From the NCBI GenBank assembly GCA_020718845.1, contig DYRG01000007.1, positions 35,908 to 86,228 on the forward strand: a DNA stretch of 50,321 bases, written 5' to 3'. A program made the translations under genes and the position numbers. This document shows positions 1 to 50,321 of the stretch, in pieces (position 1 is the first letter of the stretch; every line of letters begins with the position of its first letter). Origin of the DNA: Thiomargarita sp. (GTDB lineage: Bacteria; Pseudomonadota; Gammaproteobacteria; Beggiatoales; Beggiatoaceae). The notes under the pieces are model-generated. The model worked only from the letters and a program-made list of their open reading frames with translations. It had not been told where the DNA came from and searched no databases.

Positions 1-30
1 TGATGAGGCTAAAAGGAGAGAGGATAAATT

Positions 31-930
31 TTAACCGCGAATTCCTTTTCCTTCGATCGGAGGTGTGGTCGTGCCACCTGTTGGAGGTGTGGTCGTGCCA
101 CCTGTTGGAGGTGTGGTTGTGCCACCTGTTGGAGGTGTGGTTGTGCCACCTGTCGGAGGTGTGGTCGTGCCACCTGTCGGAGGTGTGGTTGCGCATACAC
201 CAAACAAGCATTGAGGCGCGTCTTCGTTAGTGGGCGGAGTGACGTTCGCATCGGAATCAGCATATCCGTCGCCATCTTTATCGCCAGTGATTAAACCTGT
301 TTTACTAGGGTCTTCGGCATCGGGAGTGGTGGTTGCGGCGACTTTCACCCGTTTAACGCCGAGCATCGCTTTAAAACCGCCATACCAATCGTTCAAATTT
401 AGAGGATTTCCGCCCAATTTGGTGACGATCATTGCCATTTGGTAATCGCCCGCGGGCAAAGTTGCCATTGTTTCAGCGGGGAGAGGGACAATCGGACGAA
501 CTTTATCGCCTTCGGCATTGGCATCGGTCGTGGGCACATCAACCACAACAGCCCCTTGATCGCCAGGCATCGTAATTACGATTTTAACAACGGCTTTTCC
601 TTCCCAAACATCTTTCAAACTTTTTGGAACAACTGCTTTCAATAAAAAGCTATCGCCAGGGTAATGAACTGTTTTGCCTGTTTGAACAAAACCAGCATTG
701 GCAGCGGGTTTAGTTTGAGGTAAGGCTTTTGCGTCGTCTTTATCTTTGAATTGTTCACGAGCTTTTTGTTCAGGCGGACGTGTATCTGGGCGAGCACCTT
801 CTGGTGGACGAGCAGAAGTGGTTGTCGGTGTTTCAGAGCCTTTTGTTTCTTTATCGTTGTCTGCCCAAACAGGTGAAGCGGCAATTACGCTTGCAATCGC
901 AGCAGATAACAAAGTGACGTGTAATTTCAT
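31..930 (-). CDS. Secreted protein with C-terminal Thr/Pro/Gly repeats
   Basis: A 299-residue protein with a clear Sec signal peptide (MKLHV..., hydrophobic core, cleavage probably after VWA at residue 23). The mature part starts with a charged, Thr/Pro-rich linker. A globular-looking middle (about residues 75-200) follows with no family I recognise. Near residues 218-230 is an acidic DKDGDGYADSD stretch that resembles a calcium-binding thrombospondin type 3 or EF-hand-like loop. The C-terminus is about five and a half copies of the octapeptide TPPTGGTT. The start is supported by a GGGAG ribosome site just upstream. The same start region is tandemly duplicated upstream, creating an 8-codon leader peptide. 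Function is unknown; an exported calcium-binding or surface protein is an inference. Confidence 0.75.
   Translation of the reverse strand: MKLHVTLLSAAIASVIAASPVWADNDKETKGSETPTTTSARPPEGARPDTRPPEQKAREQFKDKDDAKALPQTKPAANAGFVQTGKTVHYPGDSFLLKAVVPKSLKDVWEGKAVVKIVITMPGDQGAVVVDVPTTDANAEGDKVRPIVPLPAETMATLPAGDYQMAMIVTKLGGNPLNLNDWYGGFKAMLGVKRVKVAATTTPDAEDPSKTGLITGDKDGDGYADSDANVTPPTNEDAPQCLFGVCATTPPTGGTTTPPTGGTTTPPTGGTTTPPTGGTTTPPTGGTTTPPIEGKGIRG
59..190. repeat. 24-bp coding minisatellite
   Basis: About five and a half head-to-tail copies of a 24-bp unit, differing by a few C/T changes (tgttgg versus tgtcgg, gtggtc versus gtggtt). Read on the minus strand, each unit encodes TPPTGGTT in the tail of the secreted protein. 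Because the unit is a multiple of three, copy-number change keeps the frame. Confidence 0.9.
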
Positions 931-1038
931 GGTATTTCTCCCGTGTATGAAAAACTAAAACAAATTTCAAATTTTAGTGACGTGTAATTTCATGGTATTT
1001 CTCCCGTGTATGAAAAACTAAAACAAATTTCAAATTTT
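913..1038. repeat. Perfect 63-bp tandem duplication over a translation start
   Basis: Positions 913-975 and 976-1038 are identical. Each copy carries the ribosome site and the first codons of the secreted-protein gene read on the minus strand. The copy next to the gene gives the real start at 930. The distal copy gives a second start at 993 that runs into a stop after eight codons. Identity of the copies implies a recent event. Confidence 0.93.
967..993 (-). CDS. Eight-residue leader peptide ORF made by duplication
   Basis: The distal copy of the 63-bp duplication has the same GGGAG ribosome site and ATG as the secreted-protein gene. It encodes MKLHVTKI and then TGA. It lies 36 bases upstream of the real start and would be translated if the promoter is further upstream. 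It could be inert or could lower or couple translation of the main gene. Whether it is used cannot be told from sequence. Confidence 0.5.
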   Translation of the reverse strand: MKLHVTKI

Positions 1039-1166
1039 AAGGTTAGAATAAGCGTCGATTCTTAAACAAGCCTTAAAGCAAATTGTTGTTGAACTTGGAG
1101 CTAGTGTAACAAAGCAATTTGAGAAATAACGCACATAACTGACAAACGGTAACAAATAGGTGACAA

Positions 1167-1976
1167 ATGAAAACAAACTTTTTTGAAATGGCATATAATT
1201 GCCTTATAAATCAAGATATTACACAAAAAATCACTTTAACCCGCGAAGCCGATCGTTTATGGAAAAGCGGACAATTTGATTTTGACGATCTCGAACCACC
1301 ACAACTTATTTTAAGCGCGGGTCGACCTGAAAAACCTCTTTTAGTTTCACCTAAACATTTGATTTCACGAAAATTAACCACCAAAGAAGGTCACGCCGCG
1401 CTCATTCATGCGATTGTTCACATCGAATTTAATGCGATCAATTTAGCGTGGGATGCCGCGTATCGATTTCGTGGCTTACCTGTTGATTTTTATGGAGATT
1501 GGTTGCAAGTGGCGGTCGAGGAAGCCTTGCATTTTGAATTGCTGCGCGGGCATTTGCAGAGCTTAGGCTTTGATTATGGGGATTTTCCTGCGCACAACGG
1601 TTTGTGGGAGTTGGCGGTTGAAACGGCGGACGATGTATTGTCGAGAATGGCGTTAGTGCCGCGAGTGATGGAAGCGCGTGGTTTAGATGTTACGCCTCAA
1701 ATGATGGAAAAGTTGAAACAAATCAATGATTTAAAAGCTGTTGAACATTTAAAAATAATTTATCGAGATGAAATAGGTCACGTTTCACGCGGTTCAAAAT
1801 GGTTTCATTATGTGTGCGAGAAACGTGGTTTAAACTCAAAAGAAATTTTTTTAGATTTAATTCGCAAACATTTAAAAAGCGGCTTAAAACTTCCGTTTAA
1901 TCAAGAAATTAGATTACAGGCAGGTTTCACACCCGAAGAAATTTCTATCCTTTATGCTTTAGCAAACAACAGATAA
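1167..1976 (+). CDS. DUF455 family ferritin-like protein
   Basis: A 269-residue protein matching the DUF455/COG2833 family of ferritin-like four-helix proteins. Spaced metal-ligand motifs are visible: HIEFNA (His85, Glu87), VEEALHF (Glu118/119, His122), Glu152 in AVETADD, and DEIGHVSRGSKWF (Glu202, His205). This pattern fits a di-iron carboxylate site. The family is uncharacterised; some relatives are loosely annotated as rhodanese-linked or tRNA-modification (MiaE-like) proteins. The length is normal for the family. The gene stands alone, convergent with dsbC downstream. No strong ribosome site is seen at the ATG. Confidence 0.8.
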   Translation: MKTNFFEMAYNCLINQDITQKITLTREADRLWKSGQFDFDDLEPPQLILSAGRPEKPLLVSPKHLISRKLTTKEGHAALIHAIVHIEFNAINLAWDAAYRFRGLPVDFYGDWLQVAVEEALHFELLRGHLQSLGFDYGDFPAHNGLWELAVETADDVLSRMALVPRVMEARGLDVTPQMMEKLKQINDLKAVEHLKIIYRDEIGHVSRGSKWFHYVCEKRGLNSKEIFLDLIRKHLKSGLKLPFNQEIRLQAGFTPEEISILYALANNR

Positions 1977-2018
1977 ATTTTTATTTGAAATATTTATCTG
2001 TTGAAATAAAATACAAAA

Positions 2019-2825
2019 CTATTTTTTCGCATTTTCAGCTAAGAATTGTACTAATTTTTCGGCGGGCACATAACCTGGTAATAATTCACCATTTGGTAAT
2101 AATAATGCAGGCGTTCCAGAAACCCCTAATTTACGACCCAATTCAAAGTGTTTTGAAACAGGATTTGCACATTCTTTTTGAGGAACTGGTTTAGCATTTT
2201 TCGCGTCATTCATTGCTTGATGTTTATCATCGGCGCACCACACAGAAACCATTGTTTTATACGCTGGAGAATTCAAACCACCACGAGGAAATGCAATATA
2301 ACGGACTTCAATTCCTTGATCATTATATTTGCTCATATCTTTGTGCAATTTCACACAATAAAAACAATCCACATCGGTAAAAACATTCACCACATATTTG
2401 GTTTCTTTGGATTTGAAAATGATCATATCATCTTCTTTAAGTTCTTTCATTGCAGAAACTCGAATTCCATTCCGACGTTCTTCGGTAATATTTTTGCCTT
2501 TTTCTTTCAAATCCAAAATATCCCCGCCGCGAATCAAATAGCGCCCATCTTCCGACATATAAAAAACATTTCCTTCTAAAACAACCTCTTGCAATCCTTT
2601 TAAGGGCGAAGGCTGAATTTGAATATCATTAGCGGCATCATCCCCCACTAATTCCTTCAAAGCTGATTTTGCATCTTTTTGGGTTTCTTTCGCAACTTCT
2701 TTTGCGGGTTCTTTTGAAGTTTCTTTAACGGGTTCATTATTTTGAACAGGTGGATTTGTAACTACAGGTGGTTCGGCAGCAAATACCGCGCTGCTCAATA
2801 AACTTACTAATAATACTTTACGCAT
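2019..2825 (-). CDS. dsbC: Thiol:disulfide interchange protein DsbC-like
   Basis: A 268-residue periplasmic disulfide isomerase of the DsbC/DsbG family. A signal peptide (residues 1-16, cut after VFA) is followed by an unusual Lys/Glu/Thr/Pro-rich linker at about 17-60. The dimerisation domain with FYMSEDGRYLIRGGDIL comes next, then a thioredoxin fold. The redox motif is Cys154-Phe-Tyr-Cys157 in DVDCFYC. The second cysteine pair is probably Cys197/Cys219, and the cis-proline is in SGTPALLLPNG (Pro239). The extended charged linker makes it longer than the E. coli protein (236 aa precursor). It would reshuffle wrong disulfides, kept reduced by DsbD, which is not in the window. A ribosome site (TCAGGAG) precedes the start. 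Confidence 0.9.
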   Translation of the reverse strand: MRKVLLVSLLSSAVFAAEPPVVTNPPVQNNEPVKETSKEPAKEVAKETQKDAKSALKELVGDDAANDIQIQPSPLKGLQEVVLEGNVFYMSEDGRYLIRGGDILDLKEKGKNITEERRNGIRVSAMKELKEDDMIIFKSKETKYVVNVFTDVDCFYCVKLHKDMSKYNDQGIEVRYIAFPRGGLNSPAYKTMVSVWCADDKHQAMNDAKNAKPVPQKECANPVSKHFELGRKLGVSGTPALLLPNGELLPGYVPAEKLVQFLAENAKK

Positions 2826-2954
2826 TTTACTATCTCCTGAGGTAATGTTTCAAATAAATAAAAAAGAAATGAATGAAAAATAAGTTGTTTTGAATCCTTT
2901 TCTATAAAAAGCGAATAATAATATCGATAAATTATTAATCGCTTTCTATAGAGA

Positions 2955-4118
2955 TTACAAACCCGCAGCGTCTTTGAGAAGTTGAGCTTTGTCGGTGCGT
3001 TCCCAAGTGAATTCGGGTTCGGTGCGACCAAAATGTCCATACGCGGCGGTGTTTCTATAAATGGGGCGTAACAAATCTAACATTTCAACTAAACCACGCG
3101 GACGTAAATCAAAATGTTCACGAACTAATTGCGTTAAACGGCTTTCGTCGATTTTACCTGTTCCGAAAGTTTCTACCCGAATCGACGTTGGTTCTGCCAC
3201 CCCAATCGCATAAGAAACTTGGATTTCACAACGTTCTGCTAAACCCGCCGCAACAATGTTTTTCGCCACATAACGACACGCATAAGCCGCTGATCTATCT
3301 ACTTTTGTTGGGTCTTTGCCAGAAAATGCCCCGCCACCATGTCTTGCCATTCCGCCGTAAGTATCGACGATAATTTTTCTTCCCGTTAAACCGCAATCGC
3401 CCACAGGTCCGCCGATTACAAAACGACCCGTTGGATTGATATAAAAACGGGTTTCTTTTGAAATCCATTCTTTGGGAAGAACCGGCAAAATAATTTCATC
3501 CATCACGGCTTCGTGAAGTTCTTTATTTCCGATTTCTGGATTGTGTTGAGTCGATAGAACAACTGCGTCAATTCCAATGGGTTTATTTTGAGCATCATAA
3601 CGAAAAGTGACTTGGCTTTTCGCATCGGGACGCAACCAAGGCAACGTGCCGTTTTTACGCAATGCGGCTTGGCGTTTGACCAACAAATGCGAATAAGTGA
3701 TCGGCGCGGGCATGAGCACGTCGGTTTCGTTGGACGCATAACCGAACATAAGTCCTTGATCGCCCGCCCCTTGTTCATGATTTTCGCTTTCGTTCACGCC
3801 CATTGCAATGTCGACTGATTGTTTGCCGACTGCCGAGATCACCGCGCACGATTCCCAGTCAAACCCCATTTCAGAGCTATTATATCCAATATCTTTAATG
3901 ACTTGGCGCGACACCGCTTCGACATCAACCATGCCAGAAGAGGTGATTTCTCCCGCGACCAATACCATCCCTGTTTTGACTAAGGTTTCACACGCAACCC
4001 GAGCCTTGCGATCTTGGGTTAAAAACGCATCTAAAATCGCATCAGAAATTTGGTCGGCAACTTTGTCGGGATGACCTTCGGAAACAGACTCGGAAGTAAA
4101 TAATTGATAATCAGACAT
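2955..4118 (-). CDS. metK: S-adenosylmethionine synthetase
   Basis: MetK makes S-adenosylmethionine from methionine and ATP. The start is taken at [19 protein letters not shown] (4118), giving 387 residues, close to the E. coli length of 384. A GTG fifteen bases further upstream would add five residues but lies in what looks like the ribosome site (GGAA). Signatures present include [15 protein letters not shown] near the N-terminus (Mg/ATP binding), [12 protein letters not shown], and [19 protein letters not shown] (phosphate-binding loop and lysines). The C-terminal GHFGR is also present. It is transcribed alone toward dsbC. Confidence 0.97.
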
Positions 4119-4336
4119 TTTTCTGGATTCCACTTGAGCTAAACATAAATTTCCTATTATAACCCAAATTTATTTCACATTATCTACGAATAAAATTTAA
4201 AACGTGAACGCACATTTATAACCTTTTAGAAATATAGGCGGCAACTAAAAATAATATAAAATGAAGTTTAACCACCACCTCTTCCTGAAGGGAGGGAGGA
4301 TTGATCCGCTAATTTTTAAACCAGAGGAATATTCTC

Positions 4337-4420
4337 ATGTCTGACACTCATTTATTTAAGCAACTTTTAGAGCAAATGTTTGAGGATTTTCTTCTCGCTC
4401 GAGCGTGGGAGCGAGGTTAA
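4337..4420 (+). pseudogene. Remnant of a small ORF start (possible Rpn/PD-(D/E)xK-type N-terminus)
   Basis: An ATG with a good ribosome site (AGAGGAA) opens a 27-codon frame beginning MSDTHLFKQLLEQMFEDFL. It then runs into a 7-bp palindrome (CTCGCTC at 4394-4400, GAGCGAG at 4409-4415) and stops. The first 19 residues resemble the start of Rpn/YhgA-type putative nucleases (LFKQLL...FF..FL), but that is an impression from a short match. The most likely reading is a gene cut off by insertion of a palindromic repeat. The rest of the 4119-4440 gap holds no other gene I can support. Confidence 0.4.
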
Positions 4421-4440
4421 AACTCATTACGGGAATTAAA

Positions 4441-4665
4441 ATGTCAATTGCAACCATTCTTCCTTTAGTGGAAGCATTGCCACATTCAGAGAAATTTCAA
4501 TTGATGCAAGTATTGCTAAATTATCTTGCAAATGAGGAAGGGGTTTCTTTACAAGCACCCCAAACAAATCAGGGTCAGAAAATGGCAGCAATTCTTCAAC
4601 GCATGGCGGATAGAAATGCACTTTCTCAAATTACTGATCCCGTTTGCTTGGCAGAGAGAAATTAG
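4441..4665 (+). pseudogene. VapB-like antitoxin with a C-terminal frameshift
   Basis: The open frame from ATG 4441 (ribosome site GGGA) gives 74 residues starting MSIATILPLVEALPHSEKF. This is the fold seen in small antitoxins paired with PIN or RelE toxins. It ends DPVCLAERN. Shifting by one base in the CCC at 4639-4641 restores the typical tail DPFAWQREIRQDRILAGRE, which ends at 4694-4696 four bases before a PIN-type start. One extra C therefore appears to have frameshifted the antitoxin tail. The family assignment is from pattern; the frameshift is visible directly. Confidence 0.6.
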
Positions 4666-4699
4666 GCAAGATCGGATTTTGGCGGGGAGAGAATAACTT

Positions 4700-4846
4700 A
4701 TGTTGTTAGATAGCAATTCGATACTTAATGCCATTGATACCGTTACCTGCTATATTGTATTTTCACACATTGAACAAAGAGAGATCGTCTATGAATCAAG
4801 AACAACTCAAGCAACAAATTACCACTTATCTTGCGGAAGAAAATAA
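4700..4846 (+). pseudogene. Truncated PIN-domain (VapC-like) toxin remnant
   Basis: Just after the antitoxin frame, an ATG opens MLLDSNSILNAI. This matches the beta-1 strand and first catalytic Asp of PIN-domain RNases (usually MLLDSNIIIYA). Similarity ends after about 15 residues, and the frame then runs through the ribosome site of the next gene to a stop at 4844-4846. Only the first strand of the toxin survives, so it cannot be an active RNase. With the frameshifted antitoxin it marks a dead vapBC-type module at the left edge of the accessory island. Confidence 0.55.
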
Positions 4847-5204
4847 ACTTTATCGAGATTGGTGGAATGAATTAAATCCACCCTTAGAAGGCGTAGAACA
4901 AGTTTCTCTAAAAGAGAACATTGAAGAATATCAACGACGTTTTAGCAATTGGTTTCAACAATGGTATGAAGAAAACCGTTTGCCTTTTAAGAAAGCCTGC
5001 TGTGAAATAAAAATTCGTGGAAAAACCGTTTGCGAACGATGGTTAGAAATTCGCAAAGAACATGATTTCCATAAAAAACAAGATTTGACCGTTTCATTGA
5101 TTGTCGATCTGATCATTTCAGCCATTATCCATTCGCCTCATACTGTTATTTCAATAATTATTATTGTTTCAAATAATTATTTGGATAAAATATGTAATGA
5201 TTAA
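4791..5204 (+). CDS. Unknown small protein, first gene of the protease-STAND block
   Basis: A 137-residue protein from ATG 4791 with a purine-rich AGAGAG ribosome site. A longer frame from 4728 lies over the toxin remnant and is not favoured. Residues 1-95 are charged and Trp/Tyr-rich (YRDWWNELNPP, FSNWFQQWYEE, CERWLEIRKEHDFHKKQ), probably helical. Residues 99-127 are strongly hydrophobic and may insert in or lie on a membrane. I do not recognise a family. It is co-oriented with the protease and STAND genes 120 bases downstream. A role as effector, adaptor or regulator of that block is inferred from position only. Nothing in it suggests a catalytic site. Confidence 0.6.
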   Translation: MNQEQLKQQITTYLAEENKLYRDWWNELNPPLEGVEQVSLKENIEEYQRRFSNWFQQWYEENRLPFKKACCEIKIRGKTVCERWLEIRKEHDFHKKQDLTVSLIVDLIISAIIHSPHTVISIIIIVSNNYLDKICND

Positions 5205-5217
5205 TTTTTAACTCATT

Positions 5218-5256
5218 GATAAATATGGATTTTATTTGTATTAGTCCATATTTATC
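5218..5256. repeat. Perfect 12-bp inverted repeat between block genes
   Basis: GATAAATATGGA at 5218-5229 pairs exactly with TCCATATTTATC at 5245-5256 across a 15-base AT-rich loop. No T-run follows, so it does not look like a terminator. It lies between the 137-aa gene and the protease gene and could be an operator or an mRNA processing or stability hairpin. Confidence 0.7.
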
Positions 5257-5268
5257 TGAATTTGTTAT

Positions 5269-5311
5269 CAGTGTTCATCTGTAAGTCAAATCTGTGTTTA
5301 TCTGTGTTTAA
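5269..5311. repeat. Dispersed ACACAGAT-family repeat
   Basis: Several ATCTGTGTTTATCTGTGTTT-type units lie directly before the ribosome site of the protease gene. The same family occurs at 8849-8888, 19376-19466 and 26674-26689. Confidence 0.75.
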
Positions 5312-5324
5312 AAAGGAGGAAAAA

Positions 5325-6404
5325 ATGTCAAAAGAATTAGATAATAAACTCAAAGCAACTTTGGTAAAAATCTATGTTTCTAATATTTTCAAAGGAACGG
5401 GATTTTTCATTACACCGCAAGGTCATATTTTAACCGCACATCATGTAATTGATGATTATGCGGGAAAACAAATCAAAGTTGTTTCTCAACGGCATGGAGA
5501 GTTTAGAAATGTAACGTTAGAGAAACATAAAACCTGTCGTAGTGCTGATTTAATAATATTAAAAATCAATTTTGATAAAGATCAACTTGTTTTAGACTGT
5601 GTACCACTTTCTATCAATTTACCTGAAGAAAGAGTTAAGTTATTAGGGATTGGTTATCCTTTAGGAACTGAACATCCAGAAATGTTAAAAGAAGCGATTT
5701 TGGAAGGGCAGTTTATTCGTTGTTGTAATCCTCAAACATTTGAAGTTAATAATGCGATTCAGGGTGCTGGACAAAGTGGTGGATTGATTTATAACTTAGA
5801 AACCCATCGAGTAATAGGTGTGGCGAAAGCTATTCATGATGGTAATGTGATGAAAAACACAGGGTTAGCTTCACGTTTAGATGAATTATTTAATAGTTGG
5901 GAAGAGCTTGATGACATAACAAAAAACGTTGCTCAACAATGGGATCAGTATTTACTTAAAATAAAAGAAAAACAGAAAGAAATTATTCATAGTTTTTATA
6001 TGAGTTTGCTTGAAAAAATATTATATTGGTCTATTTTTAGTTTATTATTGTACACATCTCCTTTTATTCTTAAATTTGTTTTAAGATTATTTGAAGATAA
6101 TAATTCTATTAATGTACTAGAATATTTTATATGCCCAAGTGAATTACTATTAATTTCTATTTTAAGTTTCGGAGTATCAATAAAGGATTCTTATCGTTAT
6201 AACAAGAATGAATCAAAAATAATTCGTTATCTTATAATAATTTTTCTAGTAATTCCTTGTTTATTTTCAATATTATTACTTACTAAGTATTACCCTTTTT
6301 GTGGCATTCAAAAAACAGATTTATTTCCTGTTTCTTTGATGATTTTTACTTTTAGTTTAATTACAAGTTTATTTATAACAGTAGTATTGGATGATACCTT
6401 ATGA
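5325..6404 (+). CDS. Membrane-anchored trypsin-like serine protease
   Basis: The start is set at ATG 5325 behind a very strong AAAAAGGAGG ribosome site, giving 359 residues. Residues 10-200 form a chymotrypsin/trypsin-like fold with a full triad. His40 is in ILTAHHVID, Asp75 in SADLIILK, and Ser151 in GAGQSGGLIYN. No signal peptide is present, so the protease domain should face the cytoplasm. Residues 205-225 are charged and probably helical. About four hydrophobic membrane segments follow (near 231-255, 271-287, 297-320 and 332-355). The stop overlaps the STAND gene start by four bases (ATGA), implying coupled translation. Trypsin-like peptidases beside STAND NTPases are a known theme in bacterial conflict systems. 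The C-terminal four-helix anchor is less familiar to me. The inferred role is an effector protease released or activated by the partner. Confidence 0.85.
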   Translation: MSKELDNKLKATLVKIYVSNIFKGTGFFITPQGHILTAHHVIDDYAGKQIKVVSQRHGEFRNVTLEKHKTCRSADLIILKINFDKDQLVLDCVPLSINLPEERVKLLGIGYPLGTEHPEMLKEAILEGQFIRCCNPQTFEVNNAIQGAGQSGGLIYNLETHRVIGVAKAIHDGNVMKNTGLASRLDELFNSWEELDDITKNVAQQWDQYLLKIKEKQKEIIHSFYMSLLEKILYWSIFSLLLYTSPFILKFVLRLFEDNNSINVLEYFICPSELLLISILSFGVSIKDSYRYNKNESKIIRYLIIIFLVIPCLFSILLLTKYYPFCGIQKTDLFPVSLMIFTFSLITSLFITVVLDDTL

Positions 6405-8851
6405 ATAGTATTACAGTTTTTTATATTACCATTTTAATAATAACCATATCTCTTTTTTTTATGGGAGCGGTTGTTTGGGTAAAAATAAAATCAATAAAAG
6501 AATCTATAGTAATGGAGGATTTAGAAAAAAAAGGATTTAAGCTGGATATATCAAGATTACCGAAACCGTCGACAAAATTAGTGGGAAGAATTGAGGAATT
6601 AGAGGATTTAAACAATGCACTTTTGGATAAGAATAAAAATATAGCGTATATTTGTGCGGCGGGAGGAATTGGGAAGTCGGCGTTGACATTTCAATGGTTG
6701 AAAAATATGCAGCCCGAGTATTGCAATGTTGAGAAAGTGTTTGCGTGGTCGTTTTATTCGCAAGGGTCGCACGATACGCAAAATTCGTCGACGGCTTTTT
6801 TTCAAGAAGCGTTGCCGTTTTTTGGTTTCAACGGAGAAATGCCCAAAGATGATACGGCGAAAGGGCGTTTATTAGTAAAATATCTTAATAATCAATCCTT
6901 TATTTTAATCTTAGATGGATTAGAACCGTTGCAACATCGGGTCAATATTTTAGACGGTGAATTAAAAGATGTGGGGATTCGGGCGTTAATTGACGATCTG
7001 TTTTATCATGGTTTGAAAGCAGAGAAAAATTTAGTTTTAATATCATCGCGGCAACCCTTAAAAGAATTAGAAAGTTGGGATCAAGAAAAGTATTTGAATC
7101 TTGATTTGAAAACCTTGAACGAACTAGATAGCATTCAATTATTACAAAATTTGGGCGTTAAAGGAACGGAGAAAGAATTTAAGAAAATTTTTGAGGAAAT
7201 TCAAGGTCATGCGTTATCATTGATTTTGTTAGGAAAATTATTAGTTAATGAGTTTGATGGCGATATTCAAATGCGCGATCAATTGCCGAATTTATGGGAA
7301 GAAGAAAAATTAGGAAATCATACTAAGAAAATTTTGCAATATTATTGGAATTTGTGGAATGATGAAACACCCGAGAAAGCGTTGTTGTGTTTGTTAGGAT
7401 TATTTGATCGACCAATGGGTTTATTGGAAAAAGAGCATTTAATTAAAAATGCAGATATTTCTAACCCTTTGAAATTATTAAATAACTTACAGTTTAAAAA
7501 AGTCGAAAAGGGATTAGAAAAAGCGGGTTTGTTGTTGCATATTCAGGACTGGCAATCCTCAAAGGACTGCCAGTCCATTGCTGTTTCAAGAAAAGAATGG
7601 GATTGTCACCCGTTGATTCGGGAATTTGTCGGAGAACAATTTAAACAACAGCATTTTAACTTATTTCAACAAGCGCATTTGAAGTTATTTGAATTTTATC
7701 AACAATTACCAGAGAAAAACCAACCCGATACACCCGAAGAACTTGCGCCGTTATATCGCGCCGTTGTGCATGGTTGTTTGGCGGGGGAATTTCAGAAAGC
7801 ATTAGATGATGTTTATTGGGAGAGAATTAAACGAAAAGAAGAATATTACAGCACTCAAAAATTGGGGTTGTATAGCGAAGATTTAAGCGCGTTGGCGGCG
7901 TTTTTCCCGCAGGGTTGGTCACAACCCGTCCAACAGGGCTTATCCGAAGCCGATCAAGCATGGTTATTAGCCGCCGCCTCGTTTTGTCTAATGTCCTTAG
8001 GGCGGCTCGCCGAAGCCATTCAGCCCAGACAGGCTGCTTTAAAAATTCGTGTAAAAACAAAGGATTGGGAAAATTCTTCAAGGACAGCGCAAAACCTTGT
8101 GGATTTAATGCTGCCGTTGGGACAATTAACCGAAGCGACCACCGCTGCGCAACAAGCCCTTGATTATGCTCAACAAGCTGAAGATTTATTTGAACAAACG
8201 AAAAGTCAAGCCTATTTAGCAACGGCATTGCATCGGGTAGGAAAATTAGAGGAATCTCAAAAGAATTTTGAACAAGCTGAACAATTACAAAAAGAAAGAC
8301 AACCAAACAATCCTCAATTATATTCAGGTGCTGGATTTTATTATTGTGCGTTGTTATTAGATCAAGCAACCGAGCAAACGGAGATTCAAACGGTTTTGAA
8401 ACGGGGCAAATATTCTTTAGAAATTGGGATTGCAAATAATCATTTAATAACGATTTCTTTAGATCAATTAACTCTCGCCCGCGCTTATTTCAAATTGGAT
8501 GAACTAAAAGAAGCAGAAAACTATTTTAATCAAGCAGTTGAAGGGGTTCGAAAAGCTGGAAAAATTGAATTTATGCCAATATTTCTCCTCGACCGAGCAA
8601 ACTTTTTCATAAAAATCAATAAATTAGAAGAAGCGAAACGAGATTTAAGCGAGGCAAAACAAATCATTTCCCGCAGCGGCATGAAACTCTATGAAGTCGA
8701 TTATCATCTCGCCATGTGTCGTTTCTTTCATCTCACCAAAGAAAAACTTTCTTTCGACAAACATTTATCCGCCGCCAAAACCCTGATCAAATCAACAGGC
8801 TATCATTTAAGAGATAAATCCGTTTTAGAACTCGAAAACCTAACTTTTTAA
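6401..8851 (+). CDS. Membrane-anchored STAND NTPase with TPR sensor region
   Basis: An 816-residue protein. One N-terminal transmembrane helix (residues 4-27) precedes a STAND-type (NB-ARC/NACHT-like) ATPase. The entry motif LVGRIEEL is near 60-67. Walker A is AAGGIGKSA (Lys92) and Walker B is FILILDGLEP (Asp172). An LISSRQ sensor-like motif sits near 222. A winged-helix-like segment with HPLIREFVGEQF lies near 402-413. From about residue 500 to the end are helical TPR-like repeats, the usual ligand-sensing part of STAND switches. Translation is coupled to the protease gene by a 4-base overlap. An in-frame palindromic repeat codes for DWQSSKDCQSI near residues 382-392. The stop codon is the first three bases of a dispersed repeat. 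Family biology suggests sensing through TPRs, ATP-driven oligomerisation and activation of the protease. A defence role is inferred. Confidence 0.85.
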   Translation: MNSITVFYITILIITISLFFMGAVVWVKIKSIKESIVMEDLEKKGFKLDISRLPKPSTKLVGRIEELEDLNNALLDKNKNIAYICAAGGIGKSALTFQWLKNMQPEYCNVEKVFAWSFYSQGSHDTQNSSTAFFQEALPFFGFNGEMPKDDTAKGRLLVKYLNNQSFILILDGLEPLQHRVNILDGELKDVGIRALIDDLFYHGLKAEKNLVLISSRQPLKELESWDQEKYLNLDLKTLNELDSIQLLQNLGVKGTEKEFKKIFEEIQGHALSLILLGKLLVNEFDGDIQMRDQLPNLWEEEKLGNHTKKILQYYWNLWNDETPEKALLCLLGLFDRPMGLLEKEHLIKNADISNPLKLLNNLQFKKVEKGLEKAGLLLHIQDWQSSKDCQSIAVSRKEWDCHPLIREFVGEQFKQQHFNLFQQAHLKLFEFYQQLPEKNQPDTPEELAPLYRAVVHGCLAGEFQKALDDVYWERIKRKEEYYSTQKLGLYSEDLSALAAFFPQGWSQPVQQGLSEADQAWLLAAASFCLMSLGRLAEAIQPRQAALKIRVKTKDWENSSRTAQNLVDLMLPLGQLTEATTAAQQALDYAQQAEDLFEQTKSQAYLATALHRVGKLEESQKNFEQAEQLQKERQPNNPQLYSGAGFYYCALLLDQATEQTEIQTVLKRGKYSLEIGIANNHLITISLDQLTLARAYFKLDELKEAENYFNQAVEGVRKAGKIEFMPIFLLDRANFFIKINKLEEAKRDLSEAKQIISRSGMKLYEVDYHLAMCRFFHLTKEKLSFDKHLSAAKTLIKSTGYHLRDKSVLELENLTF
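7546..7576. repeat. Palindromic repeat inserted in frame in the STAND gene
   Basis: GGACTGGCAATCC (7546-7558) and GGACTGCCAGTCC (7564-7576) form a hairpin with one mismatch around a TCAAA loop. It keeps the reading frame and adds about 11 residues between the ATPase helical part and the winged-helix-like segment, where a loop would tolerate it. Confidence 0.75.
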
Positions 8852-8888
8852 CACAGATGAACACAGATGAAAAAACACAAATAAACAC
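8849..8888. repeat. Dispersed ACACAGAT-family repeat starting with a stop codon
   Basis: The stretch begins TAACACAGATGAACACAGAT, and the TAA is the stop of the STAND gene. The same TAACACAGAT opening supplies the stop of atpA (19464-19466, minus strand). Confidence 0.8.
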
Positions 8889-8890
8889 TA

Positions 8891-8923
8891 AAACCTGACA
8901 GGTTTCAAAAACCTGTCAGGTTT
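8891..8923. repeat. Palindrome AAACCTGACAGGTTT
   Basis: AAACCTGACAGGTTT at 8891-8905 is followed after three bases by AAACCTGTCAGGTTT at 8909-8923. Each arm is itself nearly palindromic and the pair can form a long hairpin. This type of repeat is widely dispersed in bacterial genomes. It might also end the STAND transcript, but there is no T-run. Confidence 0.8.
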
Positions 8924-8936
8924 GGAACTAAAAGAA

Positions 8937-8960
8937 GGTGCAATTGCATTGCACCCTACA
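8937..8960. repeat. Dispersed palindromic repeat GGTGCAATTGCATTGCACC
   Basis: A 24-base element containing GGTGCAATTGCATTGCACC followed by CTACA. An identical copy in the same orientation lies at 13814-13837. Confidence 0.85.
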
Positions 8961-8999
8961 TTGGACACCCGAAAATTGAAATAAAAGAGGTAATAAACC

Positions 9000-9206
9000 G
9001 TGCAAAGTATTTCATTTAATCATTTGGTTGAGCAAGTTCAACAATTAGCCATCGATGAGAAACAGGTATTATGGGAATTATTGGAAAAATATTTACAGGA
9101 AGAACGGCGTAATGCTATCTATGAGTCTTATCAAGAAGCGCGGGAAGTTGAAGAACATTTAACCTTTTCAAGCGATATTGAGCAACTAAAAAAGCAATTA
9201 CAATGA
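9000..9206 (+). CDS. Antitoxin-like small protein
   Basis: A 68-residue protein from a GTG start with a GAGG ribosome site. The sequence (ISFNHLVEQVQQLAIDEKQVLWELLEKYL...) is amphipathic and acidic. It resembles the short antitoxins found immediately upstream of RelE/YafQ-like toxins. Its stop overlaps the ATG of a toxin frame by four bases (ATGA), the usual coupled arrangement. The toxin is broken, so this antitoxin appears orphaned. Specific family not assigned. Confidence 0.6.
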   Translation: MQSISFNHLVEQVQQLAIDEKQVLWELLEKYLQEERRNAIYESYQEAREVEEHLTFSSDIEQLKKQLQ

Positions 9207-9405
9207 TTAAGATTGCATTTAGTCCCGCTTTTGAACGAAATTTTTAGAGGTGTTTGAACCTCAACTTAAAACGCATAAATTAACTGGAAAATTACAAGAT
9301 TTGTGGAGTTTCAGCATCGACTATGATTTACGAGTGATCTTTTATTTCGTAAATGAAACAAATGCCGTATTTGTTGATATTAGTTCTCATGATGAAGTGT
9401 ATTAG
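9203..9405 (+). pseudogene. Frameshifted, internally deleted RelE/YafQ-like toxin
   Basis: The frame opens MIKIAFSPAFERNF and stops at once. In another frame the sequence continues from LEVFEPQLKTHKLTGKLQD to DLRVIFYFVNETNAVFVDI and SSHDEVY, stop at 9403-9405. That is the C-terminal half of a RelE-superfamily mRNA interferase of the type LTGKL...WSFSIDYDLRVIF. The family is normally near 85-90 residues and only about 67 codons are left. A deletion of roughly 20-25 codons with a frame change is therefore the simplest explanation. It should be inactive. Confidence 0.7.
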
Positions 9406-9447
9406 TTTTTCCGATAAACAAAAAACCTTTTATTCTTCAAAAGTGAC

Positions 9448-9476
9448 TTGTCAAGAGGAAAATCCGCTAATATAAT
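9448..9476 (+). promoter_or_regulatory. Sigma70-type promoter for argD
   Basis: TTGTCA at 9448-9453 and TATAAT at 9471-9476 are separated by 17 bases, close to the ideal housekeeping promoter. Transcription should start near 9483, just before the hairpin at 9495-9516. Confidence 0.7.
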
Positions 9477-9494
9477 TGATTTTTTTCAATAAAG

Positions 9495-9528
9495 AGCAGT
9501 CGTTCGGTCGACTGCTTTTTCGTTTTTT
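9495..9528 (+). terminator. Intrinsic terminator hairpin in the argD leader
   Basis: AGCAGTCG (9495-9502) and CGACTGCT (9509-9516) form a perfect 8-bp stem with a 6-base loop, followed by TTTTT, CG and TTTTTT. It lies between the promoter and the GGGGGG ribosome site of argD, so it could stop most transcripts before the gene. Alternatively it ends transcripts from upstream. Confidence 0.7.
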
Positions 9529-9543
9529 AGGGGGGAATACACG

Positions 9544-10719
9544 ATGACAACCACCCATTTAATGCCCAATTATGCGCGGCAACCTATTGTTTTTACGAAA
9601 GGTTCTGGCGTTTATTTGTGGGATAGCAACGGTGAAAAATATTTAGATGTGCTGTCGGGCGTGGCGGTGTGCGCGTTGGGTCATGCGCATCCAACATTGA
9701 GCGCGGCAATCGCCGATCAAGCCGCGACCTTGATTCACACTTCAAATCATTACGGCATCGAATTACAGTCACAATTGGCGGATAAACTGGCGAATTTGTC
9801 AGGCATGGAAACCGCGTTTTTCTGCAATTCGGGCGCGGAAGCAAACGAAGCCGCGATCAAATTAGCGCGTTATTGGGGTAATTCTCAATCTATTGAAAAT
9901 CCTAAAGTTATTGTGATGGAAGGCAGTTTTCACGGTCGGACAATGGGTGCATTGAGCGCGACGGGAAATACGAAAATCCAAAAAGGGTTTGAGCCTTTAT
10001 TGCAAGGTTTTATCCGCGTTTCTTATAATAATATTGAGGAAATTCAAAATCTTACAAGCGACAAATCGATTGTAGCGATTTTAGTCGAACCCGTGCAAGG
10101 CGAAGGCGGCGTGAATATTCCTTCAACAGGTTATTTACAAAAATTACGAGAAATCTGCAATCAAAACAATTGGTTATTAATGCTTGATGAAGTCCAAACG
10201 GGGATCGGACGGACGGGAAAATGGTTTGCGTTTCAACACGAAAACATCATGCCCGACGTGATGTGTTTGGCGAAAGGCTTGGGCGGCGGCGTGCCGATTG
10301 GGGCGTGTTTGGCGACGGGCAAAGTGGCGCAAACCCTTCAAGCGGGAACGCACGGTTCGACGTTTGGAGGAAATCCTTTAGCGTGTCGAGCGGCTTTAAC
10401 CGTTATCGATGTCATTGAAAAACAAGGCATTTGTGAACACGTTGAAAAAATGGGATTACGTTTTTTAAATGGATTTCGAGCTGAATTAAAAGGCATTTCA
10501 AATGTCAAAGAAATTAGAGCAAAAGGCTTAATGGTTGGGATTGAATTAGATCGTCCGTGCGCTGAATTGGTGAAATTAGCATTAAAAGAACATCTTTTGA
10601 TCAATGTCACCGCCGATAAAACGATTCGTTTATTACCGCCTTTAATTATCAATGAAACACAAGTAGATGAAATTATTCAGATTTTAAGTCCATTGATTCG
10701 CAAGTTTCTATCTGAATAA
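9544..10719 (+). CDS. argD: Acetylornithine aminotransferase
   Basis: A class III PLP-dependent aminotransferase of 391 residues. It converts N-acetylglutamate semialdehyde to acetylornithine in arginine synthesis, and relatives also act in lysine synthesis. Visible signatures are the substrate-entry motif [59 protein letters not shown], and the PLP lysine Lys244 in [13 protein letters not shown]. Length and start (GGGGGG ribosome site) match the family. It is followed by argF 26 bases downstream in the same direction. The leader contains a terminator-like hairpin after a strong promoter. Confidence 0.96.
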
Positions 10720-10745
10720 TTGAACTAAAAGGAAGGAGAAGAAAA

Positions 10746-11660
10746 ATGGCTATTCGGCATTTTTTAAGTTTATTGGATTTAACGCCAATTGAACTAAACA
10801 ATTTATTACAACGCGCCATCGAATTAAAACGTCAGCACAAAGACGGCACTAGCCCACAATGCTTAAAAAACAAAGTGTTAGGCATGATCTTTGAAAAATC
10901 GTCGACGCGGACTCGAGTGTCGTTTGAATCGGCAATGGCACAATGCGGCGGTCACGCGATCTTTTTATCGCCTAAAGATACCCAACTCGGACGCGGTGAA
11001 CCCGTCGAAGATACCGCAAGAGTTTTATCGGGAATGGTCGACGCGGTGTGCATTCGGACGTATCGTCAAGAAACCATTGAAAAATTCGCAGCTTACGCCA
11101 GCATTCCCGTCATCAACGCACTCACCGATGCGCATCATCCGTGTCAATTATTGGCGGATATTCAAACCTTTATCGAATATCGAGGAGCAATTCAAGGCAA
11201 ACGAGTCGCGTGGATTGGCGACGGTTTTAATATGTGTAATTCATTTATTCATGCGGCGAAACAGTTTGATTTTGAACTGAGAATCGCTGCGCCACACGGT
11301 TATCAACCTTCAGAATCAATGCTTTCGGAAGCGGAAGGTCGAGCGGAATTGCGAGAAGACCCCAATTGGGCTGTGGAAAAAGCGGATTTGATCGTCACCG
11401 ACGTGTGGGCGAGCATGGGTCAAGAAGACGAGCAAGCGTTGCGTGAGCGGATTTTCGCGCCTTACCAAGTCAATGCCGCACTCATGGCGAAAGCGAATCC
11501 TAGCGCGTTGTTTATGCACTGTTTGCCCGCGCATCGAGGCGAAGAAGTCACCAATGAAGTCATCGAAGGCGCGCAAAGCGTGGTGTGGGAAGAAGCGGCG
11601 AATCGTCTGCACGCACAAAAAGCCCTTTTAGAGTTTCTCTTGGTGACTTCACAAGAATGA
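10746..11660 (+). CDS. argF: Ornithine carbamoyltransferase
   Basis: A 304-residue anabolic ornithine transcarbamylase making citrulline from ornithine and carbamoyl phosphate. The carbamoyl-phosphate motif [10 protein letters not shown] is near residues 54-63. [20 protein letters not shown] and [12 protein letters not shown] (ornithine-binding and catalytic Cys) are all present. A strong GGAAGGAG ribosome site precedes the ATG. It forms an operon with argD, and its TGA overlaps the surE start by four bases. Confidence 0.96.
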
Positions 11661-12415
11661 AAATCTTAGTCAGCAACGATGACGGCTACCAAGCGGCGGG
11701 GATTTTAGCACTCGTTGAGATGTTGCAATCACTTGATTTTGTTGAAAAAATTACCGTCGTTGCCCCCGACCGAGATCGCAGCGGCGCGAGTCATTCTTTA
11801 ACGCTCGATCAACCGTTACGCCCCGTCGAAGTTCAACCCGATTTTTATCATGTGAATGGCACGCCGACCGATTGTGTTCACTTAGCAATCAATGGTTTAT
11901 TAGATTTTATGCCAGATATGGTGATTTCGGGAATTAATGCGGGCGCGAATTTGGGCGATGATGTATTGTATTCGGGAACGGTCGCGGCGGCGATGGAAGG
12001 GCGATTTTTGGGATTGCCGGCGATTGCGGTGTCGATGGGCAATTACAAAACGCCACAACATTATTCGACCGCCACGCAAGTTTTATCTAATTTAATCAAA
12101 CGCTTACATCAATATCCATTATCACGCGATACGATTTTAAATATCAATGTTCCGAATGTGCCTTTTGAAGCGTTAAAAGGTATGCAAATCACACGCTTAG
12201 GACATCGACATCAATCCGAACCGATGATCAAAGCCTTCGATCCGCGAGGTCGAGCGATTTATTGGTTAGGACCGCCTGGCAATGCGCGTGATGACGGCGA
12301 AGGCACTGATTTTTATGCACTTTCTCAAAACATCACCTCGATCACGCCTTTGCAAATCGACTTAACCCGTCACGCCGATATTCCCATTTTAAGCGAGTGG
12401 TTATCTTTAACCTGA
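11657..12415 (+). CDS. surE: 5'/3'-nucleotidase SurE
   Basis: A survival protein, a metal-dependent nucleoside monophosphatase of 252 residues. The start is at 11657, where ATGA overlaps the argF stop. A longer frame from 11585 lies inside argF and is rejected. The metal-site motif [11 protein letters not shown] (Asp8, Asp9) opens the protein. [20 protein letters not shown] and the catalytic loop [25 protein letters not shown] follow. surE is usually next to pcm; coupling to argF is unusual. The stop codon lies inside a 19-base dispersed repeat (12408-12426). Confidence 0.95.
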
Positions 12416-12426
12416 GTTCGGGATAA
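12408..12426. repeat. 19-bp dispersed repeat containing the surE stop
   Basis: TAACCTGAGTTCGGGATAA here is exactly the reverse complement of 37267-37285. The TGA inside it is the surE stop codon. The rest of the 12416-12595 gap is AT-rich with no gene I can support. Confidence 0.8.
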
Positions 12427-12595
12427 GGAAGTAGATAAGAGGTTGAATTTCCAGAAAAAGTTGTTGATAAAAATATGCTTATCGAAAAGATTTTTTGTGA
12501 TTGGACAGCAAGGTAACTCTGCTTTTATTTCAAATGATCAAAAATTTCAACCCACTGTTTGATAAGCACTTTTTTTGATTGCGATCCTGAGTTTT

Positions 12596-13486
12596 TTAAA
12601 GTTCTTCGCCCCAGATTTTGGCGATTTTTGTTTTGATTTTTGTTTCAAATTGCGCAACCAGTTGTTTGCACGCCTCGACCGCCGCTCGTTCTTTCTCGAT
12701 TTCCTCTACTATCGCGTTTTGGATTTCTAATGGGGGACGTGGGATTTCTATTCTTAATAAATCATTTTGATTCATCGTTGTCATTGTTGCTGATCGAGAG
12801 TTCTCAATTAAATTTTCCCGTGCAATTGGATGTTGCCAATAAATAGCTAAATATCTAGGATTTATTATAGATTTATTTACTTGTACTCTCATCAAATGGC
12901 ATTCAAAAACAATTGGTTCTTCTAGTTTATCTATGTATGCACACCATCCTATTCCTTCTTTTTTTAGGGAAGAACGACAGAAGAATAGATCATCTTTTTC
13001 AACGGAATATAGTTGTAACTCCTTTTCTGTAACATCAACTCTTTCTAGCGAATTTGTATCAATAGCTAAAGACTTATACAAATCTGAAACATTAATTAAT
13101 TTAACTCCTCTTCCAAATTCCTCTCGTTTTTTAAACACACCATTATTAACTTTCAAACAAATATCGCCTAATTTAACTATTTCCCAATCGGGATTGATTG
13201 AAATGGTTGGACGATAGTTTGAAATCACTTGTTTTGCGCCATCAATCACCTTTTGATATTGCTCAATTTCTTCAACTATTCCATTCTGAACTTCTAACGG
13301 CGGCAACGGGATTTCAAAACCATAAAATCCACTTATTTGCAAATGTTTAACATTTGTTCCATGAGAATAAGTTTTTATACTTTCGTGGTACTTTTCATTT
13401 CTTAGAATGAAAAATATATATTTAGGATGTACTGTTTCTAAAAACTCATCTCTAAATATTAATTTTCCTAAAAATTTCTGGAATAT
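12596..13486 (-). pseudogene. hsdS: Truncated type I specificity subunit (HsdS)
   Basis: The open frame reads as HsdS from 13486 down to the stop at 12596 but has no proper start. It begins inside the first target-recognition domain (QKFLGKLIFRDEFLETV, VHPKYIFFILRNEKYHES). The first conserved helix follows (IPLPPLEVQNGIVEEIEQY). A full second recognition domain and the second conserved repeat (IPRPPLEIQNAIVEEIEKE) complete it. The N-terminal part of the first recognition domain is gone. The HsdS frame joins directly onto the hsdM remnant in another frame around 13460-13486, so one deletion removed the end of hsdM and the start of hsdS. A shorter protein from an internal TTG (13342) is possible but would bind only a half-site. 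Confidence 0.75.
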
Positions 13487-13769
13487 TCAACGCCGTGCTG
13501 AATTTCTCTAATGCTGACATATAAGTAATTAAGCGTTGTTCTCCACTTAATGTTTTACTCATCAAATTAGCCCATTTATACTGATCTAATTCATCAACAA
13601 TAAAACTTGCAATGCCTCCAAGTTCCTCTGATTGTCGATCCATATCATCCATGAATTTATAAATCAACGCCGTCGTAATTTGCTCAACTTGGGTTTTTGG
13701 ATCAGGCACTTTTCCTACCAAAATATCTCGCGCCGAATCAATCCGTCTTTTTGTTTCTGAATCTAACAT
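13452..13769 (-). pseudogene. hsdM: N-terminal fragment of type I methyltransferase (HsdM)
   Basis: The start is ATG 13769 with a GGGAAA ribosome site. About 105 residues match the HsdM N-terminal helical domain (LDSETKRRIDSARDILVGKVPDP, KTQVEQITTALIYKFMDDMD, ALEKFSTALNIPEIFR). After IPEIFR the frame should continue into the catalytic domain with the AdoMet motif and NPPF. Instead it gives KINI and a stop. Several hundred residues are missing, so no methylation from this gene is possible. Confidence 0.85.
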
Positions 13770-13813
13770 CCGTGTTTCCCTTTTTTCCTTAATAAATTTA
13801 CAGGTAATTTCTT

Positions 13814-13837
13814 GGTGCAATTGCATTGCACCCTACA
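13814..13837. repeat. Second copy of GGTGCAATTGCATTGCACC repeat
   Basis: Identical to 8937-8960. Its right edge supplies the TAG stop (13833-13835, minus strand) of the small gene at 13833-14009. Confidence 0.85.
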
Positions 13838-14009
13838 AACAACTAATCACTTCCTCTGCGGTTTGTGCAATATAATGACCTTGATAAAATGCGCGCAAAT
13901 CATGCTTCGCTTCAATCGCAATTTTTTCACGCTCCATATCAATTAACGTTCTTTGTTGATCTAAAGGAAGTTGTATTGCTTCATCAAGCACTTTTTCTAA
14001 TGTCATCAT
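13833..14009 (-). CDS. Small antitoxin-like protein inside the restriction locus
   Basis: A 58-residue frame, MMTLEKVLDEAIQLPLDQQRT onward, begins three bases after the hsdR stop, with the GGAG of the hsdR end as ribosome site. The pattern (xLEKVLDEAxQLPLDQQRxLIDxxxxE) resembles the N-terminal half of short addiction-module antitoxins. The last residues (ISCL) and the stop come from the inserted palindromic repeat, so the original C-terminus may be lost. No toxin frame is beside it. It may be a remnant. Confidence 0.5.
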   Translation of the reverse strand: MMTLEKVLDEAIQLPLDQQRTLIDMEREKIAIEAKHDLRAFYQGHYIAQTAEEVISCL

Positions 14010-14012
14010 ACT

Positions 14013-16469
14013 TTACTCCAAATAACCATTAAGAGAAATATTTCTTTTTATATATGTTGGGAGAATTGTTCGATATTCTCCTAACGCTTTAAAATCATTC
14101 ATTGTAAAACTTGCATAAGTATTTAATGCGCTAAATTTTCCACTATTAATAATGATTCTAAATTGTTCATTATTCAAATATAAATTTATAAAACTGCGAA
14201 TTTGCGGCAAATAATTTTCTTCAGGTTGATATAGTGTAACAAATTGATTCACTTCTAAATTTAATTTTTCTTCTTTTGTGACAAACCGATCAATAAAACC
14301 AAAAATTCTTTCTAACACTTCTCGCCATGTCAATCGCCGATCAACATTTTCACTGTGTTGAATTTTCTCTAACGTTAAATACAAATCTGGTTTGTCTTCA
14401 TATTTATCTTTTAATATCTGTTGAGCAATATCCCATTGTTGTAATTCAACGGCAGTTTTAATATCCAAATCATCCACAATAAGTTGTTTTGCTTTATGAA
14501 ATAATTGGCGATCTATTTTCATTCCTTCAACCCCAATCGGCGTTTCAATTAAACTGGTAATTTTGTCTTGATTTGTAATCACCAAATGTTTAAGATTTTG
14601 CTCTCTTTCTTCATTATTTATTGGAACATCGTTACGAATAGGCGGTAATTGCAATATTTCATCATAATTAAAAGTTTTCTCAAAATACTCACAATTAGCA
14701 AAGAAATCAAATAACTTAAAACGTTCTTTTGGAATTTTAATATTTTTATTAGCAAATTTAAAAAGATGGGTGCGAGTGCCGCGTCCTTTCATTTGTATAA
14801 AATCGGTCGGACTAAAAATTGGACGCATTAAACCTAAATTCAAAATATCTTCACAATCATAACCTGTCGTCATCATGCCTACCGTTACACAAACTCTTGT
14901 TTTTGAAGTCTTATATCCTTCCAGAAACTGAGAATCTCCTCCTAAATTATTATAAGCAAATGATCCCGCCATTTCTTGAGCATTAGGAATCCGAGAAGTC
15001 ACTTGCATTGCAAAGTTTGATTGGTATTTTTCGGGATAAATTTGCTCAATTAATTCATTTAAAAGTTGCGTGATTTTGCTCGCATGATCTTGGCTCACAC
15101 AAAACATAATTGTTTTCCCAATTTCTCCTGTTATTGGGTCTTTGAGTGCATTGATTAAAAAGGTTTCACAAAACGCTAAATTTGTTGCGTCACTAAAAAA
15201 TTTTTTCTCAAAATCTTTACCACCAAAAATTTCATCAACTTCTTCGGTTTCTGTATATTGTTGAAATGCGTATCCTTCCTCACTTAATAAGCGCGTAGTT
15301 ATTTCAGTTCTTGCATCAACAACAATCGGGTTAATTAAGAAACCTTCTTCCACTCCATTAATTAAAGAATAACTAAAAGTTGCATCCTCTTTTTCACAGC
15401 CAAATATTTGATAAGTATCTAATAATAAACGTCGTTCACATTGACTGGGATTATTCGGATCGGCGGACGCATTTTTCAAATAATTTTTAGGCGTGGCAGT
15501 TAAACCTAATTTAAAACCAATAAAATACTCAAAAACATTTCTCGCAATCCCATTTATACTACGATGTGCTTCATCAGAAATAATCAAATCAAAATCATTC
15601 GGCTTAAAATCCGTTTCATAACGATTATTTTTAATCAAACTTTGCACAGTTGTAATGACAATTTCGGCATTTTTCCAATCGGATTTGTTTTGTTTATAAA
15701 TAACAGATCGATAATCTTTGCTTAATGAAGATTGAAAACTTTTTAATGCTTGATTTTCTAATTCAATTCTATCGACTAAAAACAAGATTCGCTTTGCATT
15801 ATTGGTTTTTAAAAAGAGTTTAATGACGGCGGCAGTGGTTAAGGTTTTGCCCGTCCCCGTTGCCATTTCAAACAGAAAGCGATTTTTCTTAGATTTTGCT
15901 TGTTTTTGTAAAGCATGAATTGCTCGAATTTGATAAGGTCGAAGAAATTTTAATGTATTTTCAAAAATATATTTTTCGCGGGTTTGTGGGTTTTGATAAT
16001 TAGGGTCAGCATTAAAATGCGGATTTTGAGAAAGTGCAATATAATCTGCACCAATATTTTCTTGAAGCAAACGTTTGTAATTAGGATTAAATTCTGTTTG
16101 ATAAGTGAGAAACATTAAAGTCGGAAATTCTTTAATAATCATCTGATTACCCGATAAAATATCCCACAAATAATGCAAATCCCCATTAGATAAAATTACA
16201 AATCTTGCATTTAATTGTTGCGCATAACGACGCGCTTGTTCTTTACCATCGAGAGGATTTTTGGTGGCTTTTTTTGTTTCAATAATAAGCAGCGGCGAAC
16301 CCCGATCATCTAATAACAAATAATCCGCAAATCCTCGCTTGCTTTTCTCAAAATTAATATGTGGTTCTAATATGATATTTTTTTGAGCATTTGCTTGATC
16401 TTTGAAACGCCAACCTGCTTGTTTAAGCAAATCATTAATCTTTATGCGTACTTCTGCTTCGTTAATCAT
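14013..16469 (-). CDS. hsdR: Type I restriction endonuclease subunit HsdR
   Basis: An 818-residue restriction and translocation subunit. The N-terminal nuclease has the PD-(D/E)xK pattern: Asp49 in GFADYLLL and Glu64-Thr-Lys66 in LLIIETKKA. The superfamily 2 motor follows: Walker A EMATGTGKT (Lys208), DEAH at 299-302, and motifs III-VI such as GLTATP and QMKGRGTR. A C-terminal helical region that docks on HsdM ends the protein. It appears intact, but its partners hsdM and hsdS downstream are broken. Without M2S the R subunit cannot bind target DNA, so it is probably silent unless helped from another locus. It is transcribed divergently from surE and toward it. Confidence 0.92.
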   Translation of the reverse strand: MINEAEVRIKINDLLKQAGWRFKDQANAQKNIILEPHINFEKSKRGFADYLLLDDRGSPLLIIETKKATKNPLDGKEQARRYAQQLNARFVILSNGDLHYLWDILSGNQMIIKEFPTLMFLTYQTEFNPNYKRLLQENIGADYIALSQNPHFNADPNYQNPQTREKYIFENTLKFLRPYQIRAIHALQKQAKSKKNRFLFEMATGTGKTLTTAAVIKLFLKTNNAKRILFLVDRIELENQALKSFQSSLSKDYRSVIYKQNKSDWKNAEIVITTVQSLIKNNRYETDFKPNDFDLIISDEAHRSINGIARNVFEYFIGFKLGLTATPKNYLKNASADPNNPSQCERRLLLDTYQIFGCEKEDATFSYSLINGVEEGFLINPIVVDARTEITTRLLSEEGYAFQQYTETEEVDEIFGGKDFEKKFFSDATNLAFCETFLINALKDPITGEIGKTIMFCVSQDHASKITQLLNELIEQIYPEKYQSNFAMQVTSRIPNAQEMAGSFAYNNLGGDSQFLEGYKTSKTRVCVTVGMMTTGYDCEDILNLGLMRPIFSPTDFIQMKGRGTRTHLFKFANKNIKIPKERFKLFDFFANCEYFEKTFNYDEILQLPPIRNDVPINNEEREQNLKHLVITNQDKITSLIETPIGVEGMKIDRQLFHKAKQLIVDDLDIKTAVELQQWDIAQQILKDKYEDKPDLYLTLEKIQHSENVDRRLTWREVLERIFGFIDRFVTKEEKLNLEVNQFVTLYQPEENYLPQIRSFINLYLNNEQFRIIINSGKFSALNTYASFTMNDFKALGEYRTILPTYIKRNISLNGYLE

Positions 16470-16545
16470 TTAAAGTTACTCACCCAAATTAAAAAAATTG
16501 TTATTTTGCTTAACCAATTTTAAAGGATACTACAAAGCGTCGAAT

Positions 16546-16582
16546 AAAAAAACTAAAGCACCGTTGATAGATACTTTAGTTT
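16546..16582 (-). terminator. Terminator of the ATP synthase operon
   Basis: On the minus strand AAACTAAAG (16582-16574) pairs with CTTTAGTTT (16558-16550) and runs into seven Ts, 25 bases after the atpC stop. Confidence 0.7.
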
Positions 16583-16606
16583 ATAAGAGGTGTTTTAGGA
16601 GTTTTT

Positions 16607-17029
16607 TTATCTTTTGATTTTGCGAAGTTTTTGAATTGCCTGAATTTGAGCCATTGCTTCGATAAGTTCGGCTTGGGCTTTCGCGTAATCGATATCGCTC
16701 TTTTTGTCGGCTAAGAGTTTCTCTGCACGTTCTTTAGCTTGAATTGCCGCTGCTTCATCTAAATCTTTTGCACGCAATGCGGTATCCGCCAACACTGTAA
16801 TCAAATGCGGTTGGACTTCTAAAACTCCTCCAGAAATGAAAAAGAATTCTTCATGATCTGCGGAGGTTTTAATACGCACTTCGCCTAGTTTCAAAAATGT
16901 GAGCAACGGTGCGTGACGCGGCGTAATCCCTACTTCACCCATAATCGCTGGCGCAGAAACCAATTCTGCTAATCCTGAGTAAATTGATTCTTGCGCACTT
17001 ACAATATCAACATGAATGGTCATTGCCAT
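16607..17029 (-). CDS. atpC: ATP synthase epsilon subunit
   Basis: A 140-residue F1 epsilon chain, the central-stalk subunit that couples and inhibits. The N-terminal beta sandwich ([35 protein letters not shown]) and the C-terminal helical hairpin ([17 protein letters not shown]...) are both present. A start two codons later (MTIHV) is equally possible. It is the last gene of the operon. Confidence 0.96.
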
Positions 17030-17083
17030 ATTTTCACCTGTTTAAAAAGTGAGTAAATTCAAGAAGTTACTCACTTTAATAGA

Positions 17084-19353
<2,270 letters not shown>

Positions 19354-19375
19354 GTTTCTTAATTCCCTAACTTTA

Positions 19376-19466
19376 CAACACGGATGAACCCAGATTTCTA
19401 CGCGGATGAACACAGATAAGAAAATCCGTGTTCATCTTTGATTTTTATCTGCGTTTATCTGTGTTA
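19376..19466. repeat. Dispersed ACACAGAT-family repeat inside the atp operon
   Basis: About 90 bases of alternating CACGGATGAAC/ACACAGAT units in both orientations lie between atpA and atpG and can form large hairpins. Read on the minus strand it begins TAACACAGAT, and that TAA is the atpA stop codon. Confidence 0.8.
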
Positions 19467-21005
19467 CCAAGTATGGTTGGCTTTGAAATCTTCGAGAGCT
19501 TTCTTAAACTCAGCTTCGATTTCATCGTTAAAGTCACCAGTGGTATTGACCTTATGAATCAATACTTTATAGTTGGAGCGCATATGGTTGTGTAAAGAGG
19601 CTTCGAAATCGCCTACTTTCTTCACATCAACGTCATCCAAATAACCACGATCAACGGCAAATAAAGAAACCGCCATTTCACCCACTGTTAAAGGCGAGTA
19701 TTGTTTTTGTTTCATTAATTCGGTAACGCGACGACCACGTTCGATTTGTTTGCGAGTCGTATCATCTAAATCCGAAGCAAACTGTGCAAACGCGGCTAAT
19801 TCACGATATTGCGCTAAACTTAAACGTACACCACCACCGAGTTTCTTAATGATCTTAGTTTGAGCAGCCCCACCAACCCGTGAAACCGACAAACCTGCGT
19901 TAATCGCGGGACGAATCCCTGAATTAAACAAATCTGTTTCTAAGAAGATTTGACCGTCAGTAATAGAAATTACGTTGGTAGGAACGAATGCAGAAACGTC
20001 ACCCGCTTGGGTTTCAATGATCGGTAATGCCGTTAAAGAACCGGTTTTACCTTTCACTGCGCCATTGGTTAATTTTTCAACTTGCGCAGCATTAATACGC
20101 GCCGCACGTTCTAATAAACGTGAATGTAAGTAGAAAACGTCGCCGGGATACGCTTCACGACCGGGAGGACGGCGTAATAACAATGAAACTTGGCGATATG
20201 CCCATGCTTGTTTGGTTAAATCATCATAAACGATTAACGCATCTTCACCACGGTCGCGGAAATATTCGCCCATCGAACAACCCACATAAGGTGCAATAAA
20301 TTGCATTGGCGCGGGATCAGAAGCAGAAGCGGCAACAACGATGGTGTGACCCATTGCGCCGTGTTCTTCTAATTTACGCACCACGTTGGCGATAGAAGAG
20401 GCTTTTTGACCAATCGCAACGTAAATACATTTAACGCCGGTGTCTTTTTGGTTGATGATTGCGTCAACTGCGAGCGCAGTTTTACCAGTTTGACGGTCGC
20501 CGATGATTAATTCGCGTTGTCCACGACCAATCGGAACCATTGTGTCAATCGCTTTCAAGCCGGTTTGTACGGGTTGACTCACGGATTGACGGGTAATTAC
20601 ACCGGGCGCAACCTTTTCAATTGGCGCAGATAATTTGGTATTAACAGGACCTTTGCCGTCGATAGGCACGCCCAAAGAGTTGACCACGCGACCTAATAAT
20701 TCAGGACCGACGGGCACTTCCAAAACTTTACCAGTACATCTAACCCAGTCGCCTTCCGTAATATGTTCGTAAGGACCTAAAATAACCGCACCGACGGAAT
20801 CGCGCTCTAAGTTAAGCGCCATGCCGAAGGTATTGTTGGGGAATTCTAGCATTTCACCTTGCAACGCATCGGCAAGTCCATGAATCCGCACAATACCGTC
20901 GGTGACGCTGACCACCATCCCTTCGCTGCGAGCTTGGGTAGTCAACGCATAATCTTGAATTTTTTTCTTAATCAGTTCACTGATTTCAGAGGGATTTAGC
21001 TGCAT
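19464..21005 (-). CDS. atpA: ATP synthase alpha subunit
   Basis: The 513-residue non-catalytic nucleotide-binding F1 subunit. The start is taken at the second of two adjacent ATGs to match [13 protein letters not shown]. Walker A is GDRQTGKTA. Also visible are [38 protein letters not shown] (broken here only by position), the arginine finger in [13 protein letters not shown], and the C-terminal helices. The TAA stop coincides with the first bases of an inserted-looking repeat, yet the C-terminus (...FKANHTW) still has the expected length. Confidence 0.98.
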
Positions 21006-21046
21006 CATAATATTTCAAAACCTTGTTAAGGGACTTGCCGACGGAC

Positions 21047-21595
21047 TTAACCGTGCAATTCGGCTGCTAATTGTTGAAGCCGCCCGCGCACCGACATATC
21101 GATGACTTGGTTATCGGTTCGCACCACCCAACCACCGATCAAACTTTTATCAACAGAAATATCAAGTTCTGCTTTTTTACCAAAACGTTTTTCAAGCATT
21201 TGATTAACGCTTTCTTCTTGTTCTGGAGAAACCTCGTAAGCGGAAACCAGAGTAACTTTCAAATAGTTCTCGTGTAATGCTTTTTGAGTTTCAAATTGTT
21301 TGAGGAGATGTGGGATAACTACCAATCGGCGATTGGCAGCCAGCAAATTGATAAAATTTTTGCCCTGCTCATCAAAAGCTAACTCAGATTGAGCGGCGCA
21401 AAGTTCACATAAGAAAGTTGCGACCGTTGCTTTATCGACGCTGGGATTGGCGGTCAAAGCAAGCATTTGCGGGTCTTGCACAGTGGCACTCAAGAAATTC
21501 AATAAGTTAGACCACTGCGCGAGTTTGTCCGATTTTACTGCCAACTGAAAAACCGCTTCAGCATAGGGACGAGCAAGTGTTGCTAATTCTGCCAT
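21047..21595 (-). CDS. atpH: ATP synthase delta subunit
   Basis: The 182-residue peripheral-stalk subunit linking F1 to b. It begins MAELATLARPYAEAVFQLA, typical of the family, and ends with GGWVVRTDNQVIDMSVRGRLQQLAAEL, the conserved C-terminal motif. The spacing to atpF is nine bases. Confidence 0.96.
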   Translation of the reverse strand: MAELATLARPYAEAVFQLAVKSDKLAQWSNLLNFLSATVQDPQMLALTANPSVDKATVATFLCELCAAQSELAFDEQGKNFINLLAANRRLVVIPHLLKQFETQKALHENYLKVTLVSAYEVSPEQEESVNQMLEKRFGKKAELDISVDKSLIGGWVVRTDNQVIDMSVRGRLQQLAAELHG

Positions 21596-21604
21596 GATGT
21601 CCGC

Positions 21605-22075
21605 CTAAAGTTTTGCTGCCAATTTAGCGACGAAATCACTATGGGAATTGGCATCCACTTCGCGTTCCAGAATTTTTTCTACTCCAGCAACGACTAAAGT
21701 ACTTAATTGCGTCCGCAAATGTTCTTTAGCGCGATTGCTTTCTTGAGCGATTTCCATTCTGGCGGCTTCTAACTGGCGTTGCCCTTCCGCATGACCGGTT
21801 TCTTTTGCTTCTTCGACGATTTCAGTCGCACGTTTGTTGGCGCGAGCGATAATATCAGCGGCTTGTTGTTTGGCTTCGCGCAAGCGTTCGGCGGCGCGTT
21901 TTTCTGCCAATTCCAACTCGTGCTTACCGCGTTCAGAAGCACTCAAACCATCAGCAATTCGTTTGCTGCGATCAGACATGACTTGAATCAATGGTCCCCA
22001 CAGATATTGGTTGACAAACCAAACCAACACTGCAAACGTCAACATTTGACCCAAAAGGGTGGCTGTAATACTCAC
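21605..22075 (-). CDS. atpF: ATP synthase b subunit
   Basis: A 156-residue peripheral-stalk subunit. One N-terminal membrane helix (ATLLGQMLTFAVLVWFVNQYLW) precedes a long Ala/Arg/Glu-rich coiled coil that dimerises and ends at delta. Length equals E. coli b (156). Confidence 0.97.
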   Translation of the reverse strand: MSITATLLGQMLTFAVLVWFVNQYLWGPLIQVMSDRSKRIADGLSASERGKHELELAEKRAAERLREAKQQAADIIARANKRATEIVEEAKETGHAEGQRQLEAARMEIAQESNRAKEHLRTQLSTLVVAGVEKILEREVDANSHSDFVAKLAAKL

Positions 22076-22121
22076 CTGTCGTAGTTCTCCGTAGGTTGTA
22101 GAAACGACTGCGGTTTAATAA

Positions 22122-22418
22122 TTATTTCAAGCCCGCCAAAAATGCACTCACGAACGGATTAGCTGTCACGAACCACATTGACAAACCTAACACGATCATC
22201 GGGAACGCTTCCATCAAGCCACCCGTAAAGAGCATTTGTCCCATTAATTGCGCGCGCAATTCGGGTTGACGAGAAATACCTTCAAGATATTTAGCACAGA
22301 TTAAACCCCACCCTAATGCAGAACCGATCCCAGCGAAAGCTAAGATGATACTTGCACCAATGGCAGTTGAGGAATAAATGCCAGCAAGCGCACCAGCGGT
22401 TTGAGCGTCTAAAGCCAT
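22122..22418 (-). CDS. atpE: ATP synthase c subunit
   Basis: A 98-residue proteolipid of the c-ring with two hydrophobic hairpin helices. The loop reads GISRQPEL, and the ion-binding Glu is in GGLMEAFPMI. The residue after Glu is Ala, and helix 1 has no Gln at the sodium-ligand position, so proton coupling is the likelier reading. It has about 15 extra residues at the N-terminus compared with E. coli (79). Confidence 0.97.
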   Translation of the reverse strand: MALDAQTAGALAGIYSSTAIGASIILAFAGIGSALGWGLICAKYLEGISRQPELRAQLMGQMLFTGGLMEAFPMIVLGLSMWFVTANPFVSAFLAGLK

Positions 22419-22486
22419 AATGGTCTCCTAAATTAAAGTTAAAAAAAGCACCGAACAAACTTACACGAAATTTACAACAAAGACTG

Positions 22487-23693
<1,207 letters not shown>

Positions 23694-23727
23694 ATCGGTG
23701 TTTTGCTGCTATGCGGTAAAGCGGGTG

Positions 23728-23756
23728 ATTATAAAGACAATCCCCTATCAAATCAA
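23728..23756 (-). promoter_or_regulatory. Promoter of the ATP synthase operon
   Basis: On the minus strand TTGATT (23756-23751) and TATAAT (23733-23728) are separated by 17 bases. The predicted start near 23721 gives a leader of about 28 bases before atpI. Confidence 0.6.
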
Positions 23757-23899
23757 TAGCCCGATAAAGGATTTTTTTATCTCTGGCTTTTATTTAATCT
23801 TGTTTTTTAGGATGGAAAACCAAACAACTTGATCGCCCATAACCTCTTGATTTTACACCGCCGCCATTATAATGATACCCATCTCATTTCAAAAAAAGG

Positions 23900-24886
23900 A
23901 TGAAATATAACCATATTATGAACAATGATTACACGCCACTGCATTTTCCAATGCAACGTTTGATTTTAAAATGTGAATCAGATCAACAACTTATTTTCAA
24001 GCAACACGAAGCACAATTACGTTTAGCGGGAGCATTTGGGCGAACGGTGTGGGAGAAATGTGCGATTGAAGCGCGGTTTTGCGAACGTCATAAAACCCAA
24101 GCCGAACCGAAATGTCAAAACGGGGTGAATTGTCTAACGCATTGGTTATACAAGCCTTTTTCGGAAATTCATCGTCGGGATTTTGCGCGACCGATTTTTT
24201 TATTTTCGCCGACTTTTGCGCAACCGCACGAACCCACACAAGCCTTTGATTTAGAAGTCACTTTATGGGGACGACACGCCATCGCCGCACAAAGCCATGT
24301 TCTTGATATTATTGAGAAAATTGGAAAAGTGGGTTTGCGATGTGAAGATAAAAACATCTCTTTTAAAGTGGTTGATTATCAAAGCGGGTTAGTGTTGACG
24401 ATCAAAGATCAGCTTGCGTATTATGTTGATTTAGAAGGAATTAAAATACATTTTTTAACGCCGTTGTGGTTTGCGAAACGCGACGGATCGGATAGTTATC
24501 GTCGGCGATATTATTCGGTGTACGAAGATGAATTGCCGCTGCGGGATATTTTGGCGAATCTGGCATACGAATGGGCGGCGTGGGACATTGAGGATCGTCA
24601 GTTGCCCGTTGATCAACCGACGCGGCATCGGCGGGCGTGTGAGTGGCGAGATGCGGCGCGGGCGGCGGCGGACGGCTTGCAAATCGTCGAGGCGGAACTC
24701 CACCAAATCGACTGGGGCGAACGTCAATCGCGGCGCAATCAGCATTGTTATCCCTTACAAGGCTTAATGGGATACGCGCAATTGGGCGGCGATTTAAAGC
24801 CCGCGTTGCCGTATTTAATCGCGTTAAGCCAAGCGGGCGGCGGGCAAAAACGCGCTCAAGGCTTCGGAGTCGTGCGTTTGTCATAG
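23900..24886 (+). CDS. cas6: CRISPR Cas6-type pre-crRNA endoribonuclease
   Basis: A 328-residue RAMP protein of the Cas6 C-terminal family. The diagnostic glycine-rich loop AGGGQKRAQGFGVVRL is at the very C-terminus. GYAQLGGDLKPALPYLIALSQ comes before it, as in family members. A Cys cluster (Cys54, Cys61, Cys72, Cys78) may bind metal or be structural. The array's repeats begin 38 bases after the stop, on the same strand. Cas6 would cut each repeat to leave an ATTGAAAC 5' handle. There is no cas1, cas2 or effector gene in the window, so it is a stand-alone processing gene here. The start could also be ATG 23918, since neither has a well-spaced ribosome site. GC-rich codons from about 24480 to 24860 differ from the AT-rich neighbours. 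Confidence 0.85.
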   Translation: MKYNHIMNNDYTPLHFPMQRLILKCESDQQLIFKQHEAQLRLAGAFGRTVWEKCAIEARFCERHKTQAEPKCQNGVNCLTHWLYKPFSEIHRRDFARPIFLFSPTFAQPHEPTQAFDLEVTLWGRHAIAAQSHVLDIIEKIGKVGLRCEDKNISFKVVDYQSGLVLTIKDQLAYYVDLEGIKIHFLTPLWFAKRDGSDSYRRRYYSVYEDELPLRDILANLAYEWAAWDIEDRQLPVDQPTRHRRACEWRDAARAAADGLQIVEAELHQIDWGERQSRRNQHCYPLQGLMGYAQLGGDLKPALPYLIALSQAGGGQKRAQGFGVVRLS

Positions 24887-25465
24887 TTGCAATTTCTTTC
24901 AAGGTGTGAAATCATAATCTCAGGTTGCAACAATATGACAGAAGAAACCCCGCCAATGCAGGCGATTGAAACACTTGAGAAAAAAAATTGAGCAATAATA
25001 CCAAAGTTGCAACCAACCGCGCCAATGCAGGCGATTGAAACCTTTTTAATATTGTTTTTATGCAATCTTAACTCTCGTTGCAACCTACCTCGCCAATGCA
25101 GGCGATTGAAACTTTTTTCATATTCGTTTGAATTACTGGAAAACAGGAAGTTGCAACCTACCTCGCCAATGCAGGCGATTGAAACATAAAGTTAATTATT
25201 AGTTTTAATGAACTTAAAAAAGTTGCAACCTACCTCGCCAATGCAGGCGATTGAAACAAAATAGAACGGCATCATTAACGTAACATTTTGACGTTGCAAC
25301 CTACCTCGCCAATGCAGGCGATTGAAACTTATAATGAGTGTTCCGACAATTGCACTAAAGAAGTTGCAACCTACCTCGCCAATGCAGGCGATTGAAACGT
25401 CCAAGCATTTGGTGGATTTTTATTACAATCCGTTGCAACCAACCGCGCCAATGCAGGCGATTGAA

Positions 25466-25614
25466 GAAATCCCCTCCTTTTAGGAGGGGACAGAGGGGTG
25501 GTAGTTAAAACAACTTTCTTCCTTTTTGAAATCATTTTTTTAAGGAAAAAAGCCAAGATTGAAATCACCACCCCCTAACCCCCTCCTTGAAAGAGGGGGA
25601 ATTGTTTTTACCCA
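25466..25614. mobile_element. MITE-like element, copy 1, in a CRISPR repeat
   Basis: About 150 bases with imperfect terminal inverted repeats of roughly 35 bases. The left end reads AATCCCCTCC...AGGGGTGGT and the right end ACCACCCCCTAACCCCCTCC...GGGGGAATT. There is no coding capacity. The left edge follows GCGATTGAA of a repeat and the right edge meets CGCCAA of another repeat, so the junctions are not a simple target-site duplication. Confidence 0.75.
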
Positions 25615-25844
25615 CGCCAACGCAGGCGATTGAAACCCTGTGGCATAAACTTCTTGAGAAGAAAAAATAGTGTTGCAACCTACCTCGCCAATGCAGGCGA
25701 TTGAAACAAATCACAATTAGTAGTTTGTTGAGAAATAGTTGTTGCAACCAACCTCGCCAATGCAGGCGATTGAAACAACAAATCATTAACATCTTTACCA
25801 TCCCATTTTTGTTGCAACCTACCTCGCCAATGCAGGCGATTGAA

Positions 25845-25994
25845 GAAATCCCCTCCTTTTAGGAGGGGACAGAGGGGTGGTAGTTAAAACAACTTTCTTC
25901 CTTTTTGAAATCATTTTCTTTAAGGAAAAAAGCCAAGATTGAAATCACCACCCCCTAACCCCCTCCTTAAAAGAGGGGGAATTGTTTTTACCCA
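25845..25994. mobile_element. MITE-like element, copy 2, in a CRISPR repeat
   Basis: It differs from copy 1 by about two substitutions and one single-base indel and has the same left and right junctions with CRISPR repeat sequence. The shared junctions favour duplication by recombination between repeats over two independent insertions. Confidence 0.75.
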
Positions 25995-26036
25995 CGCCAA
26001 TAGCTGGCGATTTGATTTAAAAATGATCCAAAATAA

Positions 26037-26073
26037 AACCTTTTAAGCCTAAGAAACTTAGAAGGTTTTTTTT
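26037..26073 (+). terminator. Intrinsic terminator after CRISPR array 1
   Basis: AACCTTTTAAG (26037-26047) pairs with CTTAGAAGGTT (26057-26067) with one G-U pair and is followed by a run of eight Ts. Confidence 0.75.
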
Positions 26074-26091
26074 GTGTGCGAATGACTTAAT

Positions 26092-26119
26092 TTGATTTGC
26101 CAGCTAAAATAGCTATAAT
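26092..26119 (+). promoter_or_regulatory. Promoter of the RelE/Phd pair, probably leaderless
   Basis: TTGATT at 26092-26097, a 16-base spacer, and TATAAT at 26114-26119. The toxin ATG is at 26126, seven bases after the -10 box, where transcription would start. No ribosome site fits. Two AGCT half-sites (26103-26113) overlap the -10 and could be an operator. Confidence 0.6.
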
Positions 26120-26125
26120 GGACTT

Positions 26126-26398
26126 ATGCTTACACTTGATATTAAACCACAACCTGCTAATTTCATTAAAGAATTGCCGTCCAAACAATGCAAACAGCTT
26201 TATGTTGCTATTTTAGAGCTTATGAAAAACCCGACCCCGCACGATTCTGCAAAACTTAAAGGATATGATAATCTTTATAGAAAGGATATCGGCGAATTTA
26301 GAATTATCTATCGTATTGATAATACTCATTTATTTGTTTCACTTGCGGGCAAACGCAACGATGATGACATTTATAAAAAATTAAGGAACTTACAATAA
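26126..26398 (+). CDS. RelE/ParE-superfamily toxin
   Basis: A 90-residue putative mRNA interferase. The family pattern is clear: FIKELPSKQCKQLYVAILELMKNP, AKLKGYDNLYRKDIGEFRIIYRID, and LFVSLAGKRNDDDIYK. The basic, aromatic core (YRKDIGEFRIIYRI) carries the residues that act on ribosome-bound mRNA in RelE relatives. Toxin comes before antitoxin and the two overlap by one base (TAATG). It sits between two CRISPR array segments. It appears intact. Confidence 0.87.
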   Translation: MLTLDIKPQPANFIKELPSKQCKQLYVAILELMKNPTPHDSAKLKGYDNLYRKDIGEFRIIYRIDNTHLFVSLAGKRNDDDIYKKLRNLQ

Positions 26399-26658
26399 TG
26401 AACGTTCAAGCAACTGAGTTAAAAACTCGTTTAGGCAAATATCTTGATGCAGCGATCAAAGAACCCGTTTTTGTTGAAAAAAATGGCAGAAATACCGCCG
26501 TGATTATTTCTTTTGAAGAATATAATCACTTGTTAGAATTAGAAGATTTTTATTGGGGAATCAAAGCCTTAGAATCCGAAAAACAACCTTCTATCGACAA
26601 CGGGTTAGAATTCTTAAATCAAGTGATCAAAGATAAAGATATTAACTTCGAAACTTAA
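26398..26658 (+). CDS. Phd/YefM-family antitoxin
   Basis: An 86-residue antitoxin. The N-terminal Phd/YefM DNA-binding fold is MNVQATELKTRLGKYLDAAIK followed by EPVFVEKNGRNTAVIISFEEY. An acidic C-terminal tail should wrap the toxin. Overlap with the toxin stop suggests translational coupling. The protein should repress its own promoter with the toxin. Confidence 0.88.
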   Translation: MNVQATELKTRLGKYLDAAIKEPVFVEKNGRNTAVIISFEEYNHLLELEDFYWGIKALESEKQPSIDNGLEFLNQVIKDKDINFET

Positions 26659-26673
26659 CCCGTGATCAAATCA

Positions 26674-26689
26674 GCGTTCATCTGTGTTG
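26674..26689. repeat. Short ACACAGAT-family repeat
   Basis: GCGTTCATCTGTGTTG, one unit of the dispersed family, lies after the antitoxin gene and before CRISPR array 2. Confidence 0.6.
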
Positions 26690-26749
26690 CAAAAATGTCA
26701 TGCAAAAAAAGGCTTGCAATACTTTGAAAGCTATGCAATTATCTCACCA

Positions 26750-26992
26750 GTTGCAACCTACCTCGCCAGTGCAGGCGATTGAAACTAATTAGCAAATTCG
26801 CATACCCTAACTCTTCTGTTGCAACCTACCTCGCCAATGCAGGCGATTGAAACTAATTAGCAAATTCGCATACCCTAACTCTTCTGTTGCAACCTACCTC
26901 GCCAATGTAGGCGATTGAAACCAAAAATAAGTAAAGTTTTTCCTTCTTTTATAAGTCCTGTTGCAACCTACCTCGCCAATGCAGGCGATTTG
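26750..26992 (+). CRISPR. CRISPR array 2 with a duplicated spacer
   Basis: Repeats are at 26750-26785, 26818-26853, 26886-26921 and a corrupted last one from 26960 ending GGCGATTTGAT. Two repeats carry single changes (AATGCAGG to AGTGCAGG, and GCAGG to GTAGG). The spacers at 26786-26817 and 26854-26885 are identical 32-mers, and the third spacer is 38 bases. Same repeat family and orientation as array 1, so Cas6 from 23900 could process both. Confidence 0.94.
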
Positions 26993-27001
26993 ATCTAAAA
27001 G

Positions 27002-27040
27002 AAAAAGCCCTTTCTCTTGAATGGAGAAAAGGCTTTTTTT
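27002..27040 (+). terminator. Intrinsic terminator after CRISPR array 2
   Basis: AAAAAGCCCTTTCTC (27002-27016) pairs with GAGAAAAGGCTTTTT (27024-27038) with one mismatch and ends in Ts. Confidence 0.75.
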
Positions 27041-27123
27041 ATGGAGAATGGGAGAAATTACAAATCAATTTCAAATAACAGATTTTCTTGGTAGATATTC
27101 CCAAAAGTTTGTTTTAGTGGCAT

Positions 27124-27690
27124 TTATGATTTTTCTTTTGTTCCTACTTCATCTTGAACCTTACGACTAAATGACGATACTTTTAAACTTCCAATGATAT
27201 GATTTGCTCTCACCACAGAAACATCGACATTTACGACCCAAAATTTAATGGTGCTTTGTTGTAAGGTTTGCAAAAAATCCATTAATTGCTGAGAGTTAGC
27301 TTCAAATTTTAAAGATTGTGTTAATAACAACCATTCGCCCGTTTCAACAAATTCTGGCAAATCAACCGACGTTAAATTAATTTTTGAATTGCTCGCATAT
27401 TCTTTTAATAAACTTTGTGCACGCGCACTTACTAATGCTCGAGTTTCTCCATTCAATAAACTGCTTTCTGTGGTTTGAACTTGTTGAGAAATTGTTTGAA
27501 AATCTTGTTGCCATTTGTTCACTTCGGCTTTTAATAAATGCAATCGGGAAATTTCGGCTTTTTGTTTTTTGATTTTGTCAAGGATTTGATTACCTTCTTT
27601 CCAAATAAAGGGCGCGGCTTCAAATGGAATCACATACCCAAAAAATAGGATTCCCGCTAACCATAATGATTTCTGTTCTTTTTTAGTCAT
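27124..27690 (-). CDS. gspM: Type II secretion GspM-like inner membrane protein
   Basis: A 188-residue protein. A short cytoplasmic start is followed by one membrane helix (about residues 9-27) and a coiled coil (ILDKIKKQKAEISRLHLLKAEV). A ferredoxin-like periplasmic domain of the GspM/PilO type ends it (QSLKFEANSQQLMDFLQTLQQ, FWVVNVDVSV). It starts four bases after the gspL-like stop, so the two form a platform pair as in type II secretion. MshJ of MSHA pili has the same fold, so assignment between the two systems is open. Confidence 0.75.
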   Translation of the reverse strand: MTKKEQKSLWLAGILFFGYVIPFEAAPFIWKEGNQILDKIKKQKAEISRLHLLKAEVNKWQQDFQTISQQVQTTESSLLNGETRALVSARAQSLLKEYASNSKINLTSVDLPEFVETGEWLLLTQSLKFEANSQQLMDFLQTLQQSTIKFWVVNVDVSVVRANHIIGSLKVSSFSRKVQDEVGTKEKS

Positions 27691-27693
27691 GAT

Positions 27694-28932
27694 TTATTTG
27701 TTCTTCTGATTTTGGGGAAAGTATTTTTCGAGGTATTTTTTAACTTCCAAGCCATTTAATTTGAAAGAAATCCCGAATTTACCTGTTCCGCCTTGGCTGT
27801 CGAATTGGCGATTGAAGGCGACTTCGCTAAAGGCTGAATTTTGCGAGAGTTTTTCTAAAATGCTGCTTGGATCAGAAGTCATGCCTTCGATTTCAACGTG
27901 ACCCACATCCACTTTTAAGCGCGTCAACCAAGAATTTTTAGGAATTGCTTCATTTAAGTAGTTCAATAAACTTAAAATATCTTGGTTTGGAAAGTTTATG
28001 ATCGGTGAAATTTTATCTTCTAATTCAATAACTTGCGAACGAACTTGATTAATATCTTTGGTTTCTGCTTGCAAGCGTTTCAAACGTTTGTCGACTTTGT
28101 CGATGTAATTCCACGACCAAAACGTCGCCCAAATCGCAATTAACCCACAAACCACGCCTAAGGCTTTGACTCCTAACCATTTTTGACGACGACGTGCTGC
28201 AAGTTGGGCTTGTTCAGCGAGCGGCGGCGTAAAACCATGTCGAAAAATCTCTGGCAATAAATGTTCATGTGCGTGTAACCATTTGGTTGTATTGTCTTTT
28301 ATTTGTAAAGTCGGCGAATTTTGAAAAGGTTGCGTGATTTGATCAAATTGTTCACAGAAATGCGGATCATCGTATTCTTCTCGCGTTAAAGTCAACCAAT
28401 TTGCAAGCTGTTGATTTTGATATGAAATAAAAGAAACTAATTCATTATCTTGATCAAAAACTTGTGAAGTTTTATCCGCAATCGCCGCCAATGGTCGAGG
28501 CAAAAGCAAATTTAAAGATAATCCCACTTGTGAAAACGCACTAAATAATGAATCTGCGTAACCTGATGATAACCAAAGAATTGTGTACATTCCGTCGGGG
28601 CGAACTGTCGGCGGAATGCTCATCAAAAGTTTTTCAGTCACACCAGGCAATAATTGGGGCAATTGCAATCGCAGCGCATTCGCCAAATTTGCTTGCGCAA
28701 CGCCCGGTAAATGCACGCTGGTCGCCACAAACGCCGATGGCGGCAAAAATAACGCGACAGGTTTATTCCACTGCGGAAGCAAACGTCGAGCGGTCTGTGC
28801 GACTTGGACGGGATCGTTGGGATCGATCAAAAGTTGGTGTTGCCCGTTTTGCACGTCAATCAACGCATCATCATGGAGCAACAAACTTCGCAACACGGTC
28901 GGTGCATGAACTAAAAAAAATAGTTTTTTCAT
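27694..28932 (-). CDS. gspL: Type II secretion GspL-like protein (PilM/PilN-type)
   Basis: A 412-residue protein. The cytoplasmic half (residues 1-245) is a degenerate actin-like GspL/PilM domain. A membrane helix (VKALGVVCGLIAIWATFWSW) follows, then a coiled coil and a PilN-like periplasmic domain ending near WLTRLKVDVGHVEIEGMTSDPSSIL. The start is ATG 28932, where ATGA overlaps the lptM stop. A longer frame from 28989 covers lptM and is rejected. It pairs with the following gspM gene. Confidence 0.75.
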   Translation of the reverse strand: MKKLFFLVHAPTVLRSLLLHDDALIDVQNGQHQLLIDPNDPVQVAQTARRLLPQWNKPVALFLPPSAFVATSVHLPGVAQANLANALRLQLPQLLPGVTEKLLMSIPPTVRPDGMYTILWLSSGYADSLFSAFSQVGLSLNLLLPRPLAAIADKTSQVFDQDNELVSFISYQNQQLANWLTLTREEYDDPHFCEQFDQITQPFQNSPTLQIKDNTTKWLHAHEHLLPEIFRHGFTPPLAEQAQLAARRRQKWLGVKALGVVCGLIAIWATFWSWNYIDKVDKRLKRLQAETKDINQVRSQVIELEDKISPIINFPNQDILSLLNYLNEAIPKNSWLTRLKVDVGHVEIEGMTSDPSSILEKLSQNSAFSEVAFNRQFDSQGGTGKFGISFKLNGLEVKKYLEKYFPQNQKNK

Positions 28933-29036
28933 GGAGTTACAGTGGTTTTGGGTGGGTCGGGCAAATAAAGCGCGCCTTTTTGACCACACGCACTCAAACC
29001 AAGCATTAATAACAATAGTAGTAAAATCTTAAACAT
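28929..29036 (-). CDS. lptM: LptM (YifL) small lipoprotein
   Basis: A 35-residue lipoprotein. MFKILLLLLLMLGLSACGQKG has a leucine-rich signal and lipobox LSAC, then GALYLPDPP, the hallmark of the LptM/YifL family (CGQKGPLYLP). LptM helps the LPS translocon LptD/E mature in the outer membrane. It lies divergent to cyaY as in E. coli, where the next gene is dapF. Here the next gene is gspL-like, with a 4-base overlap. Confidence 0.9.
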   Translation of the reverse strand: MFKILLLLLLMLGLSACGQKGALYLPDPPKTTVTP

Positions 29037-29104
29037 AGAGGAGTTTTGCAGAGGGTTAATTGATGTTACCATAGTAGCATTCTAACATAGCAGCAGAGGG
29101 GTTT

Positions 29105-29425
29105 ATGACAGAATCCGAGTTTAAGCGGCATTTGGAGGATACCTTAATTGCCGTTGAAGAGGCGATTGACGAAAGCGGCGCAGAAATCGACTTTGAAACC
29201 GAAGGCGGCGTGCTCACTTTACGCTTTCCAAACCGTTCAAAAATCATTATCAACGGTCAGCCTACTTTACAGCAATTATGGGTCGCTGCCAAATCCGGCG
29301 GATTCCACTTTAATTACGACGACACCGAGGGCGTTTGGAAAAATGAAACCGACCGCGAAGAACTCTTTTGTTTATTAGGGCGCATTTGCTCTGAACAAGC
29401 GGGGCATTCCATGAGTTTCACTTAA
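29105..29425 (+). CDS. cyaY: Frataxin-like iron protein CyaY
   Basis: A 106-residue bacterial frataxin that binds iron through an acidic ridge and modulates Fe-S cluster assembly by IscS. The N-terminal acidic helix (MTESEFKRHLEDTLIAVEEAIDE) and the sheet with GGVLTLRFPNRSKIIIN, QPTLQQLWVAAKSGGFHF are clear. Usual length. A strong terminator follows. Confidence 0.94.
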   Translation: MTESEFKRHLEDTLIAVEEAIDESGAEIDFETEGGVLTLRFPNRSKIIINGQPTLQQLWVAAKSGGFHFNYDDTEGVWKNETDREELFCLLGRICSEQAGHSMSFT

Positions 29426-29434
29426 TCTTTTTCA

Positions 29435-29469
29435 TTCCCACAAATTCACCGTTGTGGGAAGATTTTTTT
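29435..29469 (+). terminator. Terminator of cyaY
   Basis: TTCCCACAA (29435-29443) pairs with TTGTGGGAA (29452-29460), followed by GATTTTTTT, 10 bases after the stop. Confidence 0.85.
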
Positions 29470-29658
29470 CTGATATAGAAAAACCTAGGTTGGACTATAA
29501 GTCAAATACAAGGTCTACCCTGTTTAGAAGGATAATGTTTAGTCATTTTAAAAAGTTATGAAGGTTTATCGATGAATTTGTTATAAAGTTGTGCGAACAA
29601 AATCGCTTTGTTTTACTATATTAGAAATTTTAGATAAAGGAAAATCTTCGGAGATACC

Positions 29659-29910
29659 ATGAAAACACTCACGCTTTATTCACGAACGGGTTGCCATTTG
29701 TGCGAGCGCATGATTCACAACTTGATGATTTTACAGCAACAACACGTTTTTCAAGTTTTGGTGGTGGACATTGACGGCGATCCCAAATTACGCGAGCATT
29801 ACAACGAGCGAGTGCCTTTATTGGTGGCTGAAAAGGAAGAACTTTGCGAATATTGGTTAGAAAATGCGCCCATTTTGGAATATTTGCAACGTCATGAAGA
29901 TTGCCATTAA
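29659..29910 (+). CDS. Glutaredoxin-like (DUF836) protein
   Basis: An 83-residue thioredoxin-fold protein. The redox motif is Cys-His-Leu-Cys in SRTGCHLCERM and the cis-proline is in RVPLLVA. These are typical of the short glutaredoxin family DUF836. Start at 29659 with a GGAG ribosome site. It precedes the secretin gene by 9 bases and may share its transcript. Confidence 0.88.
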   Translation: MKTLTLYSRTGCHLCERMIHNLMILQQQHVFQVLVVDIDGDPKLREHYNERVPLLVAEKEELCEYWLENAPILEYLQRHEDCH

Positions 29911-29919
29911 AAACTTATC

Positions 29920-31620
29920 ATGTTGATTTATATCATATTTTTTATTATTTTATTAACGGGATGCGCCCCTCAACCGATGCAACCGTCATCGGGACATCTG
30001 CACAAACAAAGTGAAGCGCCTCCCGTGCCGCCCGCTAAAATCCCGCCGCCCGTTTTAAACGCACCGTATGTGCCGCCGCCGTCCGCTAAAACCCCTAAAA
30101 CTGAGCTTTTCACGGTCGTTGTCGATCAAGTCCCCGCGAAAGAATTGCTGTTTGCGCTCGCCCGCGATGCCAAATTAAACGTCGATATCGACCCGCGAAT
30201 TAAAGGCGTGGTTTCTATGAACGCCATCGATCAAACTTTACCGCAACTCCTTGATCGTATTGCAAAACAATTAGATTTGCGTTATGAATTAAAAAACAAT
30301 CAATTAACAATTTCCTTAGATTTACCTTATATCCAAACCTATAAAGTTGATTATGTCAATATAAGCCGTGACAGTGATAGTCGGGTTTCTGTTTCTACCC
30401 AAGTATCGAGTAGTAGCATTATTGGAACTGCAAGTGCTGGAGCAACAGGAACTGCAACAGGAAATAATTCACAAATTTCGGTTGTAGATATTTCAAAAAA
30501 TCGTTTCTGGGAAACCTTAGAAAAAAACATTAATGCGATTTTATTAACAGAGGAACGCTCGACAATTACTCGCCGCAAACAATTAAAAACTTCCTCAAAA
30601 ATAGATGAAGCAAATAGTGCTTCAAGATCAACCGATATGGAAGAAGAAAAAGAAGAAAAAGTGGTTCAAAATAATGTGATGGTGAGTCCAGAAAGTGGGA
30701 TGATTTCAGTTCGAGCAACTTCACGCCAACATAATGAAATTAAATCCTTTTTAGATAAAGTTGCGACTAGTGTTCAACGCCAAGTTCTTGTTGAAGCAAC
30801 TATTGTTGAAGTAATTTTAAATGATCAGTATCAATCAGGCATTAATTGGCAACGTTTAGGTGGAAAATTCAATATTATTCAAAACTTTAGCCAAATAAAC
30901 ACTGGAACTCCGCCTTTTTATGGGGTAAGTTATGCGGATAAAAATAGTGAAATTGGCGACGTTTCTGCGGCAATTAAATTATTAGAGAGTTTTGGAAATA
31001 CTAAAGTGCTTTCTAGCCCTAAAATTATGACATTAAATAATCAACCCGCTATTTTAAAAGTCGTTGATAATATTGTATATTTTAAAATTGATGTGCAGGA
31101 AAGTGAAGCAACTCAAAACAGTACACGGCGTATTACTTATGCAAGCAAAATGGAAACTATTCCTGAAGGTTTAATTATGAGCATTACACCGCAAATTAGC
31201 GCAGATGATAATGTAATGTTAAGTGTTCGTCCAACCATTACTCGCATTATTGGTTATAAAAACGATCCGAATCCCGCTTTAGGAGATGTTATAAGTCAAG
31301 TACCTGTTTTACAAGTTCGTGAAATTGAATCACTTTTGAAAATAAGAAGTGGTAATGTTGCAATGATTGGTGGTTTAATGCAAAACACTGCAAAACAAGG
31401 CACAGATGGCATTCCAGTTGTTTCAAAATTACCAATGGTTGGGGATTTGTTTAGCCAACGCGACGATCAATATAAGAAAAGCGAATTAGTGATCTTTCTT
31501 CGTCCCGTTGTAATTAAAGATGCTGCAATCAATGGCGATTTCCAAAATTATCGCCAATACCTCCCCGATTTAAATCAACTAGAAACCGCTCCCATTACCA
31601 ATATTCCTTTACCGAATTAG
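29920..31620 (+). CDS. mshL: Outer-membrane secretin, MshL/GspD-like
   Basis: A 566-residue lipoprotein secretin. The signal MLIYIIFFIILLTGC has a lipobox (Cys15) and is followed by a Pro-rich linker. The secretin short domain at about 60-130 reads VPAKELLFALARDAKLNVDIDPRIKG. An N-domain follows near 250-300 (SGMISVRATSRQHNEIKSFLDKV). The beta-barrel part has QVLVEATIVEVILND and VLSSPKIMTLNNQPAILKV, and GNVAMIGGLMQ ends the pore region. The YKVDYVNISRDSDSRVSVSTQ segment is typical of MSHA-pilus MshL. It forms the outer-membrane channel. No ribosome site is visible at the ATG. Confidence 0.82.
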   Translation: MLIYIIFFIILLTGCAPQPMQPSSGHLHKQSEAPPVPPAKIPPPVLNAPYVPPPSAKTPKTELFTVVVDQVPAKELLFALARDAKLNVDIDPRIKGVVSMNAIDQTLPQLLDRIAKQLDLRYELKNNQLTISLDLPYIQTYKVDYVNISRDSDSRVSVSTQVSSSSIIGTASAGATGTATGNNSQISVVDISKNRFWETLEKNINAILLTEERSTITRRKQLKTSSKIDEANSASRSTDMEEEKEEKVVQNNVMVSPESGMISVRATSRQHNEIKSFLDKVATSVQRQVLVEATIVEVILNDQYQSGINWQRLGGKFNIIQNFSQINTGTPPFYGVSYADKNSEIGDVSAAIKLLESFGNTKVLSSPKIMTLNNQPAILKVVDNIVYFKIDVQESEATQNSTRRITYASKMETIPEGLIMSITPQISADDNVMLSVRPTITRIIGYKNDPNPALGDVISQVPVLQVREIESLLKIRSGNVAMIGGLMQNTAKQGTDGIPVVSKLPMVGDLFSQRDDQYKKSELVIFLRPVVIKDAAINGDFQNYRQYLPDLNQLETAPITNIPLPN

Positions 31621-31862
31621 ATTGATATTTTATTTCACTTGCATTTTTTTCTTTGTTTAATAATAGGAGTTAAAGGCTTTGAACATTCCTCAACAAATCC
31701 CTTTCTGAGCACACATTTTTTCTTTCTTATATTTCTTTAGCGAATTAAAGATATTTTATTTCAACTTACATTTTTTTCTTTGTTTAATAATAGGAGTTAA
31801 AGGCTTTGAACGTTCCTCAACAAACCCCTTTCTGGGCGCATATTTTTCCTTTCTTAACGTGG
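31614..31862. repeat. Diverged tandem duplication upstream of and over the sulP start
   Basis: A unit of about 127 bases from the secretin stop region is repeated from about 31741. Both copies hold the same AATAATAGGAGTTAAAGGCT leader and TTG start (31679 and 31806) with NIPQQ/NVPQQ codons. In the first copy the Trp codon TGG is TGA, so it stops after nine codons, and a decayed copy remains. Confidence 0.85.
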
Positions 31863-33545
31863 TTTCCTACCTTAAATCGTTCGACAATTCAAGCAGATAT
31901 TATCGCTGGCATTACTGGAGCAATTATCGTTTTACCTCAAGGGGTTGCTTACGCGATGATTGCAGGTTTGCCGCCCGAATATGGTTTGTACGCGGCGATT
32001 GTTCCAGCTATTGTGGCGGGATTATTTGGATCGTCGTGGCATTTGATTTCAGGTCCAACCGTTGCAATGTCAATTGTGATTTTCACCGCATTAAGCCCAA
32101 TCGCAGAAGTTGGAAGTAAGGAATTTGTTCAATTAGCATTAACCCTCACTTTCTTAGCGGGCGTATTTCAATTTGTTTTAGGATTGGCGCGGATGGGAAC
32201 ATTAGTTAATTTTGTTTCACATTCGGTAGTTATTGGTTTCACGGCGGGCGCAGCAGTTCTTATTGGAACAAGTCAAATTAAAAACATCTTAGGCGTTGAA
32301 ATTCATGCGGAATCTTTCATTGAAACTTGGCATCAATTATTTAATGCACTTCCTCAAACTAATCTTTACGCATTCAGTGTTGCAATTGTTACCTTAATTG
32401 CTTCAATTTTATTTAAAATTTTCTTTCCAAAATTACCAGGTATGTTATTTGCGATGATTATTGGTGGATTAATGGCGATTGGTTTAGGTTCAGAAGCGCA
32501 TCATATTAAATTAGTTGGCGCATTACCTTCGCAATTACCACCCTTTTCTTTTCCAGAATTATCTTTAGAAAACATCAAGTTACTTGTGCCAAGTGCCTTA
32601 GCGATTGCAATGTTAGGATTAGTCGAAGCGGTTTCAATTGCTCGATCAGTTGCAACCCGTTCTCGTCAAATTATCGACGGAAACCAAGAGTTTATTGGGC
32701 AAGGTTTATCTAATATAGTGGGATCATTTTTCTCTGGTTACGCGGCATCGGGTTCTTTCACTCGAACAGGCGTGAATTATGAAGCGGGCGCGAAAACCCC
32801 TTTAGCGGCTGTTTTTGCTGGAATTTCTTTAGCATTAATTGTCTTATTAATTGCCCCTTTAACGGCTTATGTTCCTATCCCAAGTATGGCGGGAATTTTA
32901 TTAGTAGTTTCTTATGGATTGATCGACTTTCATCATATCAAAACAATCATTAAAACCAGTCATTCAGAAATCGCTATTTTATTAGTGACTTTCTTATCGA
33001 CATTATTTTTAGAATTAGAATTTGCGATTTATGTGGGCGTAATGTTGTCGTTAATTATTTATTTGAATCGCACTTCAAAACCGCGCATTATTACGCTTGC
33101 GCCTGATAGTGATGATATTAACCACCGTTTGATTAATATTCAAAAGAAAGAACTTCCTCAATGTCCACAGTGCAAAATCATTAGAATTGATGGTTCGTTG
33201 TTCTTTGGTGCGGTGAATTATATTGCAAAGAAACTACAAGACACGCCAGAACCTAACGTATTGATTATTAGCAGTAGTATTAACTTTATAGATGTTGCAG
33301 GCGCAGAAATGATCACGCAAGAAGCTCAGCGTCGACATGAAATCGGTGGAGGATTGTATTTTGTTAAATTGAAATCTCGAAACTGTGACATATTGAAACG
33401 CGGTGGATATTTGAAAGATTTGAGAGAAGATCATTTCTTTGAAAGCAAAGCAGAAGGTATTCAAGGCGTTTTTAATCGCTTAAACAAAAACATTTGCCAA
33501 ACTTGCACCGCACGCATTTTTAATGAATGTGCAAGCGTGAAATAA
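31806..33545 (+). CDS. SulP-family anion (sulfate) transporter with STAS domain
   Basis: A 579-residue SLC26/SulP transporter. The core has about 12-14 membrane helices. The signature is near the N-terminus (IAGITGAIIVLPQGVAYAMIAGLPPEYGLYAAIVPAI, positions about 30-66), with GSSWHLISGPTVAMS and GSFTRTGVNYEAGAKTPL later. A STAS domain at about 455-560 is followed by a Cys-rich tail (NICQTCTARIFNECAS). The start is a TTG at 31806 behind TAGGAG. The substrate could be sulfate, bicarbonate or another anion. No partner gene shows which. Confidence 0.92.
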   Translation: MNVPQQTPFWAHIFPFLTWFPTLNRSTIQADIIAGITGAIIVLPQGVAYAMIAGLPPEYGLYAAIVPAIVAGLFGSSWHLISGPTVAMSIVIFTALSPIAEVGSKEFVQLALTLTFLAGVFQFVLGLARMGTLVNFVSHSVVIGFTAGAAVLIGTSQIKNILGVEIHAESFIETWHQLFNALPQTNLYAFSVAIVTLIASILFKIFFPKLPGMLFAMIIGGLMAIGLGSEAHHIKLVGALPSQLPPFSFPELSLENIKLLVPSALAIAMLGLVEAVSIARSVATRSRQIIDGNQEFIGQGLSNIVGSFFSGYAASGSFTRTGVNYEAGAKTPLAAVFAGISLALIVLLIAPLTAYVPIPSMAGILLVVSYGLIDFHHIKTIIKTSHSEIAILLVTFLSTLFLELEFAIYVGVMLSLIIYLNRTSKPRIITLAPDSDDINHRLINIQKKELPQCPQCKIIRIDGSLFFGAVNYIAKKLQDTPEPNVLIISSSINFIDVAGAEMITQEAQRRHEIGGGLYFVKLKSRNCDILKRGGYLKDLREDHFFESKAEGIQGVFNRLNKNICQTCTARIFNECASVK

Positions 33546-33726
33546 CAAATTAGGTAATGTTAGAAACACTGTTTTTGTTGAAGTGTTCTTTAACATTCCT
33601 TAATTGAGATGCTACTTTGGTAGTGGTGCATTTACTGAATGATAATCTTTATATTTCAAGAAGTTAAGAGTAAGATTTCACATTATTTTGCATCGCTACT
33701 GAAATTAACCTTGCAGATCGTTAATT

Positions 33727-34914
33727 ATGAAATTATTAAAACAAAAACAACGTGGAGCGGTATTGATTTTGGTGTTGTGGACGGTTGCGCTTGCAACGTT
33801 ATTGGTTTCTACGATTGCATCAGAAGTGCGTTTGTCGGCGACGGCGGTTTTTTATCATCGAGCAGGCGTTGATAATCGAGCAAAATTGCTTAAAGTTGCT
33901 CAATATGCGCTGTTTGAAATTATGTTGCAACGAATGCCTCCCGAAGATGAGAAAAATCAAGAGCAACCTCAAAATAATCCTCAATCTATTTTAGTAAAAG
34001 AAGCAGAATCTCCTTTGTTGGATTTTAATGGGCAAGTTTTAGAAATGTCCCATCAACTGCCTGAAGGTGTAAAAGTGCGTATTTATGATCACGCAGGAAT
34101 GCTTAATATTCGACGTTTAACACCTCCCCAATGGCGCGATTTGTTTAAACATAAATTAGGCGAAGATAATCCAGAGAAACTTGATTCATTAATCCAATGC
34201 TGGGAAGATTGGTTAGATAATGATGATTTGAATCGTTTGAATGGCGCAGAAAAAGATTATTATTCAACATTAGAACTACCCTATGAACCGCGTAATGCAC
34301 TGCCTGAAACTGTCGATGAATTACGATTAATTAAAGGATTTGATGAACTATTTAAAGATGTTGATTTATTTAATATTTTTACAATATATGGTACATTAAA
34401 CGGCGTTAATCCCAATTATGCAACTGCCGAAACTTTATTGATGATCCCTGGTTTAAATGAAGAGAACGTTGAAAAAATTATCGGGTTGAGAAAAATCCAA
34501 GAAATTACATCAAATGCAGATTTGCAAGAATATATTCTACCCAACGATTTACAAAAAGCGACACCTTGGTTTCATTATGTGAAGACGGGAAGTAATTTTT
34601 ATACGATTGCCATTCAAATAGAATCCGAGCAAAAACCCGTTTTAAATGTCAATAAAAAAATTGAAGAAATGCCCAAAGAAAAAGTTGAGAAAAAACGGGA
34701 ATATGGTTATTTGATGACAGTTGAATCAAAAGGTTTTGCGTTGCCGCCGCGTATTTTAAGAATTGATCCCCAAGGTATTTTGCCAAGCACTCGTTTTGAA
34801 AACGCCGAACCACCCAAAAAATTAACGGGTGAGTTTGCTGATTCTAAAACGCCAAATCTATCAAATCCTCAAACAAATCCTCAAAGCGCGCCTAACCCTT
34901 TAATTAACAAATAA
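33727..34914 (+). CDS. gspK: Type II secretion minor pseudopilin GspK
   Basis: A 395-residue protein starting KQKQRGAVLILVLWTVALATLLVSTIA. This is a prepilin-peptidase site (Gly before AVLILV) lacking the usual Glu at +5, as is normal for GspK. Helix-hairpin-helix-like and alpha domains with LIQCWEDWLDNDDL and GVNPNYATAETLLMIPGL match GspK. A Pro/Asn-rich tail is extra. It would cap the pseudopilus tip with GspI/J. The other secretion genes in the window are the GspL/GspM pair and the secretin; the ATPase and main pilin are elsewhere. Confidence 0.85.
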   Translation: MKLLKQKQRGAVLILVLWTVALATLLVSTIASEVRLSATAVFYHRAGVDNRAKLLKVAQYALFEIMLQRMPPEDEKNQEQPQNNPQSILVKEAESPLLDFNGQVLEMSHQLPEGVKVRIYDHAGMLNIRRLTPPQWRDLFKHKLGEDNPEKLDSLIQCWEDWLDNDDLNRLNGAEKDYYSTLELPYEPRNALPETVDELRLIKGFDELFKDVDLFNIFTIYGTLNGVNPNYATAETLLMIPGLNEENVEKIIGLRKIQEITSNADLQEYILPNDLQKATPWFHYVKTGSNFYTIAIQIESEQKPVLNVNKKIEEMPKEKVEKKREYGYLMTVESKGFALPPRILRIDPQGILPSTRFENAEPPKKLTGEFADSKTPNLSNPQTNPQSAPNPLINK

Positions 34915-34952
34915 AAAAAATCCTGTTCCATTGAGGTCTCAGGAACAGGATT
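34913..34952 (-). terminator. Terminator acting on the minus strand after gspK
   Basis: AATCCTGTTCC (34919-34929) pairs perfectly with GGAACAGGATT (34942-34952). The T-run is on the minus strand (A-run at 34913-34920 on plus), so it best ends a leftward transcript coming from 34953-35178. It may also slow gspK readthrough. Confidence 0.75.
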
Positions 34953-35178
34953 CAAAGTTAAGCACACAATTTGGAGATGCCGAGGACAGAATATCTAAAA
35001 TCACCGATGGCGTATTGCAAAAACCGCTGAACGGTCAAAATTGCCAGACAAACGGTGCAGCGCACAAAATAAAGCCAACATCGATTGGTTAATTCAGGTA
35101 AAATTACGGACTTAACAATCATGTCCCCCAAAAGTCCTTTGAATATCAAAAGAAAGGATTTTATCACTCAGGTTTTCT
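34953..35178 (-). ncRNA. Possible leftward small RNA or very small protein gene
   Basis: A strong minus-strand terminator at 34913-34952 has no annotated gene feeding it. The minus strand here is open from GTG 35167 or ATG 35122 to a stop at 34958. It could encode about 54-69 hydrophobic, Cys-rich residues, but no well-spaced ribosome site is seen. A structured RNA of about 200 bases is the alternative. The same stretch is the 5' leader region of the DEAD-box helicase on the plus strand. Confidence 0.3.
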
Positions 35179-37065
35179 ATGTCCACAGAAATAATTAGCC
35201 AATTTTCGCAACTGGCACTTGCACCCGAAGTTCTCCAAGCCGTCAACGAAGTAGGTTACGAAACCCCCTCGCAGATTCAAGCGCAAAGCATTCCTCCTTT
35301 ACTCGACGGACGCGATCTGCTCGGTCAAGCACAAACAGGTACGGGCAAAACCGCCGCCTTTGCATTGCCCTTATTAACGCGCATCGATGTCAATAAAAAT
35401 TTTACACAATTATTAGTTTTAACGCCGACCCGCGAACTCGCCATTCAAGTCGCCGAAGCGATGCAAAAATATGCTAGATATATCAAAGGCTTCCATATTT
35501 TGCCAGTGTACGGCGGTCAAGGCATGAGCACCCAATTACGTCAATTAAAACGCGGCGTTCATGCGGTGGTTGGCACACCTGGGCGGATTTTGGATCATTT
35601 ACGGCGCGGCACGTTAGAACTCGATCAATTGAGCTGCTTAGTTTTAGATGAAGCTGACGAAATGTTGCGGATGGGTTTTATCGATGACGTGAATGAAATT
35701 CTCGATCACACGCCCAAAAGTCGCCAAGTTGCGTTGTTTTCCGCGACGATGCCCGATGAAATTCGTCACATCGCCCGCAAACATTTGCGCGACCCCGTTG
35801 AAATCCGTATTCAAACTAAAACCGTCACCGTCGACAGCGTCAATCAACGTTATTGGCAAGTCACGGGAACGCACAAAATCGATGCGTTAACCCGCATTTT
35901 AGAAATTGAAGAATTTGATGCAATTATTATTTTCGTGCGCACTAAAACGGAAACCGTTGAATTAGCTGAAAAATTAGAAGCTCGAGGTTATGCGTGTTCT
36001 CCTTTGAATGGCGATATGAATCAACCCATTAGAGAAAGAACTATTGAAAATTTGAGAAACGGTTCTTTAGATATTGTGATTGCAACTGACGTTGCGGCGC
36101 GTGGTTTGAACGTTGAAAGAATTTCTCACGTTATTAATTACGATATTCCAACCGACACAGAGGCTTATGTTCATCGTATTGGAAGAACAGGTCGAGCGGG
36201 TAGAAAAGGTGAGGCGATTTTATTTGTTTCTCCGCGTGAGCAACGGATGTTACGCGCTATTGAAAAAGCCACTCGCCAACCCATTACACCGATGCAATTA
36301 CCTAGTCACGATGATATTGTTGATAAACGCATTACTCAATTTAAAGAAACCATTTCAAAAACTTTAGAAGCTCAAGATTTAGCGTTCTTTGAAGATTTAA
36401 TTAATGGTTATCAACAAGAACATAACACTGGAATGAGTGAAATTGCGGCGGCTTTAGCATTTCTAGTTCAAAAAGAACGTCCTTTAATTGTCAAAAAGAA
36501 AACCCCCAAAGAAAAAGCCGCAGATGATCAATTAATGGAACGTGAAAGAGAACGTGCAGAACGCTCAGATCGTCCCGATAGAAACCGCAGAGAACGTCCA
36601 CCTCGTGATGATTCTCCACCCGTATTTCACAGCCATGAAGTGGGCATGGTGCGTTATAGAATTGAAGTGGGCAGATCGCACGGTGTGCAACCTAAACATA
36701 TTGTTGGCGCGATTGCAAACGAAGCGGGAATTGATAGCAAAAATATTGGTCAAATCAAGTTATTTGACGATTTTAGCACGATTGATTTACCTGATGGAAT
36801 GTCAAAAGAAGTTTTAAAACATTTGCACAAAATTTGGGTATGTGGTCAGCAATTACAAATGAGCGTTGCAAGTGGCGCAGAAATGGGTGAGGAAAGAGTC
36901 AGTCGACCTCGTTCAACAACTAGTGAAACTCCACGTCCGCGTCGCCTTTCTAGTGAACGTTCAGAACGTGGTTCAGAAAGAGGGGAAAGAAGGGGAGAAC
37001 GCAGTGAACGTTCCTCTTCAGCAAAACCAAGAGCAAGTTCTCCACGTCCTCCTAAAAAACGCTAA
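35179..37065 (+). CDS. deaD: Cold-shock DEAD-box RNA helicase CsdA/DeaD
   Basis: A 628-residue helicase, nearly the same length as E. coli DeaD (629). The Q motif region is GYETPSQIQAQSIPPLLDGRD. Walker A is AQTGTGKT, followed by PTRELAIQ, DEAD in LVLDEADEMLRMGF, SAT in LFSATMP, and YVHRIGRTGRAGRKG. The DbpA-type RNA-binding domain with VGMVRYRIEVGRSHGV is near 500. The tail is rich in Arg/Ser/Glu (SERSERGSERGERRGERSER broken by position), as in CsdA. It remodels ribosome precursors and mRNAs in the cold. Confidence 0.95.
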   Translation: MSTEIISQFSQLALAPEVLQAVNEVGYETPSQIQAQSIPPLLDGRDLLGQAQTGTGKTAAFALPLLTRIDVNKNFTQLLVLTPTRELAIQVAEAMQKYARYIKGFHILPVYGGQGMSTQLRQLKRGVHAVVGTPGRILDHLRRGTLELDQLSCLVLDEADEMLRMGFIDDVNEILDHTPKSRQVALFSATMPDEIRHIARKHLRDPVEIRIQTKTVTVDSVNQRYWQVTGTHKIDALTRILEIEEFDAIIIFVRTKTETVELAEKLEARGYACSPLNGDMNQPIRERTIENLRNGSLDIVIATDVAARGLNVERISHVINYDIPTDTEAYVHRIGRTGRAGRKGEAILFVSPREQRMLRAIEKATRQPITPMQLPSHDDIVDKRITQFKETISKTLEAQDLAFFEDLINGYQQEHNTGMSEIAAALAFLVQKERPLIVKKKTPKEKAADDQLMERERERAERSDRPDRNRRERPPRDDSPPVFHSHEVGMVRYRIEVGRSHGVQPKHIVGAIANEAGIDSKNIGQIKLFDDFSTIDLPDGMSKEVLKHLHKIWVCGQQLQMSVASGAEMGEERVSRPRSTTSETPRPRRLSSERSERGSERGERRGERSERSSSAKPRASSPRPPKKR

Positions 37066-37373
37066 TTAAATAGCAAGTGGTATATTTTTAATGATCAATC
37101 AAGCAACTAACGAATATCATATAATTTATACCACTCCTTCCTATTATCAAAATGTAATTCATTCTACTTTTCAAATAACGCAACTTTATGATCGTGGTTA
37201 TGTTTTCAAATATACGAAAATACTCTCCTTCTTCTCTTTCTTCTAACCTTTATTCCTCTTAAAATATTATCCCGAACTCAGGTTATTTTACTTAAACGAT
37301 TATTCAAGATACTTTAATTTTTAAACTTATTTTATAAAATACTGGATAGTGCGAATCGCAGGGGAGAAAAAAA
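37066..37373. other. Gene-free gap with a dispersed repeat copy
   Basis: A 308-base AT-rich gap. AGTGGTATA near 37075-37083 has an inverted partner near 37126-37134. A 19-base repeat at 37267-37285 is the reverse complement of 12408-12426. A 51-codon frame from 37091 lacks a ribosome site and is not supported. Confidence 0.6.
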
Positions 37374-39761
37374 ATGAATGCGCAAACCCTTTATGAGAAA
37401 CTTCAACACGCGAAAAGTGAAGAAGATGTTAAGGATATTTATATCAAAGCATTGGGTTTAAAAAGCGTTACAAAAGGTTTGATTGATATTCGAACAGAAG
37501 AGATTTGGTTTGAAGCAAAAGATGGCAAAATTTCTCTGTATGCGATGTTCACGCAATTATTACATTATGTGCAGCAAGACCTTAATAAAGGTGAGAAACT
37601 TCCTCCGTTTTTAGCGGTGATCGATACCGAGAAAGCGGCGTTAATGAAAACAGAGGATGTTTTACCATTATTAAATAGAAAAACCGTTAAATGGGGAAAA
37701 TCTGCCAGTCAATATCCTAAAGCCGCGTTAGATGAAGTGTCGGCGTATATTGGAACATATTTTGTTTCATTTAAGATAGAAACGCATGAAGAAGAATTTA
37801 TAAATACCGTTAAAAATGCAATTAAAACAGGAGAAATTGTTCGCACGCAAATTACGCCCGATAATTTAAAGCAAGTCTTTGATAAATGGGTAAAAATGAT
37901 CGGTCAAGAAATTAATAAAATAGAGGAAAAAGATTATGCGTTGTTATTTTTTGCAGATATTATGCACGATGGTCAAAAATCAACCCACGATTTACCCGCA
38001 GAATTAATTCATGTGAATAATGCGCCCGCGTTTTCATTGTATGAGAAAATTTATAAATTAAATAATAAAGAAGGTTATCGGCAATTCTGGGCAATTTATC
38101 ACAAACCGCCCGCAGAAGAACATCGTAATAAATTATTAGAACGTCGAGATAGTTTAATTCCTTTAGATGAACGGAGTTTCAAAGGTGCATATTACACGCC
38201 GTTAGATGTGGTTGAGAAAGCCTACAATAAACTCACTGAAGTTTTGGGTAAGAACTGGCAAAAAAATTATTTAGTGTGGGATATGTGTTGCGGGGTAGGA
38301 AATTTAGAAGTAAAACATAACAATCCGCGTAATATTTTTATGAGCACTTTAGATCAAGCTGATGTGGATGTCATGAAAGCAACTAAAACTTGTATGGGGG
38401 CGCATCGGTTTCAATATGATTATTTGAATGACGACATTTCTGATAATGGAAAAATTGATTACACTTTAACAAAAAAAATTCCTAAAGAATTACAACTCGC
38501 CATTAAAGAAGGAAAAAAGATTTTAGTTTTAATTAATCCTCCTTATGCGGAATCAGGTGAAGGTTTTAGTAGTGGAAATAAAACTAATGTTGCGAAAACA
38601 AAATTTGCAAATACTGCAATGGCTAATTATGGTAAAGCAAGTAATGAACTTTTTACACAATTTATAGCTCGCATTGCGCAAGAAATACCCAATGCAACTA
38701 TTGCAATGTTTAGCAAATTAAAATATGTCAATGCACCTAATTTTGAGAAATTTAGACAAAATTGGAATGCTGAGTATTTAGGTGGTTTTATTGTTCACAG
38801 CAAAGCCTTTGATGGATTAAAAGGAGATTTTCCGATTGGTTTTTTAATTTGGAAAACAAATCAAAATGCTAAAAAGAAAACACCTATTACTGAAATCACT
38901 GCTGAAATTTTAGATAAAAACACTCAACCGATTGGTGAAAAGAAATTTTATAATTTACCAAATGACACTTTTTTAAGTGCATGGGTAAAACGTCCAAAGT
39001 CTAATAAAACTGAAGTTATTGCTCTAAAAAATGTAGTTTCACCAGCTATATTAAAAACAAGCATTTCAATGTGGTCTGATAATGCAATTGCTCATATGTT
39101 ATGTGATAGTAATGATATACAAAATGCGGTACAAACAGCGTTATTTTCTTCTACTCATGGAATTGGTCATAAAGGTGGTTTCTACATTAATTCAGAAAAC
39201 CTTTGGCAAGCGGCAATTGTTTTCACAGTTCGTCGAATAATAAAACCAACGTGGATTAATGACAGAGATCAATTTTTACAACCAAATCAAGAGCTTAATG
39301 ATGAATTTAAAAACGATTGTTTAATGTGGATGTTATTTAATGGCAGTAATTTAACGGCGAGTGCAAATGATTTAGAATGGAATGGAAAAAAGTGGTCAAT
39401 TGTGAATCATTTTATTCCTTTCACAGAAAGCGAAGTGAATTCATCAGAACGATTTGAATCGGATTTCATGGTGCAATATCTCAAGAAAAAGAAACTCTCA
39501 AAAGAAGCCAAAGCAGTTTTAAATGAAGGACGCGAATTGTGGAAAGCCTATTTTTCTTATACTGATGTGAGAAATGTGCGAGAGGAATTGAAATTAAATC
39601 GCCCCGATGTGGGTTGGTATCAAATCCGTAATGCTTTGAAAAGAAGAAACGAGAGCAGCGATTTCATTCCCGTAAGTTTTAGTGCATTTGAAATAGCTTA
39701 TAAAGTTTTATCAGAAAAATTACAACCATTGGTATTTGAATTGGGGTTTTTGAGAGAGTAG
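37374..39761 (+). CDS. Type IIG-like restriction enzyme/DNA adenine methyltransferase
   Basis: A 795-residue single-chain protein with an AGGGGAG ribosome site. Residues 35-50 have a D-X8-ExK pattern (Asp38, Glu47-Ala-Lys49 in IDIRTEEIWFEAKDG) that fits a PD-(D/E)xK nuclease. GAYYTPLDVVEKAY near 270 opens a gamma-type N6-adenine methylase. Motif I is DMCCGVGNLE (Asp303 to Gly309) and motif IV is NPPY (Asn388-Tyr391). The C-terminal 300 residues would be the target-recognition part. There is no separate specificity or nuclease gene beside it. Family logic says it both cuts unmodified DNA and methylates its own site. An Asp/Glu change would leave a pure methylase, but none is evident. Confidence 0.78.
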   Translation: MNAQTLYEKLQHAKSEEDVKDIYIKALGLKSVTKGLIDIRTEEIWFEAKDGKISLYAMFTQLLHYVQQDLNKGEKLPPFLAVIDTEKAALMKTEDVLPLLNRKTVKWGKSASQYPKAALDEVSAYIGTYFVSFKIETHEEEFINTVKNAIKTGEIVRTQITPDNLKQVFDKWVKMIGQEINKIEEKDYALLFFADIMHDGQKSTHDLPAELIHVNNAPAFSLYEKIYKLNNKEGYRQFWAIYHKPPAEEHRNKLLERRDSLIPLDERSFKGAYYTPLDVVEKAYNKLTEVLGKNWQKNYLVWDMCCGVGNLEVKHNNPRNIFMSTLDQADVDVMKATKTCMGAHRFQYDYLNDDISDNGKIDYTLTKKIPKELQLAIKEGKKILVLINPPYAESGEGFSSGNKTNVAKTKFANTAMANYGKASNELFTQFIARIAQEIPNATIAMFSKLKYVNAPNFEKFRQNWNAEYLGGFIVHSKAFDGLKGDFPIGFLIWKTNQNAKKKTPITEITAEILDKNTQPIGEKKFYNLPNDTFLSAWVKRPKSNKTEVIALKNVVSPAILKTSISMWSDNAIAHMLCDSNDIQNAVQTALFSSTHGIGHKGGFYINSENLWQAAIVFTVRRIIKPTWINDRDQFLQPNQELNDEFKNDCLMWMLFNGSNLTASANDLEWNGKKWSIVNHFIPFTESEVNSSERFESDFMVQYLKKKKLSKEAKAVLNEGRELWKAYFSYTDVRNVREELKLNRPDVGWYQIRNALKRRNESSDFIPVSFSAFEIAYKVLSEKLQPLVFELGFLRE

Positions 39762-40045
39762 AATATCATTGTTAGTGGCAAGATTGATAAACAAGCGTAT
39801 TTATTGAAGAAATCTTGGTGATTTTCAAAATGCTTAAAGCCGTTAAATAACGCATCAAAAGCCATTTTCAAAAATAAAAACATTCACTTGTGGTTTAATT
39901 TATTTATATAATTAGGCGAATTCCTTTGGGGATCAAATTTTGCAAAATGGGAAAGTTCACAGTCTTGACAATAAGATGCTGACGATTGTTAAGGAATCGG
40001 TTAAACTTTGTATAGTTTCAGTTTGATTATAGGTGAGAAATCGCC

Positions 40046-43000
40046 ATGCCGTTGCCATTAATAGCATTGCCCTCGCAGCCGCCCCGCGATGAAGTGGACG
40101 AGGAAATTTTAGATATTTTCGTCGAAGAAGTCGCCGAAGTGCTTGAAGACATTAAAAATAATCTCATTGCGTGGAAACAAAATCCCTCCGACCGCGATGC
40201 GTTGACTAATTTGCGCCGTGCGTTCCATACCCTTAAAGGGAGTGGGCGATTGGTCGGGGCGTTGGTGATTGGCGAACTGGGTTGGCGTTTTGAAAGTATG
40301 CTTAATCGTTTGCTCGACGGAACAATGCAGCGAAATCATAATGTCTTGAAATTATTAGATAAAATTGAAGACCATCTTCCTCAAATGGTCGAAGATTTTC
40401 GCGCAGGCATCACCAAACCGCCTTTCGAAGTGCATTTGTTGATCTCGCAAGCCGATCACATTACCACCACTAGAGGTGCGGAAATCGGCGAATTTGAAGG
40501 CGAGCACGCTCAAGAAACCATTGATCATAAAGAAGAAATTGCTGCGCCCGTTGTCGAAGAAGAAAAAATTACCCCGCCGCCGCCCGTTGTGGTCGAAGAA
40601 ATTCCGCCCGCAACCGTAAAAACCCAAGCCGCTGAAAAATCACCCGAAACCACCACACGACCACCACCATTGCCAGCGGGTGTGCAACCTGATGTTTTGA
40701 AAAAGATTTTCTTAACGGAAGCAACGCAGCATCTTAAAACCTTAAAAGCGTTCTTAATTCAAGCGCGTCAATCGACAACCGTTCTTCCAACCGAAACTTT
40801 AATGCGTGCTCTGCATACTTTAAATGGAAGTTCTCGAAGCGTAGGATTGCCAGAAGTCGCTGTTTTAGCCGCACCAATGGAACAATACACCAATCTTTGC
40901 TTAGAAAATCATTTGCCTTTTAAAAAAGAAGTTCTTACCCTGTTGATCGAAAGCGGCAAATTACTCGAACAAACCCTACAACATGGCAAAATTAGTGATC
41001 CCGACAAACACCAGTTGTTATTAAATAATTGGCAAAAATTGCTCAACTCATTCTCAGCGCACGATGACAAGAAAGTAATGCCCACGCCTTCTATTATTGA
41101 AACCTCAAAACACGCACCTGTTGCTCATATTTCTTCTCCCTCACTTCCTACCACGCCACAACCTAAATCGGTTAAATCAGAAATGCCCACTGAAACTGCC
41201 GATGAGTTCATGGAAATTTTCCTCGATGAAGCAGAAGAAATCTTAGAAACCTGCCAATCCTTACTTGGACGTTGGCAATCTTCCCCAAATTCAATGCCAC
41301 TTTTAAAAGAACTTCAACGCGAATTACATACCCTAAAAGGTGGGGCGCGAATGGTAGGTATTTCGGCAATGGGTGATTTAAGCCATCAACTAGAATCCGT
41401 ATTAACTAAAATCGTTGATGGCAATGCACAATCTAATCCTATTCTTCAAGGCATTGTTCAGGAAAGTGTTGATGAACTTGCAACCATGCTAGAAACCGTT
41501 CGAACGGGAGGAACACCACATCCAGCTCAACATTTAATTAATAAAATAGCAGGCGCATTAGATATAAGCAATGCCGTTGAACATCCAACTGCAAAATCAG
41601 AACTCGTTGAAACTAAGTCAGAAAAAGTTGAGAAAGTTGCAAAAATAGATAAATCTGAAGAAAATCAAAGCAATGAAACCTCTGGCTCTGATCCCGATGA
41701 ACGAGTTCGAGTAAGCGCATCATTAATCGATAAATTAACCAATTTAGCGGGTGAAATGGCGATTTCTCGGGCGCATATGGAACAACAACAAGGGGCAGTG
41801 AAAACTAACATCATTGAAATGGAACAAACCGTGATGCGGTTGCGCGATCAATTACGGCGTTTAGAAATCGAAACCGAAGTTCAAATTATTTCAAATTATA
41901 GCCATGCCATTGTTCCCTCTTTTGGAATGGATAAGCGTCAACCCAATAGTAGTGATGATTTTGATTTGTTAGAAATGGATCGTTTCTCAACCTTGCAACA
42001 ACTTTCTCGAAGTTTAATGGAAACCGTTAATGATTTGCAAAACATTCAAGATAGTTTGAGAAACTTAACCCGTCAAAGTGATTCATTGCTCATTCAACAA
42101 AATAGAATCGGTGCAGAATTACAAGACGGTATTATGCGGACTCGAATGATACCCTTTTCTCAAATCTCACCTCGTTTGCATCGCATTGCACGTTTAACGT
42201 CGCGTGAATTACATAAAAAAGTCAATTTTGTAATCAACGATGATACGATTGAATTTGAAAGAACGGTTTTAAATAGAATTGTCGCGCCGCTTGAACATAT
42301 GTTGAGAAACGCGATTGGTCACGGGATTGAAGAATCCGAAATCCGCGTCAAAGCAGGCAAACCCGACATGGCGACCATCCGCATCGATTTGGCGCAAGAA
42401 GGCGCAGAATTAGTGTTGAGATTAAGCGACGACGGCGGCGGTTTGAATTACGAAGCGATCCGCGAAAAAGCGCAGGCTCGAGGGCTTTTAAAAGCGGGAC
42501 AAAGGGTTTCAGATCAAGAACTTAGCCGATTTATTTTAGAACCCGCGTTCTCGACCGCCAAAGCAATTACCCAAGTTTCAGGTCGCGGTGTCGGAATGGA
42601 CATCGCCAATAGTGAAATTCGCGCGCTCGGCGGAACGCTGAATATTTTATCGACACGCGGACTAGGCACGACTTTTGAAATTCGCCTGCCGTTGTCGTTG
42701 ACGATTAGCCAAGCCCTTTTAGTGCACGTCGGCGAAGAAACGATGGCGATCCCATTGCACAACGTCGACGCGGTGATGCGTTTGCCACGTCAAGAAGTTT
42801 TCTTAGAAAACAACGAAGAACGTTTCCATTCGTATATGCACCACGATTATCGAATCGCGCATCTTGCTGATTTACTTAGATTTCCACGAGCATCGGTCGA
42901 TACCTCACTTTTGCCAGTGTTATTGGTGAGTTCGGGCAAACATCGAGTCGCGTTAGTCGTTGATATGATTGAAGGAAGTCGTGAAGTCGTCATGAAATCG

Positions 43001-43534
43001 GTCGGACCACAATTAAGCGCGATTCGGTGGATTTCGGGCGCGACCATTTTAGGCGACGGGCGCGTGGTAATTATTTTGGATATGCTGACGTTATTGCGCA
43101 GTAATTTAGAAACGCCCACCAAAATTACCTATCAAGACAATACGTTACAAGTACAAGAAAAAGCATTGGCGAAAACCATTATGGTTGTGGATGATTCGAT
43201 TACGGTTCGAAAAGTCACTGCGAACTTGTTGAAACGTCAAGGCTGGGAAGTCGTGACCGCGAAAGACGGCGTGGACGCGGTGGCGCAATTGCAGGAAGTC
43301 GTGCCCGATTTAATGTTGCTCGACGTTGAAATGCCGCGCATGGATGGTTTTGAACTCGCCACCCAAATCCGCAACACCGAACATTTACGCCACATCCCCA
43401 TCATCATGATCACGTCGCGCACGGGCACAAAACATCGTGAACGCGCTTCCAAAATCGGCATCGACCGTCATCTCGGCAAACCTTTCAACGAACAAGAATT
43501 ACTAGAAAACATTAATTCTTTATTGCCAGCCTAA
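40046..43534 (+). CDS. chpA: ChpA/PilL-type hybrid chemosensory kinase
   Basis: A 1162-residue CheA-like kinase. Three histidine phosphotransfer domains carry phospho-His in FHTLKGSGRLVG (His61), LHTLNGSSRSVG (His257) and LHTLKGGARMVG (His428), with Pro-rich linkers between. A CheA dimerisation and ATPase core follows (LEHMLRNAIGHGIEESE N-box, GRGVGMDIANSEI G-box). A CheW-like domain comes next, then a C-terminal receiver (VVDDSITVRK from 1047, phospho-Asp1093 in LLDVEMP). In Pseudomonas, ChpA controls twitching and surface sensing with PilG/H/I/J. None of those partners is in the window. P. aeruginosa ChpA is larger, with more Hpt domains. Confidence 0.9.
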   Translation: MPLPLIALPSQPPRDEVDEEILDIFVEEVAEVLEDIKNNLIAWKQNPSDRDALTNLRRAFHTLKGSGRLVGALVIGELGWRFESMLNRLLDGTMQRNHNVLKLLDKIEDHLPQMVEDFRAGITKPPFEVHLLISQADHITTTRGAEIGEFEGEHAQETIDHKEEIAAPVVEEEKITPPPPVVVEEIPPATVKTQAAEKSPETTTRPPPLPAGVQPDVLKKIFLTEATQHLKTLKAFLIQARQSTTVLPTETLMRALHTLNGSSRSVGLPEVAVLAAPMEQYTNLCLENHLPFKKEVLTLLIESGKLLEQTLQHGKISDPDKHQLLLNNWQKLLNSFSAHDDKKVMPTPSIIETSKHAPVAHISSPSLPTTPQPKSVKSEMPTETADEFMEIFLDEAEEILETCQSLLGRWQSSPNSMPLLKELQRELHTLKGGARMVGISAMGDLSHQLESVLTKIVDGNAQSNPILQGIVQESVDELATMLETVRTGGTPHPAQHLINKIAGALDISNAVEHPTAKSELVETKSEKVEKVAKIDKSEENQSNETSGSDPDERVRVSASLIDKLTNLAGEMAISRAHMEQQQGAVKTNIIEMEQTVMRLRDQLRRLEIETEVQIISNYSHAIVPSFGMDKRQPNSSDDFDLLEMDRFSTLQQLSRSLMETVNDLQNIQDSLRNLTRQSDSLLIQQNRIGAELQDGIMRTRMIPFSQISPRLHRIARLTSRELHKKVNFVINDDTIEFERTVLNRIVAPLEHMLRNAIGHGIEESEIRVKAGKPDMATIRIDLAQEGAELVLRLSDDGGGLNYEAIREKAQARGLLKAGQRVSDQELSRFILEPAFSTAKAITQVSGRGVGMDIANSEIRALGGTLNILSTRGLGTTFEIRLPLSLTISQALLVHVGEETMAIPLHNVDAVMRLPRQEVFLENNEERFHSYMHHDYRIAHLADLLRFPRASVDTSLLPVLLVSSGKHRVALVVDMIEGSREVVMKSVGPQLSAIRWISGATILGDGRVVIILDMLTLLRSNLETPTKITYQDNTLQVQEKALAKTIMVVDDSITVRKVTANLLKRQGWEVVTAKDGVDAVAQLQEVVPDLMLLDVEMPRMDGFELATQIRNTEHLRHIPIIMITSRTGTKHRERASKIGIDRHLGKPFNEQELLENINSLLPA

Positions 43535-43541
43535 AGTTTCT

Positions 43542-43580
43542 CTCGTTATCAAACCAAAATTTGGTAACGAGTTTTATTTT
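43542..43580 (+). terminator. Terminator of chpA
   Basis: CTCGTTATCAAA (43542-43553) pairs with TTTGGTAACGAG (43560-43571) with one mismatch/G-U and runs into TTTTATTTT. Confidence 0.82.
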
Positions 43581-43731
43581 AAACTGATGCTAAACGTGAG
43601 TGGAAAACAGATTTGTAAAAAGAAAATTAGAATTTGAAAAACTGTAGATGCCAGAATTAAATTGCACAGATTTCATCCGACAACCCATTCTTGAGTTGAT
43701 ACAAATAGAATTTTACAGAGAAAATGTTGTA

Positions 43732-45066
43732 TTAGTTAATGGTGTATTCATAAGAATGGGTTTCTAAATGGTGAGAAATAGTTTTAGAAACATGGTGATG
43801 ATGAGCGGAAGCATTTATTTTAGAACGGCTTTTATTTGCATTTTGTTTGACGTGACAAGGCAAATACAAAGAAAAAGTGCTCCCAATTCCTACATGACTT
43901 GAAACATCGATGTAACCGCCCATCATTTCTACAAATTCACGAGTAATCGCCAAACCTAAACCCGTTCCTCCATACACTCGAGTGGTCGAATTATCAGCTT
44001 GCACAAAGGGTTCAAATAGCGTTTTGATTTTAGTTTGCTCCATGCCAATTCCTTGATCTTGAACGCGAAAAACCACCCATTCTTCACCCTGAATAAACAT
44101 CGGATACACTGCAAAATAAACCTCAGTTCGATTAGAAAATTTCGCCGCGTTGCTCAATAAATTCAATAAGCATTGCCGCACCTTCATGATATCTGCTTTC
44201 ATTTCTAAAGGCACATTTGCATAATCAGTTTTCAAATAATTTTGATTATTTTCCATGACAGGTAAAACCATTTGAATAATATTATGAAGCATTTGTGGTA
44301 AATTGAAGTTTTCAATATGTAATTCCATTTTACCAGCTTCAATTTTTGAAATGTCTAAAATCGCGCTAATAATATCTAATAAATGCTCACCAGCCTTTTC
44401 AATATTATTCACATCAGAAATAAATTCCTCACTATCTGCATCTTGCATATCTTCACGCAAAATTTGACTATAACCAATAATTGCATTTAGAGGTGTTCTC
44501 AATTCGTGGCTCATATTTGCTAAGAATTGACTCTTTGCTAAATTAGCTGCTTTTGCTTCGTGCATTGCTTGGTTTAATTCAATGCTACGTTGTTCTAACT
44601 GCACGATTTTATGGGCTAATTCACGATCATAATTACGAAATTTTAAATCAGTAATTGCTTTCAATAAATCCATCACCATTCCAATCCCACAATATGCCCC
44701 TTCATGCACAATAATGAAATCTTCTGTCACGGGTGTTTGCATATTATCTGTTAAATATTGACTGGCTTCTTCCAAACATAAATCATGATCTAATTTCAAA
44801 GGGCGATTATTCATAAAATGTGTCACGGGTTTCTTTCCATACACTTCTCGACCAAATGGCATAAGAAAAATCTTTAAAATTTGATAACGACTAATTACGC
44901 CAATCGGACGATTATCTTTAACAATTGGCAAAGAAAGTAATTGCTGGCTTTCTGGCAATAGAAAACGCTCAGCAGCTTGCTCTAAAGGACAATCTGGCGT
45001 TAAAGGTTGCACTGGCATAATTAATGAAGCAACTGTTTCTATGCTTTTCAAATGAGGCAATGACAT
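43732..45066 (-). CDS. Cytoplasmic histidine kinase with CBS-domain sensor
   Basis: A 444-residue kinase with no membrane segment. Residues 15-130 look like a tandem CBS pair ([22 protein letters not shown] and the later [21 protein letters not shown]). A coiled linker follows, then a HisKA domain with His187 in [20 protein letters not shown]. The ATPase boxes are [20 protein letters not shown] and [19 protein letters not shown]. There is no receiver on the protein. CBS pairs bind adenine nucleotides or AdoMet, so it may read energy or nucleotide state. A His-rich tail ([19 protein letters not shown]) is odd and could bind metal. Confidence 0.85.
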
Positions 45067-45387
45067 AATTTTTAACCTTCTTAGAAATATTTCCCAAAAG
45101 TGTAGATCAAAACTATGACAAAATAATGACTTTAAATAAAGATGCTAAAACTATAAATTAGAATTTAAGAAAAAAAACATGAAAAAGAACTTATTTTTTT
45201 AGTAAAATTTATTATAAAAGCATTAGAAGAATTTATTTTTATGTAAGGCAAAATATGGCAAGAATTGTAAATCAAAAGGAGATAATAAAATAAGCCTTAG
45301 CGTTGAGCATTAGTGTAAATTTAGGTGAAGAAAAATGTTATAATTATCGCCAATTTGGAACTCATTAAATTTGTAAAAAAGGACTGT
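45067..45387. other. AT-rich gap between divergent kinase and hisS
   Basis: A 321-base region with very high A/T content must hold the promoters of both divergent genes. I see no convincing -35/-10 pair, no repeat and no small gene. Confidence 0.5.
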
Positions 45388-46662
45388 ATGTCGACTAAAA
45401 TCCAAGCAATTCGTGGAATGAACGATATTTTGCCAGAAAAAACTATTTTTTGGCGAGTCGTTGAACGAAAATTATCAGATATTTTAATAGGTTATGGCTA
45501 TCAAGAACTCAGATTGCCACTTTTAGAAAAAACCGCTTTATTTCAGCGCGTGATCGGCGAAGTCACTGATATTGTCGAAAAGGAAATGTACACTTTTGAC
45601 GACCGCAACGGTGAAAGCCTCTCTTTGCGCCCAGAAGGCACGGCGGGCTGCGTTAGAGCGATGATTGAACACGGATTATTGCGCAACACCATTCAAAAAA
45701 TCTGGTACAACGGCGCAATGTTTCGTTATGAGAAACCTCAAAAAGAACGCTATCGCCAATTTCATCAAATCGGGGTTGAAGTGTATGGTTTGTCGACCGC
45801 TGATATTGATGCAGAAATTCTTTTAATGACAGCGCGTTTCTGGCAGGTTTTAGGATTAAAGGATTTAGAATTGCAAATCAATTCATTAGGATCAAGTGTA
45901 GCGAGAGCAACTTATCGAGAAAAATTAGTGGAATATTTCTCAAATAATTTAGAGCAACTTGATGAAGATAGTCATCGTCGTTTGCATAGCAATCCATTGC
46001 GAATTTTGGATAGCAAAAATCCTGATTTGAAAACCTTAATTGAAAATGCGCCACAATTATTGGATTATTTAGATGATGAATCCAAACAACATTTTGAGCA
46101 ACTTCAAATGTTTTTAAATGATGCTGGTCTAAAATACACCATTAATCCGCGTTTGGTGAGAGGATTGGATTATTATAACAAAACGGTATTTGAATGGGTA
46201 ACAACTAAATTAGGTTCACAAGGAACAGTTTGCGCGGGCGGACGTTATGATGGTTTAGTGGAACAATTAGGCGGTTCAAATACGCCAGCGATTGGATTTG
46301 CGTTAGGTTTAGAGCGTTTAATCGCGTTATTAGAAGCTGAACAACTTTTTCAAAATACTAAAGAAAATCAACCACATATTTATTTGATGATGGTTGGAAA
46401 TGAGGCTTTAATTAAGGGTCTAAGTTTAGCGGAGCAATTGCGCAATGAATTTCCTCAATTAAAATTAATTACGCATTGTGGTGGTGGGAATTTCAAAAAT
46501 CAGTTCAAAAAAGCCGACAAATCAGGTGCAAAATGGGCATTGATTTTGGGAGAAACTGAATTAGCAAATCAACAAATCGGTTTTAAAAACTTACGCGAAG
46601 AACAACCCCAACAAAGTTTTTCTCGTTCTGATTTAATCACCCATTTGAAATCGTTGTTATAA
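45388..46662 (+). CDS. hisS: Histidyl-tRNA synthetase
   Basis: A 424-residue class II synthetase charging tRNA-His. The start is ATG 45388 ([18 protein letters not shown]) with an AAAAAAGGA ribosome site. The 21 upstream codons in frame are non-coding. Motif 2 reads [17 protein letters not shown] and [19 protein letters not shown]. The His-specific loops are [14 protein letters not shown] and [14 protein letters not shown], motif 3 is [11 protein letters not shown], and the anticodon-binding domain is complete. Normal length. Confidence 0.97.
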
Positions 46663-46678
46663 TTTAATAATCAATTAT

Positions 46679-49324
46679 TTATAGGGTTGCTTTAATTTTT
46701 TCAAAGACTTGTTCTAAACGCTCAATTTCATAATGGGCGTTTTTATTTTCTTTCGCATTTATTTCCATTTCCTTTAATAATTCCTCAGCTTCTTGCATAA
46801 CTAAATTAGCACATGAGCCTTTTAAATAATGGGCGGCTTTAGAAATCGTAATATTGTCATTTATTTCAATTGCTTTCCTTAATGTATTTAGAGCATCATC
46901 TAACGTTGCAAAAAAATCATTCAATAACATATCAACCGTTTCTTCATCTAATTCTAATTGTTGCATTGTCATTGATTTGTTATATTTAACAGAAATGATT
47001 TCTATTTTATTTGGTGGTTCTGGTAAAATAACTGATGTTTCTATATAACGATGAATTGTTTTCACCAGTTCTTTAAAAACAAGTGGTTTCGATAAATAAT
47101 CATCCATACCCGCTGCCAAATAAATTTCTTTATCCCCTTTTATTGCATTTGCAGTTAAAGCAATTATTGGAATATTTGATTTATTCAATGCTTTAATTTT
47201 TTTAACTGCTGTAATACCATCCATTACGGGCATATTAACATCCATAAAAATCAAATTATACTCATTCATTTGATATAATTCTAAGGCTTCTTGACCATTA
47301 TTTGCTATCTCACATTCTAAGCCTAGTTTATTTAATAAAATTTCAATCAATTTTTGATTATTAATGTTATCTTCTGCAACTAAGATTTTTCCTTTAAATG
47401 TTTGTTTCAAATACTCTTCTTCACTCACTTGTTGTTGAATTTGACAAGCCGTCGCAACCACATTAAATACTTTAGTACTATAAATAGGCGTGTCCAAATA
47501 GTAGTTAATTAAAGGTTTTAACTTTGGATTATTAGCAACTAAATCTATGTTCCCAATAAAAACAACTGGACAATTGAAACGTTGTTTTATTTCATTTAAT
47601 TGCTCAAAATTATTTTCCTTTCCAAAGAAAAACAAAACATCAATTTTATCAATAGATTGCAAAACATTTAAATTAATCACATTACCAAATTCTGAGAGAT
47701 AATTGATTAAATTAATTCTTATTTTTTCAAGATCATTATCTAAATCTAAAACAACAAATTGAAAGTTAGTTTTTGGAATTTGTGGATTAGCATTTTCTTG
47801 GTTTTTTAAAATAGGCATTTCTAAATTAAAATGAAAACAACTACCGCTTCCTTCATCACTATCTAGTTCAATTTTAGAACCCATCATTTTGATGATTTTC
47901 AAACTAATTGACAAACCTAAACCAGTTCCACCATATTTCTTTAAAATACTTCCATCAGCTTGTGTAAAAGGATCAAAAATATTCTTTTGTTGTTCTTTTG
48001 AAATACCAATACCACTATCTGTCACTGCAAATTTTAAGATAATGTTATGCTGAGAAATATTCAATATTTCTACATTAAAACAAACACAGCCGTTTTTAGG
48101 CGTAAATTTGATTGCATTACTTAAAAGATTAGAAAAGACTTGCTGAAGGCGAACAAAATCACCCATTAAAAAAATTGGCAAACGAGGATCGGTATTATAG
48201 ATAAATCTAACTTGTTTTTCTTTTGCTTTAACAGAGAATAACTCTACCATTTGCTCAAGTGATTCTCGAATATTAAAAGGTTCGGAAATGATTTCAAATT
48301 TTCCACTTTCTACTTTAGAAATATCCAAAATATCATTAATTATATCTAACAAGGATTTAGCACTGCGAGAAACGATATTAGCGTGTTCTTGTTCTTTGAT
48401 AGGAAGTTGGGCATAGCAAAGCAAATCGGAGAAACCAATAATTGCATTTAGGGGCGTTCTAATATCATGACTCATATTAGCAAGAAACCGCGATTTTGCA
48501 ATGTTTGCTTGCTCTGCTTCTAAAGCAAGTTGTTTTGCGCTATCTTTAGCAATTCTTAATTGTTTATTAGTGCGTTGAATTTGACGTGAAAGAATATAAC
48601 CCAGTATCATAACAATACTTAGTATAGAAAGCGTGACAAATATTTCTAATTTCAAATAAAACGATTTTTTGCTTTGAATATTATTGTCGATTTCAAACAT
48701 ACTTCGCTTACTTTCATATAACAAACGACTGGTATTTTCACGCATTCGAATGAAATGGCTTGGCATTTGTTTGAAAAAGATTTCTATTTTTAATCGACGT
48801 TTTTTATTTTGTTCATAATCGTGTTCTTCAAGGATATTTTGTTTAAGTTTAATCATGTTGATCATTTCATCTAGTTTTTTTTGTAATTCAACTAATTTTG
48901 GTTTTAGATCAATTCCTTCAAATGCGTGCTTGCTATCACTTTGGTTATAGCTAATTTCTTCAATTACTTCACTCAATTCTACTAAATTTAACTCAATACG
49001 GTTCTTTAATATTCCTCCATTTTCCAAAACATCAATTGCTTCATTAATCAACGAAATTTCTTTTAAAATGTCTTGTTTAATTTGCAATGCAGCATCTTCC
49101 CTAAAAAGGGTAGTAATTTTATAAAATTTGCTTTCAATATCACTAATTTTTTTTAAAATATGTTCTCCAATTTTATAACGCGCTTGTTCATTTTTGATAC
49201 GATTGTCTAGTTGTTCAACGATACCGTTAAAAACAAAATAAATCATTATTAAAGCGCCATAACCTACTATAAAAACAAATAGCAGCGCCAATAAATTTCT
49301 AAAAACGGTATCTTTTAAAAACAT
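46679..49324 (-). CDS. Membrane hybrid sensor kinase (HK-REC-REC-Hpt)
   Basis: An 881-residue sensor. Membrane helices at about residues 9-31 and 225-247 flank a helical periplasmic domain of some 190 residues. HisKA has His286 in [16 protein letters not shown]. The ATPase part contains LLSNAIKFTP, VTDSGIGISKEQQ and GGTGLGLSISLKIIKMMG. A degenerate receiver-like segment (FVVLDLDNDLEKIRINLINYL) precedes a real receiver (ILVAEDNINNQKLIEILL, LIFMDVNMPVMDG). A C-terminal Hpt domain carries AAHYLKGSCANL. The architecture resembles TorS/BarA/EvgS phosphorelay kinases. It lies 20 bases after a periplasmic binding protein gene on the same strand, which likely feeds it ligand. No response regulator is adjacent. 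Confidence 0.9.
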   Translation of the reverse strand: MFLKDTVFRNLLALLFVFIVGYGALIMIYFVFNGIVEQLDNRIKNEQARYKIGEHILKKISDIESKFYKITTLFREDAALQIKQDILKEISLINEAIDVLENGGILKNRIELNLVELSEVIEEISYNQSDSKHAFEGIDLKPKLVELQKKLDEMINMIKLKQNILEEHDYEQNKKRRLKIEIFFKQMPSHFIRMRENTSRLLYESKRSMFEIDNNIQSKKSFYLKLEIFVTLSILSIVMILGYILSRQIQRTNKQLRIAKDSAKQLALEAEQANIAKSRFLANMSHDIRTPLNAIIGFSDLLCYAQLPIKEQEHANIVSRSAKSLLDIINDILDISKVESGKFEIISEPFNIRESLEQMVELFSVKAKEKQVRFIYNTDPRLPIFLMGDFVRLQQVFSNLLSNAIKFTPKNGCVCFNVEILNISQHNIILKFAVTDSGIGISKEQQKNIFDPFTQADGSILKKYGGTGLGLSISLKIIKMMGSKIELDSDEGSGSCFHFNLEMPILKNQENANPQIPKTNFQFVVLDLDNDLEKIRINLINYLSEFGNVINLNVLQSIDKIDVLFFFGKENNFEQLNEIKQRFNCPVVFIGNIDLVANNPKLKPLINYYLDTPIYSTKVFNVVATACQIQQQVSEEEYLKQTFKGKILVAEDNINNQKLIEILLNKLGLECEIANNGQEALELYQMNEYNLIFMDVNMPVMDGITAVKKIKALNKSNIPIIALTANAIKGDKEIYLAAGMDDYLSKPLVFKELVKTIHRYIETSVILPEPPNKIEIISVKYNKSMTMQQLELDEETVDMLLNDFFATLDDALNTLRKAIEINDNITISKAAHYLKGSCANLVMQEAEELLKEMEINAKENKNAHYEIERLEQVFEKIKATL

Positions 49325-49344
49325 AGTCTATTTTCACAAAACAA

Positions 49345-50145
49345 TTAAAATTTAATATTATCAAAATTCTTCAGATCATTATCATCCAAGAAACCATATT
49401 TATGAAAAATTGCTCTTCCTTCTTGTGAAGTTGCATATTTGATAAATTCTTTGGTAAGCTCTGGATATTTAGAGGTTTTTAGTAAATTGAGAACTAATAT
49501 TTCTTTCTCAGCATATTTCTCATTAATGACTAAAGGTTCTACAAATTTATTATTATCTACCCAAAAAGTTGTTGCAAACCAATTTAAACCCACATCTGCT
49601 TCACCATCTTTAATTGCTTTTGTTAAATTTCTTGAATCAGGCACTAAATAAACTGTATTAAGAATTGCTTCCTCGTAATTACCAAATTTCATAAGTACTT
49701 TCTTGGTTTCATCACCAATACTTCCACTTTCTACATTTCCTAAAACTACGCGATAATTTTTGTCACTTAAAACGCTCAAATCCGCAGGAATTTGTTTAGG
49801 ATTTCCTTTCGCAACAACTAATGCCACTTTATTATAACCAACAAATGCGCCATCTAATAAAAATCCTTCAGATAAATATTTCTGACGATAAGACAATGAA
49901 CCTGCTAAATACAAATCTCCTTTTTTACTACTTTTCACGCTTTCATATAAGTCTTGGCTGCCACCTTGTAGAATTTTAATATCACATTGGCATTTCTTTT
50001 TAAAATTTTGTGCTAATTCATTCATTGGTTTTACCATTGTAATGCCAATATAAAACAATAATTCCTTTTTTTCTTCTGCAAGAACATTAAAACTAATTAC
50101 AAATCCTAAAATAATAAAAACAAATAATCTTTTGAAGATACTCAT
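49345..50145 (-). CDS. Periplasmic ModA-like substrate-binding protein
   Basis: A 266-residue secreted protein with a signal peptide (cut after NVLA, residue 23). It has a type II binding-protein fold: LLFYIGITMVKPMNELAQNFKK, LQGGSQDLYESVKSSKKGDLYLAGS, YNKVALVVAKGNP and DGEADVGLNWFATTFW. These follow the molybdate/tungstate-binding ModA layout. There is no ABC permease or ATPase beside it. It forms a two-gene unit with a hybrid kinase, so a sensing role (as TorT or other binding proteins serve their kinases) is more likely than transport. The oxyanion it binds is not clear. Confidence 0.8.
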   Translation of the reverse strand: MSIFKRLFVFIILGFVISFNVLAEEKKELLFYIGITMVKPMNELAQNFKKKCQCDIKILQGGSQDLYESVKSSKKGDLYLAGSLSYRQKYLSEGFLLDGAFVGYNKVALVVAKGNPKQIPADLSVLSDKNYRVVLGNVESGSIGDETKKVLMKFGNYEEAILNTVYLVPDSRNLTKAIKDGEADVGLNWFATTFWVDNNKFVEPLVINEKYAEKEILVLNLLKTSKYPELTKEFIKYATSQEGRAIFHKYGFLDDNDLKNFDNIKF

Positions 50146-50321
50146 ATTAATTACTCCTGTTATTAAAACATAAAAAGTTATGAAATTTTAAGCAAACGGG
50201 GTTGAGGAAACGCATCATGCCATGTAAGTTTTTATTTGTCAAATAACGTTTATTAGAAATCAAGTTCTGGTAGTGATCAAATTAGGATGCCAATGAAAGA
50301 GAAGAATTATAATGTTGAATA

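Follow-up and report, generated by a model that had tools for sequence, protein, structure and literature searches.

Introduction

MITE and IS insertions in CRISPR arrays are already documented in Haloquadratum, Microcystis, Thermoanaerobacter and Xanthomonas. In Haloquadratum walsbyi HBSQ001, the available excerpt describes the MITE HqIRS37 within a residual CRISPR, in a strain without Cas genes (PMC3119063). The consulted part of another study counts 59 CRISPRs with transposon insertions and describes in Microcystis aeruginosa NIES-843 a CRISPR repeat carrying a 180-bp MITE, with a 5-bp duplication, as well as IS110/MITE insertions in Thermoanaerobacter CRISPRs, with several IS110 copies (PMC4852346). 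In Xanthomonas citri pv. citri, according to the excerpt at hand, an IS21-family element is inserted in a CRISPR repeat in four strains and another in a spacer of a fifth (PMC6889575). Such insertions are considered very rare in Sulfolobales in the accessible portion of a review, which cites one 132-bp MITE in euryarchaeal loci (PMC4390879). As for Thiomargarita, MITEs are described as widespread in its genome; the excerpts of that paper mention CRISPR among repeat motifs and name no MITE in an array (PMC4853749). No case of a MITE inside an array was found in the excerpts of PMC3718332 and PMC3839810.

The window considered here (i.e., the whole stretch of 50,321 nucleotides, contig C85:35908-86228) contains two copies of a short non-coding element in one CRISPR array. 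As in the accessible description of HqIRS37, a MITE-like sequence is found in a remnant array; however, HqIRS37 is there a single copy inside a spacer, whereas here two copies have the same junctions at repeat edges and cas6 is kept. The Microcystis and Thermoanaerobacter cases, as excerpted, are similar in that short or multiple mobile elements occupy CRISPRs, but the Microcystis MITE shows a 5-bp duplication while 20 nt of the CRISPR repeat itself are duplicated at copy 1. The Xanthomonas case shares the insertion in a repeat; it concerns an IS element instead of a short non-coding one, and the excerpt notes no doubling in one array. The event is of an ordinary kind with a neat duplicated geometry, and what the earlier note presents as a rare view of an invaded array has these published precedents.

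Results

Organization of the locus and state of the CRISPR system

The window belongs to a draft genome of 2.98 Mb in 123 contigs, given as 99.97% complete. The gene cas6, encoding the CRISPR endoribonuclease, is located at 23900..24886 (+ strand, scanned from 23915) and is recognised by PF10040 (E=3.7e-6) and PADLOC Cas6 (E=3.1e-17), the match to TIGR01877 (NCBIfam) being below cut-off. It is the only cas gene recognised adjoining array 1, which lies directly downstream on the same strand (24937..26018) and comprises 13 repeats or remnants. Ten of the intervals between them hold ordinary spacers (33-37 nt); the element fills the two others, which measure 135 and 136 nt when counted by repeat frame. 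The array 1 repeat, GTTGCAACCTACCTCGCCAATGCAGGCGATTGAAAC, is also matched in G037 of the same family (contig C69, 6969-6991) and in Candidatus Thiomargarita nelsonii JSZA02000036.1 (6972-6991). The first repeat is irregular (GTTGCAAC...GACAGAAGAAACCCCGCCAATGC, 24930-24972), and the leader-like stretch of the other arrays has no match ahead of it. At the other end, a hairpin-plus-T stretch comes after the terminal repeat and is almost identical to the trailer of a mini-array on contig C41; array 2 and the C41 and C73 mini-arrays are likewise closed by the trailer motif GATTTGAT(T/C)TAAAA.

Array 2 (26750..26995, + strand) has four repeats and three spacers and contains no element. Its first two spacers are identical and in tandem (26786-26885), which has the look of a repeat-mediated duplication in this genome. 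The leader-like stretch ahead of it (26678..26749, + strand) is common to the orphan mini-arrays on C73 (L008, 96%) and C41 (L004, 89%). Each of these consists of two repeats and one spacer, and they share with array 2 about 75 bp of leader-like sequence and similar trailers. On contig C110 (L065), a 40-bp leader piece lies about 850 bp from a solo degenerate repeat with hairpin-plus-T, with a 201-aa ORF in between. Between arrays 1 and 2 lies a toxin-antitoxin pair (26126-26658), whose ParE-like toxin matches PF05016 below cut-off and whose antitoxin is of the Phd/YefM kind.

The Rfam scan of 24000-27500 gave RsaE as sole match (27003-27074; 28.6 bits, cut-off 79), which was regarded as a chance hit. 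Terminator-like matches in 24600-27100 amount to 12 vs. a shuffle mean of 3.6: four are in the element copies (two per strand) and five of the remaining eight involve repeat sequence, by reading. Promoter-like matches in the same interval are at chance level (5 vs. 5.1).

Neither Cas1 nor RAMP is matched in the own genome, the same searches being positive in 9 and 4 of 14 control genomes, respectively. Cas3-core gives four matches, none over the cut-off (controls: 14/14 matched, 6/14 over cut-off). On the basis of these three families, adaptation and interference genes of a functional CRISPR-Cas system are not recognised over cut-off, and array 1 appears as a relic keeping cas6. There would therefore be little selection to remove an insert.

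Element copies and their junctions

Copy 1 (25466..25614, 149 nt) and copy 2 (25845..25994, 150 nt), both on the + strand, were delimited by alignment and genome searches. They align with 148 identities, one mismatch and one one-base gap, in agreement with the two nearly identical copies of about 150 bases previously noticed. When the 12 inter-repeat intervals of array 1 are aligned pairwise (local alignment), the element-holding pair is the only one with a score of at least 28 (254). The presence of two near-identical copies in array 1 is thus confirmed beyond chance. As the copies differ at two places, the duplication is not fresh.

The repeat on the left of copy 1 (R8, 25432..25465, + strand) lacks its last two bases (AC), as does the repeat on the left of copy 2 (R12, 25811..25844, + strand). 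R8 has its own 5' variant and R12 the standard 5' part; they differ at two places (CAACCAACCGCG vs. CAACCTACCTCG), while the 3' part of R8 equals R12. On the right of copy 1, R9 (25615..25636, + strand) lacks its first 14 bases and is then an internal-type repeat with one change, its stem and ATTGAAAC end being intact in sequence. On the right of copy 2 lies the degenerate remnant of the terminal (trailer) repeat, CGCCAATAGCTGGCGATTTGATTT (25995..26018, + strand).

The left junction reads ...GGCGATTGAA|GAAATCCCC in both copies, the element side beginning with GAAATC, and the right junction ...TTTTTACCCA|CGCCAA. The identical junctions of the earlier note are accordingly valid for the element edges, i.e., after ...GCGATTGAA and at CGCCAA, and not for the repeats around them, given the two differences on the left and the degenerate terminal repeat on the right of copy 2. 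To the right of CGCCAA the shared sequence switches to internal-type in R9 and to terminal-type in the terminal repeat. Copy 1 is framed on both sides by the same 20-nt repeat segment, with one difference, and copy 2 by internal-type repeat on the left and terminal-type on the right.

Two explanations can be judged on these data. A draft of 123 contigs might contain one copy duplicated by the assembler. But a substitution and an indel distinguish the copies, the repeats around them are not the same either, the three spacers in between occur nowhere else in array 1, and the contig extends past them in both directions; an assembly artefact is therefore highly improbable. An oversized «spacer» integrated by Cas1-Cas2 would explain that the element fills one spacer position between repeats. 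Integration by Cas1-Cas2, however, copies a whole repeat, and here the flanking repeats are incomplete, the length is 135-136 nt vs. 33-37 nt, Cas1 has no match in the genome and the element has none at E≤1e-5 in the phage and plasmid collections. The left junction is not matched in the phage collection either. Spacer acquisition of the Cas1 type was rejected on the length, the incomplete repeats and the missing Cas1, and we give it hardly any credit.

Structure of the element and consequences for the pre-crRNA

The element ends are imperfect inverted repeats of about 33 nt, each of which is also a hairpin. In copy 1 the left one is at 25470..25502 (+ strand; end-to-end alignment and fold) and the right one at 25567..25601 (+ strand), the latter with an inner hairpin (25579-25599) plus AATTGTTTTT. 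This right-hand hairpin followed by AATTGTTTTT has a terminator-like score in both copies. The ends are separated by no more than about 65 bp of AT-rich filler. Copy 1 is overlapped by four ORFs (38-78 aa), all of which run out into the array; none is contained in the element.

With respect to MITEs, the element is short (149-150 nt), non-coding and ended by inverted repeats. No short target-site duplication is seen at either copy, the flanks being CRISPR repeat sequence, and the full-length copies are two, both in array 1; dispersed full-length relatives are seen only in another genome, G003. As to an autonomous parent, similar hairpins flank DUF559 genes in relatives, this family having no match here or in G003. 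REPINs are mobilised by RAYT transposases, and their two inverted palindromic units form one long hairpin. The element has the same inverted palindromic pair forming a long hairpin; the partner of REPINs is a RAYT, whereas the gene found beside some relatives of the element is DUF559.

The RNA fold of copy 1 (−56.1 kcal/mol) is stronger than all 200 shuffles (z −4.0), and copy 2 folded as single-stranded DNA gives z −3.37. The qualification as MITE-like, with a strong hairpin in the pre-crRNA, is thus supported. When the flanking repeats are included, the two repeats of copy 1 base-pair across the element in both the minimum-energy and the centroid folds. For copy 2, both repeat hairpins are retained at minimum energy, but in the centroid the repeats pair with each other. 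The repeat stems around the element may thus misfold, as these models suggest.

Cas6 of this kind presumably cuts at the 3' base of the repeat stem, leaving the 8-nt ATTGAAAC handle. At sequence level, R8, R9 and R12 retain both the stem and this presumed cut side, and the terminal repeat has them in an altered form. Damage to the Cas6 sites, which had been anticipated, is hence uncertain: stem and cut side are kept in the four flanking repeats, but three of the four predicted folds pair repeats together. Since stem and cut side are present, the damage would likely be a useless giant crRNA and not erased Cas6 sites. Early termination or misfolding of the pre-crRNA at the element is possible.

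Distribution of the element and its relatives

A list of all genome copies had been proposed as a check of the earlier note. In searches that scored 40 of 64 and 40 of 59 initial candidates, the genome of 2.98 Mb gives the two full-length copies of array 1 and no other; the next-best piece is a 38-bp end piece at 89% identity, the others being shorter. A 32-base interior pattern (≤3 mismatches) is found at two places in the genome, i.e., the two copies. At least 18 other repeats of the array 1 type in this genome are without element.

In the family, the element is matched in 7 of 42 genomes at E≤1e-5, the own genome included. G003 has 25 matches, with full-length relatives at about 69-73% identity. 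Class-wide, with at most two candidates scored per genome among the matches listed, so that weaker or further matches may be missed, 2 of 369 genomes are matched at E≤1e-9, one of them being the own genome. In the second (G083, L093), the match is one lone hairpin end in an intergenic position, without a CRISPR-like run.

The 28 loci of relatives in other genomes (L066-L093) correspond to best matches, at most 30 being taken per search, and some of them overlap. Exact 22-mers at CRISPR-like spacing were looked for, with three true CRISPR loci as control (runs of 7, 4 and 4). There is no run in 25 of the 28 loci; L068, L071 and L083 have runs of 4, 2 and 2, respectively, and all three were rejected as CRISPR. 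The run in L068 comes from the hairpin itself, repeated in tandem every 52 bp; that in L071 is a pair 54 bp apart about 1 kb off the match, and that in L083 one stretch repeated once, 80 bp on. The tandem array of L068 (1297-1556, G039) contains the hairpin unit in four register copies. By reading, none of the 28 loci seems to lie inside a CRISPR array.

The G003 MITEs have a core about 72% identical to the element, with the same paired hairpin ends. They differ in that five of the seven full-length copies examined have the core embedded in a larger element, which is bounded by outer inverted repeats (ACTGCCATTAAGTTAAG) and flanked by 11-12 bp duplications, on four different targets; the other two are without this outer repeat. 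The motif ACTGCCATTAAGTTAAG has no match in the window at ≤3 mismatches. Two copies, L080 and L084, on different contigs, share the near-palindromic target ATGCGCCGCAT.

The outer repeats and duplications in G003 indicate that a related family has transposed there, and could therefore speak for two independent ordinary MITE insertions without target preference in array 1. Against it, register and orientation are the same twice within one array of 1.1 kb, no full-length copy was scored elsewhere in the genome and neither copy has an ordinary short target duplication. By arithmetic, given two hits in the array and a period of about 71 bp, two random insertions would share register and orientation in about 1 case in 142, which is unlikely. 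Independent insertions are as a whole barely conceivable.

DUF559 genes and paired hairpins

In G020, related hairpins bracket ORFs identified as DUF559 by family search. DUF559 (PF04480) is matched in 26 of the 42 family genomes and has no match in the own genome or in G003. Among 13 strong matches (E≤9.2e-30), 12 were tested, L120 being dropped as it starts at a contig end. The inverted repeats between the flanks of DUF559 beat all 40 shuffles in 10 of the 12 loci, to be compared with 4 of 65 shifted control positions; with 50 shuffles the same 10 loci are positive. The 12 loci are not independent, four coming from G020 and two from G040. L115 and L118 do not beat the shuffles, and L114 does so by a thin margin (27 vs. 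25). In L113 the inverted repeat around DUF559 is of other sequence, and in L067 the best inverted pair is outside the nearest hairpins.

The plain hairpin pattern (≤4 mismatches) gives a pair in two and a single match in one of ten loci (L112-L119, L138 and L139); it also flanks the DUF559 gene in L086 and L067. Hairpin-bracketed DUF559 genes are seen in L112, L138, L086, L067 (G020), L116, L117, L119, L139 and others. These pairs are inverted GC-rich hairpins followed by a G-run and can be aligned to the right end of the element, with scores of 42-59 in 7 of 9 loci and of 28 and 20 in the others (values without shuffle control). The difference is that they enclose a gene, whereas the element of the window contains filler alone.

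The association of DUF559 with hairpins thus appears, from sequence, to hold in some genera; as regards mobilisation by DUF559, what is observed is an association. DUF559 as necessary partner is disfavoured, because G003 has full-length relatives and no DUF559 match. A literature search at the level of paper listings returned no description of DUF559 associated with inverted hairpin pairs. One could imagine that DUF559 endonucleases and paired hairpins form their own kind of mobile or homing element using palindromic DNA, of which the element of the window would be a non-autonomous form, site-specifically inserted twice in CRISPR repeats; we regard this as very unlikely.

Origin of the two copies

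The most probable explanation, in which we have good though not full confidence, is a single old insertion beside a repeat, then copied by repeat-repeat recombination in the relic array. This is one of the two possibilities of the earlier note, and it is consistent with the junctions, with the confinement of the element to one locus and with the lack of a partner gene. The element would be a non-coding relative of a MITE/REPIN-like hairpin-pair family found elsewhere in this bacterial family. It would have entered array 1 once, in the place of a spacer and at the expense of the adjoining repeat edges. An unequal crossover between the repeat on the right of the element and R8 would then duplicate in tandem the block made of three spacers and the element; the first three-spacer set would be lost in a second crossover, this time of R8 with R12. 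The predicted outcome is S7-R8-element-R9-three spacers-R12-element-terminal repeat, where R9 would be a hybrid that combines an element-side 5' part with an internal-type 3' part, and R8 would retain its own 5' variant. The repeat sequences agree with this route, which was reconstructed on paper; there are other, equivalent routes.

Several observations support copying: (i) the shared stretch starts and stops inside repeats, where repeat-repeat crossovers would place its ends; (ii) R8 joins its own 5' variant to a 3' part like that of R12, as expected of a repeat-repeat hybrid; (iii) array 2 has one spacer twice in tandem; (iv) DUF559, flanked by such hairpins in relatives, is not matched here. 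In group B Streptococcus, single-spacer duplications within carriers are described in the excerpt consulted, one of them of a distant spacer (PMC5641575). On the other side, the simplest crossover route takes two steps, and an intermediate has left no trace in the form of a duplicated ordinary spacer in array 1.

Identical junctions would also be produced by site-specific insertion into repeats, i.e., by an element that integrates twice into the CRISPR-repeat palindrome, perhaps via a circle carrying the CGCCAA...GCGATTGAA segment. In that case the excised circle would have ACCCACGCCAA joined to GCGATTGAAGAAATC. The 20-nt segment framing copy 1 goes in this direction, as does the internal-type left and terminal-type right of copy 2, which a crossover within the segment would give; moreover, in the accessible part of PMC4852346 several IS110 copies split the CRISPRs of Thermoanaerobacter. 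But recombination of a segment already holding the element gives the same junctions, the other repeats of the type (at least 18) are empty, the related loci appear by reading to be outside CRISPR arrays, five of seven relatives have target duplications, on four different targets, and no partner gene was found here. Targeting of the repeat palindrome, the other possibility of the earlier note, is consequently unlikely. More generally, as repeat crossovers may copy an insert, one should be wary of taking repeated junctions as a sign of target specificity.

Within the favoured explanation, i.e., one insertion followed by copying, the order of events, the crossovers and the present immobility of the element are all inferred. 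The immobility here is a guess, because mobilisation by DUF559 is an association and G003 has full-length relatives without DUF559.

Discussion

The case documents a relic array still carrying cas6. It suggests that an insert in a CRISPR array could be copied like a spacer, by repeat crossovers and without transposase. The association of DUF559 genes with inverted hairpin pairs, a by-product of this analysis, is more interesting than the duplicated insert itself.
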